Shown here one piece after another: positions 1 to 64,000 of a DNA stretch of 64,000 bases (position 1 is the first letter of the stretch; every line of letters begins with the position of its first letter). A model generated the notes under the pieces. It was given only the letters and a program-made list of their open reading frames with translations. It was not told where the DNA came from and ran no database searches. The position numbers and the translations under genes are program-made. The stretch covers positions 1 to 64,000 of the forward strand of contig JAUNQW010000002.1 of the NCBI GenBank assembly GCA_030535975.1. The letters are read 5' to 3'. The DNA comes from Atopococcus tabaci. GTDB taxonomy: Bacteria; Bacillota; Bacilli; Lactobacillales; Carnobacteriaceae_A.

Positions 1-7
1 TTTATAG

Positions 8-40
8 AAAAAATCCGGATGAGAGTCATCTGGTTTTTTC
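8..40. terminator. Bidirectional rho-independent terminator at the window edge
   Basis: Stem CCGGATGA (15-22), loop GAG, stem TCATCTGG (26-33) with one G-T wobble. It is preceded by an A run and followed by six T, so it could stop transcripts from either side. The gene it serves to the left is outside the window. Confidence 0.7.
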
Positions 41-57
41 TATTTAAAGGGGAATAT

Positions 58-92
58 AAAAAAACGTCTGGATAAAAAATCCAAACGTTTTT
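58..92 (-). terminator. Terminator of the CWB2/M23 peptidase gene
   Basis: AAAACGT.TGGAT pairs with ATCCA.ACGTTTT around an A-rich loop. Read on the minus strand it ends in a U run, just after the stop codon of the peptidase gene. Confidence 0.75.
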
Positions 93-101
93 ATGAAGAT
101 A

Positions 102-1799
102 TTAAATATAATTTAATGGGTTTTTCGCTGCACCGTTTTCTCTAACTTCAAAGTGTAAGTGAACACCGGTAGAAAGACCTGTTGTTCCCATCGTAGCGAT
201 ATGCTGACCGCGGGAAACTTGTTGACCTGCTTTTATTTTGAAATCTTTTAAGTGAGCATAGCGTGTCGTGAATCCATTACCATGATCAATAATAATAAGG
301 TTACCGTAGCTTGAGTGATGATTTGCACGAGTGACCACACCAGCTTCAGAAGCTAAGATACGACCGCCGCCACTGATGTCAATACCTTCATGCAGACGGC
401 TTGTTCTATAAATAGGATGGATTCTGTAACCAAAATTAGAAGTGATATGTTTAGCATCTGACGGCCATTGGAAAGCTAAGCGGTCATCTGCTATTGCCTC
501 TGGTTTAACCCAGCCGATTTCCTTGTTGCCGACTGCAACCAGGTAATAAATATCATTGTTATACTGGGCTTTTTGAGTGATAGTAATATCTTTACCAGCA
601 TATTTCGACACATCCACGTGTTGGGCTGCCGGTTTGTATAAAGAACTTGAAACTACATGCTGGCCTTTTGTTGCAGATAAAGCGGCTTTTTTATTCATAG
701 TATTGATTGTATAAAAACTCTTAGGATTCCTTAGGAAATTTTCAGTTTTTTGAGAAAGTGAATGGTTTCCTCCAACCAATGTGAATCGGCTGACACCCTG
801 TTGAGCCGCAAAAGTTAATTGTTGTTTCAGTGTATTGTAATGGTGATTTTTCACTAACAACACTCCTGAGCCATCATTAGCCGCTAATAAAGAAGTTGGA
901 ATAGCATCTGAGAATTTTTCACCATTCACAACATAATAATGTTTATTGCTTGTTCCATAATGGTACAGAATATTTCTGTTCACTTCGTAACGATTTTTAC
1001 CATCAATTCTTGAAACTTTAGGCCCCAATGCTTTTAATTCATTTTCAACTTTTTGAGAAACACTGGATGTTCCGCCGATGATCGTAAAGCGGGAAATAAA
1101 TGGCGCTAAATCTTTAATTGATGAATATAAGGAATTGCCTTTCGTTAACAAGATTGGGATTCCTTTTTGTGCTGAAACAGTTGAAATACTTAAAGCGTCA
1201 GATAAAACTTCACCATTCGTAATGAATACATCATGTTTTTTACCTGGATTTTGAGCAAATTTCTGTTTGGCTACTTCTACTGACTGCTGATACTTATCTT
1301 TAGCCTCTACGCGGCTGACATCAAGTTTCTCATCAGAGAGTTTATTTTCAACTTCTGCACTGATTTTATCTTGATCACCCACCAGGACGACTTCTTTTGC
1401 CTCTAATCGATCTAACTCGTGATCAGTCGCTTCAGTAGTTTCATTTTCTCTTGTGTAAAGTAAAGGCGCATCATCACTACCCGCCAGAGGTAAACTTGTA
1501 AGAGCATTGGCCGGGTCATCCCCTTGAACCACATAGGCTTTATCAGATTCGTTCCACCCAGAGGATGAAATTTCAGCCGCATTATGGTAACGGTCGTACC
1601 CACTAATTCTGTTCACTTCATTTTGTTGGTTAGTTGGTTGATTGTTTTGAGCTTGTGTCACTGAAGCCTCTGCTCCTGCAGGGTCAGTATTCTGTTCTTG
1701 AGCTTGAACTTCTATATTATTGCTTAAAGCAAGTAATGCAAGGGCAACGGTACTGGTAAAGCCCATTTTTAAGGTTTTTTTATTTAGCAAGATAGTCAC
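102..1799 (-). CDS. Secreted M23 (LytM-type) endopeptidase with three CWB2 modules and an SH3-like domain
   Basis: This is probably an exported peptidoglycan endopeptidase held non-covalently in the wall. Residues 1-34 form a signal peptide (Lys-rich start, hydrophobic core, cleavage near VQA-Q). A short Q/N-rich linker is followed by three CWB2 (PF04122-like) repeats at about 62-160, 160-265 and 265-365, with the VNRISGYDRY, VSRVEAKDKY and VSRIDGKNRY entries and the VLVGD/IIGG/LVGG ends. Residues 370-440 look like a bacterial SH3/GW module (ending EIGWVKPEAI). Residues 448-565 are an M23 domain with H470xxxD474, H516 and H547-L-H549, a complete zinc and catalytic set. The start is GTG with AAAGGG just upstream; a TTG three codons later is possible. 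It stands alone between two terminators. CWB2 modules are familiar from clostridia and are unusual in this order. The substrate bond is not predictable. Confidence 0.85.
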   Translation of the reverse strand: MTILLNKKTLKMGFTSTVALALLALSNNIEVQAQEQNTDPAGAEASVTQAQNNQPTNQQNEVNRISGYDRYHNAAEISSSGWNESDKAYVVQGDDPANALTSLPLAGSDDAPLLYTRENETTEATDHELDRLEAKEVVLVGDQDKISAEVENKLSDEKLDVSRVEAKDKYQQSVEVAKQKFAQNPGKKHDVFITNGEVLSDALSISTVSAQKGIPILLTKGNSLYSSIKDLAPFISRFTIIGGTSSVSQKVENELKALGPKVSRIDGKNRYEVNRNILYHYGTSNKHYYVVNGEKFSDAIPTSLLAANDGSGVLLVKNHHYNTLKQQLTFAAQQGVSRFTLVGGNHSLSQKTENFLRNPKSFYTINTMNKKAALSATKGQHVVSSSLYKPAAQHVDVSKYAGKDITITQKAQYNNDIYYLVAVGNKEIGWVKPEAIADDRLAFQWPSDAKHITSNFGYRIHPIYRTSRLHEGIDISGGGRILASEAGVVTRANHHSSYGNLIIIDHGNGFTTRYAHLKDFKIKAGQQVSRGQHIATMGTTGLSTGVHLHFEVRENGAAKNPLNYI

Positions 1800-1933
1800 T
1801 ATCCCTTTCGTTAATTAAATTTTATAATAAAAATCGAGCACAAATATCATTATAAGACTAAAAAAGGATAATTGGGGAATATAACACAACTGTAATATAC
1901 AGTTAATCATTTTAATATATAGATGACTAATTG

Positions 1934-1967
1934 TGACAGACTATTACATTTTTGAGATAGTTTGTCA
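1934..1967. promoter_or_regulatory. Imperfect inverted repeat upstream of the M23 peptidase gene
   Basis: TGACAGACTAT (1934-1944) and ATAGTTTGTCA (1957-1967) are reverse complements except for one position, separated by 12 bases. It lies about 135 bases upstream of the peptidase start and just past the hslU terminator. It is too far from a U run to be a terminator, so an operator is possible. The A/T-rich stretch between it and the gene holds a TATAAT-like box on the minus strand near 1850. Confidence 0.35.
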
Positions 1968-1977
1968 TAAGCAATAG

Positions 1978-2014
1978 AAAAAAGCTTGAAGACTGTCAAT
2001 AAATCTTCAAGCTT
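1978..2014 (-). terminator. Terminator of the xerC-hslV-hslU operon
   Basis: Perfect 11-base stem AAGCTTGAAGA (1982-1992) / TCTTCAAGCTT (2004-2014). On the minus strand it is followed by a run of T. It lies directly downstream of the hslU stop. Confidence 0.85.
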
Positions 2015-2032
2015 CTAACCCATTACTATTTT

Positions 2033-3451
2033 CTATAAGATGTAACGTGATAAATCTTCATCCGCTGCAATATCGCCCACTTTACCATCGACATAGGCTT
2101 CTGTGATGGCTACTTCAGCATAAGACATATCCGGTGCCTCAAAGAGTAGTTCTTCCAGTACATTTTCTAGTAAAGTATGAAGTCGTCTGGCACCAATATT
2201 TTCAGTTTCAGTATTAACCTGGAAAGATAAATCTGAAATTCTTTGGACCGCCTCTTGTGTGAAAGTTACATCCACATTTTCTGCCTTTAGCATCGCTTGA
2301 TATTGTTTAGTCAAAGCATTGTGCGGCTCCGTTAGTATACGATAGAAGTCCTCTGCTGTCAGATCATCTAATTCGACCCGGATTGGAAAGCGCCCTTGCA
2401 GCTCAGGGATAAGGTCGCTGGGTTTGCTTTGAGAAAAAGCCCCTGATCCAATAAACAAGATATGGTCTGTTTTAATGACTCCATACTTTGTATTTACATT
2501 AGACCCTTCGACAATAGGTAAAATATCACGCTGAACGCCTTCGCGAGATACTTCTCCAGATTGACTATTGCTTTTAGAAGCTATTTTATCAATCTCATCA
2601 ATAAATATAATACCTGTATTTTCAGCATAATGAATGGCCTCTGACTGAATGTCTTCTACTTTGACAAGTTTATCAGCTTCTTCATCGGTTAAAATATCTA
2701 AAGCTTCTTTGACTGTCAGAGTTCTTTCTAATTTACGTTTAGGTTGAAGTGCACTTAAACTCTGGCTTAAATCGATACCCATCTGTTCTAAGCCCGCATT
2801 CATCGGACCTGTACCCGCCTGCGTTTTTTCTTCAATCTTAACAGTTACTTCTCTAGTATCTAACTGACCAGAGTGAACTTGCGGTCTTAGCTCTTGACGT
2901 TTTTTTTCAATTTCCTTGGTTATCTTTTCTTCGGGTTCATAATTAGGCATCATATCTTCCGGTTTCATGCCCATATTTGACAATACGGACTGAAAAGGAT
3001 TACCTGCCTGGCTTGGTTCTTTCTTTTCACCTGGAACTAAAGCTGCAACTACACGGTCTACAGCTTTTTCATAGGCTTCTGGACGGATTTTTTCCTGCTT
3101 GTTTTCCTTAACTTTTTTGATAGATACTTCTACCAGGTCCCGAACCATCGATTCGACATCACGACCGACATATCCAACCTCAGTGAACTTAGTCGCCTCC
3201 AGCTTAACAAAAGGAGCTTGAACAATATTAGCTAGACGACGTGCAATTTCTGTTTTTCCTACACCTGTTGGACCGATCATTAAAATATTTTTAGGTGTGA
3301 TTTCTTTTTGCATCTCTTCATCTAATTGTAATCGGCGGTATCTATTTCTTAAAGCAATAGCTACCGCTCGCTTGGCACTTTCCTGGCCGATCACATATTT
3401 ATCCAGCTCTTCTACAATTTCTTTAGGTGTTAAATCAATATTTGTTTCCAT
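2033..3451 (-). CDS. hslU: HslU (ClpY), ATPase subunit of the HslVU protease
   Basis: AAA+ unfoldase that feeds substrates into the HslV peptidase in the cytoplasm. Walker A GPTGVGKT lies at about residues 60-67. The long intermediate (I) domain covers roughly 110-230, Walker B is FIDEIDK, and sensor and arginine-finger regions follow. The protein ends LSRYIL, the C-terminal tail that docks between HslV subunits in this family. Length is 472 residues from the ATG at 3451, which has GGAG five bases upstream. An in-frame GTG at 3457 overlaps that ribosome binding site and is less likely. It starts eight bases after the hslV stop. In Bacillus and Enterococcus codY often follows; here a terminator does. 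Confidence 0.97.
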   Translation of the reverse strand: METNIDLTPKEIVEELDKYVIGQESAKRAVAIALRNRYRRLQLDEEMQKEITPKNILMIGPTGVGKTEIARRLANIVQAPFVKLEATKFTEVGYVGRDVESMVRDLVEVSIKKVKENKQEKIRPEAYEKAVDRVVAALVPGEKKEPSQAGNPFQSVLSNMGMKPEDMMPNYEPEEKITKEIEKKRQELRPQVHSGQLDTREVTVKIEEKTQAGTGPMNAGLEQMGIDLSQSLSALQPKRKLERTLTVKEALDILTDEEADKLVKVEDIQSEAIHYAENTGIIFIDEIDKIASKSNSQSGEVSREGVQRDILPIVEGSNVNTKYGVIKTDHILFIGSGAFSQSKPSDLIPELQGRFPIRVELDDLTAEDFYRILTEPHNALTKQYQAMLKAENVDVTFTQEAVQRISDLSFQVNTETENIGARRLHTLLENVLEELLFEAPDMSYAEVAITEAYVDGKVGDIAADEDLSRYIL

Positions 3452-3459
3452 AGACACTC

Positions 3460-3996
3460 CTATATTTTTTCTGACACGATGGAATGGTTAGTATAAACAC
3501 AGATATCTGCGGCAGTATGCAGACTTTCTGTGGCTATTTCTTCTGCAGACATCGATGGTGCGTATTTTTTCAGAGCTCGAGCAGCAGCTAAAGCATAATT
3601 CCCTCCTGAGCCAATCGCTAATATGCCATCGTCGGGCGCAATAACTTCACCATTACCTGATATGAGTAACATATCTTCTTTATCCATAACAATCAATAAA
3701 GCTTCTAAGTTCTGCATCATCTTGTCTCCCCGCCATTCCTTGGCCAGTTCGACAGCAGCCCGCATTAAATTTCCTTGGTACTCTATTAAATACTCTTCAA
3801 ATTTTTCCTCTAAAGTAAAGGCATCGGCCACACTTCCGGCAAAACCAGCAATAACGCTGTCATTGTATAAACGACGGACTTTACGCGCATTTGCTTTCAT
3901 CATAACTGATTCGCCCATAGTCACTTGGCCGTCTCCGGCCATCGCCATTTGACCTTTATGATTGATACCCAATATTGTTGTAGAATGAAATTCCAT
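3460..3996 (-). CDS. hslV: HslV (ClpQ), peptidase subunit of the HslVU protease
   Basis: Proteasome-beta-like peptidase of the two-ring HslVU complex, 178 residues. Family blocks are [52 protein letters not shown] and ICVYTNH. The ATG at 3996 has an excellent GGAGG seven bases upstream, so the N-terminus is MEFHSTTI. The conserved TTI that supplies the N-terminal nucleophile in Gram-negative HslV is therefore preceded by five residues. Residue 2 is Glu, so simple Met removal would not expose a Ser or Thr. The rest of the fold looks intact. It is co-transcribed with xerC (13-base gap) and hslU. Confidence 0.97.
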
Positions 3997-4009
3997 TATT
4001 ATACCTCCA

Positions 4010-4909
4010 CTATGATCTAGAAAAATATTTCTTGTATTGCTCTTGCAGATTTTCCTTCGTTACATCCGTATAGACTTGAGTGGAACTCAGGCTCGCATGA
4101 CCGAGAAACTCTTGAACTGTACGGATATCTGCCCCATTGTTTAACAGGTGCACCGCAAAAGAATGTCTAATTTTATGCGGATGTATCTTTCCTTTTAAAG
4201 AAGTTTTTTTTATTATTTCTCTTAGTATATATTGAACACCTGAAACCGTTAAAGGTTCTCCATGATGATTAATAAATAAATAGGAATGCTCTTTTTTATG
4301 GTGATTCATCAGTAGACTGCGACCATTTTTAATATACTTTGTCAGAGCATCATAGGCAAATTCTCCAAAAGGAACATACCTTTCTTTCTTTCTTCTTCCA
4401 CTTACCCGAAGAATACTCAAATCAAAATCAAGATCTTCCAATAAAAGATTAACACATTCGCTGACACTTAAGCCGCTGGCATAAAGGAGCTCGAGTAAGG
4501 CTTGGTTACGCAAGTCTAAGGGCTCGTCCCCATCCACCGCTTGAAAAAGTTGATCCATCTCTTCTAAAAAGAAGAAAGAAGGTTTTCGAAAAGAAACTTT
4601 TTTCATATTTAGATGAGAGAATGGATTATAATCTATTTCCTCATTTCTTAATAAAAAGTGGTAAAGGGACCTTAAACTTGACATTTTTCTTGCTATCGAG
4701 CGATTCTTGTATTTTTTATTTATCAATTGAGACATGTACATACGGGCATCATCTAAACTGGCTTTGAGTAAAGAAGGTTCACCAGTCTGTGCTAGAAAAC
4801 GAATGAATTGCCGGCAGTCACTCAAATAGGCTTGACTTGTCAGCTTAGAATAGTGACGCTCATTAGTCAAATAAGACTCAAAGTAGGTCATAATCGATTC
4901 GTTATTCAA
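4010..4909 (-). CDS. xerC: XerC-type tyrosine recombinase with a degenerate active site
   Basis: By position next to hslVU this is the XerC/CodV subunit of the dif recombinase. It has an N-terminal SAM-like core-binding domain (about 1-90) and a catalytic domain (about 105-299). The second catalytic Arg (HPHKIRHSF), both His and the Tyr ([15 protein letters not shown]) are present. Two of the six catalytic positions differ: the first Arg, normally in GLRVSE, is Ser148 (GLSVSE, codon AGT at 4466-4468), and the beta-hairpin Lys, normally in GKG, is Arg172 (GRRKKER, codon AGA at 4394-4396). I start it at the TTG at 4909, seven bases after AGGGG; an ATG at 4927 lacks a ribosome binding site. Catalysis may be lost or weak. 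Confidence 0.9.
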
Positions 4910-4987
4910 AAAAACACCCCTATTCATTATATACCATATGACATGAATAGAGGTATTCTACAATTAATAAGTTAAAATTAAATTAAG

Positions 4988-7069
4988 TTAATCTACTTCT
5001 TCTTCCTCAGGAATTTCTTCATAATCGCCATTTGGACAAATTATATTTTTAGAGCCTCGTTTTTTCTTCTCAACTAGGAAGTGATCACATTTAGGACAGT
5101 TTCTTCCAATCGGTTTGTCCCATGAGGAGAATTCACAGTCTGGGTACCGTTCACATCCCCAGAAAATTCGTCCTTTTTTCGTTTTACGTTCTACAATCTC
5201 TCCCTCGCCACACTCCGGGCAGGTCACTCCGATTTTTTTGAGAATAGCCTGGGTATTTCGACAGTCTGGGAAATTACTACAGGCATAGAATTTTCCATAC
5301 CGTCCCATTTTGATAACCATTGGATTTCCGCACTTTTCACAATCAAATCCGGCAGGTTCATCTTGAATTTCAATTTCTTCGATGTTTTCCTCCGCTTCTT
5401 CCACCTTTTCATGGAATGGACGATAGAAATTATCGATTAATTTTCTCCATTCTTGTTCTCCCTGCTCCACGTTATCTAGTTTGTTTTCCATGTCAACTGT
5501 AAAGTCGACGTCGACTAGTTCCGGGAAAGCTTCCGATACGAGGTTGTTAACAGCTTCGCCTAACTCAGTCGGCTCGAATCGTTTGGCTACCATCTGTACA
5601 TAGTAGCGTTTTCTTAGAGTTTCAATCGTAGGAGCATAAGTCGACGGGCGTCCCACTCCATTTTCTTCCAGCCATTTAATTAAAGCAGCTTCAGTAAAGC
5701 GGGCAGGCGGCTGAGTAAAGTGCTGTTCTGGTGAGATAGAGTCTGATTTGACTGTATCTCCTTTCTCCAGTTCGGGTAATATATTATCTTTTTTCTTGGA
5801 TGATGTCTTATAGACTTTGGTAAATCCTTCAAATTTCATTTGAGAACCGTTAGCTCTAAATTTAACTCCATTCTGCTCAATATCAGCTCTAACCGTATCA
5901 AAGACTGCTGGCGTCATTTGTGATGAAACAAAACGAGACCAGATGAGAGCATACAGTTTATATTGATCAGCAGATAAATACTTTTTAATCGACTCCGGTG
6001 TTCGCGTGACGTCGGTCGGCCGAATCGCTTCGTGAGCATCTTGCACATTGGCCTTCTTTGGCTTAACATCAGGTTTTATTTGAGAGTACTCTTCCCCATA
6101 TTCCTCAATGATGAATTCGGCAGCTGCATTTTCGGCCAAAGGTGAAATACGAGTCGAGTCTGTACGCATGTAGGTGATCAAACCTTGGGCTGCTGCACGA
6201 CCTGTTTTAATTCCTTCATAAAGCTGCTGGGCAATCATCATCGTCTTACCCGTTCTAAAATTAATTCGATGGGCAGCATCCTGCTGCATGGTAGATGTTT
6301 TATAAGGGGCATAAGGATTACGCTTTCGTTGACTCTTAACCACATCAGTAACATCGAATTCTTTATCCTGATCAATCAGAGACATCACTTCTTGCACATC
6401 TTCATTCGATTTCAGTTCTTTTTTCTTTCCATTAAGATGAATAAAGGAGGCATCAAATTTTCTGCGTCCCTTTTTAAATTTAATATCTATCGACCAATAC
6501 TCTTCCGGTTTAAACTCTCGGATTTTTTTCTCACGATCCACGATGGTTTTAAGAGCCAGGGATTGGACACGTCCTGCACTTAAGCCGCTTTTTATTTTTT
6601 TCCAGAGAATAGGCGATATTTCATAGCCCACAATTCGGTCTAAAATCCGACGGGCCTGCTGGGAATCAACTAGATCATTATCAAGCTTACGCGGTACTTT
6701 AAAAGCATTTTTTACAGCATCTCGAGTAATCTCATTAAAGACTACTCGGTTCTCTGCTTCAGAATCTAAATCTAATATGTGACTGATATGCCAGGCTATG
6801 GCTTCTCCTTCTCTATCCGGATCCGAGGCCAGATAAACATTTTCTGCTTTTTTTGCAAATTTCTTCAAGTCCTTAACTACAGGACCCTTACCGCGGATTG
6901 TAATATAATCTGGTTCATAACTATTTTCAAAATCTATCCCCATCCGACTCTTGGGCAAATCTCTGACATGGCCTTTACTGGCCACCACTTTATAATTTTT
7001 ACCTAAATATTTTTCTATAGTTTTAGCTTTTGCTGGTGATTCCACGATCACTAAGTTTTTATACGACAT
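4988..7069 (-). CDS. topA: DNA topoisomerase I
   Basis: Type IA topoisomerase that relaxes negative supercoils, 693 residues. The Toprim domain at the start has [17 protein letters not shown] and the acidic triad in [14 protein letters not shown]. The active-site Tyr300 lies in TYMRTDST. The C-terminus carries zinc ribbons: two full C4 modules (CEKCG...CSNFPDC and CPECG...CERYPDC) and a third, CPKC...CPNGDY, where the usual fourth Cys is replaced. An acidic tail EEEEVD closes the protein. It lies between dprA and xerC, an order common in Firmicutes (dprA-topA-codV). Confidence 0.97.
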
Positions 7070-7180
7070 GGAATCCTCCTCTCATGACATAATTTCTATA
7101 CTATAAATTTTACGTACTCAAATCGAATGTCATTCTAAGCTAAGAAAAAGATTTTGTCAATTATATTGTGTTCTTAATAT

Positions 7181-8065
7181 TTAATTTCTACTATATAATA
7201 CCAACTCATCGAGGATATCTTTGGAAGTTAAAACCGGAACAGCACCATGTTTAATCAAGTCATTTGTTCCTTTAGAATTTTCTGAAAAAATATGACCCGG
7301 TACAGCAAAAACTTCTCGGCCTTCTTGAAGGGCCAGGTGAGCAGTAATCAGACTTCCACTCCTATATTGAGCTTCTATGACCAAGGTACCGCGACTCAAG
7401 CCGGAGATAATTCTATTTCTCATAGGGAAATGGCCTTTAAGCGGTGCTGTATTTAGAGGATATTCAGTAACCAGGCACTGCTTGTTAGCTATTTCAATCT
7501 GCAAGTTCCGATTTTCTTTCGGATAAACTTTATCCAGACCATTAGCTAAAACTGCAATCGTCTCTCCACCCTCTTCCAAGCAGATATTATGAGCATAAGT
7601 ATCTATCCCTCTAGCCAAGCCCGAAACTATTAACCAGTCTTTTCTGACGAGGTCCGGCAGTATTTTAGTTAAAACATTTTTACCATAACTTGTCGCTTTT
7701 CTGGAGCCCACAACAGCTAAGGAAGACCGATTTAAAAGATCCGCATCTCCCAGTATAAATAAACCCAGCGGGGGGTCATAAATATGACTCAACGCTTCGG
7801 GATAATCTGGAGATAAAAAATCAATCCAACGAATATTCCATTTGTCTAATTGAGACTTTTCTTCCTCTATATCAAAATTTAGAAAAAAATGACTCGTCAT
7901 TTTTTTCTTTTGCCCTGTTTTATTCCATCTTTGGACGAGCTCATCCACACTTTTATTGAATTGTTTTTTTATAAAATTAAAAAAACGCCATTTATTTAAG
8001 ACTGACATCGATGAATCATGAGCCAATACAAACAACCATTCTTCTTGATTAAAAACACGAGTCAT
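7181..8065 (-). CDS. dprA: DprA (Smf), DNA-processing protein that loads RecA on incoming ssDNA
   Basis: DprA protects single-stranded DNA taken up during transformation and recruits RecA. The Rossmann-like core is clear: VVGSRKATSYGK, SGLARGIDTYAHN, AVLANGLDKVYPKEN, TEYPLNTAPLKGHFP.RNRIISGLS, and EGREVFAVPGHI. An N-terminal SAM-like region precedes it. I start at the ATG at 8065, which has GGAGG seven bases upstream, giving 294 residues; an ATG 13 codons earlier has no such site. The gene ends in DELVLYSRN without an obvious C-terminal winged helix, as in many Gram-positive versions. It follows rnhB. No other competence gene is in the window. Confidence 0.95.
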   Translation of the reverse strand: MTRVFNQEEWLFVLAHDSSMSVLNKWRFFNFIKKQFNKSVDELVQRWNKTGQKKKMTSHFFLNFDIEEEKSQLDKWNIRWIDFLSPDYPEALSHIYDPPLGLFILGDADLLNRSSLAVVGSRKATSYGKNVLTKILPDLVRKDWLIVSGLARGIDTYAHNICLEEGGETIAVLANGLDKVYPKENRNLQIEIANKQCLVTEYPLNTAPLKGHFPMRNRIISGLSRGTLVIEAQYRSGSLITAHLALQEGREVFAVPGHIFSENSKGTNDLIKHGAVPVLTSKDILDELVLYSRN

Positions 8066-8121
8066 AAAAAAACCTCCATTTTCTGTTACGTTCATCATAC
8101 GCAAAAGAAGGAGTTCTTTTT

Positions 8122-8892
8122 TTATTTTAACAATCTTTTTACCGGGGCAAAACTTTTCCGGTGAAGAGGAGTCGGACCATATTCTTTTAAGACTTGGAGA
8201 TGAGTCTTAGTACCGTATCCTGCATGCTTTTCAAATCCAAATTCAGGATAAATCTCGGCATATGTCTTCATCAGATCATCTCTTTTTTCTTTAGCTAAGA
8301 TGCTGGCACAAGCTATCGAATAGCTGCTGTCATCCCCTTTAATCAGGCTTTTTTGAGCTATAGGTGTATCTAAATGTTCAGCATCGACTAAAATAAGGTC
8401 GGGTAAAATTTTCAATTGACTGAGAGCTTCCAACATGGCGCTTTTAGTAGCCTGCAATATATTCATACGATCTATTTCTTCAGCTCTTCTTATACCATAT
8501 CCAATAGCTAGAGCATATTTTTCAATTTCACTGACCAGCTGCACTCTTTGCTGGTGGGATAATTTTTTAGAATCTTTAATACCTAAAACTGGAAAGTCTT
8601 GAGGCAGAATAACAGCACAAGCCACGACAGGTCCTGCCAGGGGTCCTCTTCCCACCTCATCAATCCCTGCTATGGATTGAAAGCCTTGGGACCATGCTGT
8701 CTTCTCATATTGCAGCATACGGTTCTTATTTTCTTGCAAATCCTTTATATATTGAAATTCAGCTTGTTTTTTTATCAGCAGAGACTGGACACCTTTGCGG
8801 GAGTCATTAAATAATTCAGTAAAAATAGGATCGTCAGGAGAAGTGATGGTATCTAGAAGAGCTTTAATCTCCCGAATCGTCTTACTCTTCAT
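8122..8892 (-). CDS. rnhB: Ribonuclease HII
   Basis: Cleaves RNA embedded in DNA, including single ribonucleotides. The 256-residue protein has the roughly 70-residue N-terminal extension usual in Gram-positive RnhB, then the catalytic core. The signature GIDEVGRGPLAGPVV holds Asp78 and Glu79, and later acidic residues lie in LILVDAEHLD and around KGDDSSYSIACASILAKE. The C-terminus HLQVLKEYGPTPLHRKSF is typical. The start overlaps the end of rbgA by 11 bases, indicating translational coupling. Confidence 0.96.
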   Translation of the reverse strand: MKSKTIREIKALLDTITSPDDPIFTELFNDSRKGVQSLLIKKQAEFQYIKDLQENKNRMLQYEKTAWSQGFQSIAGIDEVGRGPLAGPVVACAVILPQDFPVLGIKDSKKLSHQQRVQLVSEIEKYALAIGYGIRRAEEIDRMNILQATKSAMLEALSQLKILPDLILVDAEHLDTPIAQKSLIKGDDSSYSIACASILAKEKRDDLMKTYAEIYPEFGFEKHAGYGTKTHLQVLKEYGPTPLHRKSFAPVKRLLK

Positions 8893-9751
8893 GATTTTCT
8901 ACTTCCCATAAATCTTCTCCTACCCGGTCAAAGCTGATTGGTCCCAGTATTCCCTTTCGAATTTCATTGACAAGCATGATAGCTCCTTGTTCATAGTTAT
9001 CTCTGAATCCTCTGATTTTGGTAATTGCCATCAGAAGATCCGGTAAATCCAATGTGTTTTCTTGGTCATCTAGCTTATAGCGGGTCGTTAAAGCACCTGG
9101 GTAGTGCTTTTTCAGTTCTTTCATAGCATAAAGAGCAATGTCATCCATATGGAGCAGACGGTCAGGAATTGCTCCTGTCAAGGCCAAGCGATACCCAATT
9201 TCCTGCTGTTCAAATTTAGGCCACAACATTCCTGGAGTATCCAAAAGCTCGATTCTCTTGTCCCACTTAATCCACTGCTGCTTCTGGGTTACACCCGGTG
9301 TATTAGCGGCTTTTGCAGCTTTTCTTCCAGCAATACGATTAATCAGAGTCGATTTTCCAACATTCGGAACTCCTACCACGATGGCACGGATAGCTCTCTC
9401 CTGCATCCCTTTGCCTTCTCTTTTCTCATTATCCTCTTCAAGGGCTATTTTAGCTGCCTTGTGAATCTTCTTCCACTCATTATTGTCATTAGCATTAATC
9501 GCCAAGACAGGCTGTCCAATTTTTTTATAGTAACTTATCCACTCACCGGTCACTTCTGGATCAGCCAAGTCCGTTTTCATTAATATAGTTAAGCGTGGTT
9601 TATTGCCGACTACTTCGTCAATATCAGGGTTTTGGCTTGATGCGGGCACTCTGGCATCTCTTAATTCAAAAACAATATCTACTAAATTTAATTTTTCTTT
9701 AAATTGTCTCTTGGCCTTGGCCATATGACCGGGGTACCATTGAATCGTCAT
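8882..9751 (-). CDS. rbgA: RbgA (YlqF), circularly permuted GTPase for 50S ribosome assembly
   Basis: Assists late maturation of the large ribosomal subunit. The GTPase motifs are permuted: the G4-like TLIMKTDLAD comes before G1 [13 protein letters not shown], and G3 DTPGMLWP follows. The N-terminal MTIQWYPGHMAKAKR and VDIVFELRDARVPASSQNP are diagnostic. Length 289 is normal. It is the first gene of a coupled run rbgA-rnhB-dprA, separated from lepB by a terminator. Confidence 0.96.
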   Translation of the reverse strand: MTIQWYPGHMAKAKRQFKEKLNLVDIVFELRDARVPASSQNPDIDEVVGNKPRLTILMKTDLADPEVTGEWISYYKKIGQPVLAINANDNNEWKKIHKAAKIALEEDNEKREGKGMQERAIRAIVVGVPNVGKSTLINRIAGRKAAKAANTPGVTQKQQWIKWDKRIELLDTPGMLWPKFEQQEIGYRLALTGAIPDRLLHMDDIALYAMKELKKHYPGALTTRYKLDDQENTLDLPDLLMAITKIRGFRDNYEQGAIMLVNEIRKGILGPISFDRVGEDLWEVENHEE

Positions 9752-9795
9752 TCTATCACTCCATCCATTTCTACAGATCTACAGACTATAAAAAT

Positions 9796-9819
9796 AAGAG
9801 GCAACGAATGTTGCCTCTT
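9796..9819 (-). terminator. Terminator after lepB
   Basis: Perfect stem AAGAGGCAAC (9796-9805) / GTTGCCTCTT (9810-9819) with loop GAAT. The minus strand continues ATTTTTATAG. It separates lepB from rbgA. Confidence 0.85.
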
Positions 9820-9825
9820 GACTTA

Positions 9826-10524
9826 TTAACTTACTAATTGAATAGTTCGACTTCCAAACAACGGCGGTGATAAATCGAGCATGGTCGTTTGAGGGACGTC
9901 TGGAATATTAGGGAAATTCTCCAGCTCATTGACATTTCCAAAATCTCCAAAAGGCATGAATCTAAAGTTTGCAGTTCCTTGAACTGTATCTGCATCAATA
10001 AAACCAAATTCTCGAGAGTCCTTGGAATTAGAACGATTATCACCCAAGACAAAATATGTTCCTTCAGGCACTGCAATTTCTCCTGTCAAATCTTGCAGAT
10101 TAAAGTCTTGCACAAATAACTCCCACTCAGGGTAGTGCAACTTAAATTCTTCAAGATAAGGTTCATAGATCTGCTCATCATTCACAAACAAGACACCTTT
10201 TTTATATTCTACCGTATCTCCGGGCATTCCGATAATACGCTTAATGTATTGGCTGTCTGATTGATCGGGGGCTTGAAAGACTACGATATCAAATCTTTCC
10301 GGTTCTTCTATCTTGTTCAAGATTAAGCGGTCCTGATGGTGCAAGCTGGGCTCCATCGAAGGTCCATCGACACTGACGGGTACAAATAAAAATTGTCTGA
10401 TTAAAAAAAATAACAGAAAAACGACCAGAGCAAAAATAAGCATTTCCAGTATATCCCTTATACCCGATGGGTTTTTTTCTTCCCGATCTTTTTGAGAGAC
10501 TTTCATTCGGTCTTGTCTACTCAT
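9826..10524 (-). CDS. lepB: Signal peptidase I
   Basis: Membrane-bound Ser/Lys protease that removes signal peptides from exported proteins. One N-terminal transmembrane helix lies at about residues 24-45 (IFALVVFLLFFLI). The catalytic Ser56 is in GPSMEPSL, Lys95 is in YIKRIIGMPGD, and box E is GDNRSNSKDSREFG. A C-terminal tail of about 35 residues (NVNELENFPNIPDV and onward) extends past the last conserved block. I start at the ATG at 10524, which has AGAAGG upstream; an ATG seven codons earlier has a poor site. It follows ctpA on the same strand. Confidence 0.95.
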   Translation of the reverse strand: MSRQDRMKVSQKDREEKNPSGIRDILEMLIFALVVFLLFFLIRQFLFVPVSVDGPSMEPSLHHQDRLILNKIEEPERFDIVVFQAPDQSDSQYIKRIIGMPGDTVEYKKGVLFVNDEQIYEPYLEEFKLHYPEWELFVQDFNLQDLTGEIAVPEGTYFVLGDNRSNSKDSREFGFIDADTVQGTANFRFMPFGDFGNVNELENFPNIPDVPQTTMLDLSPPLFGSRTIQLVS

Positions 10525-10601
10525 CCATACACCTTCTTCCGTCATTAACTCTATAAATTATACGCCAATAGTTAACTTTATTCAAACCTCTTTATAAAAG
10601 T

Positions 10602-12071
10602 TTAGTCTTCTAAAATAATTTCAACAGCTTTTTCATATTGGGTATCATTAGCTTCAATTTTCTCCATTATTTGTTCGACCAATTTACTGCTTGTCTCACC
10701 TGTTACAATGCCTGTTTCTTCTATTTCTTGATCCTTTTGAAAATCCTTGACGGCTTGACTTGTTTCTTCTGTGAAGTGAGCTGAATCAGGTGCTGAATAG
10801 TCTAAGGCCCGGAGAATGGCATTCACATTTTTGATCTCATCTGACTGTTGGCCTTGAGAGTATTCCTGCGTTGAGTCTATCAACATTAAATTCGCATAGG
10901 CTGGTAATTCTACTTCAACATCCGGCTGAATTCCTTTTTCATTAATAAACTCATCGGAGGCTGTCAGCCATCTAGCTGTAGTCAATTTTAAGTCGCCGGA
11001 ATTAGACAAGTCAACTACAGACTGGACAAGTCCTTTTCCAAATGTAGTGCTGCCGATAATGGGAATATCTTGAGCCTGCATCGCACCAGCTAATATTTCA
11101 GAAGCAGATGCACTTCCTTCGTCCACTAACAAGACGACTTCTCCCTGATACTTATAGTCTCCATAATCTGATCCAGCCTCAAATTCCACTGTCTGTCCTT
11201 GACTGTCTTCCATGGACATAATCGGCTCACCATCCGGAATAAATATATTGGCAACATTTAGTGCCGCATCTAACAGACCACCTGGGTTTTTACGTACATC
11301 AATAATTATTTTTTCAATTCCTTGGTCTTCTAAATCCTGCAGGGCATCAATCAATTCTTCAGCTGTCGGCTGAGAAAAAGACCGAATTTCGACATGTCCG
11401 ATCTTATCATGTTCTGAATCCACTTCATAAACCACTGTTTCAATAGGGATGGAATCCCGGGTCACAGTCACGGTTGACTCACTATCTCCCCGCTGAATTC
11501 TCAAAATAACTTCCGTTCCTTTTTCTCCCCGAATTCTAGAAACGACATCATTGAGCGATTGGCCTGCGGTAGATTCACCTTCCACCTCGATAATGAGGTC
11601 ATTGGGCTGTAACCCTGCTTTTTCTGCCGGAGACTCAGCGATAGGTGCTACTATTTTGACATATTCTCCTTCCTTCATAACTTCTGCACCGATACCCTCG
11701 AAGGAACCTGATATACTTTGATCCATGACTTCTGACTCATCTTCCGGATAATACTCCGTATACGGGTCATCGACCGCGGATACCATGCCAGATAAGGCCC
11801 CATCAATAATTTCTGTGGAATCGTACTCTCCTAAATATTGCTCTTCTAATATATAATAGGCCTCAATCAAAGTAGAGAGTTCAGTTCCTTCTCCTGCTGG
11901 CAATAAGGTGTTTTGCAAGTTTTGGTTGCCTTTATTCGTATAATAAATAGATGTTAAAAGAAAAGTGATGATAATAGCAAAAATAAGTACTAGATAGGGA
12001 GTAAACTTTTTTCTTTTATCTTGGCTCTCTTCATGCGATTCTCCTTTAATATTTTTAGGCTGCTTTTTCAT
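10602..12071 (-). CDS. ctpA: Membrane-anchored carboxyl-terminal processing protease (S41 family, CtpA type)
   Basis: 489 residues. A cytoplasmic Lys-rich start is followed by one transmembrane helix (about 26-45), so the protease faces outside. A PDZ domain spans about 120-200 (GIGAEV, SPAEKAGLQPNDLI). The S41 domain spans about 205-390 with the catalytic Ser in DEGSASASEILAGAM (about 322) and the Lys in TTFGKGLVQ (about 346). A C-terminal peptidoglycan-binding-like domain lies at about 410-475 (NAILRALDYSAP, VKDFQKDQ). It probably processes secreted or envelope proteins; the substrate is unknown. It begins three bases after the yozE-like gene, as part of one transcript. Confidence 0.93.
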   Translation of the reverse strand: MKKQPKNIKGESHEESQDKRKKFTPYLVLIFAIIITFLLTSIYYTNKGNQNLQNTLLPAGEGTELSTLIEAYYILEEQYLGEYDSTEIIDGALSGMVSAVDDPYTEYYPEDESEVMDQSISGSFEGIGAEVMKEGEYVKIVAPIAESPAEKAGLQPNDLIIEVEGESTAGQSLNDVVSRIRGEKGTEVILRIQRGDSESTVTVTRDSIPIETVVYEVDSEHDKIGHVEIRSFSQPTAEELIDALQDLEDQGIEKIIIDVRKNPGGLLDAALNVANIFIPDGEPIMSMEDSQGQTVEFEAGSDYGDYKYQGEVVLLVDEGSASASEILAGAMQAQDIPIIGSTTFGKGLVQSVVDLSNSGDLKLTTARWLTASDEFINEKGIQPDVEVELPAYANLMLIDSTQEYSQGQQSDEIKNVNAILRALDYSAPDSAHFTEETSQAVKDFQKDQEIEETGIVTGETSSKLVEQIMEKIEANDTQYEKAVEIILED

Positions 12072-12074
12072 TAA

Positions 12075-12308
12075 TTACAAACCTTCTTTCTGGCTGCTTT
12101 CTAAATATCTCTGCCATGCTTCATCAAAAATCTGCATAGACGGTAAATAATCGGTCTCCATTTCTAAATAATGGCTGACCTCATCAAAATCAACGGATTG
12201 TTTAGGAAAAGAGAGATCCTCGCTTGCAGCATTCGCAAAGAGAGTCACATCATCTTTTTTGTAGGGATCACGTTCTGTCATCAAATAGTGGTAAAAGGAT
12301 CGTTTCAT
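12075..12308 (-). CDS. YozE-like SAM-fold protein (UPF0346)
   Basis: 77-residue protein with the YozE pattern: SFYHYLMTERDPYKKDDVTLFAN at the start, FPKQSVDFDEVSHYLE in the middle, and MQIFDEAWQRYLE at the end. The family has a small helical SAM-like fold and no established function. Its ATG overlaps the stop of the ypmS-like gene (ATGA), which indicates translational coupling. Confidence 0.9.
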   Translation of the reverse strand: MKRSFYHYLMTERDPYKKDDVTLFANAASEDLSFPKQSVDFDEVSHYLEMETDYLPSMQIFDEAWQRYLESSQKEGL

Positions 12309-12934
12309 TCCTCCAGCTCCTCCTGAAATACGTCTGAAGATATCAGAAAATCAAAAGTTACTCTTTCATTTTCTAAATCTACCTGTGTGACCTCGACTTG
12401 GAATTGATCCGCAAAGATCTGCTGATTAAAGTACAAGTCAATTGTTTGAGCTGCTTCATCAAGCACTATCCATGACGGCCAGTCCATCGATGTATTTAAT
12501 ATTTTTATCAGCCAGCTCTCAGGAATAGGCAGCTCACCCATCCTGAAATCATCCACCTCTAAAATAACATTACCTTCTTCTGTCACTTGCGGCAGCAGGT
12601 AAATCGTAAAGGGCCACTCTCTGTTAAGTAAATTGTATCTTGCATGAATCTCCAATCTGTCTTGGAAATCTATTTGGAGAGTCAAATCTTCCATCTCAAG
12701 AGTCGCGACATAGTCATTGACCAATCGTTCCACTTCTTGCGTATCTAAAGCCATCTTAAGCTGGTAAGGGTCTTGATATCGAGCTGTTCTTCCCCCTTGA
12801 TCCGGCCGGGGCACTTCACTCGATGTTTGAAACAGAGAGATGAACCAAAATACAAAAATAATTAAAAGCACCAATAAGCTGATAAAAAGCCACTTCCAAA
12901 TATTGATTTTTCCTGGCTGATTGTTTTTAGGCAT
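12305..12934 (-). CDS. YpmS-like membrane-anchored protein (DUF2140)
   Basis: 209 residues with a short basic start, one transmembrane helix (about 12-34, WLFISLLVLLIIFVFWFI) and an external beta-rich domain. Blocks such as YQLKMALDTQEVERLVNDY, GNVILEVDDFRMGELPIP and KILNTSMDWPSWI match the YpmS family. Function is not established. It follows dfrA by 11 bases and is coupled to the yozE-like gene. Confidence 0.82.
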   Translation of the reverse strand: MPKNNQPGKINIWKWLFISLLVLLIIFVFWFISLFQTSSEVPRPDQGGRTARYQDPYQLKMALDTQEVERLVNDYVATLEMEDLTLQIDFQDRLEIHARYNLLNREWPFTIYLLPQVTEEGNVILEVDDFRMGELPIPESWLIKILNTSMDWPSWIVLDEAAQTIDLYFNQQIFADQFQVEVTQVDLENERVTFDFLISSDVFQEELEE

Positions 12935-12945
12935 AGCTAAAAATC

Positions 12946-13446
12946 CTAGCCTTTCCGCTGGTAAAGTTCAAAAGTATGGGCATGACTGTTGTTTTCATCA
13001 ACTACCCCTTTTTCTGATCGGATTAATTCCCATTCTTCCCAATTAATATCGGGGATAAAGGTATCTCCTTCAAATGTATCGTGGACTACTGTCCGATAAA
13101 TTAAGTCTGCATCCTCCAAGAATTGCTTGTAAACAGAAGCTCCCCCTGTAATGAAGAGGGGTTTGTCACTTTGCTCAGCATAGTCTAAAATGTCTTGCTT
13201 ATCATGTACAACTAAAGCACCGGGTGCCTGATAATCTTTTTTACTTGTTAATACAATATTCCTGCGGTCAGGCAGCGGGGCCTTGGTCATGAGTTCATAA
13301 GTTGTTCTTCCCATGGCAATGTCCCCTTGTTTAGTGATACGTGAAAAGAATTTTAAATCGTTGGGCAGATGCCAAGGCATTCCATCGAATCCTTCAGCCT
13401 GACCAATCATCCCATTTTCGTCTTGAGCCCATATTAAAGCCAGCAT
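12946..13446 (-). CDS. dfrA: Dihydrofolate reductase
   Basis: Reduces dihydrofolate with NADPH, regenerating the cofactor consumed by the neighbouring thymidylate synthase. 166 residues. Motifs are IWAQDENGMIG, MPWHLPNDLKFF (the substrate-binding acid is the Asp of PNDL), MGRTTYELM and FITGGASVYKQF. The loop between GMIG and MPW appears about three residues longer than in common forms. It has a GGAGG site and follows thyA closely. Confidence 0.96.
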   Translation of the reverse strand: MLALIWAQDENGMIGQAEGFDGMPWHLPNDLKFFSRITKQGDIAMGRTTYELMTKAPLPDRRNIVLTSKKDYQAPGALVVHDKQDILDYAEQSDKPLFITGGASVYKQFLEDADLIYRTVVHDTFEGDTFIPDINWEEWELIRSEKGVVDENNSHAHTFELYQRKG

Positions 13447-13481
13447 ATTCTTTCTTCCTCCACTCTAAAATTCATTGGTAA

Positions 13482-14429
13482 TTAAACAGCTATAGGTGCT
13501 TTGATACGTCCTTGAGGATTATAATTTTCAATTTCTATGTCCTCCATATCAAAATCAAAAATCGAATTTTTTTCTTTATTTAACACAAGTGCGGGCAGTT
13601 TCCCAGGTTCTCTTTCCAATTGAGTATTGATTTGATCCAGATGATTGGAATAAAGATGTGCATCTCCCAGGGTATGAATGAAATCTCCCACTTCTAAACC
13701 TGTTTCATGAGCGATCAGATGAGTCAGCAGAGCGTAGGATGCAATATTAAAAGGCACGCCTAAAAAGATATCTGCACTCCGCTGGTATAACTGACAGCTG
13801 AGTCTGCCTTCTGAAACATAAAATTGGAAAAGGGTATGACAGGGCGGTAAAGCCATGCTTGGGATATCTTCTGGATTCCAGGCAGATACGATCATTCGTC
13901 TGGAGTCCGGATTGTTTTTAATCAAATCGATAACATTGCTGATTTGATCAATCGTCTCTCCGCGGCGTGTCTGCCAGTGTCTCCATTGGGCACCATACAC
14001 ATCACCCAAAGAACCATATTTTTCAGCAAAATCATCATCTTCTAAAACTTTATTTTGAAAATCTTTCATCTCTTTCTTATATTCTTCCTTAAACACTTCA
14101 TCTTCTAAGACACGCAGGCCAAAGTCCGTCATATCCGGTCCCCGGTAGTCATCGCTTTCTATATAGTTTTTGAAAGCCCACTCATCCCAAATATGATTAT
14201 CATGCTCTAGAAGATAGCGAATATTGGTATCGCCATGTAAAAACCAGAGCAATTCACTTTTGATCAGGTGAAAAGAAGTCGTTTTAGTGGTCAATAAAGG
14301 GAAACCTTCCTGCAGGTTGAAACGCATTTGATGACCAAAGATACTCTGTGTCCCTGTACCCGTCCGGTCATCTTTTACTATACCCTCATCTAATACTTTT
14401 TGAGCTAAATCCAAATACTGCTGTGTCAT
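13482..14429 (-). CDS. thyA: Thymidylate synthase
   Basis: Converts dUMP to dTMP using methylene-tetrahydrofolate. 315 residues, the longer Lactobacillales form with an insertion of about 50 residues ([19 protein letters not shown] and after) relative to E. coli. Catalytic Cys lies in [14 protein letters not shown]. Other blocks are [39 protein letters not shown] and [24 protein letters not shown]. It is followed by dfrA, the usual pairing. Confidence 0.97.
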
Positions 14430-14439
14430 ATTATCTCCT

Positions 14440-16335
14440 CTATTCTTTCACAAATTGAGCTAAATATTCCCATCGGTTCATCTTGTCTTCCAAAGCATTT
14501 TCCAATTCAATTCTTTCCTTATCCAAATCTTGCAGTTTACCTAAATCATGTCCTGAAACAGCCATTTCTTCAGCAATTTCTTCCAGACGTTCATCCATTG
14601 TAAATAGTTCTTCTTCGATGCTTTCCCACTCTTTTTTTTCATGATAATTCAGCCGGGTTTTCTCTTTTTTGACTTCTTTTTCTTGTTCTTTTTTAGATTT
14701 CACTGCCTTAGCCTGCTGCTGTGTATCCGCTCTGTGATCAGCCTTTTTTTCTAAATAATCTGACATCCGTCCAACATAAGACTCTATATCTCCCCTGCCG
14801 TGAAAAATCAAGAGTTGGTGAGCTAATTTATCTAAAAAATAGCGGTCATGAGAAATAGTCAAGACTGCTCCTTCAAAACTTTCGAGATAATCTTCCAGAA
14901 CTGTCAATGTTTCGATGTCCAAATCATTCGTAGGCTCATCCAGAAGTAAGACATTGGGTTTTTGCATCAAAATATTAAGCAGGTAAAGTCTTTTTCTTTC
15001 TCCTCCGGACAAAGAGCCGATCAAACTTCCATGACTTTCTTTAGAGAATAGAAAGCGTTCTAACAATTGAGACACACTGACAGATTGGCCGTCACCTAAT
15101 TGGATATGATTTGCTGTTTCCTGCAAATAATTGATGACTCTTTGACTTGGGTCTAATTGAGCGGTGTGCTGAGTATAGTAGCCTATTTTGACCGTTTCAC
15201 CTAAAGTAATCTGCCCGGAATCCAAGGGAATTCGCCCGGCAATAACATTAAACAGGCTGGACTTACCCGATCCATTTTCTCCTGTAATTCCAATTCGATC
15301 ACGATTTTGAACCAAGAGATTAAAATCTTTGAGTAAAGTCTTACCTGCAATAGATAAATGAGCATCTTCAAATTCGATAACTTTATTTCCCAGTCTTTGA
15401 TTTTGAAAATTCATGGATAAGGAGGCAGAAGAAGTCATCTGCTTACTTTCAGATTCTAACTCTTTAAATCGTTCAACACGCGCTTTTTGTTTGGTTCCGC
15501 GGGCACGCACGCCTTCTCTCATCCATTCCAATTCTTTTTTATACATCTGTTTTTGCTTATGCTGATGGGCTGCAAGTGCAGCTTCTTCCTCTGCTTTCAA
15601 CTGCACATACTTTTCATAATTACCTGGATAAGTAAATAATTTCTGATGACGCAGCTCTATAATCGTGTCTACGGAATGATTGAGAAAGTAACGGTCATGA
15701 CTCACCAGTAAAACTGCCTTTTGATAATTCTTTATATAACCTTCCAGCCAGTGGATCATTTCATAGTCCAAATGGTTGGTCGGCTCATCTAAAATCAACA
15801 GGTCAGGCGCTTGGATCAAAACTTGAGCCAGCATCACCCGTTTGACTTGACCGCCGGATAAATCACTCATTTCAGCATTCATATCCGTAATTCCAAGCTT
15901 ATTCAAAATAGTCTTAGCTTCCGCATCAGCTGTCCAGGCATTCTCTTTGTTCATCTTTTCTTCTGCTTTAGAAAATGCTTGTTGAGCCTGTTTACTTTCA
16001 TAATTTTCTTCCAGCATGTGCAGGGCATTTTCATAATCCTTTACAGCCTGCATCATGGGCGTATCACCTTCAAAGACCGTATTTAATACTGTATGATCAT
16101 TCCGGAAATGGGCAGCTTGCCTCAAATAGCCGATATAATAATCTTGAGAATGACTGAGGTGACCCTGATCGGGTTCTGTGACTTGGGCTACAATATCTAA
16201 GAGGGTTGATTTTCCCGTTCCATTGACTCCAACCAAACCTATCTTTTGTTTTTCTTTAATCGAAAAAGTAATATCGTCAAAGAGTTTTTTAGTGCCTACG
16301 TCATGACTTAAATGTTCAATTGTAAATTCTTTCAT
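14440..16335 (-). CDS. yfmR: ABC-F ATPase of the Uup/YfmR type
   Basis: Soluble ribosome-associated protein with two ABC domains and no membrane segment. 631 residues. Walker A motifs are GVNGTGKST and GENGSGKSS, signature motifs LSGGQVKRV and LSGGERKRL, and Walker [13 protein letters not shown] and [12 protein letters not shown] linker of about 60 residues lies between the domains. A C-terminal coiled coil begins near residue 540 ([31 protein letters not shown]), the mark of the Uup/YfmR group. YfmR in Bacillus helps resolve stalled ribosomes; that role is inferred here. The minus-strand TATAAT at 16374-16379 may be its -10. Confidence 0.9.
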
Positions 16336-16432
16336 CTTTTATCTTCAACTTTCTTTATCAAGTAGTCTCATCTATTATATAGGATACAGGAAGAATTCAT
16401 AGAATTAAAACTCAAAAATCAGGAGGTTTATT

Positions 16433-16840
16433 ATGCTCAACGTGAATACTGATGCAGCAGTGAAAGGCAATCCCGGTCCTGCCGGTATCGGCATCCTTAT
16501 TTCCGGCCAGACTATTCATGAACAGATCGCCCGGCCCCTTGAGGGTCTGTGGGATAATCATCAGGCAGAATTTGAAGCTATCTTACAAGCCATGCAATGG
16601 TTAATTGACCATAACCTCACAGATCAAATGGTGTTTTTACATTCAGACAGTAAGACTGCCGTTGATCTTCTCCACCAGGGGACGACCAAAAACAAAGACT
16701 TTCAACCTTATCTTCAAGCTATTTATGAGCTTGAAGAATATTTTTCATATATTACAATCGACTGGCGAAGCCAGCGTCACAATAAAGGGGCTGATCACTT
16801 GGCCAGACAGGCTCTGCAGAGAGCAAGGAAAAATAAATAA
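16433..16840 (+). CDS. RNase HI-family protein
   Basis: 135-residue RNase H fold protein. The four acidic positions expected for catalysis are visible: Asp in NVNTDAAVKGNPGPAG, Glu in HQAEFEAIL, Asp in LHSDSKTAV and Asp in NKGADHLARQA. It lacks the basic handle of E. coli RnhA and resembles the short Bacillus YpeP-type proteins. It has an AGGAGG site and stands alone on the plus strand, divergent from yfmR. Its third positions look more GC-rich than the neighbours. Whether it cleaves RNA-DNA hybrids is not certain. Confidence 0.85.
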   Translation: MLNVNTDAAVKGNPGPAGIGILISGQTIHEQIARPLEGLWDNHQAEFEAILQAMQWLIDHNLTDQMVFLHSDSKTAVDLLHQGTTKNKDFQPYLQAIYELEEYFSYITIDWRSQRHNKGADHLARQALQRARKNK

Positions 16841-16861
16841 TGAAGATAAATATCTGCATAA

Positions 16862-16895
16862 AAAATCGCATACCGGAGTATGCGATTCAATATTT
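16862..16895. terminator. Bidirectional terminator between the RNase HI-like gene and the first solA-like gene
   Basis: Perfect stem ATCGCATAC / GTATGCGAT with loop CGGA. An A run lies on the left and TATTTTTT on the right, so it can serve both convergent genes. Confidence 0.8.
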
Positions 16896-16896
16896 T

Positions 16897-18072
16897 TTAG
16901 AAATGAGATGGACCCTTTTCTGAAAACAAGTAATTTAAGGCTTCCCGTTTGGCCGAAAAAGCAGAGATATCAATCTCCGATTCGCCCTTAATCGCCAACT
17001 GAGCTAGAATTTCACCGATAGCTGCGGAGTGCTTGAAACCGTGGCCGGAAAAACCAGCTGCCAGGACAACATGGTCATGCTGCGGATGTTTGTCAATAAC
17101 AAAATCTTCGTCACTTGTATTAGTAAACATGCACACTGCTCCTTTGTTCAAATTTCCAGTAGCATTGGGCATGTGTTCATTTAAGAAATCGCGCAGGTCT
17201 TTCTCATCATGAGAGTAACCGTTAAATACTGTCTCCATATACTCAGGTTCAACATTCCCGATATCATAAAACTTTCCAATCTTGACACCGGTTCCCAAGA
17301 CACTGGGGAAGCCATAATATACTCCGTGATGTGTTTCACCGAAGAATCCTGGAAAGACATCGGCTCCATAATGCGTCTCATCTGCGTCAAACCAACCGAT
17401 GGTACGGCGTGACGGCTCTAATTTAATATTCAAATCCATCTGGGCAAACAGCTTGTTATTATAAGCACCTGCTGCCACGATGACTTGATCAGCAGTGTAG
17501 GCTTTCTTATTGGTTTTAATCAATACTGACTGATCCAGGATGGTGATTTCTTCCACTGGTTCATGTACCTTTAACTCAGCACCTTCATCTAAGGCCAAGC
17601 GTTTAAAGGTACGGATAATATTCTCAGGGAACAAAATACCTGCATGCGGCTCGTAAACACCGTGGATTTTATCTTCAAATTGTAAATCGGCCCATCGATC
17701 ATGAAAACTTGGGCCGTCTTCGAAATATTCATGTTCAATATTATATTTCTGTGCACCTTCAAGAGCATGGTCTACGAATTTAGAGTCTGGCAGGCCGAAT
17801 GAAATCACCCCGGTTTTCATAAAAATTGGATCATTGGTCTGAGCCTGCAGGTAATTCCAAATTTCCTGCGAACGAAGGGCTAAGGGCACATACTGTATCC
17901 CCTCACCGTTTGCATGTCGCATAATACGCGTATCACCATGATGGCTCCCCGATGTGTGCGGCGGGTCAAAGGCATCAATCATGAGAACCTTCTTGCCTTC
18001 TTTGGCGAGAAAATATCCCGCGGACATCCCCATGGCACCTGCTCCAGCTACAATAACATCATACTTAGTCAT
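16897..18072 (-). CDS. solA: SolA-like FAD-dependent N-methyl amino acid oxidase, copy 1
   Basis: Flavoprotein of the monomeric sarcosine oxidase / N-methyltryptophan oxidase family, 391 residues. The dinucleotide-binding GAGAMGMSAGYFLAKEG is followed by the family block GSHHGDTRIMRHANGEG.QYVPLA. The Cys that carries covalent FAD in this family is in GAVCMFTNTSDEDF, and AAGFSGHGFKHS is the C-terminal active-site block. It oxidatively demethylates a secondary amine, yielding H2O2; the actual substrate cannot be read. It is a close paralogue of the gene just upstream. Codon use looks more GC-rich than in that paralogue. Confidence 0.88.
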   Translation of the reverse strand: MTKYDVIVAGAGAMGMSAGYFLAKEGKKVLMIDAFDPPHTSGSHHGDTRIMRHANGEGIQYVPLALRSQEIWNYLQAQTNDPIFMKTGVISFGLPDSKFVDHALEGAQKYNIEHEYFEDGPSFHDRWADLQFEDKIHGVYEPHAGILFPENIIRTFKRLALDEGAELKVHEPVEEITILDQSVLIKTNKKAYTADQVIVAAGAYNNKLFAQMDLNIKLEPSRRTIGWFDADETHYGADVFPGFFGETHHGVYYGFPSVLGTGVKIGKFYDIGNVEPEYMETVFNGYSHDEKDLRDFLNEHMPNATGNLNKGAVCMFTNTSDEDFVIDKHPQHDHVVLAAGFSGHGFKHSAAIGEILAQLAIKGESEIDISAFSAKREALNYLFSEKGPSHF

Positions 18073-18172
18073 AAATATCTCCTTCTTGAATGACAGTTAC
18101 TTCCATATATTTTACGATAATAAAAAGTAAGTATTGTTTCAAATGATACCCCTTTTTAAGTAAAGAAAGAAA

Positions 18173-18210
18173 AAAGACTGCTATTTGTAAAAAAACAAAT
18201 AGCAGTCTTT
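18173..18210 (-). terminator. Terminator after the second solA-like gene
   Basis: Perfect 16-base stem AAAGACTGCTATTTGT (18173-18188) / ACAAATAGCAGTCTTT (18195-18210) with an A-rich loop. The minus strand continues into a U-rich tail. It separates the two paralogous oxidase genes. Confidence 0.88.
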
Positions 18211-18226
18211 AAAATAATTCCATTAA

Positions 18227-19417
18227 TTAATCATAACTAAAATGATCTGACCCCATGGATTCGGAGAATAAATAATTCAAAGCTTCTCGTTGAATTGAAA
18301 AACTAGAAATATCGAAGTCTGTTTCACCTTTTTGTGCTAAATCTGCCAAAATCTGACCGACTGCAGGTGAAAATTTAAATCCGTGACCTGAAAAACCTGC
18401 TCCTATAATGACATGGTCATGTTCAGGATGTTGATCTAGAATAAAGTTTTCATCGGACGTGTTTGTAAACATACAAACGGCACCCTTTTCGAATCTTCCA
18501 GCTGCTTTAGGCATATATTCATGCAGAAATTTTTCTAAATCAGGCTGATCGTGATCATAGGCACCAAATTCTTTAATGATAAATTCAGGTTCATAATGTC
18601 CCATATCAAAATAGCGGCCGAGTTTAACCCCTTCACCATTAATGCTCGGGAAGCCATAGTAAATCCCAACTTCAGTATCACCGAAGAATCCCGGGAAAAC
18701 ATCTGCTTTATAATAATGTTCATCTGCATTGAACCAGGCTACTGTCCGACGTGTAGGCTCTAGTTGGATATGATCCAATCCAATCTTTGAGAATAATTTA
18801 TTACTGTAGGCTCCAGCTGTTATGATGAGCTTATCAGCAGTAAAAGTCGTAGAGCTGGTACTTACTTCGACATCAGATTCATTGACCAGGATATCCATAA
18901 CGGGTGAATTGACAAGTAATTCAGCACCTAACGAGGTCGCTTTATCTCGAATTATTCGTAAGATGTTTTCTGGGAAAACTACTCCTGCATCAGGTTCTAA
19001 GAGACCTATGTAATCTTCAGGAACTTGAAAGTCCGGCCAACGCTTCGTTAATTCCATTCCATTGTCAAAATAATCATAGTCAATTCCATACTCATCAGCC
19101 CCTCTTTTTGCATTCGCTACAAATTTTGATTTAGGGCCTCCAAAAGAAATAACACCAGTTTTTAAGAAAATATGCTCATGTGTTTCAGCTTGTAATTCAT
19201 TCCACACTTTAAAAGCATACTTAGCCAAAGGTACATACTCGAGACCTTCTCCGATCGCTTGTCGCGTAATACGCGTTTCGCCGTGGTGGCTGCCGAAGCT
19301 GTGGGGAGGATTAAATGCATCGATCATCAAAACCTTGACTCCATCTTTTGCTAACTGGTGACCTGTAAATAAACCCATCGTCCCAGCTCCCACTATGATT
19401 ACATCATATTGAGACAT
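18227..19417 (-). CDS. solA: SolA-like FAD-dependent N-methyl amino acid oxidase, copy 2
   Basis: Second member of the tandem pair, 396 residues from the ATG at 19417, chosen because AGGAAG lies seven bases upstream; an in-frame start 19 codons earlier is possible but has a non-homologous leader. It shares with copy 1 the FAD-binding GAGTMGLFTGHQLAKDG, GSHHGETRITRQAIGEG, the flavin-linking Cys in GAVCMFTNTSDENF and GAGFSGHGFKFS. By eye well over half of residues are identical. It has its own terminator, so the copies are separate transcripts. Substrate is unknown. Confidence 0.88.
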   Translation of the reverse strand: MSQYDVIIVGAGTMGLFTGHQLAKDGVKVLMIDAFNPPHSFGSHHGETRITRQAIGEGLEYVPLAKYAFKVWNELQAETHEHIFLKTGVISFGGPKSKFVANAKRGADEYGIDYDYFDNGMELTKRWPDFQVPEDYIGLLEPDAGVVFPENILRIIRDKATSLGAELLVNSPVMDILVNESDVEVSTSSTTFTADKLIITAGAYSNKLFSKIGLDHIQLEPTRRTVAWFNADEHYYKADVFPGFFGDTEVGIYYGFPSINGEGVKLGRYFDMGHYEPEFIIKEFGAYDHDQPDLEKFLHEYMPKAAGRFEKGAVCMFTNTSDENFILDQHPEHDHVIIGAGFSGHGFKFSPAVGQILADLAQKGETDFDISSFSIQREALNYLFSESMGSDHFSYD

Positions 19418-19526
19418 ATTGACACTTCCTCTCTTTTCTATTTTCACACTCTTATCATAGCCTACTAGGGACAATTACCACAGGAATTCGGCTTATTTTA
19501 CTAATTAAAAAATTCTATTTATTTAG

Positions 19527-20651
19527 TTATTTAGTTGCCCAAAATTGGAAATAATCGGTTCTTAAACGACCATTATAAAGTTTTCTTTTCTTGGTTGCTC
19601 TTTCTCCATAGTATCGTTCGAAATCTAAATTACTTGTTAAAATATACTTACTCCAAGTCTCAAGGGGACCAAAAATTTCACCCATCTGACGATAAAGATC
19701 ATGAACTCTCTCATCATCATCTAATCTTTCCCCGTAAGGCGGGTTAGCGATCATGACTCCATTTTCTTTTGTAGTCGTAAAGTCAGACAGCTGCATCTGC
19801 TTGAAATTCACACTCTGCATGAGTCCGGCACCACGAGCATTGGTGATAGATGATTCTATCATCCGGTGGTCAATATCTGTGCCTGTAATGTCAAGTTCAA
19901 TATCATAGTCAGCTACATCTTCCGCTTCTTCTTTGACCAACTCAAGTGTACTCTGTTCAAAGAACGGCCAGGTTTCAAAAAGAAATTTTCGGTTATAGCC
20001 GGGTGCGATATTATGCCCGATTAAGGCTGCTTCTAAAGGAATGGTCCCTGATCCGCACACCGGGTCATGTAAAGGCATGTGGGGTTTCCAATTCGTTAAT
20101 AAAATTAAGGCAGCTGCCATATTTTCTTTGATCGGAGCGTCCCCGGCTTCTGTACGATAACCCCTTTTGAAAAGACTTGGCCCTGTTGTATCAAGTGTTA
20201 CAAGAACTTTATCTTTTCTGATGGCCACTTCGAGCGGAAACTGGGCCCCGGTTTCAGGTAAAAATCCTTGCTTTTGATAAACATCTTTTAGTTTATCTAC
20301 AACAGCTTTTTTTGAAATAGACTGGAGGTCTGACAGACTGTACAATGCTGATTCATGAGAGCGGGCACGAACTGGGAATTCAGCATTCAGAGGCAGGTAC
20401 TCTTCCCAATCTAAGGGGTAAATTTGATCATATAAAGATTCAAAACTCTTAGCTTCAAATTCAGCAATATTAATTTTAATCCGGTCAGCTGTTCTTAACC
20501 AATAATTGGTTCTTGCGATGTCATAATCCGTTCCTTCGAAACGAACACGTCCATTTTCAACATTCGTCTCATAACCCAGGCGAGTCAGTTCCTCTCCTAC
20601 TATCCCTTCGATACCACTGGCACAAGTAGCTATTAATTGATGTTTACGCAT
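19527..20651 (-). CDS. ypsC: THUMP-domain 23S rRNA guanine N2-methyltransferase (RlmL N-terminal/YpsC type)
   Basis: SAM-dependent RNA methyltransferase, 374 residues. The N-terminal ferredoxin-like and THUMP region (about 1-160) begins ATCASGIEGIVGEEL and includes FPVRARSHESALYSLSDLQ. The methylase domain contains HDPVCGSGTIPLEAALIGHNIAPG for SAM binding and the catalytic NPPYGERL. It lies directly downstream of rnpB and gpsB, the same order as Bacillus ypsB-rnpB-ypsC. Modification of 23S rRNA is inferred from family membership. Confidence 0.93.
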   Translation of the reverse strand: MRKHQLIATCASGIEGIVGEELTRLGYETNVENGRVRFEGTDYDIARTNYWLRTADRIKINIAEFEAKSFESLYDQIYPLDWEEYLPLNAEFPVRARSHESALYSLSDLQSISKKAVVDKLKDVYQKQGFLPETGAQFPLEVAIRKDKVLVTLDTTGPSLFKRGYRTEAGDAPIKENMAAALILLTNWKPHMPLHDPVCGSGTIPLEAALIGHNIAPGYNRKFLFETWPFFEQSTLELVKEEAEDVADYDIELDITGTDIDHRMIESSITNARGAGLMQSVNFKQMQLSDFTTTKENGVMIANPPYGERLDDDERVHDLYRQMGEIFGPLETWSKYILTSNLDFERYYGERATKKRKLYNGRLRTDYFQFWATK

Positions 20652-20692
20652 ATCTCATAAGCCTCCTTTAATTATTTAAATAGTGATTTGTA

Positions 20693-20719
20693 TAAAAAAA
20701 CCCTCCAACAAAGGAGGGT
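20693..20719 (-). terminator. Terminator of rnpB
   Basis: ACCCTCC / GGAGGGT hairpin with a six-base loop. Read on the minus strand it is followed by seven U. It directly follows the 3' end of RNase P RNA. Confidence 0.88.
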
Positions 20720-20721
20720 AT

Positions 20722-21110
20722 AAAGTCTGTAAATTACTGTAAGCCATGTTTTGTCGTAAAGAATATCATATTCTTCGTGATAATCATCTGTCTGTAAATG
20801 ATTTTTCATTTACCTTTTCTCTTGTTCATTTCCAATTGAAAAGTGCCCCTACCAAATGTTTGGGTTTCTCGCTCGAGGGGTTTACCGCGTTCCATTAAAC
20901 TCGTTTGCAAGTTTACTTCGTCTCTGTGGTACTTTATAGTCTACTCAAGCTTAGCAAAGCCTTAGCTTTTTTAACTGCCGTCCTCTTTGAATTAAGAGTC
21001 CTTTGCTTATCGTTTCGCAAAGCACGAACACTACAAGCATCTCAGCCTGTGCGAGCATGGACTTTCCTCTACTTCATAATAAAGCAGCGATTATCCGTAA
21101 TTTACAACCA
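20722..21110 (-). ncRNA. rnpB: RNase P RNA, class B
   Basis: The catalytic RNA of RNase P, about 389 nt on the minus strand. The 5' conserved region GAGGAAAGTCCATGCTCGCA is at about 21052-21077, the 3' conserved ACAAAACATGGCTTACAG is near 20738-20756, and internal AACGCGGTAAACCCCTCGAG and AAACCCAAACATTTGGTAGG match the Bacillus-type RNA. The ends pair as P1: TGTAAATTAC (21097-21106 side) with GTAATTTACA (20728-20737 side). It has its own promoter and terminator between gpsB and ypsC. Confidence 0.97.
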
Positions 21111-21116
21111 TCTTTT

Positions 21117-21145
21117 ATTTTAATACAATTGATCGCCTTTGTAAA
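21117..21145 (-). promoter_or_regulatory. Promoter of rnpB
   Basis: On the minus strand, -35 TTTACA (21140-21145), a 17-base spacer and -10 TAAAAT (21117-21122). This places initiation near 21109-21111, which matches the predicted 5' end of RNase P RNA. Confidence 0.8.
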
Positions 21146-21148
21146 GTT

Positions 21149-21499
21149 CTATTGATTATTTAGTTTAGAACCAAACACATGACGCTCTAAATTAGAGAGA
21201 CGTTTTAAGATGTCAAAATTAGTTACTTGAGCCGGGTCGGTTGAACCAGCAGCCACCGGATCATCATCGACCTCATAAACCGTTTCCTCTTGAACGACCT
21301 GAACCGTATCTGTCTCTCCGTCCAGCTCTTCTTCCAGTTCTTGAACACGGTCACGTAATTCATTAATTTCTGTAATAAAACGGTCATAATCACGGATAAT
21401 AATATCTAAATATTCATCAACTTCAGTTGGGTTATAGCCTCTCATACTTAAATTAAAGTCTTTTTCTACTATTTCTTTGGGAGTTAATTCTTGATCCAT
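21149..21499 (-). CDS. gpsB: GpsB, cell-division cycle protein of the DivIVA family
   Basis: Cytoplasmic coiled-coil adaptor that links penicillin-binding proteins to the septum and cell-wall growth. 116 residues. The N-terminal LTPKEIVEKDFNLSMRGYNPTEVDEYLD is the membrane- and partner-binding domain, followed by a coiled coil (about 32-60), an acidic variable linker and the C-terminal trimerising FDILKRLSNLERHVFG. The class A PBP gene pbp1A lies nearby, which fits a common role. Confidence 0.96.
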   Translation of the reverse strand: MDQELTPKEIVEKDFNLSMRGYNPTEVDEYLDIIIRDYDRFITEINELRDRVQELEEELDGETDTVQVVQEETVYEVDDDPVAAGSTDPAQVTNFDILKRLSNLERHVFGSKLNNQ

Positions 21500-21571
21500 T
21501 TGCTATCACACCTTTTTATTTATTTCCTTATTAAGTATAACAAATTAAAATATAAAATTAAATACAATCCT

Positions 21572-22135
21572 CTAGTAATCTATTTGATTTCTCAAGCTTT
21601 CTTGCTCCACTGTATCTTGGAGATCAAACATGGTGATAAGCTCTAATTCATAATCTTTCGTTTCCTGTCTCTTTAGTATGAGGTCTAAATCGTATTGACT
21701 CTTGCCGGGATACTCTTTGTCGTATAATAAAAGTGTCTTTTGGGTATGTTCGATCATAAACACTTGATGAGCTTGGAGTTGACCCGGGTTTTGATACTTT
21801 TCTTTAGAAGTGTGCGTGACAAAATCAGCGGCTTGAGTGATAGACAAGAGTAAGCTTTGATTTTTTTCATTCCATTGTCTGCCAAAGTCTTGGTAAGGGA
21901 AGATGACTCCCAGCTGAAGCATAGGGTACTCTTCTTTTAATTCCAATACCACTTGTCCTGCCCATAATTCAGTACCCAGCTGACCGCCGATCAGAACCCA
22001 TTCCAGTCCTCGATCTAAATCTTGAATGAGCCGCTCTTTAATAGCTAATTTAATAAAGGTGACGTGGGGGTCGTCATCAGAAAAGACACCTAATTCATAA
22101 GATCGGTAACCAGAAATATAAAGATTCCTTAACAA
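21572..22135 (-). CDS. ypsA: YpsA family protein (DUF1273, SLOG-type Rossmann fold)
   Basis: Starting from the TTG at 22135 the protein has 187 residues and begins LRNLYISGYRSYELGVF, the conserved start of YpsA. AGAAAGGA lies upstream of that TTG. A longer frame opens with an ATG at 22207 that would overlap the recU start, and its extra 24 residues have no family match. Blocks include WVLIGGQLGTELWAGQVV and LGVIFPYQDFGRQW. YpsA is linked to cell division and stress in Bacillus and Staphylococcus, and the fold suggests nucleotide binding; the activity is unknown. Confidence 0.88.
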   Translation of the reverse strand: MLRNLYISGYRSYELGVFSDDDPHVTFIKLAIKERLIQDLDRGLEWVLIGGQLGTELWAGQVVLELKEEYPMLQLGVIFPYQDFGRQWNEKNQSLLLSITQAADFVTHTSKEKYQNPGQLQAHQVFMIEHTQKTLLLYDKEYPGKSQYDLDLILKRQETKDYELELITMFDLQDTVEQESLRNQIDY

Positions 22136-22168
22136 TTCTATCAATCCTTTCTCTTCACAGATAATATT

Positions 22169-22193
22169 TGATATAATAATGAGGTTAAGGAGA
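22169..22193 (+). promoter_or_regulatory. Extended -10 promoter and ribosome binding site of recU-pbp1A
   Basis: TGATATAAT at 22169-22177 is an extended -10 element; a recognisable -35 is missing. AAGGAGA at 22187-22193 is the ribosome binding site for the recU ATG at 22201. Confidence 0.65.
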
Positions 22194-22200
22194 GAAAAAA

Positions 22201-22812
22201 ATGCCAATAAATTATCCTAATGGCCGGCCTTCCTCGCACTTTCATTCTAACAAACCTAAAAAGAAAAAAGAAATTAGATATGGAAAACGAGGAATGACAT
22301 TGGAAAGTGACTTAAGTCACTCTAATGAATATTACCGGGCAAATAACATTGCAATTATCCACAAAAAACCCACTCCTGTGCAGATAGTGAAGGTGAACTA
22401 TCCTAAACGCAGCGCTGCCCGTATCACAGAAGCTTACTACCAAAAAGCTTCTACCACAGACTATAACGGCATTTATAAAGGCTTTTATATAGATTTTGAA
22501 GCTAAGGAAACACAAAACAAAACGAGTTTCCCCCTAAAAAATTTTCATGACCATCAAATAGAGCACCTGAAGAATTGCCGTAAGCAAGGTGGAATTTGTT
22601 TTGCTATTTTGTGTTTTAGCAGTTTGAAACGAATCTTTGTTCTTGATATCAAGCAATTATGCTATTATTGGAACAGTCAATTTGATGAAAAGGGAGCGAA
22701 GTCAATTCCTTTAGCAGAAATCGAAAAGAAATCCCTGGAAATCCACTATGGCTTCGCACCTCGTATCCCTTATTTAGATGCGGTCGATCAGATGATTGAT
22801 CGTAGAGTGTAG
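22201..22812 (+). CDS. recU: RecU Holliday junction resolvase
   Basis: Cuts four-way junctions in recombinational repair with RuvAB, and also aids chromosome segregation. 203 residues, normal for RecU. The N-terminus INYPNGRP is typical. The PD-(D/E)xK nuclease core is visible as RGMTLESDLSHSNEYYR, YKGFYIDFEAKETQNKTSFPLKNF and HQIEHLKNCRKQGG. It is followed after 31 bases by pbp1A, the classic recU-ponA operon of Firmicutes. Confidence 0.97.
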   Translation: MPINYPNGRPSSHFHSNKPKKKKEIRYGKRGMTLESDLSHSNEYYRANNIAIIHKKPTPVQIVKVNYPKRSAARITEAYYQKASTTDYNGIYKGFYIDFEAKETQNKTSFPLKNFHDHQIEHLKNCRKQGGICFAILCFSSLKRIFVLDIKQLCYYWNSQFDEKGAKSIPLAEIEKKSLEIHYGFAPRIPYLDAVDQMIDRRV

Positions 22813-22843
22813 TATATGTTATGGATGAAAAGGAGTAAAAATC

Positions 22844-25207
22844 ATGTCGAAGCACCAATCTCGAAGTCAGGTCCATAAGAAAAAATATGGCCGCAAGCAA
22901 AACAAACTATTACAAATTTTAACTGTTGCACTTTCTGCTGTTCTAGGTCTTCTGCTAGTGGCAATTATTGGAGCAGCCGGTGTTGCACTTTATTGGATTT
23001 CAAGTGCTCCTGAAATCAATGAAGATGCCTTAAGAGGAAGCCACGGATCAACCTTAGTCGACCAAAACGGTGAAGACTTTTATACTCTGGGCGGATCAGA
23101 ACGCGATGAAATAAGCTATGAAGAAATAGGTCCCGTCCTGGAAGCCGCGGTATTATCAATCGAAGACCAGCGTTTCTATGGACATCGGGGCGTCGACTTC
23201 ATTCGCTTAGCCGGGGCAGTCGTCGCTAACATCAGAGACGGCTACGGATCCCAAGGAGGATCTACAATCACCCAGCAGTTAGTTAAGCTTTCTGTCTTTT
23301 CTACGTCATCTGAAGACCAAAACTTAAAACGTAAAGTTCAAGAAGCCTGGCTGGCTCTAAAAGTTGAAAGAGAATATTCCAAAGAACAAATACTGACCAT
23401 GTATGTCAACAAAGTTTATATGTCAGACAATATTTATGGTATGGGTACTGCAAGTGAATACTATTTTAATAAACCTGCAAGTGAACTTCAGGTTCACGAG
23501 GCTGCTATGTTAGCCGGTATGCCCCAGTCACCTAATACCTATAACCCTTATCTAGAAACTGAAAAAGCAGAGCAACGCCGTGACGTCGTCATCCAACAAA
23601 TGGAAGAAGTAGGTTATATTGCTGAGGACCAAGCTCAAACCGCGGTTTCCTACCCTTTGGGAGAAAGCCTTGCTCCCCGTAACTTTACGGATGGACCCAA
23701 CCTCGTCATAGACAGTTATGTCCAGCAAGTTCTCAAAGAAATAAATGAAAAAACTGACATCGATCCTTATATGGCTGGAGCAACCATTCATACTAATTTG
23801 GATCCAGATGTCCAGCAACAGGTTTTTGATGTCTTAAATTCAGATCATTACATTTCTTATCCCAATGAAGATTATCAAGCTGCTGTCACCATTGTTGATG
23901 TGGAGACAGGTCAAGTCAAATCGATTGGAGGCGGACGAAATATTGAAGATGCTATGGCCTACAATCGGGCAACAGAGCTGGACCGCAGCATTGGATCAAC
24001 GATGAAACCTCTGTCTGTCTACGCCCCGGCGATCGAATATGAACAGTATTCAACTCATCATCAGATAGTGGATGAACCTTACAATTTTCCTAGTGGAGAA
24101 ACATTAGAAAATGTGGATAATTCTTATCGGGGCCAAATATCTATGAGAGAATCTCTGGTACACTCCAGAAATATTACAACAGCTAAACTCTTTGAAAAAG
24201 TAGGTCTCGAAAGAGGTGAAGAATTTTTAGCTCAAATTGGAATTGAAGGTCTGAATGGCGGAGATGGTCTATACTGGTCCAACTCTATCGGTGGAGAAGT
24301 TACCCCCTACCAGCTGGCTGCCTCCTATGCAGCATTTGGAAATGAAGGAAAATACACAGAACCCTATACAGTATCAAAAGTCACTTTAATCAGCGGCGAA
24401 GAAATTGATATGACACCAGACACTGTCCAGGCCATGTCAGATTACACAGCTTATATGGTCACTGATATGCTTAAAGATGCCGCTTTAAGTTATAGTCAAC
24501 TCAACCTGCTGAATTCGTCCGGTCTGCCGCACGCCGGTAAGACAGGAACGACCAACTATGCCAGTGACATTAAACAAAAACACGGTATCCCCTCTACTGC
24601 CTTTCCTGACCGGTGGTATGCGGGATATACGAAAGATTATTCTATTGCTGTATGGACAGGTTATGATTATCAGCTGCAACCAGGAAATTGGATGACCTTT
24701 GGAGAAACAAGCGGATGGAATGCTCTCTACATTTACCAGGCGCTGATGTCCTTTTTAATAGAAAATGAAAATCTATCTTACGACGATTGGGTCATGCCTG
24801 ACAGCGTTGTTCCTCATAATGTAGTCAGAGGTTCCAATCCTCCACGAATTGGATATGGACCTGCTGAATTATTTGTTAAAGGCAATGAGCCGGGCAACTA
24901 CTCGACAGATGATTTAGCCAGACGAAGTACAGGAGGCACATCTCGTCCGACTCCAAGAAGAAGTCCAGAATCGACAGGGCCAAGAGGGTCGTTTGAAGAA
25001 GAAGTTACTGATGAGATTGAGGAATCCGAAGAATCTGTAGAATCGGCAGAATCGACAGAAGATACTTCAAGTGTCGATTCCCCTCCTTCTTCAACAGGAG
25101 AATCGGCCCCGTCTGGTTCTGCACCTGATGTACCTGATACACCGGCAGCACCACCTGCTACCAATCCGGATCCGCCTGCTCAAACTGAGGCACAGACAAC
25201 AGATTAA
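22844..25207 (+). CDS. pbp1A: Class A penicillin-binding protein (PBP1A type)
   Basis: Bifunctional murein synthase, 787 residues. A basic cytoplasmic start is followed by one transmembrane helix (about 23-52). The glycosyltransferase domain (about 70-240) has the catalytic Glu107 in SIEDQRFYGHRGVD and GGSTITQQLVK. The transpeptidase domain (about 335-640) has Ser385-T-M-K, S441-R-N and K566-T-G. The last 110 residues are a low-complexity Glu/Ser/Pro/Thr tail, probably extended through the wall. It is transcribed with recU and closed by a strong terminator. Confidence 0.97.
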   Translation: MSKHQSRSQVHKKKYGRKQNKLLQILTVALSAVLGLLLVAIIGAAGVALYWISSAPEINEDALRGSHGSTLVDQNGEDFYTLGGSERDEISYEEIGPVLEAAVLSIEDQRFYGHRGVDFIRLAGAVVANIRDGYGSQGGSTITQQLVKLSVFSTSSEDQNLKRKVQEAWLALKVEREYSKEQILTMYVNKVYMSDNIYGMGTASEYYFNKPASELQVHEAAMLAGMPQSPNTYNPYLETEKAEQRRDVVIQQMEEVGYIAEDQAQTAVSYPLGESLAPRNFTDGPNLVIDSYVQQVLKEINEKTDIDPYMAGATIHTNLDPDVQQQVFDVLNSDHYISYPNEDYQAAVTIVDVETGQVKSIGGGRNIEDAMAYNRATELDRSIGSTMKPLSVYAPAIEYEQYSTHHQIVDEPYNFPSGETLENVDNSYRGQISMRESLVHSRNITTAKLFEKVGLERGEEFLAQIGIEGLNGGDGLYWSNSIGGEVTPYQLAASYAAFGNEGKYTEPYTVSKVTLISGEEIDMTPDTVQAMSDYTAYMVTDMLKDAALSYSQLNLLNSSGLPHAGKTGTTNYASDIKQKHGIPSTAFPDRWYAGYTKDYSIAVWTGYDYQLQPGNWMTFGETSGWNALYIYQALMSFLIENENLSYDDWVMPDSVVPHNVVRGSNPPRIGYGPAELFVKGNEPGNYSTDDLARRSTGGTSRPTPRRSPESTGPRGSFEEEVTDEIEESEESVESAESTEDTSSVDSPPSSTGESAPSGSAPDVPDTPAAPPATNPDPPAQTEAQTTD

Positions 25208-25210
25208 ATA

Positions 25211-25248
25211 AAGACTCTGGGATTTTTTCCCAGAGTCTTTATTTTTTA
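25211..25248. terminator. Bidirectional terminator between pbp1A and dnaD
   Basis: Perfect stem AAAGACTCTGGGA / TCCCAGAGTCTTT with a T loop, followed by ATTTTTT on the plus strand and a matching tail on the minus strand. It serves convergent pbp1A and dnaD. Confidence 0.9.
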
Positions 25249-25263
25249 GAAACAATCAGATCA

Positions 25264-25983
25264 TTATTTTTTGTTTTTTTCCCCATCCAACCAATTAAAG
25301 ATTGGAACCTCTTTTTGAATAGCTGCATCCTGCCCTTTGTTGTTCTTCTTGCTTTGATAGTTGTTAAACTTCTCTTGTTCACGTTTAACATCTTGTGCAG
25401 TTTTAATGTTCTTTTTCTCCCAATTCCGCAGGATGCGGTCTATATAATTAAAATTATAGACTTGGTTTAATACTGCTTCTTTTAAAGCTATTTCTATCAA
25501 CTGAGGAGAATACCTATCCTGATTGATCCACGCCCCCAATTTTTCTATTTCCATAGGAGTTAAAGGTCGTCCAAACTCACTTTCAAATATTTGGATTAAA
25601 TCACTGGCTTCAGTTATATCTTGATTTCTTTGTTTATTTTGATGCTTTTGAAGAAGATGATGATATAATTTTTCCCATAGTAAATCTAAGCTGTAATGAT
25701 CATGTGATCGTTCATTTTTATTTTTACTTTGTTTAATAGATAAAATCTTTTTTTGAATTAAACCATGAATACTATTATAAATCTGTTCTTCTGATTCATC
25801 CATTACTTGAGCCAGACTTGTTACTGTAGGAAAATTTATTCCCGCATCAATATATCGTTTAATTTGGATGATAAGAACTAATTCCTCATGATCAATCTGC
25901 AATTCCCGGTAGTTATCAAGCAGTGCATTAGGCAGGCTGACATTTCCATCAGCCTGCCATTTTAAGAAAAAATCTAAAGTCAA
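25264..25983 (-). CDS. dnaD: DnaD-like primosome protein
   Basis: Replication initiation/restart protein that remodels DNA during helicase loading. 239 residues from a TTG start preceded by GGGGAG at seven bases. The N-terminal winged-helix oligomerisation domain is at about 1-95 (LLDNYRELQIDHEELVLIIQI). The C-terminal DDBH2 domain is at about 125-200, with FGRPLTPMEIEKLGAW and the YIDRILRNW motif. A Lys/Asn-rich tail ends the protein. It follows ypmB, recalling the dinG-ypmB-dnaD region of Bacillus without aspB and asnS. Confidence 0.9.
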   Translation of the reverse strand: MTLDFFLKWQADGNVSLPNALLDNYRELQIDHEELVLIIQIKRYIDAGINFPTVTSLAQVMDESEEQIYNSIHGLIQKKILSIKQSKNKNERSHDHYSLDLLWEKLYHHLLQKHQNKQRNQDITEASDLIQIFESEFGRPLTPMEIEKLGAWINQDRYSPQLIEIALKEAVLNQVYNFNYIDRILRNWEKKNIKTAQDVKREQEKFNNYQSKKNNKGQDAAIQKEVPIFNWLDGEKNKK

Positions 25984-26004
25984 AACTTCTCTCCCCTTTC
26001 GAAA

Positions 26005-26481
26005 TTATAAGTTGTCTACAGTTTTTAACCACGTCCCATTTTCAAGAGATAGGTAATAATAGCCCATACGATTCTCCGCCGTCTTATAAGATATTTCCCA
26101 AATGGATTGACCACTTTCTTTTCCAATTCGAATCTCTTTGATCTCATTTCCAGGCATTTCCTCCTGGAATAATTGAGCAGCTCTTTCTTCACTGATCACC
26201 TGTTCAGCTCCATACAAATCAATATGACCTGTATTTTGTTCTATAATTGCCACTATAAATTTCCCCTTCTCATCATATCCGGTCACCGTCAGATAAGGCC
26301 CTTGGTTCCCATTATAATGATAATAATTGTTTGTTTCTTTTAAGGGAGTGTAAGTTTCAGCATGAGTAAATGCATCAGCTCTTGCCTCTCGATAAGGGGA
26401 CAGGGAATCATTGAGCAGGAATATTGTAAAAATAATAAGTACTAATAAGCTGGTCGGCATGATAATATATCTTTTTTTCAT
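26005..26481 (-). CDS. ypmB: YpmB-like membrane-anchored protein (DUF5590/PepSY-like)
   Basis: 158 residues: a short basic start, one transmembrane segment (about 7-24) and an external domain with GPYLTVTGYDEKGKFIVAIIE, EERAAQLFQEEMPGNEIKEIRIG and IWEISYKTAENRMGYYYLSLENG. This two-lobed pattern is typical of YpmB. Function is unknown. Position between dinG and dnaD supports the call. Confidence 0.8.
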   Translation of the reverse strand: MKKRYIIMPTSLLVLIIFTIFLLNDSLSPYREARADAFTHAETYTPLKETNNYYHYNGNQGPYLTVTGYDEKGKFIVAIIEQNTGHIDLYGAEQVISEERAAQLFQEEMPGNEIKEIRIGKESGQSIWEISYKTAENRMGYYYLSLENGTWLKTVDNL

Positions 26482-26501
26482 CTCAGCTCCCCTTCTGATC
26501 C

Positions 26502-29267
26502 TTAGTCATTAAAAAAATCATTTATCTTTGAAAAATCTTCATCCGCTATAAATTCAATCGGAGTTTCTGAAGGCACAGCCTTTTGAATCTCATCACTGTA
26601 TTTAGAATAAACAAAACGATCATCCAAAAGAATCATGATTCCTTTATCGTCAGGATGACGAATTAAGCGGCCGAAACCTTGTTTCAATTTTTCTTTTGCC
26701 CGAGGTAAAGAAACAGTATAAAAAGAATTGTCTTTTTGACTCGTAAAATACTGAGATCGGATCTGGTGCCAGATATCCTGTGGTGATTCAAAAGGTAAAC
26801 GGGTGACTACAAGAATAGATAAAGACTGTCCCGGCAAATCAATTCCCTCCCAAAAGCTGTGCGAACCCAGAAGAACAGACTGGTCAATCTTTCTAAATCG
26901 TCGAATTAAGCGATGACGCGTCCCATGAATCCCTTGAGCAAAGAGCGCCCGGCGATCAAATAAAGGGTCTGATTTAATGAGAGAGTAAACGTTCTCAAGG
27001 GTGGATATAGAATTAAAAAGAATGAGGATGGACTGGCTCGTTGACTCTACTATCATTTTGATATAATGAGCAAGCATTTCCTCGTAGTCTTTATTTGGGA
27101 CAGCATTGACGGGTAGAAGATCCTCAGGTATTAAAATTTTCGTTTGCTTTCGATAATTGAAGGGACTCGGCGCAATAATTTTTCTTAATGTGCTCTCTTG
27201 ATGATAAAGCTGATAATATTTTTCCAGACCCTCCAAAGCAGCACTGCAGTAGATTAATTTATCAAGCTTAAAAAGCTCGCGAATTCTCTTCTCGAATAAA
27301 TCATGTTGGTAAGTTACTATCGAAAATTGATCATTTAGTCGATGATTCGATGTAGAAATCCAGTGTTTTGAGCCTTTCTGATTCAGGATGAGCTGGTTTA
27401 AGTCTTGATAAGAATGATAATAATCTGTAAATCTTTGATAAGTCTCGTATAAATCATCGATAAAAAGCTGACTTTCATCATTTAATTCAGGATAGATAAG
27501 CAGTACTTCTTCTAACAGAAGCTGAAATAATTCAAACGTTTCAAGAAAAAGATGGCTAAATCCCTGCAAATATCTTTTTGTTCTCAAAGTCAATTGCTCC
27601 AGTTGAATCTCCTTTTGGAAGCTCCTACCCTGACTGATGTCCTCTATATTAAAATTAAAGGATTTTGTAAAAAAGTGTTGTATTTTTTCTGACTCTTCAA
27701 TTAGATATTCACTATTGCTCACTAATTGCTGATAGTAAACTTTGGTCCGCATATTGGCAGGTTCAAGCTGCTCTCTGATAAAAAAAGAGCCCTTTTCTAT
27801 AAAATTTTGATCGAGGAAATTTTGAAAGGCATAAAAAGAAAACTCACTTGTACTCACTTGCTGGAAGTAATCAAAGAGATGATGTGCTTCATCGCAAATA
27901 AAATAGCCCTCTTTAGGTAATATCGAATCCTCACTTAAGATATCATGAGCTAAAAAGGCATGATTGGTCACAATGACCCTCGCTTTAGATGCGGCTTGAC
28001 GAGATCTCAAAAAAAAGTCATGCTCTGCCCAGATGGTGCTGGATATCATCGAATGATGCTTAGTTGAACGGACTTTCTTCCAGAAGGGATGGGTATGATT
28101 TTCATTGATGATTTCGTCTAAATCCCCGGTGTTCGTTTCTGTCAACCAGACTAAAAGTTTTGAGAGGTTGACCGATTCTGTTTGATCCCTTTCCCCCTGC
28201 CTCAATAAGTGAACAACTACTTCTAGGTCTACATAATGAGATTGTCCTTTGAGGATAGCTATAGAGAAATCAAAGGGGAGAATCTTCTTTAAGGTCTGAA
28301 TATCCTCCTCCACTAACTGATGCTGAAGCGGGATACTATAAGTCGAAAGGATGACAGGATGTTGCTCACTGGCTTCATAAAGAGCAGGGAGTAAATAAGC
28401 CAGGGTTTTCCCCGATCCAGAGGGAGCCTCCATAGCTAAATGTTCCTCTTTGCTACTTATGAGATAGTCATGAATCACATCCATCATTTCAAGTTGATGG
28501 GGGCGGACTTCATAATAGTTTTCAAACAGAGCTTTTTTATCTGATAACTCTTGCGGATATTGCTTATCTACTCGATAATTAGATGATTCTATTATTTTAG
28601 ATTCTTTTAATGCTATCCCTTCAAAATAAAAATGATTTTTGTTTTCAGCTCGATTTTGTTTAGTTAAAATGAAATCAAAAAAATTGTCTGTTTGAAAAGG
28701 GTAATTTTGAGCAAGCTGATACAAAGTAGATAAGGTTAATTGAGGTAAGGTCTCGGCTTTATTTATTAACTTCAATAACAGATAAGCAGTTGCCTGGGCA
28801 TCTTCTCCGGCATCATGCGCCTTAGTTAAACCTAAATCCATGGACTCATTTAATGCCTGTAAGCTGTATGCAGACTCCTGCGGTAAAAGAATACGACTGA
28901 GGATGACTGTATCTATCGCTGATACTTGCAGTTTTTCATAGCCTGCCTGTTCCAATTCAAAATTCAAAAAATTAAAATCAAAGTCAACATTATGAGCCAC
29001 AAATACACAGGAGTCTAAAAGCTGGGCAATCAAAGGAGCAACTTCTGAAAAATAAGGAGACTTCTCCACCATTTCATTAGTTACACCTGTCAATTGTTCA
29101 ATTTCCGGAGCAATTCGGCGTTCTGGATTAATTTTAAATTCGATTGTTTCAGTCACTTTATTATTTTGAATAAAACTGCATCCAAACTGAATAATGCGAT
29201 CTCCCTGCTTATAACTTGAACCCGTCGTTTCTAGGTCGACGACGGCAAATCTGACTGACTGCTTCAC
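26502..29267 (-). CDS. dinG: DinG-type helicase fused to a DEDDh 3'-5' exonuclease
   Basis: 921 residues. The exonuclease domain (about 1-170) has FAVVDLETTGSS, FVAHNVDFDFNFL and AHDAGEDAQATAYLL. The superfamily 2 helicase follows, with Walker A EAPSGSGKTLAYLLPAL, the box FICDEAHHLFDYF and the C-terminal LLGSHSFWEGIDLPG and QGFGRLIRHPDD. The four Cys of an iron-sulphur cluster seen in E. coli DinG are not apparent, as is common in Firmicutes, where the protein may act mainly as a nuclease. The start is GTG with AAGGAG six bases upstream. Confidence 0.95.
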   Translation of the reverse strand: MKQSVRFAVVDLETTGSSYKQGDRIIQFGCSFIQNNKVTETIEFKINPERRIAPEIEQLTGVTNEMVEKSPYFSEVAPLIAQLLDSCVFVAHNVDFDFNFLNFELEQAGYEKLQVSAIDTVILSRILLPQESAYSLQALNESMDLGLTKAHDAGEDAQATAYLLLKLINKAETLPQLTLSTLYQLAQNYPFQTDNFFDFILTKQNRAENKNHFYFEGIALKESKIIESSNYRVDKQYPQELSDKKALFENYYEVRPHQLEMMDVIHDYLISSKEEHLAMEAPSGSGKTLAYLLPALYEASEQHPVILSTYSIPLQHQLVEEDIQTLKKILPFDFSIAILKGQSHYVDLEVVVHLLRQGERDQTESVNLSKLLVWLTETNTGDLDEIINENHTHPFWKKVRSTKHHSMISSTIWAEHDFFLRSRQAASKARVIVTNHAFLAHDILSEDSILPKEGYFICDEAHHLFDYFQQVSTSEFSFYAFQNFLDQNFIEKGSFFIREQLEPANMRTKVYYQQLVSNSEYLIEESEKIQHFFTKSFNFNIEDISQGRSFQKEIQLEQLTLRTKRYLQGFSHLFLETFELFQLLLEEVLLIYPELNDESQLFIDDLYETYQRFTDYYHSYQDLNQLILNQKGSKHWISTSNHRLNDQFSIVTYQHDLFEKRIRELFKLDKLIYCSAALEGLEKYYQLYHQESTLRKIIAPSPFNYRKQTKILIPEDLLPVNAVPNKDYEEMLAHYIKMIVESTSQSILILFNSISTLENVYSLIKSDPLFDRRALFAQGIHGTRHRLIRRFRKIDQSVLLGSHSFWEGIDLPGQSLSILVVTRLPFESPQDIWHQIRSQYFTSQKDNSFYTVSLPRAKEKLKQGFGRLIRHPDDKGIMILLDDRFVYSKYSDEIQKAVPSETPIEFIADEDFSKINDFFND

Positions 29268-29283
29268 GTTAAACTCCTTTTTA

Positions 29284-30510
29284 CTATTTGTCTATTTGAT
29301 CGATATAATGACAGCTGTATTCCTTTAAAACATCAAAGTTATTTTCTAATTCTGAAAGAAGTATTTTTTCTTCAATGTCTTCTAAAAGTTCGCCTATCCA
29401 TCTGCCGGGCTGCCGCTTGCTCATTTTAATTAAATCATGACCGTTGATTAAAATATCATCTTTACTTTTGATAGGCAGATTTGAATACAATTGTCTGGCA
29501 AGCTTCAAGTCATAACTAACTTGAAGTCCTGAAACGAGGTATTCTGTATCTATAACAGCCTGCTGACCCGACCGATAGAGATTCCACGCTTTCCATTCAT
29601 TCTGGTCTATTCTATCATATAAGGCCTGTAATGTTTTTTTACTTTGTCTGCTTATTTCATTAGATGATTTCCATTTTTTCATGAGCTGAACCAGCTCAGC
29701 ACCGGTCAATTCCAGATAGTAACCCAGTAAAGTCCACGCTTGAACTTCACTTTTGATGGGTAAAGGAAAGCCTGCTAATTTTCTTAGTTTATCCTCGCTC
29801 TGAGCGAGCCCGGGACAATAGCGGTAAAGTTCAGCCTCTATAAAGTTTGAAAGAGCTTTAGACATAGCAGACCCCAGCATCATTTTGATAAATTCAATGT
29901 GAATACGTTCGACAGCTATTTTAGATAATAAAGAAGCACTTTCCACGACTGCTTGGAAAGTCTGCTCTTCTATATCAAAGTTTAGCTGACTTTGAAAACG
30001 GATAGCCCTCATAATTCTTAAAGCATCTTCATGGAAACGTTCATAAGGGTCACCGACTGCTCGAATAATCTTTTTCTCGAGGTCCTGTAATCCTTGAAAA
30101 AAGTCTTTGATGATTCCTTTTTGATCCATAGCAAAAGCATTAATAGTAAAGTCGCGTCTTTTCAAATCTTCTTCTAATGAACGAACAAAAGTCACTTGAT
30201 CAGGTCTTCTATAATCTTGATAACCCGATTCTGTTCTAAAAGTGGTTACTTCGTAGGGTTCATTTTGAAAAAGAACAACAACTGTGCCATGTTGAATACC
30301 CACATCAATCGTTTTTTTGAAAATACTTTTGACTTCCTCCGGGAAGGCGCTGGTAGCTATATCTATGTCATTGATTGGCTTATGCAGCAAAGCATCTCTG
30401 ACACTTCCGCCAACAAAATATGCCTCAAAACCATTTTTCTCAAAGATATCTAAAACAGGCAGAGCATCTTGGAAATTTTTATCTAGTTTAATTCTAACTT
30501 CTTCATTCAA
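29284..30510 (-). CDS. cca: CCA tRNA nucleotidyltransferase
   Basis: Adds or repairs the 3' CCA of tRNAs. 408 residues, class II. The catalytic block FVGGSVRDALLHKPINDIDIAT holds the metal-binding Asp pair. RRDFTINAFAMD, the nucleotide-recognition region EDALRIMRAIRFQSQL and the C-terminal helical tail follow. The start is TTG with AGGG six bases upstream. It lies 26 bases after the mazG-like gene. Confidence 0.95.
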   Translation of the reverse strand: MNEEVRIKLDKNFQDALPVLDIFEKNGFEAYFVGGSVRDALLHKPINDIDIATSAFPEEVKSIFKKTIDVGIQHGTVVVLFQNEPYEVTTFRTESGYQDYRRPDQVTFVRSLEEDLKRRDFTINAFAMDQKGIIKDFFQGLQDLEKKIIRAVGDPYERFHEDALRIMRAIRFQSQLNFDIEEQTFQAVVESASLLSKIAVERIHIEFIKMMLGSAMSKALSNFIEAELYRYCPGLAQSEDKLRKLAGFPLPIKSEVQAWTLLGYYLELTGAELVQLMKKWKSSNEISRQSKKTLQALYDRIDQNEWKAWNLYRSGQQAVIDTEYLVSGLQVSYDLKLARQLYSNLPIKSKDDILINGHDLIKMSKRQPGRWIGELLEDIEEKILLSELENNFDVLKEYSCHYIDQIDK

Positions 30511-30536
30511 TATTATCCCTACTATTTTTACTATTT

Positions 30537-30866
30537 TTAATCTTCATCTATTCTTTCAAAGCGATTTTTATCTCTGCTGTTAAACTTTTTCATGACCCTA
30601 TCAAAAGCTTCTTCTAAATCAATATCTAAGGAATTGGCCATCGTAATTAAAACATATAAAACATCGCCCATCTCTTCAGTTAAAGATTTTTCATCCTCTG
30701 TTTCTTTTTTTTGCTTTTCTCCATAATAATGGTTAATTTCTCTTGCTAACTCTCCTGTTTCTTCAGTCATACGAGCCATTAAAGCTAAGGGACTGAAATA
30801 ACCGACTTTAAATTGAGAAATAAAATCATCTACTTCTTTTTGCATTTCATCCATTGTTTTTGACAT
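30537..30866 (-). CDS. MazG-like nucleotide pyrophosphohydrolase (YpjD type)
   Basis: All-alpha NTP pyrophosphohydrolase of 109 residues from the ATG at 30866, which has AGGTG six bases upstream; a GTG three codons earlier is less likely. The metal-binding pattern ARMTEETGELAREIN and EEMGDVLYVLITMANSLDIDLEEAF is complete. The family removes non-canonical nucleotides; the substrate is not known here. It is grouped with cca as in Bacillus. Confidence 0.88.
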   Translation of the reverse strand: MSKTMDEMQKEVDDFISQFKVGYFSPLALMARMTEETGELAREINHYYGEKQKKETEDEKSLTEEMGDVLYVLITMANSLDIDLEEAFDRVMKKFNSRDKNRFERIDED

Positions 30867-30881
30867 TATGTACACCTGCTT

Positions 30882-31433
30882 TTATTTCATTGTTTTATCT
30901 AACTGATTCAGTTGAGAGGAGTATTCATTAAAATCTTCTTCATTTCCCGCTACTAAAGCGTCATCAATCTTATCCAATAATTGATTCCTATAGACACCAT
31001 AAGATAAGTCATCAAGAGCTTCATTTACTCTTTCCTCTGTTTTTTCAGATACAGCATCATTCCAAGTATAATAAGGATTATCTTCTAAAACTGTTAAATA
31101 AAGCTCACTTTGCCAAGCATTGGGGAAGGCAATCTCAATATACCAATCATAGTGCCAATTTAAGCGGATATCATGGAAGGCTTGTTCTGGGTTATTAAAA
31201 ATTTTACCATCCTTAAAAAACTGAAAATCAGGATAATCGATACCTTTAGCTGTCATGATAACACCTCTTGGAGATTTATCCGCATTTTCTACAAAGTGAA
31301 TTTTATTTAAAATGATTTCATGGTTTTTTAAATAATTGAGGATCCAATTAGCAGCTCTATGTTTTAAGCTGTGATTACTTAAAAACCAGGCTATAAAATC
31401 TTTTTTACTTTGAATTGATACTTCTTTTTTCAT
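30882..31433 (-). CDS. ypiB: YpiB family protein (UPF0302)
   Basis: 183 residues. The first 110 match UPF0302, with KKDFIAWFLSNHSLKHRAANWILNYL cut into recognisable pieces and FHDIRLNWHYDWYIEI. The C-terminus NQLLDKIDDALVAGNEEDFNEYSSQL looks like an IDEAL domain, a short helix-turn segment. The function is not established. It follows ypiA, as in Bacillus. Confidence 0.88.
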   Translation of the reverse strand: MKKEVSIQSKKDFIAWFLSNHSLKHRAANWILNYLKNHEIILNKIHFVENADKSPRGVIMTAKGIDYPDFQFFKDGKIFNNPEQAFHDIRLNWHYDWYIEIAFPNAWQSELYLTVLEDNPYYTWNDAVSEKTEERVNEALDDLSYGVYRNQLLDKIDDALVAGNEEDFNEYSSQLNQLDKTMK

Positions 31434-31452
31434 ACAGATTCTCCTTTATCTC

Positions 31453-32712
31453 TTAGTCTGATAATCGTTCTTTAAATAAGTGAAGGTCCGAATCGTCAGG
31501 GTACATCTTCAGCATATGAGATAAAATGCTTTGAATCAAATCCCATTGTCCTTCATCACGCAGAAAATTTAAGTAATCTTTATTAAATTCAAGAGACTCC
31601 TTCAAAGCAGGGTAAACCTCTTCATAGGCTTCCCTCGCCTTATCGTAGTCTTCTAACTCTTCATAAGCTCGAGCTTCCGCCCAGGTCATCAGAGGATCAA
31701 TGACTTGTAAAGAGGCCGCTTCTTCTATTAGATGGATTACTTGGTCAAAGTTCTGCTGGTCCATCAATAAATCAATATATTGAATCCTCAAGCTTACATG
31801 AAGAGGCTCCAGTTCTAGAGCTCTCTCAAAATAGTCATTGGCTTGATCACTTTCTCCCAATTGCAAGTAGATTAAGGCAGCTAAAGAAAATAGTTCTGCA
31901 TTAACTTGATCGTAGTGAAGCCCTTGGTCTATCATCTCTTTAGCTTCTTCTAAATCTTTCCAAGTTAAATAAATATTAGCTAAATAAGGATAAACAGATG
32001 AATAACTCGGATCTTTCTCTTTAACTTTATTAAAGTGCTTAAGAGCAGACTCCAAGTCTTCATTTTGAAAATAAGTGATTGCTAATTGAAAATGAATATC
32101 TAAATGATCTTCTACTTCTAAACTCATTTGATAGAGAGAAATCGCGGGTTCAAATTCTCCTATACTACTTTGAGCCATGGCAAGTCGAAAATAAATATTG
32201 GTTCCTGAAAAGAGCTCTATATCTTTTTCCAGGAGCTTATCGTAGTAGTGAATCGACTCTAAAAATCGGCCTTGAGAAAAATAAAATTCAGCCAGGGCAA
32301 ATTCAAGAACAGGGTGTGCTCCCAGCAGATCAAAAGCTTCAAGTAATTTATTTTCAGCCACTTCGACTAATTGATTGGCTTGATAAATATCAGCTTGTAA
32401 GAGTAAGGACTGGGGATAAGCTTCGCTTTCTGAATCAATTTCTAATAAATAATCAAAAGCTAAATCCTCTTCATTATTCTCAAAGTGAATTTCAGCTAAC
32501 ACAAGTTTTAATTCGTCATTTTCTCCATAGACATTCAGCAGATATTCTGCCAAGTCTTTTAAATAATTAGTGAAACCAAGTTCATATAGAGCATCTGCCA
32601 GATAATAAAGATCTTCTAAAGAATCTTCTTGTAATGCTAAATCGAAATATGCATCAGCAGCTTCTAAATCATGAGCATGGATTGATTCGATCATTTCTTC
32701 CGATAAGGACAT
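31453..32712 (-). CDS. ypiA: Tetratricopeptide repeat protein (YpiA-like)
   Basis: 419 residues almost wholly built of TPR-like helical hairpins, about ten units. Clear ones are IYFRLAMAQSSIGEFEPAISLYQMS and AELFSLAALIYLQLGESDQANDYFERALELEP in shortened form. It is very acidic and has no signal peptide or membrane segment. It probably acts as a protein-binding scaffold. Position before ypiB agrees with YpiA; no activity is known. Confidence 0.85.
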   Translation of the reverse strand: MSLSEEMIESIHAHDLEAADAYFDLALQEDSLEDLYYLADALYELGFTNYLKDLAEYLLNVYGENDELKLVLAEIHFENNEEDLAFDYLLEIDSESEAYPQSLLLQADIYQANQLVEVAENKLLEAFDLLGAHPVLEFALAEFYFSQGRFLESIHYYDKLLEKDIELFSGTNIYFRLAMAQSSIGEFEPAISLYQMSLEVEDHLDIHFQLAITYFQNEDLESALKHFNKVKEKDPSYSSVYPYLANIYLTWKDLEEAKEMIDQGLHYDQVNAELFSLAALIYLQLGESDQANDYFERALELEPLHVSLRIQYIDLLMDQQNFDQVIHLIEEAASLQVIDPLMTWAEARAYEELEDYDKAREAYEEVYPALKESLEFNKDYLNFLRDEGQWDLIQSILSHMLKMYPDDSDLHLFKERLSD

Positions 32713-32784
32713 TCATCATCCCTCCATCTAACTATATTTTATCATAACTTAGAGACTAATAAATTATTCGAACCATAAAAGAGA

Positions 32785-32812
32785 ATAAAAAAGAGTCGCT
32801 GTAAGCGACCCC
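32785..32812 (-). terminator. Terminator of the HU gene
   Basis: Stem GTCGCT (32795-32800), loop GTA, AGCGAC (32804-32809). On the minus strand it continues TCTTTTTTATT. Confidence 0.8.
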
Positions 32813-32824
32813 TGTGAAAACTTT

Positions 32825-33103
32825 TTAGTTTTTAACTGCGTCTTTTAACCCTTTACCTGGTTTGAAAGCTGGAACTTTAGTTGCTGGAATTTGAATTTCT
32901 TCACCAGTTTGTGGATTACGTCCTTTACGAGCAGCGCGATCACGTACTTCAAAAGTACCAAAACCAATAATTTGAACCTTCTCACCATTCGCTAAATTTT
33001 CTTGAATAGCTTCGAAAACCGCTTCAACTACAGGTGTTGCGTCTTTCTTAGTAGTGTTAGTAGCATCTGCTACCTGGCTGATTAAATCTGCTTTATTTGC
33101 CAT
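32825..33103 (-). CDS. hup: DNA-binding protein HU
   Basis: 92-residue nucleoid protein of the HU/IHF family. [20 protein letters not shown] forms the helical dimer base, and [21 protein letters not shown] the DNA-binding beta arm with its Pro tip. It bends and packages DNA as a dimer. It has its own strong promoter and terminator, so it is a single-gene transcript. Confidence 0.97.
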
Positions 33104-33186
33104 ATGTTGGTCACCTCCTAGAGAACATCATTTAATATTCAAATTTTATTTGAATAAGAATAAAATATAATTTCATTCCTTCATAA

Positions 33187-33215
33187 AAGATACCATATAA
33201 ACGTTGTTATATCAA
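33187..33215 (-). promoter_or_regulatory. Promoter of the HU gene
   Basis: On the minus strand, -35 TTGATA (33210-33215), a 17-base spacer ending in TGG, and -10 TATCTT (33187-33192), giving an extended -10. The transcript has an untranslated leader of about 75 bases that contains an ATTCAAAT / ATTTGAAT hairpin before the AGGAGG site. Confidence 0.72.
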
Positions 33216-33254
33216 CAAATTTATAGAATAACATCTATTTTTTTTGAGTATGTT

Positions 33255-34574
33255 TTATTTATTTTTATTTCTAAAAATTAAATGTAAACTTGTACCTGTA
33301 AAATCAAAAGATTCTCTGAATTTATTGACTAAGTACCTTTTATAAGAAAAATGGACCAGTTCTTCATCGTTTACAAAGATTAAAAAGGTGGGCGGACCTA
33401 CAGAAACTTGTGTTCCATAATTAATGCGTAGTTTTTTACCCTTATCAGCAGGCGGCGGATTGATTACAATCGCTTCTTGAATCACTTGATTTAATACTGA
33501 AGAGGATATTTCTCTACGGTTATTATCATGAACATACTCTACCATCGGCAGAATATCTTTTAACCCTTTTTTTGTCTTAGCAGATGTAAAGAGAATAGGA
33601 ACATAAGCTAAGAAAGTAAAGTTTTGTCTTACATCACTTTCAAATTTCATACGTGCTTTATGATCTTTAGAGGTCTGAGTATCCCATTTGTTAACGATAA
33701 ACACAATCCCTTTTCCTGCTTCATGAGCAAGCCCAGCTACTCTTTTATCTTGTTCAATGATACCTTCTTCAGCATCGATAACAATTAGAATAACGTCTGA
33801 ACGATCAATCGCTCTCAAGGCTCTCAAAACACTGTACTTTTCAGTACTTTCATAAATTTTACCTTTTTTACGAATTCCAGCCGTGTCTATAATCGTATAT
33901 TCCAAACCGGATTCTTCATCAACAAAATCAGTATCAATAGCATCTCTAGTGGTTCCGGGTATATTGGAAACGATAACTCGCTCTTCTCCTAGAACCGCAT
34001 TAACCAAAGATGATTTCCCTACATTGGGCCGGCCAATTAAAGAAAAAGAAATTTTGTTTTCATCTGCGGCTTCTTCATAAGCAGGGAAATTTGCGACAAC
34101 GGCGTCTAAGACGTCTCCTATCCCTTTACCATGTTCACCAGATACTGCTAAGGGCTCACCTAAACCAAGAGAATAAAATTCAAATATTTCAGATTTTCGA
34201 GCTTGTGAATCCACCTTGTTGACTGCCAGTACGATAGGTTTCTTAGACTGAAAAAGAATTCTCGCAATCTGCTCATCTAAACTTGTGACCCCTGTTGTTA
34301 CATCCCCAACAAAAACAATAACATCTGCTTCATCAATTGCGATTTGAGCCTGTGCATATATTTGTTCTTCAATCGGCTCATCTTCCAAAGTTAAACCACC
34401 CGTATCAATGATATTAAACTCCCGGGAAAGCCAGTCTGCCTGGGCGTACAAACGATCTCTCGTCACTCCCGGCATATCATCCACAATAGCAAGTCTTTCT
34501 TCAGCAATTCGATTAAATAAGGTTGATTTTCCAACATTCGGGTGGCCAACCAAAGCCATAACAGGTAATGTCAT
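33255..34574 (-). CDS. der: Der (EngA), double-domain GTPase for ribosome assembly
   Basis: 439 residues. Two GTPase domains in tandem: G1 [13 protein letters not shown] with DTGG at about 55, and G1 [14 protein letters not shown] with DTAGIRKKG. The matching NKVD and NKWD motifs follow each. A C-terminal KH-like domain (about 350-439) carries [22 protein letters not shown]. It acts in 50S subunit maturation. It lies between rpsA and hup, as in Bacillus. Confidence 0.97.
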
Positions 34575-34603
34575 ATCATCACCTCCATATTATTTTCTAT
34601 GAC

Positions 34604-34641
34604 ATAAAAATACGGCTTGAGAGTTTTCTCGCAAGCCGTAT
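34604..34641 (-). terminator. Terminator of rpsA
   Basis: Perfect stem ATACGGCTTG (34610-34619) / CAAGCCGTAT (34632-34641). The minus strand continues TTTTTATG. It separates rpsA from der. Confidence 0.85.
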
Positions 34642-34660
34642 ACTATTGGATTCTAAAGAA

Positions 34661-36001
34661 TTATTCAGAGTCGTCTAAGTTTAATCCTGATAATTGGTCC
34701 CCTAAAATATCACCGATATTGAAGCTTGATTCAATTTCAGTCTCTTGAGTTTGGCGATTTTGTGATCTTGATCTGTTTCCGCCGCCGCGCTGATTGTTTT
34801 TAGGTTTATTATTATTTTGGTTTGCTTTATCTTCTGGTGTAGGCTCTTCTAAAGCTTTCAAACTTAACGATAGACGTTCTTCAGCTTCTGATACTTCAAG
34901 TACTTTCACTTGAATTTCCTGGCCTGCTTCTAATACTTCATGAGGCGTATTGATGTGACGGTGAGCAATTTGAGAAATGTGAAGTAAACCTTCAACTCCA
35001 GGTAAGACTTCAACGAATGCTCCAAAGTCAACTAAACGTTTAACTTTTCCATCAACAACATCGTCTTTAGTAATTTTCTCTTCAATACCGTCCCATGGTC
35101 CAGCTAGAACTTCTTTACGAGATAATGAAATACGTTCTTTTTCAGGATCTACTGAAAGAACTTTAACTTCAATTTCTTCTCCAGCAGTTAAGTAGTCAGA
35201 TGGGTTGTCCACATGCTCATGAGCAATTTCAGAAATATGAACCAGTCCGTCTACTCCGCCTAAGTCAATGAAAGCACCAAAGTCAACAATACGTGCTACT
35301 TTTCCAGTAACAACTTGTCCTTCTTCTAAGTTTTCAAGGGTTTCAGCTTTTTGATTTTCTAATTCTTTTTCTTGGATGGCTTTATGAGATAAGATTAAGC
35401 GATTTTCACTTGGTTCGATTTCTGTGATAACTAATTCTAATGTTTGGCCAACATACGCAGAGAAATCTTCGATGTAATTTACGTCAACAAGTGATGCTGG
35501 GATAAATCCGCGAACGCCACAATCAACTACTAAACCACCCTTAACCACTCGAGTCACAGGTGCTTCGATTGTTTCTCCGTTGTTGAATTTCTCTTCTAGT
35601 TCTTTCCAAACTTTTTGTGCATCTACTCGTTTTTTGGATAATTGATAGCTGCCTTGTTCTTTATCTTGAACCTCTTTGATTACAACAACTTCAATTTCAT
35701 CCCCAACTTTAACAATTTCATTGACATCTTCAAATGGTTGAGATGATAATTCACGTGGGTGGATGACGCCTTCTTCACCACTTTGTAAGCCGACGATCAC
35801 CTGACCATCATCGTCAATTGTTAAAACCTCAGCAATTACAGTGTCTCCAACATTAACTTCATCTACGAAGTCCATTGCTTCGGACATTGAAGGTGTTTCA
35901 TCAGTATTCTCGATAACAGAATCAGTTTCTTCTCTATCAAGTGTTTCTCTTGGTTCTACTTCTTCGTTTACATTCAAATCTTTTTCATTGTTCTCTGACA
36001 T
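34661..36001 (-). CDS. rpsA: Ribosomal protein S1 homologue with four S1 domains
   Basis: 446 residues from the ATG at 36001, which has GGAGG seven bases upstream. An acidic N-terminus is followed by four S1 OB-fold repeats at about 50-122, 140-207, 227-295 and 314-382. The last two are the most typical (GAFIDLGGVDGLVHISEIA, GAFVEVLPGVEGLLHISQIA). A low-complexity Asn/Arg linker and a short acidic tail end the protein. Firmicutes S1 homologues bind RNA and vary in importance to translation. A TATAAT on the minus strand at 36042-36047 may be the -10. Confidence 0.94.
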   Translation of the reverse strand: MSENNEKDLNVNEEVEPRETLDREETDSVIENTDETPSMSEAMDFVDEVNVGDTVIAEVLTIDDDGQVIVGLQSGEEGVIHPRELSSQPFEDVNEIVKVGDEIEVVVIKEVQDKEQGSYQLSKKRVDAQKVWKELEEKFNNGETIEAPVTRVVKGGLVVDCGVRGFIPASLVDVNYIEDFSAYVGQTLELVITEIEPSENRLILSHKAIQEKELENQKAETLENLEEGQVVTGKVARIVDFGAFIDLGGVDGLVHISEIAHEHVDNPSDYLTAGEEIEVKVLSVDPEKERISLSRKEVLAGPWDGIEEKITKDDVVDGKVKRLVDFGAFVEVLPGVEGLLHISQIAHRHINTPHEVLEAGQEIQVKVLEVSEAEERLSLSLKALEEPTPEDKANQNNNKPKNNQRGGGNRSRSQNRQTQETEIESSFNIGDILGDQLSGLNLDDSE

Positions 36002-36106
36002 TATGTGTCCTCCTAAAGTGTACATTTGATATACATATTTTATTATACTTGAAATATTGAATTAAATCCACCCAATACTTCAAAAATAATAAAAATAGTT
36101 TAAGTC

Positions 36107-36781
36107 TTAGCTTTCTTCACTTAAATATTCTTTAATTTTTAATATGACCTGATGAATATCCATTTCTGTCGTGTCTATTATGATTGCATCTTCAGCTGCT
36201 TTCAAAGGAGCAACTTCTCTGTTTTTATCCTTAAAGTCTCTTTCTTCCAATTCCTTTTTGATTTCTTCAAAAGAACTTTCTATTCCTCTTTCAAGATTTT
36301 CTTTATGACGTCTATGTGCTCTTTCTTCTACGTTAGCATCTAAAAAAAACTTAAAATCGGCCTGAGGCAGGACAACTGTACCAATATCCCGCCCATCCAT
36401 AATAACGTTGTTATTTTCAGCAAGCAGGCGTTGTCTATTGACTAATTCCTTTCGAATGCTGGAATGAGCAGCGACTTCTGAAGCATGATTGGTAACTTCT
36501 CGCGTGCGGATATCTTTTGTTACATCTCTTTGATTGATATAAACATGCTGACGACCTTCATGGTGCTCAAATGAAACATTAAGTTTTGATAATAAATCAA
36601 AAAGTTCTTTTTCATCATCAAAAGGAACCTGATTTTCGATGGCAGCCAGAGTAAGACCCCTGTACATGGCCCCTGTATCTATATGAATATAATTCAAGTC
36701 TCTGGCTAGACATCGGGAAACAGTACTTTTACCAGATGATGCAGGTCCATCAATAGCTACAGTCACAATTTTTTTCATCAT
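36107..36781 (-). CDS. cmk: Cytidylate kinase
   Basis: Phosphorylates CMP and dCMP. 224 residues with P-loop AIDGPASSGKSTVSR, IDTGAMYRG, the substrate-binding DGRDIGTVVLPQADFKFFLDA, and LEERDFKDKNREVAPLKAA.D. It begins ATG-ATG and either could start. It precedes rpsA, the conserved cmk-rpsA pair. Confidence 0.96.
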   Translation of the reverse strand: MMKKIVTVAIDGPASSGKSTVSRCLARDLNYIHIDTGAMYRGLTLAAIENQVPFDDEKELFDLLSKLNVSFEHHEGRQHVYINQRDVTKDIRTREVTNHASEVAAHSSIRKELVNRQRLLAENNNVIMDGRDIGTVVLPQADFKFFLDANVEERAHRRHKENLERGIESSFEEIKKELEERDFKDKNREVAPLKAAEDAIIIDTTEMDIHQVILKIKEYLSEES

Positions 36782-36806
36782 TTACCAACTTTCAATAGAA
36801 CTCATT

Positions 36807-37724
36807 TTATTCCGGAACGATTAAAGTTGTCCCTGGATGAATGGCTGTATCTGGAGTTATACCATTCATTTCTGTCAACTCTTCCAAAGATATTCCATGA
36901 TTTACAGCGATTCGATATAAAGAATCTTGAGCTTGAACAGTATAGGATCCTCTTCCTGCAGTTTCTGTCTGAGTTTCTTCCTGCGTTTCAGCCTCAGATT
37001 GCTGGGTCTCTTGTTCTGCTTGTCTTGATGCTTCAGCAGCAGACTCAGCAGCTGCCCGGCTCTGTGCCGCAGACTCAGCCTGCCCCTGTCGAACGGACTC
37101 AGCTGCCGCTAATGATTCAGCTTCTGACTGTTCTGCAAGTTGACGAGATTCTTCCTCTGCAATAGATTCGGATTCTTCTGCAGATCTCGACTCCTCTTCT
37201 TCCATAGAGCTTGATTCTTCTTCAGCTAACCGAATACTTTCTTCTATACTTTCTTCATTACTAATTACTTCAACACTGTTTGGGTCATTTTCAAATCGGT
37301 CATAAGAGCGATTATTTAAATACCAGACATAAGCGACAGTAGTAATGATAATGATAAAAATGATAACGATGAAAACGGTGACCAAATTATTAGGAAGTTT
37401 ATTGTCTGCTTTTCTTTTTTGAACCCGAGAAGGCACCCCGTCATCATCGAGATAGGGCTCTTTGCTGAATTGCTTAGACCATAAGGCCTGATCTTCTTCT
37501 AGAGGATATTCTTCATCTTCATCGACATACTCCTCTTCCAAATCATCATAATGATTGATATCTTCGGATTCTTGTGACTCTTCACTATCTATTAAATCTG
37601 ATTCTTCTGATTCATTGGAAGGGTCCGTTTCGTCAAATTCATCATAATCATCTAAATTTGTATGTTTATTTTCCAAGTTGTCGGAGGCACCCGCATCTTT
37701 ATTATTGTGTTCTTTTTTATCCAT
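36807..37724 (-). CDS. ypbE: YpbE-like membrane protein with a C-terminal LysM domain
   Basis: About 305 residues in four parts. Residues 1-110 are a very acidic cytoplasmic region. A transmembrane helix lies at about 114-136. An external Glu/Ser/Ala-rich low-complexity stretch covers about 145-255. One LysM module (about 258-305) begins GSYTVQAQDSLYRIAVNHGI and ends PGTTLIVPE. LysM binds the glycan of peptidoglycan, so the protein probably bridges membrane and wall. The call as YpbE rests on this layout and its place beside recQ-ypbB. Start at the ATG after AAAGGGGG. Confidence 0.85.
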   Translation of the reverse strand: MDKKEHNNKDAGASDNLENKHTNLDDYDEFDETDPSNESEESDLIDSEESQESEDINHYDDLEEEYVDEDEEYPLEEDQALWSKQFSKEPYLDDDGVPSRVQKRKADNKLPNNLVTVFIVIIFIIIITTVAYVWYLNNRSYDRFENDPNSVEVISNEESIEESIRLAEEESSSMEEEESRSAEESESIAEEESRQLAEQSEAESLAAAESVRQGQAESAAQSRAAAESAAEASRQAEQETQQSEAETQEETQTETAGRGSYTVQAQDSLYRIAVNHGISLEELTEMNGITPDTAIHPGTTLIVPE

Positions 37725-37791
37725 CACACATTCCCCCTTTCATAGTAAATACGATACATATTATATCATAGTTATCCTTGACATTAACACT

Positions 37792-39228
37792 TTATTTATT
37801 AAATAAAGCGCTTAAAATTTTTTTCCAAGAATCAGGAACTTCATCTGCTTTTTCATTTCCTGTATTTTTGAAGGAAATAAACTTTTCTATTAAATTTGGT
37901 TCGCAATAATCGCAACATAAAGGAAGCTCTTTTTTTACTTTTTCTTCAAAGTAAGCGAGTAAGAAAGCTCTGCGGCATCCATTAGTCGCAATATAGCGCA
38001 GCATCATCCCTAACTGCCTGGTTTTATTAATTTGTCTCTCCTGAACTTTAAGGTTGATTTCTTCAACACTGTGACCTCTCTGCTTTAAAAAATAGACCAT
38101 CCAATGATTGGGGGGCGCATCTTTGAGGGGCTGCTTTCCTGCTTGATAAATCCGATAGATATTAGCTTTGTCGATATATTCATCCTGGTGAAAATAATGA
38201 TGAATAGACTCATCGCCCTTTTCATATAAGAGTACAGCAAGACTGTCCTCTCCATCTCGTCCAGCCCGGCCTGTTTCTTGTAAATACATCTCAGGAGAAG
38301 CCGGGAGATGGTAGTGGATGATATATCGGATATCTGATTTATTAATTCCCATACCAAAGGCTGACGTGGCACAAACAATATCAAGTCTATTTTTATCAAA
38401 TTGCAACTGGATTTTATATCTGTCATCAGCATCCAAATCTGAATGATAAGATTGGACGTGGAGTTCGGTAGTGTTTTGTATATACTCCGCAACTTCATCT
38501 GCTTTCTTCTTGCTCGAAAAATAAATAATACCCGGACCTTTCAATGAATCCACCAGCTCTAAGACACACTCTTTCTTATTGCCTCGAGCCAACTGACGGA
38601 CGCTGTATTTAATATTAGGCCGATCCACTGTGTAAAAAATTTCTTTAACTTGATCATCACTTTCAGGAAATAAAGAATTTTGGATGTCCTTTCTGACCGA
38701 CTGATTAGCCGTTGCGGTCAATGCCATGGTTGTAGGATAATCCAGCCGTCTTCTAATATCACCCAGCATCAAATACTCCGGTCTAAAATCCATACCCCAT
38801 TGGGAAATGCAGTGGGCCTCATCTACTACAAACAAACCAATGTTTTCTTGTCTTAATTTATCCAGCACATAGTCTTGAAAGAGCATTTCTGGTGAAAGAT
38901 AAATAAATTTATATTCTTTTAAGTTATTGAGGATATAGTTCTTTTCTTGACGATTTTGAAAGCTGGTAAGAGCTGCTACTTTCTTTTCTCCTTGCTGCTT
39001 TAATAAAAAAACTTGATCCATCATTAAAGAAATCAAGGGAGAAACGATCAAGGTCAAGCTTTGGTTAATATAGCCGCTGAGCTGATAACACAATGATTTT
39101 CCTGTACCTGTCGGCAGCATGACGAGACTGCTTTCTCCGCTGATGGCAGCTTTAATCGCTTCTTTTTGACCCAGACGAAAATGATCATAATTAAAATAAT
39201 GTTTAAGTTGCTTTTCTAGATGAGTCAT
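37792..39228 (-). CDS. recQ: RecQ-type ATP-dependent DNA helicase (short form, no HRDC)
   Basis: 478 residues from the ATG at 39228; an in-frame TTG seven codons earlier is possible. Helicase motifs are LPTGTGKSLCYQL, VVDEAHCISQWGMDFRPEY, ALTATAN and QETGRAGRDGE. A zinc-binding region (CRRAFLLAYFEEK, CCDYCEP) follows. No HRDC domain is present, as in Bacillus RecQ2/YpbC. It unwinds DNA 3' to 5' in recombination and repair. Its start overlaps the end of ypbB by 26 bases, so the two are coupled. Confidence 0.94.
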   Translation of the reverse strand: MTHLEKQLKHYFNYDHFRLGQKEAIKAAISGESSLVMLPTGTGKSLCYQLSGYINQSLTLIVSPLISLMMDQVFLLKQQGEKKVAALTSFQNRQEKNYILNNLKEYKFIYLSPEMLFQDYVLDKLRQENIGLFVVDEAHCISQWGMDFRPEYLMLGDIRRRLDYPTTMALTATANQSVRKDIQNSLFPESDDQVKEIFYTVDRPNIKYSVRQLARGNKKECVLELVDSLKGPGIIYFSSKKKADEVAEYIQNTTELHVQSYHSDLDADDRYKIQLQFDKNRLDIVCATSAFGMGINKSDIRYIIHYHLPASPEMYLQETGRAGRDGEDSLAVLLYEKGDESIHHYFHQDEYIDKANIYRIYQAGKQPLKDAPPNHWMVYFLKQRGHSVEEINLKVQERQINKTRQLGMMLRYIATNGCRRAFLLAYFEEKVKKELPLCCDYCEPNLIEKFISFKNTGNEKADEVPDSWKKILSALFNK

Positions 39229-40279
39229 ATCTATTTTGAATCTCCTCAATTTCAATTAATCTGTACTTATAAAAAGGAAAATCTTCCTCTTTCAGCCCAT
39301 AGACTGACAAAAAATCTTTATATTGCTTTTTTGAATTTTTTGATAAATAAGCTGCTGCTTGATTTTTTTCTTCTTGATTATACAGATGCAAAGTTTCTTG
39401 GCTGCCCTGCAAAATAGCGATTTCAACCAAATGATCACTGATTGTTCCTAATTTAACCTGCCGTCTCACAGCAATTTCCTCCGGACTTAAATTCTCTTCC
39501 AGGAGTTGTTTTGTTTCGTAGGCTGTTTTAGACAGCTGCCCGTGATTTTCTTCACTTGCATCTTGTCGTACAGAATAAAAAAGCGGGCAGTCACTCGAGT
39601 GAGCATCTATAAGCTGGAGCAAGCCATGTATCTGATCAATCAAAAACACTTTGTCCTGAGATTTTTTACCTAACAGCTGCCCTCTTGTTTGTCCTATTTG
39701 CGAATGCCCTGTTAACTGCCGGCTTAAGACATCCGCCTTCTCATCCCCCATCTGTTGAAACAGATACAGCCATTCCTGATAAAAACGGTCAAGGAGGCTT
39801 TCATCTTCATAGCGATACAGCCATTTTTTTACCCAATATTGTTGGGGAAGAGACTGGGTCATTGGAACATAAACAGTATTGAGATAGGATTTTTCAGAGA
39901 GGACTTGCGTCAGCAGTTGAATTTTTTCCCAAAAATCCAAATCAAAAAAACCATATAAAGATTGGTCAATTTGATCGGGACAACCCGTAGAATCAAAGTA
40001 GCGTCTGATCCAGGAACGGCCTGACTCCGTCAAGTAAAACCACCCTTCCTCCTTTTCTATTAAAGCGCCTGTTTGGGTGCTTTTTTGAATCACAGCATCA
40101 AAAGCAGTTCTTTCCATTTGAGGGAACAAACCATAATAAGTCAGGGTTTGATTGCGCAGAGCCTGAAATAGAGTAGAGCCTGTTCTTTTCCCTTGGAGGA
40201 TATGGAAGGTCTGTGCAGCTTTCAGTCCTGTTTTTTTGTCAAACAGGTTTAAAATAAAATAAATCGTTGATGTTTGCAT
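39203..40279 (-). CDS. ypbB: YpbB-like helix-turn-helix protein
   Basis: 358 residues from the ATG at 40279, eight bases after GGAGG. The C-terminus (about 265-310) holds the RQC/YpbB-like helix-turn-helix ETKQLLEENLSPEEIAVRR followed by KLGTISDHLVEIAI. The rest is helical without a recognisable active site. The gene is always next to short recQ in Firmicutes, and here it overlaps it, so a helicase partner role is plausible. The activity is unknown. Confidence 0.85.
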   Translation of the reverse strand: MQTSTIYFILNLFDKKTGLKAAQTFHILQGKRTGSTLFQALRNQTLTYYGLFPQMERTAFDAVIQKSTQTGALIEKEEGWFYLTESGRSWIRRYFDSTGCPDQIDQSLYGFFDLDFWEKIQLLTQVLSEKSYLNTVYVPMTQSLPQQYWVKKWLYRYEDESLLDRFYQEWLYLFQQMGDEKADVLSRQLTGHSQIGQTRGQLLGKKSQDKVFLIDQIHGLLQLIDAHSSDCPLFYSVRQDASEENHGQLSKTAYETKQLLEENLSPEEIAVRRQVKLGTISDHLVEIAILQGSQETLHLYNQEEKNQAAAYLSKNSKKQYKDFLSVYGLKEEDFPFYKYRLIEIEEIQNRYDSSRKAT

Positions 40280-40425
40280 ATCCCTCTCCTCCACAATTTT
40301 TATTATCTCTATCTTATCCCAAAAGAGGTATCCTTTTAACCCTTAGCCTATTTTTTAAAAAATAAAAGTGTGTCTATGTTATAAACACACTCTTATATTA
40401 AGGGTCACTATTAAAATGTTAGTTT

Positions 40426-41010
40426 TTATCCTGCATTGCGAGACGAATATTGTCTTTCTATCCAAGGTTTCATGACTTTCCAAACAGCAAAGAAGACAAG
40501 CGCTACGATGAGCCCTTTTGCCATGTTGAAAGGAATGACAGCCCCAACTAAATAATCTCTCATAGGACCTACATCAAAATTCATAACAGCCTGATAAACT
40601 GGTATCAACACAAAGTAATTCAAAGCTGAAAGCACAATTGTGAGAGATACAGCTCCACTCAGACCCGCGCTGATTTGGGTTAATTTTTTACTGCCCCAAT
40701 TTTTCAATATAAAGAAAATTGGGAGTGTCAAAGCGACAGAAGCAATAAAAGCAGCGAAATCGCCAATGGGAATACCGCCCTCACCTGCCGTAAATAGATA
40801 ATGCATGAAGGAACGAAGAAAGGCAATAATTATTCCCCATCCCGGTCCGTAAGCAAACATTCCTAACAAAATAGGGATATCGCCAAAATCCATTTTTAAA
40901 AATGGAGCGGCAGGAATGATTGGGAATGAAAAGAATGAAATAATTAAAGATGCTGCGGCTAAAACAGATACACCAACTAATTTTTGAGTTCGACTTTGTC
41001 TTTGATACAT
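40426..41010 (-). CDS. ribU: RibU, riboflavin-binding S component of an ECF transporter
   Basis: Membrane protein of 194 residues with about six hydrophobic segments. Family blocks are KLVGVSVLAAASLIISFFSFP, FLKMDFGDIPILLG and FLRSFMHYLFTAGEGGIPIGDFAAFIAS, given here in part. It captures riboflavin and works with the shared EcfA/A'/T module, which is not in the window. An FMN riboswitch with a terminator precedes it, which settles the substrate. No riboflavin synthesis gene is present in the window. Confidence 0.95.
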   Translation of the reverse strand: MYQRQSRTQKLVGVSVLAAASLIISFFSFPIIPAAPFLKMDFGDIPILLGMFAYGPGWGIIIAFLRSFMHYLFTAGEGGIPIGDFAAFIASVALTLPIFFILKNWGSKKLTQISAGLSGAVSLTIVLSALNYFVLIPVYQAVMNFDVGPMRDYLVGAVIPFNMAKGLIVALVFFAVWKVMKPWIERQYSSRNAG

Positions 41011-41067
41011 ATTCTTTATCCTCCTATGTCATCCAACACCAGGGAGGAAGTATTTAAAATGAAAAAG

Positions 41068-41091
41068 CTCAAAAAGCAAGGGCTTTTTGAG
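41068..41091 (-). terminator. Riboswitch-controlled terminator in the ribU leader
   Basis: Stem CTCAAAAAGC (41068-41077) / GCTTTTTGAG (41082-41091), followed on the minus strand by CTTTTTCATTTT. The CTACTC at its 5' base on the RNA can instead pair with GAGTAG upstream (plus 41137-41142), giving an antiterminator. Confidence 0.82.
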
Positions 41092-41139
41092 TAGGTCAAA
41101 TAAAACTTGATTTATTTGATTATTACTTAAATACTTCTA

Positions 41140-41252
41140 CTCTTCTTTATACTTGACTATACAATCGGTTTTGGAATCGCACCAAATCAACCAGCACCGC
41201 TGGGTCGTAGACTTTACTACCGGTCGGGAATTACACCCTGCCCTGAAGATGA
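41140..41252 (-). ncRNA. FMN riboswitch (RFN element) controlling ribU
   Basis: On the minus strand the conserved core reads ATCTTCAGGGCAGGGTG, then AATTCCCGACCGG, AAAGTCTACGACCC, a variable hairpin, then GGTGCGATTCCAAAACCG and TATAGTC. The closing P1 pairs ATCTTC with GAAGAG at the 3' side. The 3' strand of P1 overlaps the GAGTAG that forms the antiterminator, so FMN binding should favour the terminator and switch ribU off. Experimentally untested here, but the pattern matches the known class closely. Confidence 0.95.
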
Positions 41253-41338
41253 TTTATTTTATTATACTTACAACCTACCACACTTCTTTTTAATAAGCAA
41301 AATTTACCACTTAATTGTTCTTGAATCTATCATTTCAG

Positions 41339-41367
41339 TTGATTAAAAAGCGTAATTGTATGATAAT
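41339..41367 (+). promoter_or_regulatory. Promoter of fda
   Basis: -35 TTGATT (41339-41344), 17-base spacer, -10 GATAAT (41362-41367). It lies 35 bases upstream of the aldolase start codon; AGGAG sits between. Confidence 0.72.
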
Positions 41368-41402
41368 GAAAGCGTAAACAAAAAAAGGAGTGTTAGTGAA
41401 GA

Positions 41403-42287
41403 ATGAAGAATGATCAGTTAGAGAAAATGAAGAATAGCCCGGGTTTTATTGCAGCATTGGATCAAAGTGGAGGATCTACACCTAAAGCTTTGCGTAATTA
41501 CGGTATTGAAGAATCGGATTACGACTCTGAAGAGGAAATGTTTGATTTAGTTCACCAAATGAGAAGTCGTATTATTGCTTCTCCATCCTTTACCTCGGAT
41601 AAAGTAATTGGTGCTATTTTATTTGAACGCACAATGAACAGCAAAATTGACGGCAAGTATTCTGCTGATTACTTATTGGACAAAGGAATCTTGCCTTTCT
41701 TAAAAGTCGATAAAGGACTGGAAGATGAAAAGAACGGCGCTCAGTTGATGAAAGAGATTACTGATTTAGACCAATTGTTAGAAACGGCTAATGAACGTAA
41801 TATTTTCGGAACTAAAATGCGTTCTAATATTTTATCTTACAATGAAGAAGGCATCCGTGAAAATATTGACCAGCAGTTTGAAATCGGTAAACAAATCCTT
41901 GAAGCAGGATTAATGCCTATATTAGAACCAGAGGTTAATATTCATGCTGAAGAAAAAGAAAAAATTGATGCTTTAGTGGTAGAAGAAACATTAAAACATT
42001 TAGACAAACTTGATGAAGATCAGTCGATCATGTTGAAGTTAACGATACCGACTGAAGAAAATGCTTATGAAGAACTAATTAACCACCCGCAGGTTGTCCG
42101 TGTAGTGGCTCTATCAGGTGGTTATTCAACTGAGGAAGCCAACGAAAAACTGGCTAAAAATCCTGGTTTAATTGCTTCATTCTCACGTGCGCTACTGCAA
42201 GACTTGAACGTCGAACAAACAGACGAAGAGTTTAACCAAGCTTTAGCTGAAGCGATTGACAGTATCTATGAAGCTTCAATTACATAA
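41403..42287 (+). CDS. fda: Class I fructose-bisphosphate aldolase
   Basis: Glycolytic enzyme that splits fructose 1,6-bisphosphate. 294 residues of the bacterial class I (Schiff-base) type found in staphylococci and lactobacilli. Typical blocks are [67 protein letters not shown] and VVALSGGYS. The Lys in MLKLTIP is the likely Schiff-base residue. It is a single gene on the plus strand with its own promoter and terminator. Pyruvate kinase is on the other strand 4 kb away. Confidence 0.95.
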
Positions 42288-42322
42288 CATCTGTATGATA
42301 TAAATATAATATAGTTACAAAT

Positions 42323-42366
42323 AAAAAACTATCAGTTGTCTTTTGTACAGCAACTGATAGTTTTTT
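42323..42366. terminator. Bidirectional terminator between fda and rluB
   Basis: Perfect 16-base stem AAAAAACTATCAGTTG (42323-42338) / CAACTGATAGTTTTTT (42351-42366). It ends inside the rluB stop codon and serves both convergent genes. Confidence 0.9.
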
Positions 42367-43075
42367 ATATATTTCTTAAAGCTATAATCTCGTCACTCGT
42401 CAATTCTCGGAAATGTCCTACTTCTAAGTTTCCTAATGCGATAGGACCATAACGTGTTCGATGCAAATCAATCACCGAATGCCCTACTGCTTCCAACATT
42501 CTTTTGACTTGATGATTTCTTCCTTCATGGATTGATAAAGATACGAGACTCCTGGCAGGCTGCTTCCATATTTTCAAGAGCTCAGCTTGAGCTGGAGCAG
42601 TCGGTCCATCTTCCAGCTCCAGTCCATTTTCCAGCTTCTCGATAGAGCTTTGAGCCACATGGCCTAAAACTTTAGCTTCATAGGTTTTAACAACTTCAAA
42701 ACTGGGGTGCATTAATTGATGGGTCAGTTCACCGTCATTAGTCATCAGGAGCAGGCCGGTTGTATCATAATCCAATCGCCCGACAGGATATACCCGCTGG
42801 GGCACTTCGATAAAATAGTCTCCGACATGAATCCGGCCTAATTCATCCTCTACCGTACTGATGACTTGACCAGGTTTGTGGAAAAGATAGTACACCTTCT
42901 CTTCTTCATTAATAACCTTACCATCAACTTCAATTTGATCTGCTGGAGAAACTTTTGTTCCCAAGCTCGTTACCCTGTGGCCATTTACCTTTACTCTTCC
43001 TTGAGAAATGATTTCTTCGGATTTTCTCCGGGATGCTACCCCCGCATGTGCCATTACTTTTTGCAATCTTTCCAT
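42365..43075 (-). CDS. rluB: RluB-type 23S rRNA pseudouridine synthase
   Basis: 236 residues. An N-terminal S4 RNA-binding domain (MERLQKVMAHAGVASRRKSEE) is followed by the RsuA/RluB catalytic domain, where the Asp of GRLDYDTTGLLLMTNDGEL is the nucleophile. The C-terminal block EGRNHQVKRMLEAVGHSVIDLHRTRYG is diagnostic. Enzymes of this group modify the 2600 region of 23S rRNA. It follows scpB by nine bases; scpA-scpB-rluB is a common Firmicutes cluster. Confidence 0.95.
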   Translation of the reverse strand: MERLQKVMAHAGVASRRKSEEIISQGRVKVNGHRVTSLGTKVSPADQIEVDGKVINEEEKVYYLFHKPGQVISTVEDELGRIHVGDYFIEVPQRVYPVGRLDYDTTGLLLMTNDGELTHQLMHPSFEVVKTYEAKVLGHVAQSSIEKLENGLELEDGPTAPAQAELLKIWKQPARSLVSLSIHEGRNHQVKRMLEAVGHSVIDLHRTRYGPIALGNLEVGHFRELTSDEIIALRNI

Positions 43076-43084
43076 AAACTTCTT

Positions 43085-43660
43085 CTAATCCTCCTCTCTT
43101 ATTCTCTGAAATGAATCATATAAGATATGCTTGCTTTCTTGCTCTTCAATCGAAAAGATATCAGATAAATCATTTAAGGACTGAAGTCCAAAGACATCCA
43201 AAAAGCTTGATGTCGTCTTGTATAAAATAGGTCTTCCCGGGGCATCGAGGCGCCCGTCTTCTTTAATCAAATCATGTAGTAAAAGCTTCTGAAGGGGTCC
43301 AGAAGAAGACACTCCTCGAATATCTTCGATATCTAAGCGTGTCACCGGCTGTTTATAGGCGATGATGGCCAGTATTTCTAAGGCTGCCTGACTCAATCTG
43401 TTGCTGTAGGAAGACTGGGCATACTTCTCTATGAGAGAACTATATTCTTTACGACTCGCTAATTTATAGGTTCCCGCTGTAAAGATTACATCCAGGGCTG
43501 AACTTCTTTTATTCAGCTGCTCCTGCAAGCTTTTTATACTTAGAGTAAGACTTGCTTCATCTCTTTCCAACAAATGAGATAAATCCTTTAAGGATAATCC
43601 TTCGTCCCCTGCTACAAATAAGAGAGCTTCTACGTCTCCAATGCTGAGATTTTTATTCAT
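43085..43660 (-). CDS. scpB: ScpB, condensin accessory protein
   Basis: Winged-helix protein that works with ScpA and SMC in chromosome condensation and segregation. I start it at the ATG at 43660, giving 191 residues; a GTG four codons earlier is possible. The sequence has VEALLFVAGDEGLSLKDL, YKLASRKEY, RLSQAALEILAIIAYKQPVTRLDIEDIRGV in parts, and ALLKTT-like SSFLDVFGLQSLNDL. It overlaps the end of scpA by eight bases. Confidence 0.95.
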   Translation of the reverse strand: MNKNLSIGDVEALLFVAGDEGLSLKDLSHLLERDEASLTLSIKSLQEQLNKRSSALDVIFTAGTYKLASRKEYSSLIEKYAQSSYSNRLSQAALEILAIIAYKQPVTRLDIEDIRGVSSSGPLQKLLLHDLIKEDGRLDAPGRPILYKTTSSFLDVFGLQSLNDLSDIFSIEEQESKHILYDSFQRIREED

Positions 43661-44420
43661 GATGACTGTCACCGCCTGTATACTTCAATAAAATATCTTC
43701 TCTTGGATGATCTTGAAAAGCTTGGATGACTTGCTGCTTGATTAATTCAAGTAAAGATAAGAAACTTACGACTATATGAGAGTGATCGAAAGAGTCTATG
43801 CATTCTGAAAAATAGAGGGACTGTTTTTCAGCAGCTTTCAACCTAAATTCAATATCAGCCATTTTATCCTCTAAAGTTATTTCTTCTGCATCAATCACTG
43901 AGTCCCGTGGATGCATCAATTGGTAGCGGCGATAAGCACGCAGCAAAGCCTGATGCAATTGAACAGGATCTAGACTATGAGAATCTAGAGGAATTTTTTC
44001 ATTATAATGACTCAGATCACTCGGTTCTTTTGTATAAACCAACTGTCTTTTCTCATATTTAAATTCCAGTTGCGCAGCAATATCTTTGTAAAGCTGATAT
44101 TCCACCAGCATATCGGTAAGCGGCTGTCTCGGGTCATAAACTTCCTCGTCTTCTAAAGGCTCAGGCTCTATTCTTGGAATCAGCCATTCACTTTTTATAG
44201 CCATTAAAGTTGAAGCCATAACTAAAAACTCTCCGGCCAGAGATAATTGCTGATTTTTCATCTCTTTAATAGAGGATATATATTGAGTAGTTACTTCGGC
44301 AATGGGAATATCATAAATATCTACTTCTAATTTTTTGATTAAATGCAAAAGAAGGTCGAGAGGACCTTCAAAGTGTTCTAATTTTATTTCCAAAGGGTCT
44401 GACATACTCATCTTATCCAT
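43653..44420 (-). CDS. scpA: ScpA, kleisin subunit of the SMC condensin complex
   Basis: Bridges the SMC heads. 255 residues, normal for ScpA. The N-terminus LEHFEGPLDLLLHLIKKLEVDIYDIPIAEV and the LAGEFLVMASTLMAIKS block are diagnostic, and the C-terminal winged helix (VVSFLSLLELIKQQVI) is present. Three in-frame Met codons lie at the start, and any could initiate. It overlaps the ribT-like gene by eight bases. Its partner smc is in the same window at 57-61 kb. Confidence 0.95.
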   Translation of the reverse strand: MDKMSMSDPLEIKLEHFEGPLDLLLHLIKKLEVDIYDIPIAEVTTQYISSIKEMKNQQLSLAGEFLVMASTLMAIKSEWLIPRIEPEPLEDEEVYDPRQPLTDMLVEYQLYKDIAAQLEFKYEKRQLVYTKEPSDLSHYNEKIPLDSHSLDPVQLHQALLRAYRRYQLMHPRDSVIDAEEITLEDKMADIEFRLKAAEKQSLYFSECIDSFDHSHIVVSFLSLLELIKQQVIQAFQDHPREDILLKYTGGDSHHE

Positions 44421-44787
44421 CAGCTACACGGCTTTGGCGCCACTCTAAGACAAAATCTTTGGTTGCTAAGGTGCTCGTTATAATTTGCTCCCGATAAAGG
44501 TCTTGAAGATCATCCAGCATTTTAAGTAAATAGCCTTCATCTCGATAGGATGGATTCAAAGTAGCTACACGAATCAAAATTAATTCGTCTTCAGTTTCTT
44601 CAATACCTAATAAACCAATATAATCACTCGTCATATTTTCTCTATATAAATAGAGTCTGCGATGATCATCCTGGTCGTACCATTGAAGAGTGTCTAAAAT
44701 ATCTTGAGTTGATTGACAAGCGGCCGAATATGAAAGTAAGCCCATCGCTATTTTATTACTGCTGTCAGTTTTCGTTTGGGTCAGCAT
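44413..44787 (-). CDS. ribT: RibT-like GNAT-fold protein
   Basis: 124 residues from the ATG at 44787, five bases after GGAGG. NKIAMGLLSYS at the start, a central RVATLNPSYRDEGYLLKMLDDL resembling the acetyl-CoA-binding segment of GNAT enzymes, and the size match Bacillus RibT. RibT sits at the end of the riboflavin operon in Bacillus, where its role is unclear. Here it is coupled to scpA instead. The usual Q/RxxGxG/A pyrophosphate loop is poorly kept (YRDEGY), so acetyltransferase activity is uncertain. Confidence 0.72.
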   Translation of the reverse strand: MLTQTKTDSSNKIAMGLLSYSAACQSTQDILDTLQWYDQDDHRRLYLYRENMTSDYIGLLGIEETEDELILIRVATLNPSYRDEGYLLKMLDDLQDLYREQIITSTLATKDFVLEWRQSRVADG

Positions 44788-44853
44788 ATTAGCCTCCATT
44801 TTTAGCATTTTTTATCGAGCACATATTATATCACAGCTTCGAATCTCTTGCTA

Positions 44854-45747
44854 TTATGATCTGGGATGGTACTTATTATATTCCTCAGTCAGGCGTTCTT
44901 TGGAAAGCTTGGTATAGATTTGAGTACTAGAGATATCTGAATGCCCCAGTAATTCCTGAACGACTCTGACATCTGCTCCACTTTCTATAATATGACTCGC
45001 AAAAGAATGCCTTAACGTATGAGGTGATATATTGTCAGTAATTCCTGCTTCTTGAGCCATCTTCTTAATATTTTTCCAGACACCTTGTCTCGATAAGGAC
45101 TGCCCCCTGTAGTTTAAGAAAACATGAGGAACTTCTTGAGTGTTTTTGTCAATTAAAAGAGGTCTTGCATTATCTAAATAGTTCCTTAACCACTCTTTAG
45201 CTATAGATCCCAAAGGAATCATCCGCTCTCGACTCCCTTTTCCAAGGACTTGGATAAAATCCATGCCTAAGTACAGATCCTCCAGAGACAAATTAATCAT
45301 TTCACTGATGCGCATTCCAGTCGCATACATGACTTCCAACACGGCTCGATCACGTATGCCTAAGGGTGTCGAAACATCAGGCATAGCTAACAAATCCTCC
45401 ATCTCTTCCAGACTTATAATTTTAGGGAGACTTTTCTGCTTTCTGGGAGGATCAATATATTGCATAGGATCAGTTTGAATGATTTCTTCCTGACTCAAAT
45501 ATTTAAAATAACTCCGCAAACTGGATATCATCCGGATCAGGGTATTATCTGCTTTGCCACTGTCTCTTAAACTCTCTAAAAAAGTTAAAAGATCATAGCG
45601 ATCCACTTTTTGGATAGAATTCATATGATTTTTATCTAAATAGTGATGAAAGTGAGTGAGATCTCTCTCATAAGAAATAATAGTATTGTATGAAAGTCTT
45701 TTTTCATTTTCTAAATAAGCGAAATAACTTTCTACCTGTTCTTTCAT
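44854..45747 (-). CDS. xerD: XerD tyrosine recombinase
   Basis: Subunit of the dif recombinase that resolves chromosome dimers. 297 residues. An N-terminal core-binding domain lies at about 1-85. All six catalytic positions are present: Arg in YATGMRISEM, Lys in GKGSRERMIPLG, HTLRHSF for His and Arg, LGHSDISSTQIYT for His and Tyr. This contrasts with the XerC at 4 kb. The end KYHPRS is typical of XerD. It lies between cvfB and the ribT-like gene, as in many Firmicutes. Confidence 0.96.
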   Translation of the reverse strand: MKEQVESYFAYLENEKRLSYNTIISYERDLTHFHHYLDKNHMNSIQKVDRYDLLTFLESLRDSGKADNTLIRMISSLRSYFKYLSQEEIIQTDPMQYIDPPRKQKSLPKIISLEEMEDLLAMPDVSTPLGIRDRAVLEVMYATGMRISEMINLSLEDLYLGMDFIQVLGKGSRERMIPLGSIAKEWLRNYLDNARPLLIDKNTQEVPHVFLNYRGQSLSRQGVWKNIKKMAQEAGITDNISPHTLRHSFASHIIESGADVRVVQELLGHSDISSTQIYTKLSKERLTEEYNKYHPRS

Positions 45748-45755
45748 AGTGAATC

Positions 45756-46619
45756 TTATTCTTCTATTTCTTTTATCAAATGAGTATATCCCTCTTCTTG
45801 TTTAACGATTCCCATCTTCATTAAACGACCTACAGAACGCTTGAACTGTCCCTTGCTGATACCAAAGAAATTTTGAATATCTTCCGGTTTACTTTTATCC
45901 GTATATGGAATTTTTTGGCCTGAAGATCTTTTTAATACTTGATAAATTAAAGCAGCATCCTGCTCAAGAACTTCGTGGGCACGTGGGAAAAGTGAGATGT
46001 TGACGCTGCCCTCAGGATGGACGACTATAATTCGGCCGGTGATCTCTTCACCTAATCTAGGTTCTCTTGGACGTTCATTGGGGTGAATAAAACCTAGAAA
46101 TTTCTGGTCGGTTAAGACGTAAGAACCTGCTACCTTGGTAGAATAAACTACCCCTGTAATGTCATCATTGTGATTTTCTTCTGTCGCTCGTTTGCTTTGA
46201 GCAATAATAAGACTTTCGTCTGCAATTTTACCCCACATGCGATTTTGATTATCTATTGCGAGCTCAATGTATAATTTACAGCCCTTATCCGGCCAGATAT
46301 GAGTTTCTAAAGGAAGATCATCTAAAGAAACTACCATATCTTTATCTTCCAAACCAATGTCAACAAAAACTCCCAAGTCACGGCGAGACCTGACTACTTC
46401 TCCCCAACCGTACTTACCGACTTGGATTTCTGGTGGATTAATCGTCATCTTATATTTATCATTTCTATTAATATACACAAAACCTTTGATCGTATCTCCA
46501 ATTTCAGCATCTACCGCTTCATTAACTTCATAAGTAACACCTGATTTTTGGACATATATTTTTTTGTCGTTTTTTTCTGTAACAATTCCTGTTATAACTT
46601 GTCCTAATTCTTCTAGCAT
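45756..46619 (-). CDS. cvfB: CvfB/YitL-like S1 RNA-binding protein
   Basis: 287 residues from the ATG at 46619. It contains two to three S1-like OB folds (GKYGWGEVVRSRRDLGVFVDIGLEDKDMVVSLDDLP shows the typical signature in parts) and a C-terminal winged helix (about 225-285: IPYTDKSKPEDIQNFFGISKGQFKRSVGRL in parts). CvfB in Staphylococcus binds RNA and affects virulence gene expression. Role here is inferred. It is downstream of pyk with a 16-base gap. Confidence 0.88.
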   Translation of the reverse strand: MLEELGQVITGIVTEKNDKKIYVQKSGVTYEVNEAVDAEIGDTIKGFVYINRNDKYKMTINPPEIQVGKYGWGEVVRSRRDLGVFVDIGLEDKDMVVSLDDLPLETHIWPDKGCKLYIELAIDNQNRMWGKIADESLIIAQSKRATEENHNDDITGVVYSTKVAGSYVLTDQKFLGFIHPNERPREPRLGEEITGRIIVVHPEGSVNISLFPRAHEVLEQDAALIYQVLKRSSGQKIPYTDKSKPEDIQNFFGISKGQFKRSVGRLMKMGIVKQEEGYTHLIKEIEE

Positions 46620-46635
46620 TTTTTTACACTCTCTT

Positions 46636-48384
46636 CTAAATAGTTTTTGCTTTTCCAGCATACACGATTCCTCGACGGGAATCTAAGGTGATCAATTGAT
46701 TATCTTCGAGAACTTTAGTAGCATCAGTGGCTCCTATTATTAAAGGTTTGCCTAACTCCAAAGCCATAATAGCGGTGTGCCCGGTTAATCCGCCTCTTTC
46801 AGCTATAATGCCAGAACATTTCTGCATCGCCGGTAAATATTCACGGTTAGTCGATTTGAGAACGAGAATACAACCTTCCATGGCCTTCTCTTGTGCTTCC
46901 TCAGCACTGCTTACTATTCGGGCTATTCCGGTAATGGTTTGATTACCAATGCCCTGACCTTGAAGTAACTGCTCATTAATAGTCTGAATACGCATTAAGT
47001 TAGTTGTTCCAGATACTCCTATTGGAACTCCTGCTGTTGTAATAAACATATCGCCGGGATCAGCATAACCGTACTCTTGGACCAGTCTTTCTGCCGCTTG
47101 GAACATGTCATCCGTAGATTCCGGCAGATCTGCTACAATCGCCTGGGTTCCCCATAATAAAGATAGATTTCGAGCGCTTTCTTTACTGAAAGTAATCGCC
47201 ACTATTTGAGCTTTCGGTCTATATTTAGAGATCATACGGGCGGTATATCCAGATTCTGTATTGGCTACAATGGTCGTGATATCTAAGTTTTTAGCTGTAT
47301 GTGCGACAGCTTGTCCGATAGCCTCTGTCATATCTTGTCTATTAAAAGAATGATTGGTCGAATACGTGATGGCATCTTCTGTACTCCTGGCTATGCGGTG
47401 CATCGTCTCAACCGCTTCGACCGGGTATTTTCCCGAAGCTGTTTCGCCTGACAACATCACCGCATCCGTACCATCATAAATCGCATTGGCTACATCATTG
47501 GCTTCCGCTCGCGTTGGTCTTGGATTCCATTGCATTGAATCCAACATCTGCGTTGCCGTAATGACCGGCTTACCTGACTGATTACTTTTGAGAATTAATT
47601 CTTTTTGAATAATGGGCACTCTTTCTGGAGGTATTTCTACACCCAGGTCCCCTCGAGCTACCATCAGACCATCAGAAACACTAAGAATCTCCTCGATGTT
47701 ATTGACACCTTCCTGATTTTCAATTTTAGGGATGATAGCTACATGTTCATGATTGGTATGCTTAAGTATTTCACGAATCTCCAGGACCCCTTCTGCATTT
47801 CGAACGAAACTAGGTGCAATAAAATTAATCCCGTTAAATAAACCGAAATGGATATCCTCATAGTCTTTTTCTGTTAAATGAGGAAGTTCAATATTCATTT
47901 GAGGAATATTCACACCTTTTTTATCGTAGATAATTCCCTGACTTAGAGAAATTGTATGAATAAGTCCTTTTTCTTCATCTAAATCCTGAACTTCTAACTC
48001 TATCAATCCATCATCTATTAGAATACGAGTACCCTCTTGGAGTTCATGAATTAAATTGGGATAAGTAACAGAAATAACTCCCTTCCCTCCCACAACTTCT
48101 TCCATGCTGATAGCAATTTTATCACCTGTTTTGACAGTAAATTCACCATCTTGCATCTGATGCGTGCGTATCTCAGGCCCCTTCGTATCGAGCATAATAC
48201 CTACCCATTGGCCTTTAATTTCCTCTGCTTTTCGAATGTTTTGAATTGTCTTTAAGTGAGATTCATGATCACCATGAGAAAAATTTAAACGAGCAACATT
48301 CATCCCGGCATCGATGAGTTGACATAGAGTCTCAATATCGTCACTGACCGGTCCAATGGTACAGACGATTTTAGTTTTACGCAT
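46636..48384 (-). CDS. pyk: Pyruvate kinase with a C-terminal PEP-utilising swivel domain
   Basis: Final ATP-forming step of glycolysis. 582 residues from the ATG at 48384, seven bases after AAAGGAG. Blocks include KTKIVCTIGP, GMNVARLNFSHG, MLDTKGPEIRT, the active-site IPKIENQEGV, GLMVARGDLGVEIP and MLSGETASGKYP. The last 100 residues (from about 480) are the extra PEP-utiliser domain of Bacillus-type enzymes, with ERGGLTGHTAIMALELG. It follows dnaE by 57 bases. The pfkA gene that usually sits between dnaE and pyk is absent. Confidence 0.96.
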   Translation of the reverse strand: MRKTKIVCTIGPVSDDIETLCQLIDAGMNVARLNFSHGDHESHLKTIQNIRKAEEIKGQWVGIMLDTKGPEIRTHQMQDGEFTVKTGDKIAISMEEVVGGKGVISVTYPNLIHELQEGTRILIDDGLIELEVQDLDEEKGLIHTISLSQGIIYDKKGVNIPQMNIELPHLTEKDYEDIHFGLFNGINFIAPSFVRNAEGVLEIREILKHTNHEHVAIIPKIENQEGVNNIEEILSVSDGLMVARGDLGVEIPPERVPIIQKELILKSNQSGKPVITATQMLDSMQWNPRPTRAEANDVANAIYDGTDAVMLSGETASGKYPVEAVETMHRIARSTEDAITYSTNHSFNRQDMTEAIGQAVAHTAKNLDITTIVANTESGYTARMISKYRPKAQIVAITFSKESARNLSLLWGTQAIVADLPESTDDMFQAAERLVQEYGYADPGDMFITTAGVPIGVSGTTNLMRIQTINEQLLQGQGIGNQTITGIARIVSSAEEAQEKAMEGCILVLKSTNREYLPAMQKCSGIIAERGGLTGHTAIMALELGKPLIIGATDATKVLEDNQLITLDSRRGIVYAGKAKTI

Positions 48385-48441
48385 AATGGTGCTCCTTTCT
48401 ATACCCTTTGATTTTAACATTTTCAGGAACGCTTGTCGCTT

Positions 48442-51400
48442 CTATTCGGTAACAGCAACATTTTCTTCCCCTAATAAGTCCTTCAATAAACTTAAGTTTT
48501 GATCGTTTACCTCCATCCACAGATGGCGTTTTAATTTAACTGTTTCTTGCCTGTCTTCAAAATGAATATATACAGGTGTATGACCGGAAAAGCGTTTGAT
48601 GATCTGTTCAATTCTAAAAGGAAGGTCTTCTTGTGAAGCCTTGACTCTTAAAAAGAGGCGGCAGGCAGTCATTTCATGATGTATTTTTTCTGCATCTTGC
48701 ATCTGTGTGACTTGCATACTCCAAGCTCCCTTTCTCTTTTCAATCTTACCAAGAACTTGGTAAGTCTTCCCTATTTCTATTTTTTTTATATATTGCCGGT
48801 AAACTCTAGGAAAGAGTGTCAAATTCGTAAAACCGCTGGGGTCTGATGATGTCACAAAGGCCATCGGTTCTCCATTCTTAGTCTGGATTCCTTTGATGTC
48901 GTGGATAGTGACTAAAAGACTGGCTGTAAGTCCTGGGTAGCCTTCACCTATATAGCGGATGTCGTTATACATACGGATTTCTCGATAAAACCCGCTGGGA
49001 TGGTCTGTAAAAATAAAATCGGTATATTCATATTCCTGCTCCATTTTTTCAAGCACCGTTAAATCTTTACTTTCAATATAATGTGGACTGAAAATTTCAC
49101 CCAGAGTAACGGTAAATTGGCCGCTTTCGATATTTGTTAAAATGGTTTCTATCGATTGAAGCAGAGTTCCTCTACTTTGAGCGAACTCATCAAAGGCTCC
49201 CACATGAATTAGAATTTCTAAAGCTTCTGGTGATAAAAAAACAGGGTCTGTTTTTTTACAAAAGTCTATGAAATCTCGATACAAACCTTTTTCATATCTC
49301 TTAGTAATGATTTCTTCAGCAAAGCCTCGCTTTAACCGCTTGACTTGATTAAAGCCCAGACGGATTCCCTCCGAATCCATATAATAATTACGGTAGGATT
49401 GATTAATGGCAGGACCGAGTATTTTTATGTTTTCTTTTAATAATTCCTTGAGGTAAAGCTCTTCTTTCTGGCTCGAAGCCGATCGTAAAATAGCCACATA
49501 AAAAGCAAGTGGAAAATGAGCCTTCAAATAAGCCAATTGATAAGCAATCTTGGAGTAAGCAACTGCATGGGAGCGATTGAAACCATAGTCTGCAAAACGC
49601 TCAATTAAAAGATAAATATGTTGAACTTCTTCTTGATTATAACCATTGGCCATGGCTCCCGTCGTAAAGCGTTCCCGCTGCTCATCTATAATTTTCCTGT
49701 CCTTTTTACTGATCGCCCGCCTGAATAAATCTGCCTCTCCTAAAGAATAGCCCGCAAACTGCTGGACAATACGCATGATCTGTTCTTGATAGATTATTAT
49801 TCCATAGGTCTGGTCTAGGATATTTCTTAAATCAGGATGTAAGTACTCAACTTTTTCATCACCTTTTTTTCTTTGAATGTAAGAGTTTATTTCATTCATC
49901 GGTCCCGGGCGGTAGAGAGCGATAACCGCCACAATATCTTCAAATTCACTTGGCTGTAAGCGACTGAGTACCCTCTTCATTCCTTCCGATTCAAACTGAA
50001 AAATACCGTTGGTGTCTGCTTTTCGGAAAACTTCAAAGGTTTCTTTATCATCAAAAGGAATTTGACTGATCTTAAAGTCAGGATGATTTCTTTGAGCAAA
50101 ATAGATAGCATCATTTAAAATCGTTAGATTTTTCAAGCCTAAAATGTCAAATTTTAATAAGCCTACTGCTTCTAAATCGTGCATCGTATATTGAGTTTGC
50201 AGCATGTGGTTCGTACCTTCTTGAAGGGGTACAACTTCTGCTAATTCCTGGTCGCTGATTACGATACCAGAAGCATGTGTAGATATATTTCTAGGCAGGC
50301 CTTCTATTTTTCCGGCTATTAAATAAATGAATTGATTAAATGAATTCATACTGATTTTTTGAACAAATTCTTTAGACTCTTCCTGGGCCTCGGCCAGAGT
50401 AATCCCAGGCTTGGAGGGGATGCTTTGTGACCAGGAAGACAATTCTTCTTGGGAAAGTCCAAAGACCCGACCAGTATCACGTACAGCTTGTTTAGCCCCC
50501 AAGCTTCCAAAAGTTACTATTTGAGCGACATGACCTAATCCATAACGTTTTTGAATGTAGTCAAGAATGACCTGCCGCTTGTTGTCTGGAAAATCCAAAT
50601 CGATATCCGGTGGTGAATAGCGTTCACTGTTGAGGAAGCGTTCGAAAATCAAATCATAGGCGATAGGATCCACTTCAATGATTTCTAGTGCATAAGCTAC
50701 GAGAGATCCCGCAGCAGATCCACGTCCTGGCCCTGTTTGAATTTTTTTGTTTCTAGCAAAAAGCATAATATCCCAGACAATAAGAAAATAGTCTGAAAAA
50801 CCCATTTCTTCAATGACATTGAGTTCTTTTTCAAGGCGGTCCATATACTTATCGCTGGTTAAATTCCTCTTCTTCAAGCCTTCATAACTTTTCTCCACAA
50901 GCAGCTCATGACTGCTTTGGTTGTTACCGACTTTAAATTTAGGTAAGCGTTTTTCGTGAAGAGGCAGATTTAACTCACACGAAGCTGCTAATTTTTCAGT
51001 TTCCTCAACGGCTTCTAAGAGACCCGCTTGAAGATATTCTTCTTTAATCTTTTCCATTTCTTCTAAAGCAAATTCATGCGGAATTCTTTCGAACTTCTTT
51101 TGATTTGTATAGTCCAGCTGACTTTTCTCTCCAATGGCCTTCAGGACAAGTCGAGCCTCAAGATCCTCCATTTTCTCATAAGAAAAATGATCGAAAGCAA
51201 GGAGTGAATGACTTGCTTCTTTAATTTCTGGATGGAGCGAGAGCAATTGTACATCAATACCTAGATAAACAGACTGCTGAACGGCTTGAAAAATGTCTAA
51301 AATCGGGCTGAAGTCTTGGCAGGGATGCGAGTCTACTTGAGTGCTCTGCAGAGCAAAAACCAGTATTAAATGGCTGCTCTCTTCTAATACTGCCTGGAGC

Positions 51401-51726
51401 AGCAAATCTTCTTCAGTCAATTTGTTTTTATTGATCAAGGCCAGCAGCTGTCGATAGCCTTGATAATTTTCAGCATAACAAAAGCAGTCAATCGTCATGC
51501 TTCCATCAGTAGTCAGCTGACAAGTCAATGATGCACCGATGATGGGATTAATTTTAGACTGCTTGATTACTTGATAAAAATCTATACAGGCATACATTAC
51601 CTCATGATCACTCAAAGCGACCGCTGGCAATTCATTTTCTACTGCATATCTTTTAATGTCTTCTACTGTCAAAGTACTTTGGAGCAGACTATAAGAGCTG
51701 CTGATATTTAATGGGATATATTTCAT
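48442..51726 (-). CDS. dnaE: DNA polymerase III alpha subunit, DnaE type
   Basis: 1094 residues from the ATG at 51726, ten bases after GGGAGG; an upstream in-frame ATG has a non-homologous leader. An N-terminal PHP domain (LALSDHEVMYACIDFY) is followed by the polymerase core with GPGRGSAAGSLVAYAL and the catalytic PDIDLDFPD. A helix-hairpin-helix and a C-terminal OB domain (FTNLTLFPRVY) end it. In Firmicutes DnaE extends RNA primers beside PolC. A minus-strand TATAAT at 51776-51781 may be its -10. Confidence 0.96.
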   Translation of the reverse strand: MKYIPLNISSSYSLLQSTLTVEDIKRYAVENELPAVALSDHEVMYACIDFYQVIKQSKINPIIGASLTCQLTTDGSMTIDCFCYAENYQGYRQLLALINKNKLTEEDLLLQAVLEESSHLILVFALQSTQVDSHPCQDFSPILDIFQAVQQSVYLGIDVQLLSLHPEIKEASHSLLAFDHFSYEKMEDLEARLVLKAIGEKSQLDYTNQKKFERIPHEFALEEMEKIKEEYLQAGLLEAVEETEKLAASCELNLPLHEKRLPKFKVGNNQSSHELLVEKSYEGLKKRNLTSDKYMDRLEKELNVIEEMGFSDYFLIVWDIMLFARNKKIQTGPGRGSAAGSLVAYALEIIEVDPIAYDLIFERFLNSERYSPPDIDLDFPDNKRQVILDYIQKRYGLGHVAQIVTFGSLGAKQAVRDTGRVFGLSQEELSSWSQSIPSKPGITLAEAQEESKEFVQKISMNSFNQFIYLIAGKIEGLPRNISTHASGIVISDQELAEVVPLQEGTNHMLQTQYTMHDLEAVGLLKFDILGLKNLTILNDAIYFAQRNHPDFKISQIPFDDKETFEVFRKADTNGIFQFESEGMKRVLSRLQPSEFEDIVAVIALYRPGPMNEINSYIQRKKGDEKVEYLHPDLRNILDQTYGIIIYQEQIMRIVQQFAGYSLGEADLFRRAISKKDRKIIDEQRERFTTGAMANGYNQEEVQHIYLLIERFADYGFNRSHAVAYSKIAYQLAYLKAHFPLAFYVAILRSASSQKEELYLKELLKENIKILGPAINQSYRNYYMDSEGIRLGFNQVKRLKRGFAEEIITKRYEKGLYRDFIDFCKKTDPVFLSPEALEILIHVGAFDEFAQSRGTLLQSIETILTNIESGQFTVTLGEIFSPHYIESKDLTVLEKMEQEYEYTDFIFTDHPSGFYREIRMYNDIRYIGEGYPGLTASLLVTIHDIKGIQTKNGEPMAFVTSSDPSGFTNLTLFPRVYRQYIKKIEIGKTYQVLGKIEKRKGAWSMQVTQMQDAEKIHHEMTACRLFLRVKASQEDLPFRIEQIIKRFSGHTPVYIHFEDRQETVKLKRHLWMEVNDQNLSLLKDLLGEENVAVTE

Positions 51727-51856
51727 ATAGCCATTCCCTCCCTGAATTTTACCTAATATAAGAGCTGTTCCTCTCATTATATTCTATTTAGGTCGATTTA
51801 TACAGATTTATAAATACAGACAGGCCGTAATCCCTTAGAAGGGCTATTTTCCGCAC

Positions 51857-51912
51857 AAAAAAAGCCCGGGCAACAGCTAGCATTCACTAGACATTGATTC
51901 CGGACTTTTTTG
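51857..51912 (-). terminator. Terminator of rplS
   Basis: Outer stem AAAAAAGCCCGG / CCGGACTTTTTT with one mismatch and a loop that itself contains a CTAG / CTAG pair. The minus strand ends in seven T. An alternative GGGCT / AGCCC pairing reaches 51840. Confidence 0.75.
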
Positions 51913-51933
51913 AATAATGTGATTAAATTATTT

Positions 51934-52293
51934 TTATTTAGTACGATTGTCTTTTTCACGAATACGAGCCGCACGTCCTTGACGGTCACGTAAGTAGTAT
52001 AAGCGTGATTTTCTTACACGTCCTCGACGTGTCACTTCAATCTCTTCAACACGTGGTGAATGTAATGGGAAAGTACGTTCTACTCCAACACCGTTAGAAA
52101 TTTTACGGACAGTATAAGACTCACCGATTCCAGAACCTTGGCGCTTGATAACCACACCTTCAAAAATCTGGATACGTTCGCGGTCACCCTCAACAATTTT
52201 AGCATGTACACGGACATTATCCCCAGCTTGGAAATCTGGAAGATCATCACGAAGTTGTTCATTAGTAACTGAATCAATTAATGGATTAATCAT
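51934..52293 (-). CDS. rplS: Ribosomal protein L19
   Basis: 119-residue large-subunit protein at the 30S-50S interface. [44 protein letters not shown] and [23 protein letters not shown] are typical, listed in parts. It closes the rimM-trmD-rplS group but has its own possible promoter and a leader of about 85 bases. Confidence 0.97.
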
Positions 52294-52406
52294 TTTTTAT
52301 TTCTCCTCCCGACATCTACTCTTAAAGCTCTACTTTAGCGGAATAGTGTTTATATGAGTTTTAAAACTCACCTTATTAAACTAACAAATTTTTCTCTTTT
52401 TGTAAA
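52294..52406 (-). promoter_or_regulatory. Possible promoter and structured leader of rplS
   Basis: On the minus strand TTTACA (52401-52406) and, 17 bases on, TAGTTT (52378-52383) form a weak promoter. The leader contains a palindrome GAGTTTTAAAACTC (52356-52369 region) and a second stem-like region before GGGAGGAG. L19 autoregulatory leaders are known in Firmicutes; I cannot confirm that class by eye. Confidence 0.35.
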
Positions 52407-52411
52407 GCTAT

Positions 52412-53143
52412 TTATTGATTTTCTTTAAATTCTTTCAACCACTTCTTCTGTTGACTGCTAAGTTCTAACCCTTCTAATAAATCCGGGCGATGGCAGTAAG
52501 TCCGCCGCAGAGACTCCTTGTCCCGCCATTCTTCGATCAAAGCATGATTGCCGCTCCTTAAAACGTCCGGCACTTCCATCCCATTGAATTCAGCAGGACG
52601 TGTGTAATGGGGATGTTCCAGTAAATCATCAGAGAAAGAGTCAAATTGTGCCGATCCTTCATTACCCAGCACTTCAGGCAGCAGGCGAACAATAGCATCA
52701 CTCATCACCATCGAAGGGAGTTCTCCCCCTGTTAAGACATAGTCCCCAATGGATATGTGGTCGGTCGCCAGGTGACGGACTCTCTCATCAAAACCTTCGT
52801 AATGACCACAGATAAAGACTAGATGGTCTTCCTCTGCTAATTCTTGGGCAAGCTTTTGGTTAAATACTTTACCAATCGGATCAACAATGATGATCCGCGG
52901 AGTGACTCCCGGCAGCGGGTCTAGATTTTCAATCGCTTGGTAAATAGGTTCCGGCTTCAAAAGCATTCCCGCTCCACCACCATAAGGCGTATCATCAACG
53001 ATACGATGCCTGCCGATACCATACTTTCGAAAATCGATACAAGAAAAGTCGACATGTTTATTTTCTACTGCCCGCTTGATAATCGATGTACTTAAAAAGC
53101 CATCAAACATCTCTGGAAATAAAGTAATAAAATCAATTTTCAT
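52412..53143 (-). CDS. trmD: tRNA (guanine-N1)-methyltransferase
   Basis: Methylates G37 of tRNAs, preventing frameshifts. 243 residues with the deep trefoil knot signatures [13 protein letters not shown] and [34 protein letters not shown] opens the protein, and LEHPHYTRP is the substrate-side block. Its start overlaps rimM by 11 bases, so the two are coupled. Confidence 0.97.
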
Positions 53144-53657
53144 CTGTTTCTAACCCCTCAGGAATAGAGACAATAACTTGGCTCGCTTCCAAGTCCACAT
53201 TTTTAATAACATTTTTAATGATGGGAAGCAGTAAATCTTTCTTATTTTTTCTTTTTACTACCCAAATATCATTAGAAGCCATCGTTTGGACCTCTTTAAT
53301 CTGTCCAATACTGTTATGATTTTCATCTACTACATCCAAATCAATAATTTCATGAATATAAAAGTTCTTTTCTTCCAAACTGGACTGCTGATCTTCAGCT
53401 ATGAATAAGTCATGACCGACCCAGTCCAATACTTCATTAATATTGGTATAAGATTCAAAAGTAAGTAAATCAAATTTTTTATGGATTCTGTGGCTCGTAA
53501 CAATTAAGGGCAGATAGCAGTCCTCTTCCTCTTCTAAATACAGGGTATTACCCACTGCAAACCGCTGGTCAGGGAAATCTGTCATATTACTGATGCGGAC
53601 TTCTCCCTTTATGCCATGCGTATTGACAATTTCACCAACTTTTACATAGTCTGTCAT
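53133..53657 (-). CDS. rimM: RimM, 16S rRNA processing factor
   Basis: Assembly factor for the head of the 30S subunit. 174 residues: N-terminal RimM domain ([31 protein letters not shown]) and C-terminal PRC-barrel domain ([38 protein letters not shown]). It begins just downstream of a terminator that follows khpA and is coupled to trmD. Confidence 0.95.
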
Positions 53658-53693
53658 CTCTACCTCTTTTCTTTCATGGAAATGAATAAAATA

Positions 53694-53717
53694 AGAGGCC
53701 GCATAAAAGCAGCCTCT
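53694..53717 (-). terminator. Terminator or attenuator between khpA and rimM
   Basis: AGAGGC (53694-53699) pairs with GCCTCT (53712-53717), with an inner GC pair. The minus strand continues TATTTTATTC. It would end or reduce the rpsP-khpA transcript before rimM. Confidence 0.6.
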
Positions 53718-53725
53718 CCCTAATC

Positions 53726-53965
53726 TTAATCATCAATAGTTAAACGAACACGCTTAGGAGCATCGATTTGGATGCTGTATAAAATAGTGCGCATGGCTTT
53801 AGCAATACGTCCTTTTTTTCCAATAACACGTCCCACATCTTCAGGATGTACTGATAAATGGTAATCGTAGAACTCATCAGTTTCTTCCATTTGGATAGAG
53901 ATATCCTCTGGACGACTAACAAGCGGTGATACCAAGGTATGAATAAAAGTTTCCATTTTTTCCAT
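53726..53965 (-). CDS. khpA: KhpA, KH-domain RNA-binding protein
   Basis: 79 residues forming one KH domain with the GKKGRIAKAMRTIL loop (GxxG as GKKG). It partners with KhpB in Gram-positive bacteria and affects cell size and division through RNA binding; that role is inferred. It sits between rpsP and rimM, the usual site (YlqC). Confidence 0.94.
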   Translation of the reverse strand: MEKMETFIHTLVSPLVSRPEDISIQMEETDEFYDYHLSVHPEDVGRVIGKKGRIAKAMRTILYSIQIDAPKRVRLTIDD

Positions 53966-54002
53966 AGTATTTATACGTCCTTTTTACTAGTTGATTATTA
54001 AG

Positions 54003-54278
54003 TTATTTAGTGTTTTTTTCATTATGGAATCTTTCCATAAGTCCGGCTTGTGATAGTAAAGCACGAACTGTATCAGATGGTTTAGCACCATTGTGTAACC
54101 ATTCCATAATTTCTTCTTCTTTTAAGTTTACTTCTGCCGGTTCAGTCGTTGGATTGTATGTTCCCACATTTTGGATAACTTTCTCAGATTTAACAGCTGA
54201 GCGAGAGTCTTGAACAACTACACGGTAGAAAGGTCTCTTTTTCGATCCTTTACGTTGTAAACGAATTTTAACTGCCAT
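54003..54278 (-). CDS. rpsP: Ribosomal protein S16
   Basis: 91-residue 30S protein: [30 protein letters not shown] and [18 protein letters not shown] are characteristic, listed in parts. It has its own promoter upstream at 54310-54338 and is followed by khpA. Confidence 0.97.
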
Positions 54279-54309
54279 ATTTTCACCTCCACATTTATTC
54301 GACTTTTAG

Positions 54310-54338
54310 AGTATAGCAAAAGTTTTTCCTCTTGTAAA
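54310..54338 (-). promoter_or_regulatory. Promoter of rpsP-khpA
   Basis: On the minus strand -35 TTTACA (54333-54338), 17-base spacer, -10 TATACT (54310-54315). The spacing and hexamers are close to the vegetative consensus, and it lies about 30 bases upstream of the rpsP ATG. Confidence 0.75.
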
Positions 54339-54355
54339 GTTTTTTTCTTTACAAA

Positions 54356-55858
54356 TTATTTTTTTCTTCTTATTATTTTTTTCTTCTTTTTTCTTTTTCT
54401 TTTGTTGCCCTGATTCTTTGTCGGGACTTGGTCTCCGCCAAACAAGTCTCCCAGCCCGCCTAAATCTCCCAGGCCCGGCATTTTCTTGCCTTTACCTTTA
54501 CCGCCAGGCATATTAGACATTTTCTCCATCATACTATCCATCTTCCCACTGCCCTTACCGCCCGTCATGGAACCCATCATTTTTTTGGACTCATTAAATT
54601 GTTTAATCATTCCATTGACTTCATTCAAGCTGCGGCCTGAACCAGCAGCAATTCTTCTGCGTCGACTTTGAGAAATAATATTAGGGTTGGTCCGTTCTTC
54701 CTCGGTCATAGAATAAATAATAGCTTTTGTCCAATCCATCTGCCCATCATCTAAATCAAGGTCATCAAGTCCTGGAATACTGTTAAGACCTGGAATCATT
54801 TTGATAATGTCCTGCATAGGTCCTAATTTTTGAACCTGTTTCATCTGATCAAGGAAATCATTAAAATCGTAAGTCTGCTCCCGCATCTTCTCAGCCAGAG
54901 CCAGAGCTTCTTCTTCAGAAACTTCTTCTTCTGCCCGTTCGATCAGGGTTAAAATATCACCCATACCTAAGATCCGGTTCGCCATACGATCCGGGTGGAA
55001 AGGCTCTAAATCAGACAACTTCTCGCCTGTCCCTACAAACTTAATCGGCTTATGGGTAGCAGAAGAAATCGAAAGTGCCGCCCCTCCACGAGTATCTCCA
55101 TCTAATTTAGTTAAGATAACACTGGTGATATCCAGAAGTTCATCAAAAGATGAAGCAACATTCACTGCATCCTGACCCGTCATCGAATCAACAACTAAGA
55201 AAATTTCATCTGGTCGGACACTGGTTTTAATAGCTGCTAATTCATCCATCAGCTCTTCATCCACATGCAGACGGCCGGCTGTATCAATGATTACCAAGTC
55301 ATGATTGTTTTCTTTAGCTGTTTCGAGTCCTTTTTCAGCAATTTCAACCGGGCTCACCTGATCGCCCATTTCAAAAACAGGAATATCTAATTGCGAACCG
55401 ACTGTTTTGAGCTGGTCGATAGCTGCCGGCCGATAAATATCTCCAGCTACCAGTAAAGGCTTTTTCTTTTTGTGTTTGCGTAAATAGTTGGCTAGTTTTC
55501 CAGCAGTTGTTGTTTTACCTGATCCCTGCAGACCAGTCATCATAAAAATGGTAGGTTCATTCGTTTCAGAAAAGTTTAATTCCTGTAACTCGCCTCCCAT
55601 TAATTCAGTCAACTCATCATTTACGATCTTAACCACTTGCTGTCCGCCGGTCAAAGAGCCGATAACCTCTTCACCTTTAGCTTTATCTCGAACATTTTTT
55701 ACAAATTCTTTTACAATCTTAAAATTCACGTCCGCTTCAAGTAAAGCGAGGCGGACCTCCCGCATAACCTCATCAATATCTGCTTCTGTAATCTTACCTT
55801 TTTTTCGCAAGACGGAAAAGGCGTCCTGCAAGCGACCTGTCAAACCTTCAAAAGCCAT
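54356..55858 (-). CDS. ffh: Ffh, protein subunit of the signal recognition particle
   Basis: GTPase that binds nascent signal peptides with 4.5S RNA. 500 residues. The NG domain has MTGLQGSGKTTTAGKLANYL, DTAGRLHVDEELM and TKLDGDTRGGAALS. The Met-rich M domain starts near 330, with SRRRRIAAGSGRSLNEVN for RNA binding and the finger-loop region MMGSMTGGKGSGKMDSMMEKM in parts. A Lys/Arg-rich tail ends it, longer than usual. It follows ylxM; its receptor gene ftsY is in the same run. Confidence 0.97.
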   Translation of the reverse strand: MAFEGLTGRLQDAFSVLRKKGKITEADIDEVMREVRLALLEADVNFKIVKEFVKNVRDKAKGEEVIGSLTGGQQVVKIVNDELTELMGGELQELNFSETNEPTIFMMTGLQGSGKTTTAGKLANYLRKHKKKKPLLVAGDIYRPAAIDQLKTVGSQLDIPVFEMGDQVSPVEIAEKGLETAKENNHDLVIIDTAGRLHVDEELMDELAAIKTSVRPDEIFLVVDSMTGQDAVNVASSFDELLDITSVILTKLDGDTRGGAALSISSATHKPIKFVGTGEKLSDLEPFHPDRMANRILGMGDILTLIERAEEEVSEEEALALAEKMREQTYDFNDFLDQMKQVQKLGPMQDIIKMIPGLNSIPGLDDLDLDDGQMDWTKAIIYSMTEEERTNPNIISQSRRRRIAAGSGRSLNEVNGMIKQFNESKKMMGSMTGGKGSGKMDSMMEKMSNMPGGKGKGKKMPGLGDLGGLGDLFGGDQVPTKNQGNKRKRKKKKKIIRRKK

Positions 55859-55869
55859 GATTAATCCCT

Positions 55870-56205
55870 CTATTCTCTAATCTTAAACTGATTTAAAATA
55901 AATTTTAATTTTTTATCTTCTGGATAGTTTTCATCCACATAATCTATCGCTTTTTCAATAACTTCTAGATTGATCGAAAAATCTTTCACGAGATGTAAAT
56001 CTTTTTCATAAGTCTCCAGTGTCTTTTCAGACCGATTAACCGCATCATAAACAGCTTGACGGCTCACATCAAAAGAATCAGCAATTTCTGTCAAGCTTAG
56101 ATCTTCTCTGTAATATAGATTCATATATTTTCTTTGTTTATCAGACAATAAAGATTCATAAAAAGAAAGCAATGTATTGATACGGTTTGTTTTTTCTAGT
56201 GCCAT
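55870..56205 (-). CDS. ylxM: YlxM family helix-turn-helix protein
   Basis: 111 residues with a sigma-factor region-4-like helix-turn-helix: LSDKQRKYMNLYYREDLSLTEIADSFDVSRQAVYDAV in parts. Found beside ffh in Firmicutes and reported to stimulate SRP GTPase function in streptococci; DNA binding is unproven. It sits eight bases after ftsY and just before ffh. Confidence 0.93.
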   Translation of the reverse strand: MALEKTNRINTLLSFYESLLSDKQRKYMNLYYREDLSLTEIADSFDVSRQAVYDAVNRSEKTLETYEKDLHLVKDFSINLEVIEKAIDYVDENYPEDKKLKFILNQFKIRE

Positions 56206-56213
56206 ATAATCAC

Positions 56214-57386
56214 CTAGACGGTTTCTTCTATTAGATCACTGAACAAACCGTAAGCAAAATTATCAGCATCAAATGGACGCAGGTCTTCCATCTTTTCACC
56301 AAAACCTACAAACTTAACCGGCAGACCGAGTTCTTTACCAATCGCAATGATGATTCCACCCTTGGCTGTTCCGTCCATTTTAGTGAGTACAATCCCTGTA
56401 ACATCAGTAGTCTGCTTAAATTCTTTTGCCTGAATAAGTGCATTTTGACCTGTTGTAGCATCTAAAACAAGTAAAACTTCTTGTGGTGCTTCAGGGAGTT
56501 CTTTTTGGATTACACGGTGCATTTTCTCCAACTCCAGCATCAAGTTTTTCTTGTTCTGCAGACGGCCTGCTGTATCTACCATCAAAATATCTGCGCCTGT
56601 TTCTTTAGCTTGCTTAATACCATCAAATACAACCGCTGCCGGATCTCCTCCTATTTCAGAAGATACCACATCTGCTCCTACTCTATCTCCCCAAACATGC
56701 AATTGTTCGATCGCTCCGGCCCGGAAAGTATCTCCAGCTGCCAGAACCACTTTTTTACCTTCTTCGATGTATTGATGGGCCAGTTTTGCAATAGTTGTCG
56801 TTTTCCCGACACCATTAACTCCCACAAATAAAAGTACAGAAAGACCCTCTTCATTCAAATGGACCCCTTCATAAGGTGGAATACTGTTTTCATAAATATC
56901 CACCAAGGTTTTAACGATGAGTTCTTCAGCATCCTCCATCGTTCGAACGTTTTCAATTTTAGCTTCTTCGCGTAAAATATCTGAAATTTCAAGTGTGGCT
57001 TCAAATCCGACATCTGATTCAATCAGCATATTTTCTATATCTTCAAAAAATTCTTCGTCAATATATCTAAAATTGGCCAGTAATTCATTGATGCGACGCT
57101 TCAAAGATTTAGAAGATTTATCTAAACCCCTGTCAAATCGTTTCACTTCTTCTATTTCTTCTTGAATATCTTCTTTTTCTTCAACGGCAGTGCTTACAAA
57201 ACGTTCAGTTTGATCTTCTTCTTGACTCGCGTCTTCTTCTATTTCTATTATTTTTTCTTTCTCAGCCGGCTTTACTTCGTCAACCGGCTGCTCTTCAGAA
57301 AGTTCAGCTTCTTCCCTGCTGACTTTTTCTTCCTCTTGTTTACTTTGACCTGTAAATACATTTTTTATTCGTTGAAATAAACTCAT
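56214..57386 (-). CDS. ftsY: FtsY, signal recognition particle receptor
   Basis: 390 residues. A Glu-rich acidic A domain (about 15-80) is followed by the N and G domains. GTPase motifs are FVGVNGVGKTTTIAKLAH, AAGDTFRAGAIEQL, VDTAGRLQNKKNLM and TKMDGTAKGGI. It docks the SRP-ribosome complex at the membrane. It lies downstream of smc and upstream of ylxM-ffh, the order smc-ftsY-ylxM-ffh of Bacillus. Confidence 0.97.
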   Translation of the reverse strand: MSLFQRIKNVFTGQSKQEEEKVSREEAELSEEQPVDEVKPAEKEKIIEIEEDASQEEDQTERFVSTAVEEKEDIQEEIEEVKRFDRGLDKSSKSLKRRINELLANFRYIDEEFFEDIENMLIESDVGFEATLEISDILREEAKIENVRTMEDAEELIVKTLVDIYENSIPPYEGVHLNEEGLSVLLFVGVNGVGKTTTIAKLAHQYIEEGKKVVLAAGDTFRAGAIEQLHVWGDRVGADVVSSEIGGDPAAVVFDGIKQAKETGADILMVDTAGRLQNKKNLMLELEKMHRVIQKELPEAPQEVLLVLDATTGQNALIQAKEFKQTTDVTGIVLTKMDGTAKGGIIIAIGKELGLPVKFVGFGEKMEDLRPFDADNFAYGLFSDLIEETV

Positions 57387-57406
57387 TCAATCTCATCCTA
57401 TCTTAA

Positions 57407-60400
57407 TTATGATTCAACCAGATCTTCTGCTTCTGTCAGCTGAACAGAAAGGACACTTGATACTCCACTTTCTTGCATGACCACTCCATACAAGGTATCT
57501 GCAGCTTCCATACTCCCTTTACGGTGAGTAATGATTATAAACTGGATGTCTTTTTCATCAAACTTTTGTAAATACCGACTGAAACGGAGGACATTGGCAT
57601 CATCCAGTGACGCCTCTACTTCATCTAATATAACAAATGGAATGGGATTAGCTTGTATAATAGAAAACAAAAGAGAGATAGCTGTTAATGTTCTCTCTCC
57701 ACCAGACAGTAAATTTAAAGAACGCAGATATTTTCCAGGCGGCTGAGCTTCTATATTAATTCCTGTATACAATAAATTTTCAGGGTCAGTAAGTGAAAGT
57801 TCTGCCTGGCCTCCGCCAAATATTTTAGGGAAAATTTCAGTGAATTTTTTCTGAACAGCAAGAAAAGTAGTTTCGAATCTTATCTCCACTTCCTTATCCA
57901 TCTCTTCCATTGTACTAAATAAGTCATCCTTTGCCGAATATAAATCATCACTTTGTTCTTGTAAAAATTGATGACGCTGAGTCGCCTCTGCAAATTCTTC
58001 AATAGCAGCAAGGTTTATTGGACCTATTCTTTTGATCTGCCGCTTTAATTGATGAACCTCTTGACTCAAAGCTTCCATTACATTCTCATCAGCCTCTGAA
58101 GTATTTTTGGAAGTATCTTCAAAGCTTTTTCCATACTCTTCACTTAAATAGCTCAACTTGTCTTGTAGCTGAGCCTCAAGCTTAGAGATTTTAATTTCGT
58201 ACTCGCTTTGAGATGTTTGATGCTGACTATAATTTTCTCGCAAATCATGAACTTCTATCTCCAAGTGTTCAACCTTTTTATTAACTTCTTCACGTTTTTT
58301 TTGATTCTCTTTTTGTCTTATTTCGTAATCTTTGATTTGAAGGGCTAAATCTTTCAGGTCATTCTCTAAATCTTCTTTATTTATTTTTTCTTTCTTAGTG
58401 TCTATCTCCTCTAGTTTGGCTTGATCGCGGGTAAGGTTCTTTTGCGACTCTGCATATTGATCACGCATTAAAGCTAGCTCTTTTTCCAAACTAGCCATCT
58501 GAACTTGGAGAATCTGTTTCTTGCTCTGCACCTGCTCCAGCTCATCTTGATAGTCAGTCACTTGGGTTTTGCGATGGGCCCAGTCATACTCAAGCTGGTC
58601 CATCTGCTTTTGCTTTGTCTTAAGATCTTCTTGGACCCGGACCAAGTTTTTGATGACTTTTTTCCTGTCTTCTTCAATTTCATTTTCTTCTTGCTGCAAT
58701 TGATTCCATTCAAATTTTTGCCCTTTTTCCTGCTTTTCAGCTTGGACCAGCTGCTCTTCTATTTGCTCCAGCTCATAAAATTTTTGGTGGCGGGCTTGTA
58801 TTTTTTCCTGAAGATCTCGCTGAAGGCTGCCTATGCTTTCTTCCTTCTTCTTCAATTCATCTTTCAGCTCTTCTAGAAGTTTCGCTTGAACCTGCCCTTC
58901 TTTTTCAAGTTGAGGTAAATATTTTTTGAGCTGGTCGATTTGATTTTTCTGTCCCAGTAATTTACCTTTATCTCCCCTGCGGCCGGCTCCCCCTGTCATA
59001 GATCCACCCACATTGACAAGGTCTCCTTCTAAAGTTACTATTCGATAACGTTGGCTGCTTCTTTTAGAGATAGCTGAGGCATGTTTAATATGATCCACTA
59101 CGATAACATGAGCCAGTAAATTTTCCATAATATTAGAAAATTCAGAATTAAATTGAATGATTTGACTGGCTGTTCCTACAAAGCCCTGCATTTTTTCAAT
59201 CACTTGCAAGGTTTGGGCAGGTATACTCCTTGCTTGGATGCGGTTTTGAGGCAGGAAAGTAGCCCGTCCAGCTCTGTTCTCTTTGAGATAGTCAATAGCC
59301 TTTTGAGCTGCTCGGTGGTCTTTAACGACTATAAATTGGCTGGAGGACGCCAGGACAGTCTCAAGAGCCTGTTCATAGGCGGGGGGAACTGTTATTAATT
59401 CAGCGACAGTACCGACAATCCCCTCCAGCTCTTTTTTAGCTTTCATGATGGATTGGACACCTTGATAGTAAGCTGAATAATTTTCCTGTAGAGACTCAAG
59501 AGTTTTGTATTGATTGTGTTTATCCTGATAGTTCTGACGTATCTTGAGCCACTTATTTTGGGCCTGGACCATATTTTTTTCTGCAGATTTTTTCATTTTC
59601 TCTAAGTCCTGCAGATTATCCTCCAAGTCTTTAATCGAGTCTACTGTTTCATCTAATTGTTTTTGAACTGTTTCTTGTTGGCAGGACAACTGATTCACTT
59701 GATTGTGATAGTCTGCTTGACTCTTCTCTATACGAAATAGACGAGCAGTAAGCTGCTGAGTCTGTTTATCGAGATAAGATTCTTCATTCTTGTAACTCGT
59801 CTGCCGGCGCAATAATTCAAAATACTCAGACTTTAAAGAATCCAGACTTTCCTCTTTATTTCCAGACAATGATTTGAGTCGATTTTTAATCTCTTGAATT
59901 TTACTTTCTTCTAAGCCAAGCTGGATTTCCTGAGTTCTCAACTGACTATCCAGTTTTTCAATCTTCTTTTTTTGTTTATTAATAAGTATCACGGTTTGAT
60001 TGACTGCCTCTTGAATTCGAAACTTATCTTCTGAAAAATGGCGGTCTTTCTCATCATATAATTGAATTTTAGCTTCTGCCTGCTCAAAATCTCTAACGAC
60101 AGCTAGCAAATTCCTTTGAAGCCCATCTAACTTCTCTTCTAAAAACTGTTTTTGTTTTTTAGCTATTTTAAGGTCTGCCGTACACTTTTCGATATCGAGC
60201 TCGGTCTGTATTTTATCAGCACAGATTCCCGTCAGTACTCTCTGGTTTTTCTGGAAATGGTCTGATAAATGTGCAATCTGCCAGGTGGTCAGCTGAATGT
60301 CTTTTTCTTTCAGACTTTCACTGACAGCCAGGTATTCTTGAGCTTTTTCAGCATCTCTTTCTAAAGAAACAAGCTGCTTTTCAATTTCATATAAAATATC

Positions 60401-60976
60401 CTGCACTCGGTCCAAGTTATCTTTTGTCTTTTCTAACTTGATTTCTGCTTCTTTTTTTCTGTTTTTATATTTTAAAACACCAGCCGCTTCTTCGATGATA
60501 GCTCGGCGGTCTTCTGGTTTACTATTAAGTATTTGATCAACTTGACCTTGACCAATAATAGAAAAAGATTCCTTACCTATACCTGAATCTATAAAAAGAT
60601 TATGAATTTCTTTTAAACGCACTTGTCGATTATTAATATAATAATCACTCTGTCCGTCTTTTTTTAAGCGACGGCTGATATCTAATTGATCAGAGTCTTC
60701 TGGCAGGAACCGGTCAGAATTATCTAAAGTTAAAGTGACCTGAGCTATATTTACAGCTTTACGTTGATCCGTTCCTGAGAAGATAACATCAGTCATTTTT
60801 TCACTTCTCATGCTTTTAGCAGATGTTTCTCCCATCACCCAGCGAATAGCTTCAATAATATTACTTTTTCCACTTCCATTTGGACCAACAATTGCTGTTA
60901 TCCCATCCGTAAAATGGATTTTTGTTTTTTTAGCAAAAGATTTGAATCCCTGTAATTCTATTGAAACTAATTTCAT
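57407..60976 (-). CDS. smc: Chromosome partition protein SMC
   Basis: ATPase of bacterial condensin. 1189 residues. N-terminal Walker A GPNGSGKSNIIEAIRWVMG, long coiled coil, hinge at about 500-660 (AKKELEGIVGTVAELI, NRAGRATFLPQNRI, VGGSMTGGAG), second coiled coil, then signature LSGGERTLTAISLLFSI and Walker B FVILDEVEASLDDANV. It loads onto DNA with ScpA and ScpB (genes at 43-44 kb). It follows rnc by 14 bases. Confidence 0.97.
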   Translation of the reverse strand: MKLVSIELQGFKSFAKKTKIHFTDGITAIVGPNGSGKSNIIEAIRWVMGETSAKSMRSEKMTDVIFSGTDQRKAVNIAQVTLTLDNSDRFLPEDSDQLDISRRLKKDGQSDYYINNRQVRLKEIHNLFIDSGIGKESFSIIGQGQVDQILNSKPEDRRAIIEEAAGVLKYKNRKKEAEIKLEKTKDNLDRVQDILYEIEKQLVSLERDAEKAQEYLAVSESLKEKDIQLTTWQIAHLSDHFQKNQRVLTGICADKIQTELDIEKCTADLKIAKKQKQFLEEKLDGLQRNLLAVVRDFEQAEAKIQLYDEKDRHFSEDKFRIQEAVNQTVILINKQKKKIEKLDSQLRTQEIQLGLEESKIQEIKNRLKSLSGNKEESLDSLKSEYFELLRRQTSYKNEESYLDKQTQQLTARLFRIEKSQADYHNQVNQLSCQQETVQKQLDETVDSIKDLEDNLQDLEKMKKSAEKNMVQAQNKWLKIRQNYQDKHNQYKTLESLQENYSAYYQGVQSIMKAKKELEGIVGTVAELITVPPAYEQALETVLASSSQFIVVKDHRAAQKAIDYLKENRAGRATFLPQNRIQARSIPAQTLQVIEKMQGFVGTASQIIQFNSEFSNIMENLLAHVIVVDHIKHASAISKRSSQRYRIVTLEGDLVNVGGSMTGGAGRRGDKGKLLGQKNQIDQLKKYLPQLEKEGQVQAKLLEELKDELKKKEESIGSLQRDLQEKIQARHQKFYELEQIEEQLVQAEKQEKGQKFEWNQLQQEENEIEEDRKKVIKNLVRVQEDLKTKQKQMDQLEYDWAHRKTQVTDYQDELEQVQSKKQILQVQMASLEKELALMRDQYAESQKNLTRDQAKLEEIDTKKEKINKEDLENDLKDLALQIKDYEIRQKENQKKREEVNKKVEHLEIEVHDLRENYSQHQTSQSEYEIKISKLEAQLQDKLSYLSEEYGKSFEDTSKNTSEADENVMEALSQEVHQLKRQIKRIGPINLAAIEEFAEATQRHQFLQEQSDDLYSAKDDLFSTMEEMDKEVEIRFETTFLAVQKKFTEIFPKIFGGGQAELSLTDPENLLYTGINIEAQPPGKYLRSLNLLSGGERTLTAISLLFSIIQANPIPFVILDEVEASLDDANVLRFSRYLQKFDEKDIQFIIITHRKGSMEAADTLYGVVMQESGVSSVLSVQLTEAEDLVES

Positions 60977-60990
60977 GAACGAGCACCTTC

Positions 60991-61689
60991 CTACGATTTG
61001 TTATTTAGTAAATCATCTAGAGCACTTTTAGCTGCCATTTGTTCAGCCTGCTTCTTTGTTCTTCCTTTGCCTTGACCAAGAATTTGGCCGCCAGCATATA
61101 CTTCAACAACAAAAAAACGGTCATGGGCAGGACCAAAAGTATCCACCAGCTCATAAGAGATGCTTACTTCTCCACTTTGTTGAAGATATTCCTGAAGCTT
61201 CGTTTTAAAGTCCATACCATGTGAAAAAACACCACCTTTTATCTTAGGAAATACTACTTTACTTAAAAAGTTTTCAACCGCCTTAAGATCTTGGTCTAAA
61301 TAGAGAGAGCCTAAAAAAGCTTCAAATAAGTCAGCGAGCAGAGAAGGTCTTTTCCTGCCTGCATTTTGTTCCTCACCTTTTCCTAAACGCACATACTGGT
61401 CAAAGCCGCAGTCTAAAGAAAAATGGTAAAGGCTGGTTTCTCTTACTATTTCTGACCTTAATCGAGTCAGCAGGCCTTCAGGATGATGGCCATATTCATG
61501 AAATAAATAGTCTGAAACAGATATTTCCAAGACCGCATCCCCCAGGAATTCAAGGCGTTCGTTATCTGTTAAATCCAGATGCCGGTGTTCATTCACATAG
61601 GATGAATGTGTAAATGCTTCAATTAATAATGCATTGTTGTTAAAGCGAATACCATATTCACTATTCAAGTACTCAGTTAGTGCCTGCAC
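60991..61689 (-). CDS. rnc: Ribonuclease III
   Basis: Cleaves double-stranded RNA in rRNA and mRNA processing. 232 residues. The catalytic NERLEFLGDAVLEI block and the second acidic cluster LADLFEAFLGSLYLD are intact. A double-stranded RNA-binding domain covers about 160-228. The start is GTG, eight bases after AGGAGG. A TATAAT on the minus strand near 61725 may be its -10. It heads the rnc-smc-ftsY run. Confidence 0.96.
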   Translation of the reverse strand: MQALTEYLNSEYGIRFNNNALLIEAFTHSSYVNEHRHLDLTDNERLEFLGDAVLEISVSDYLFHEYGHHPEGLLTRLRSEIVRETSLYHFSLDCGFDQYVRLGKGEEQNAGRKRPSLLADLFEAFLGSLYLDQDLKAVENFLSKVVFPKIKGGVFSHGMDFKTKLQEYLQQSGEVSISYELVDTFGPAHDRFFVVEVYAGGQILGQGKGRTKKQAEQMAAKSALDDLLNNKS

Positions 61690-61770
61690 GCTTTTTACCT
61701 CCTAAAAATAGTCTCAATCATTATACATTTTTTGACTAACTAAGTAAAATCTATAAAAATAGATAGTTTT

Positions 61771-61834
61771 ATGTTATTTTAATATTTATGTTTTATAATA
61801 AATAGCCAAACCTTATTACATTATTTAAAGGAGG
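61771..61834 (+). promoter_or_regulatory. Possible promoter and strong ribosome binding site of the polymerase-like gene
   Basis: TATAAT at 61794-61799 with a weak ATGTTA 17 bases upstream. AAAGGAGG at 61827-61834 is an ideal Shine-Dalgarno sequence. No ATG, GTG or TTG follows in the reading frame before 62010; the codon seven bases after it is ATT. Confidence 0.55.
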
Positions 61835-61841
61835 ACCTCCT

Positions 61842-63023
61842 ATTTTATCGACTCAAAATGTATTTCCGAAAAAAGATAAGTATTTATTTTATATACTATT
61901 CGCATTAAATTTCTTTCCTTTTTATATAGGGGTCAGCTATTTTATTGTATTATTTTTTTACCTCAGCCTACGTGGGAAAATAAGATTTCGCTACCTCTAT
62001 CACAATCCCATGACCCGGTGGTTCAGCTTATTTTCAATATATTCCCTGGGGAATTCTCTGATCCATCAAAATATCTATGGAATGGCTGTATCTCTTCTTT
62101 ACTTTGTTTTTATTTTGTACTTTGCTTACTATGAAAAAAACGCACCGCCGGACCTCTTTGATAAACTAGTTAATATCTGTATGATAGCTTCGGTCTTTAT
62201 TTTTATTTATGTCATCTTTGAGCATTTAGAAATTGTGGCTGAATGGGATTATTCTTTTATTACCTCAAGTATAGACAAAAATCACAACAATCGCGTCGAA
62301 GCTACCTTTTTTAATCCCAACTACTTTGCTCTGATGCTGGAATTCTTTATCGCCATGGGCCTATATAAATTATTTACCTCTAAGACAAGTTGGAAAAAAA
62401 TCATCTATGCCGGCTTGATTGCAGGCAATATTTTAGCTGTACTTTACACAGGGAATAGGACAAGTCCTATTGTGATCGTTGCAGCTGTCTTAGTTTTCCT
62501 TTATATTTTATCCTATAAAAAAATCACTCTTCTTTTAACCAGCATCTTGGGGATATCATTGATATGGTTTGCCATATCCGGGTATTATCCACGTATTGAT
62601 TCCTTATCTTGGGCACTAGATGACCGCTTAGATATATGGAAGACGGGACTTAAAGGAATCCAAGATAATTGGATTTTCGGTCAAGGCCCCTATACCTATA
62701 TGCAGATTTACGATTTGTATAACGGAAAATTTACTTATCATGCCCATAGCATCTATATTGATACTTTGTTAAATTACGGTATCTTTGGAAACTTGATTCT
62801 GTTAAATGCTGCTTACCGCTATTTAAAATGGTTGATTCAAATGCATAAGTACCCGCAATTAAAGACAAAAGCAGCCTTGGTATGGTCTCTGCTGACAATA
62901 TTTATTGTTCATGGCCTCACTGACCTGGCTATTTACTGGTTCCAAACAGCTTTCGTCTTTTTAGCCCTTATTCTACTCGTCCCAGGTCTCGTCAAAGCTG
63001 AAGAAGATAAAAAAAGCGAATAA
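61842..63023 (+). CDS. O-antigen ligase / polysaccharide polymerase-like membrane protein with a predicted ATT start
   Basis: Polytopic protein with about ten hydrophobic segments and the Wzy_C/O-antigen ligase pattern: FFNPNYFALMLEF, TGNRTSPIVI, DDRLDIWKTGLKGI.DNWIFGQGP, then HAHSIYIDTLLNYGIFG. It probably joins or polymerises lipid-linked glycans on the outer face of the membrane; the substrate is unknown. The first ATG (62010) would remove a clearly coding 56-residue N-terminus containing a membrane helix (LFYILFALNFFPFYIG). The frame is open back to a stop at 61803-61805, and the best site is ATT at 61842, giving 393 residues. It lies alone on the plus strand between rnc and acpP. Confidence 0.75.
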   Translation: MLSTQNVFPKKDKYLFYILFALNFFPFYIGVSYFIVLFFYLSLRGKIRFRYLYHNPMTRWFSLFSIYSLGNSLIHQNIYGMAVSLLYFVFILYFAYYEKNAPPDLFDKLVNICMIASVFIFIYVIFEHLEIVAEWDYSFITSSIDKNHNNRVEATFFNPNYFALMLEFFIAMGLYKLFTSKTSWKKIIYAGLIAGNILAVLYTGNRTSPIVIVAAVLVFLYILSYKKITLLLTSILGISLIWFAISGYYPRIDSLSWALDDRLDIWKTGLKGIQDNWIFGQGPYTYMQIYDLYNGKFTYHAHSIYIDTLLNYGIFGNLILLNAAYRYLKWLIQMHKYPQLKTKAALVWSLLTIFIVHGLTDLAIYWFQTAFVFLALILLVPGLVKAEEDKKSE

Positions 63024-63062
63024 AAGAAACCGTCTAAAAGTTAATTTAAACGGCTTCTTTTT
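63022..63062. terminator. Bidirectional terminator between the polymerase-like gene and acpP
   Basis: AAAGAA.CCGT pairs with ACGG.TTCTTT (one mismatch) around an AT-rich loop, followed by TTTTT. It serves both convergent genes. Confidence 0.75.
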
Positions 63063-63077
63063 TATTTATCATCAATT

Positions 63078-63317
63078 TTATTTGTTCTTTTCAATAAAAG
63101 AAGCTACTTTACCAACTGTCAACATATTTTCAGCATCATCATCCGATACTTCAACTCCAAAATGATCTTCCATCTCCATTACCAACTCTACCATATCTAA
63201 AGAGTCCGCACCCAGATCATCTTTAAAAGTAGTGTCCGGAGTAATTTTACTCGCATCCACACCCATACGTTCTACTATTAAACGTTTAACTTCTTCATAT
63301 ACTGCACTATCTGTCAT
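63078..63317 (-). CDS. acpP: Acyl carrier protein
   Basis: 79-residue carrier for fatty acid synthesis. The phosphopantetheine site is the Ser of [12 protein letters not shown]. It is strongly acidic, with the normal four-helix layout. It lies downstream of plsX, as in most Firmicutes. Confidence 0.97.
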
Positions 63318-63382
63318 GATTAATCCTCCTCAATTATTTATCTTAATCTTATCTTTCTTATTTTATACTCTATTTAATTATT

Positions 63383-64000
63383 TTACTCACTAAAAGCCTC
63401 AGCCATATGATCTATGACACCGGATAACAATATATTCTTAGTTTTTTCGAGAGTATATTCAACAACCTCTCTTTTAGATGAGCCGTGAGATTTAAGAACG
63501 GGTGCTTTGACCCCTATCAAAATAGCTCCTCCCACCTTATCATAATCTAAGCTGTCACCTAATTGTGAAATAGCATCTTTAACTAAAAAACCACCCAGCT
63601 TAGTTTTTAATCCTCCCGAAAGAATAGCATCTGCAATAACCTTCTTCATGGTTGAAGTCGTTCCTTCCATTGTTTTCAGAACAGCATTACCTGTAAATCC
63701 ATCAGTTACAATGATGTCTACTAAACCATTTAATAAATCCCTGGCTTCTACATTTCCATAAAAATTAATTGAAGGCTCATCCCTTAATAAATTATAAGCT
63801 TTCTTGTTGAGATCATTTCCTTTATTCTCTTCTGTTCCTATATTTAACAAGCCGACCGTCGGATTTTCAATCTGACGAATATCTTTAGCATAATGCGTGC
63901 CTAAAATAGCATGTTGTAAAATATTGACAGGCTTAGCGTCTGAATTAGCACCTAAATCTAAGAACTCAAATTCTTGCCGGCTGCCTGAAAAAGCAGGCAG
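63383..64000 (-). CDS. plsX: PlsX, phosphate acyltransferase (3' part; continues beyond the window)
   Basis: The frame is open to the window edge, giving the last 205 residues or so. Translation from the edge begins LPAFSGSRQEFEFLDLGANS and continues through GLLNIGTEENKGN, FYGNVEARDLLNG, VDIIVTDGFTGNAVLKTMEG and GVKAPVLKSHGSS, all typical of PlsX. It makes acyl-phosphate from acyl-ACP for phospholipid synthesis. An internal TTG at 63850 is not the start. It precedes acpP by 65 bases. Confidence 0.96.
   Translation of the reverse strand: MPAFSGSRQEFEFLDLGANSDAKPVNILQHAILGTHYAKDIRQIENPTVGLLNIGTEENKGNDLNKKAYNLLRDEPSINFYGNVEARDLLNGLVDIIVTDGFTGNAVLKTMEGTTSTMKKVIADAILSGGLKTKLGGFLVKDAISQLGDSLDYDKVGGAILIGVKAPVLKSHGSSKREVVEYTLEKTKNILLSGVIDHMAEAFSE

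What the first reader, a model, noticed from the sequence alone, without database searches (positions are those of the whole stretch)
4394..4468. XerC with two of six catalytic residues replaced, next to an intact XerD
The first catalytic Arg (R148 in E. coli XerD; GLRVSE) is Ser, codon AGT at 4466-4468, and the beta-hairpin Lys (K172; GKG) is Arg, codon AGA at 4394-4396. The other Arg, both His and the Tyr are kept, the frame is open and the gene remains in the hslVU operon. In tyrosine recombinases both positions contribute directly to catalysis. XerC may serve as a non-catalytic partner for XerD, or dimer resolution may rely on XerD alone or on another recombinase.
Basis: partly seen in the sequence, partly recalled or inferred. 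Interest (0 to 1): 0.6.

Follow-up and report, generated by a model that had tools for sequence, protein, structure and literature searches.

The report
XerC recombinase missing two catalytic residues
In this bacterium, one of the two enzymes that normally separate joined chromosomes has lost key active-site parts, and the same genome carries a different, intact recombinase with its own single DNA site that may be taking over the job, as it may already have done in a relative, Aerococcus suis.

Summary
The window's XerC (4010-4927, minus strand) has Ser at Arg-I (AGT, 4466-4468) and Arg at the hairpin Lys (AGA, 4394-4396). In 85 other XerC of the order both positions are invariant (85/85 R, 85/85 K). 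The window protein breaks six otherwise invariant columns; no other sequence breaks more than two. XerD and FtsK-gamma are intact. The frame is open and XerC's branch is no longer than XerD's, so it is not a plain pseudogene.

Most likely XerC can no longer cut or join DNA efficiently. The genome also holds a third tyrosine recombinase (contig C47, 368 aa, full active site) with one 32-bp palindrome just downstream. The other 26 family genomes lack this gene. It recurs in Aerococcus: one palindrome per genome in 8 of 8 carriers tested, none in 7 non-carriers, and dif just upstream in 7 Aerococcus loci. A. suis has the pair but no XerC, no XerD and no dif beside it. I propose a single-recombinase Xer module displacing XerCD, with this genome half-way. 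Loss of XerC catalysis and activity of the module are inferred, not shown. An IntDOT-like rewiring of the active site remains possible.

The parts
4010..4927 (-). xerC, 305 codons (start may be nearer 4912); two of six catalytic residues substituted
   Evidence: ORF; best NCBIfam hit TIGR02224 XerC, 312.5 bits, below its 335.15 cut-off; synteny topA-xerC-hslVU
4466..4468 (-). codon 154 AGT (Ser) at the Arg-I position
   Evidence: Arg in 85 of 85 other XerC
4391..4396 (-). codons 178-179 (Arg-Arg) in place of the catalytic Lys and following Gly of the beta-hairpin
   Evidence: Lys-Gly in 85 of 85 other XerC
4064..4066 (-). codon 288 Asp in place of an invariant His two residues after catalytic Tyr286
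   Evidence: His in 85 of 85 other XerC
44857..45753 (-). xerD, full catalytic hexad
   Evidence: passes the NCBIfam XerD cut-off, 378.2 vs 329.6 bits
3460..3996 (-). hslV, downstream neighbour, evolving at an ordinary rate
2033..3457 (-). hslU
4988..7069 (-). topA, upstream neighbour

Best explanation
XerC in this lineage has lost, or nearly lost, its own strand cleavage and joining activity, and the XerCD/dif system is in decline because a second, self-sufficient Xer-type module is present. That module is a tyrosine recombinase of about 360-378 aa with a complete active site and one 32-bp site some 120-190 bp downstream of its gene (CTATGTCCGCTAA-GGGTAA-TTAGCGGACATAG: two 13-bp inverted arms, 6-bp centre). 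On a chromosome dimer the two copies of this single site would be recombined by the one enzyme to give monomers, as in XerS/difSL, XerH/difH and XerL/dif. Shown: the substitutions, the intact third recombinase, one palindrome per genome beside it, and the absence of XerC and XerD from the A. suis assembly. Inferred: that the palindrome is the crossover site, that the module resolves dimers, and that this relaxed selection on XerC.
For: Arg-I and Lys are lost where 85/85 relatives keep them. In Cre, R173K gives no covalent adduct or product and K201A is catalytically inactive (PMC4499138, PMC4381057). Breaks in the window's XerC are more radical than those in its XerD (mean BLOSUM62 0.0 vs 1.5, P=0.007). 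The third recombinase is found in this genome only among 27 of its family and is 71-75% identical to Aerococcus homologs. One palindrome per genome in all 8 carriers tested, none in 7 non-carriers; it is an island of identity in flanks that do not align. Dif lies about 0.1-0.35 kb upstream of the gene in 7 Aerococcus loci, which puts the module at the terminus. A. suis keeps the module and the topA-parE-parC-recombinase gene order but lacks xerC, has no XerD hit and no dif there. Gene and site side by side is a noted hallmark of single-recombinase systems (PMC5357621).
Against: At least five Aerococcus genomes keep an intact XerC alongside the module, so the module alone does not relax XerC. 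XerD is intact, and XerC's branch length (0.71) does not exceed XerD's (0.87). Thirteen random breaks among 95 conserved columns would hit two or more catalytic residues 19% of the time, so targeting of the active site is not shown. The assembly is 85% complete and dif is expected off the held contig, so its absence is not informative. The position of the module in this genome is unknown. No recombination assay exists.
Confidence: 0.42

Rival explanations
1. XerC is kept as a non-catalytic DNA-binding partner. It occupies its half of dif and activates XerD; XerD makes the first strand exchange and the Holliday junction is resolved by replication or nucleases.
For: Open frame; N-terminal and catalytic domain identities to relatives fall in parallel with those of XerD, and the branch is no longer than XerD's; XerD and FtsK-gamma are intact. 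XerD cleaves first in the FtsK pathway (PMC5357621).
Against: H288D, H302F and P303S lie in the C-terminal tail, where partner contacts are expected, so the interface is not specially preserved. No dif found in the held assembly.
Confidence: 0.22
2. The active site is rewired and not dead. A hairpin Arg (R178 or R179) takes the Arg-I role and K180 or K181 takes the Lys role, as in CTnDOT integrase, where an Arg elsewhere replaces the missing Arg-I.
For: IntDOT lacks Arg-I and works through another Arg (PMC8138268). From memory the IntDOT residues are Arg285 and Lys287, the same Arg-x-Lys spacing as R178-x-K180. The window hairpin has gained two Arg and a Lys close to where Arg-I and Lys were lost.
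Against: Invariant positions outside the hairpin (L274, H288) and near-invariant T259 are also lost. The structure model is too poor over the last 30 residues to place the active site. No relative shows an intermediate state.
Confidence: 0.2
3. Recent pseudogene: xerC is dead and drifting, with no partner role and no compensation by the third recombinase.
For: Radical changes at invariant sites; below the NCBIfam XerC cut-off.
Against: 305 open codons; 82 of 95 otherwise family-invariant columns kept; overall rate no higher than XerD.
Confidence: 0.1
4. Assembly or base-calling artefact in a draft genome.
For: 57 contigs, 85% complete.
Against: At least six separate invariant positions changed, frame open, estimated contamination 0.02%.
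Confidence: 0.03

Closest known systems
XerC (CodV) of Bacillota, topA-xerC-hslVU operon
   Same: Orthologous position, length, fold, both His, Arg-II and Tyr
   Different: Arg-I is Ser, Lys is Arg, four more invariant columns changed; below the NCBIfam equivalog cut-off
CTnDOT integrase (IntDOT)
   Same: Natural tyrosine recombinase without Arg at Arg-I
   Different: Integrase of a Bacteroides conjugative element with an arm-binding domain; its replacement Arg was tested biochemically, here nothing is known
XerS/difSL (streptococci), XerH/difH (epsilonproteobacteria), XerL/dif (Legionellales)
   Same: For the third recombinase: about 360 aa, one recombinase, one site beside the gene, near the terminus in Aerococcus
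   Different: Palindrome unrelated in sequence to dif; XerS model score 76 vs cut-off 267; XerCD coexist with it in most Aerococcus; function untested
Lactobacillus helveticus with XerCD and XerS together
   Same: Two dimer-resolution systems in one genome, read as a possible evolutionary intermediate (PMC3025954)
   Different: No catalytic loss in XerC was mentioned in the passages read

Membership tests
XerC | Score above the curated equivalog cut-off | tested here: not met
   Best hit is TIGR02224 XerC but 312.5 bits, cut-off 335.15
XerC | topA-xerC-hslVU gene order | tested here: met
XerC | Catalytic hexad R-K-H-R-H-Y | tested here: not met
   Ser and Arg replace the first two; the other four are kept
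XerC | Strand exchange at dif together with XerD | not testable with these tools
   No assay; dif of this genome not in the held contigs
IntDOT-like rewired recombinase | No Arg at Arg-I; a replacement Arg serves the scissile phosphate | tested here: inconclusive
   Arg-I absent; model unreliable in the C-terminal segment
Single-recombinase Xer system (third recombinase) | Complete catalytic hexad in a recombinase of about 350-380 aa | tested here: met
   GLRTIE, GKGHREK, HSLRH, LRHSS, IYAQ in L064:856-1962
Single-recombinase Xer system (third recombinase) | One dif-like inverted-repeat site per chromosome next to the gene | tested here: met
   One palindrome beside the gene in 8 of 8 carriers, 0 in 7 non-carriers; that it is a crossover site is not shown
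Single-recombinase Xer system (third recombinase) | Site in the replication terminus | tested here: inconclusive
   Next to dif in 7 Aerococcus loci; position in this draft unknown
Single-recombinase Xer system (third recombinase) | Stands in place of XerC and XerD | tested here: inconclusive
   True for A. suis, not for the other Aerococcus checked
Single-recombinase Xer system (third recombinase) | Recombines two copies of its site, under FtsK control | not testable with these tools
   Needs an excision assay
XerS | Score above the NCBIfam NF003462 cut-off | tested here: not met
   Third recombinase: 76.1 vs 267 bits

The most novel reading that the evidence does not exclude
The third recombinase and its 32-bp palindrome form an undescribed single-recombinase chromosome-dimer-resolution system. 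It settled beside dif in Aerococcus, was passed to this lineage, and is displacing XerCD/dif: complete in A. suis, half-way here, where XerC has lost catalytic residues while XerD is still whole.
Probability: 0.35. Interest if true: 0.75.

Novelty: new variant of a known kind. Interest (0 to 1): 0.55.

Why it matters
XerCD/dif is nearly universal, yet XerS, XerH and XerL show that it has been replaced several times; how a cell passes through such a replacement is not known. A genome with a damaged XerC, a whole XerD and a new recombinase-plus-site module, with relatives at what look like the stages before and after, would make that transition directly testable. It would also be a natural test of which tyrosine-recombinase active-site residues can be dispensed with.

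Tried and rejected
Dif search in this genome: no match at three mismatches or fewer; XerD-half-site hits on C38 and C47 looked like chance. Dif absence was not used as evidence, because six other family genomes also lack a match and the expected location lies off the start of contig C28. A scan of genome contigs with the window XerC found no close relative, so dN/dS could not be computed. The palindrome as an intrinsic terminator: flagged by the scan in this genome, but other species lack a T-run after it, some have a separate terminator-like hairpin in front of it, and its primary sequence is conserved, so a plain terminator is unlikely. Four plasmid-borne relatives of the third recombinase (34-38% identity) showed no such palindrome. 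No viral contig holds the palindrome. The IntDOT paper itself is not held. AlphaFold2 gave mean pLDDT 81.8 but about 52 over the last 30 residues; Foldseek confirmed only a XerD/XerA-type fold.

Full report
Observation. The ORF at 4010-4927 (minus) encodes XerC between topA and hslV. Codon 154 (4466-4468) is AGT, Ser, in GLSVSEC; codon 178 (4394-4396) is AGA, Arg, in SGRRKKER. HMMER aligns these motifs to GLRVSE and GKGNKER of E. coli XerD. The remaining hexad residues are kept. XerC from 25 family genomes and 60 further genomes of the order give 85/85 Arg and 85/85 Lys. The Gly after the Lys is Arg (85/85 Gly), and T259V, L274F, H288D and P303S also depart from invariant or near-invariant positions. 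Across 86 sequences the window XerC breaks six otherwise invariant columns; the next worst breaks two.

Is XerC simply decaying? In FastTree trees of the family the window tip is 0.71 for XerC, 0.87 for XerD and 0.22 for HslV, so XerC does not evolve faster than XerD in the same genome. What differs is the kind of change: XerC breaks are radical (mean BLOSUM62 0.0), XerD breaks conservative (1.5; P=0.007), and the XerC breaks are also more radical than those of other family XerC (P=0.013). A random draw of the same number of breaks would hit two or more catalytic positions about 19% of the time, so the pattern fits relaxed constraint and does not show selection aimed at the active site. XerD has all six residues and FtsK-gamma is present.

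Expected effect. Arg-I is the more strongly conserved Arg of tyrosine recombinases; Cre R173K yields no covalent adduct, Holliday junction or product (PMC4499138), and Cre K201A is catalytically inactive (PMC4381057). Changing both positions should abolish or cripple XerC cleavage, although Lys to Arg is milder than Lys to Ala. The caveat is CTnDOT integrase, where Arg-I is absent and another Arg takes its place (PMC8138268). The hairpin GRRKKER could do likewise; from memory the IntDOT residues are Arg285 and Lys287, the same spacing as R178 and K180. The AlphaFold2 model is not good enough over the last 30 residues to judge.

A third recombinase. A Pfam search of the genome finds three tyrosine recombinases: XerC, XerD and a 368-aa protein on contig C47. 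The last has a complete hexad, lies among housekeeping genes (DEAD-box helicase, aconitase, citrate synthase, named by eye), has no homolog at E 1e-30 in 26 other family genomes, and is 70-75% identical to proteins of Aerococcus. TopA is only about 63% identical between the same genomes, so horizontal transfer or unusual conservation is likely. It is not XerS. More distant relatives (33-38%) are plasmid-borne.

Its site. Downstream of this gene in all carriers lies CTATGTCCGCTAA-N6-TTAGCGGACATAG, with at most two arm mismatches, centre GGGTAA or TAGTGA (or its complement TCACTA), in flanks that do not align. A whole-genome pattern search finds exactly one copy in each of eight carriers and none in seven genomes without the gene, five of them in the Aerococcus genus group. 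One site per chromosome fits dimer resolution better than an integrated element with two ends. In seven Aerococcus loci a clear dif lies just upstream of the gene, which puts the module at the terminus.

Aerococcus suis. Its best match to XerC is 5.5e-8, the third recombinase itself; there is no XerC or XerD hit, while two other carriers show both at 1e-50 or better. The gene order from topA to the recombinase is kept, but xerC after topA is missing and a CodY-like gene (named by eye) stands there. No dif is found beside its recombinase. Five other Aerococcus carriers keep an intact XerC active site.

Synthesis. Carriers with everything intact, this genome with XerC damaged and XerD whole, and A. 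suis with both gone can be ordered as a replacement series. XerS and XerH genes sit beside their sites in the same way (PMC5357621), Legionellales use XerL alone (PMC9765430), and L. helveticus has been read as an intermediate with two systems (PMC3025954). That the module resolves dimers, and that it relaxed selection on XerC, are inferences. The series joins genomes of different families, so it shows possible stages and not one line of descent. A non-catalytic partner role for XerC and a rewired active site remain open.

Limits. One genome in its genus, 85% complete, no close relative for dN/dS, dif not located, no experiments.

Noticed in passing
L064:641-672 and homologous loci L156-L159, L170-L174: Conserved 32-bp palindrome CTATGTCCGCTAA-N6-TTAGCGGACATAG, one per genome, next to a third tyrosine recombinase; candidate new dif-like site.
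   Followed up: partly
Aerococcus suis, L186-L187 (contig NZ_FWXK01000002.1): xerC missing after topA and no xerD hit in the genome, although gene order is otherwise kept; chromosome dimer resolution must use something else.
   Followed up: partly
window 44857-45753: XerD has Lys where most XerC and XerD have His two residues after the Tyr (IYTK), while XerC has Asp at the same position; a possible paired charge change.
   Followed up: no
window 102-1799: Protein with cell-wall-binding-like repeats and an M23-like peptidase end (by eye) at the contig edge; relatives have dif 5-33 kb further on in that direction.
   Followed up: no
family genomes G013, G015-G019: No canonical dif at three mismatches or fewer although XerC looks intact in those checked; dif may be diverged there.
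   Followed up: partly
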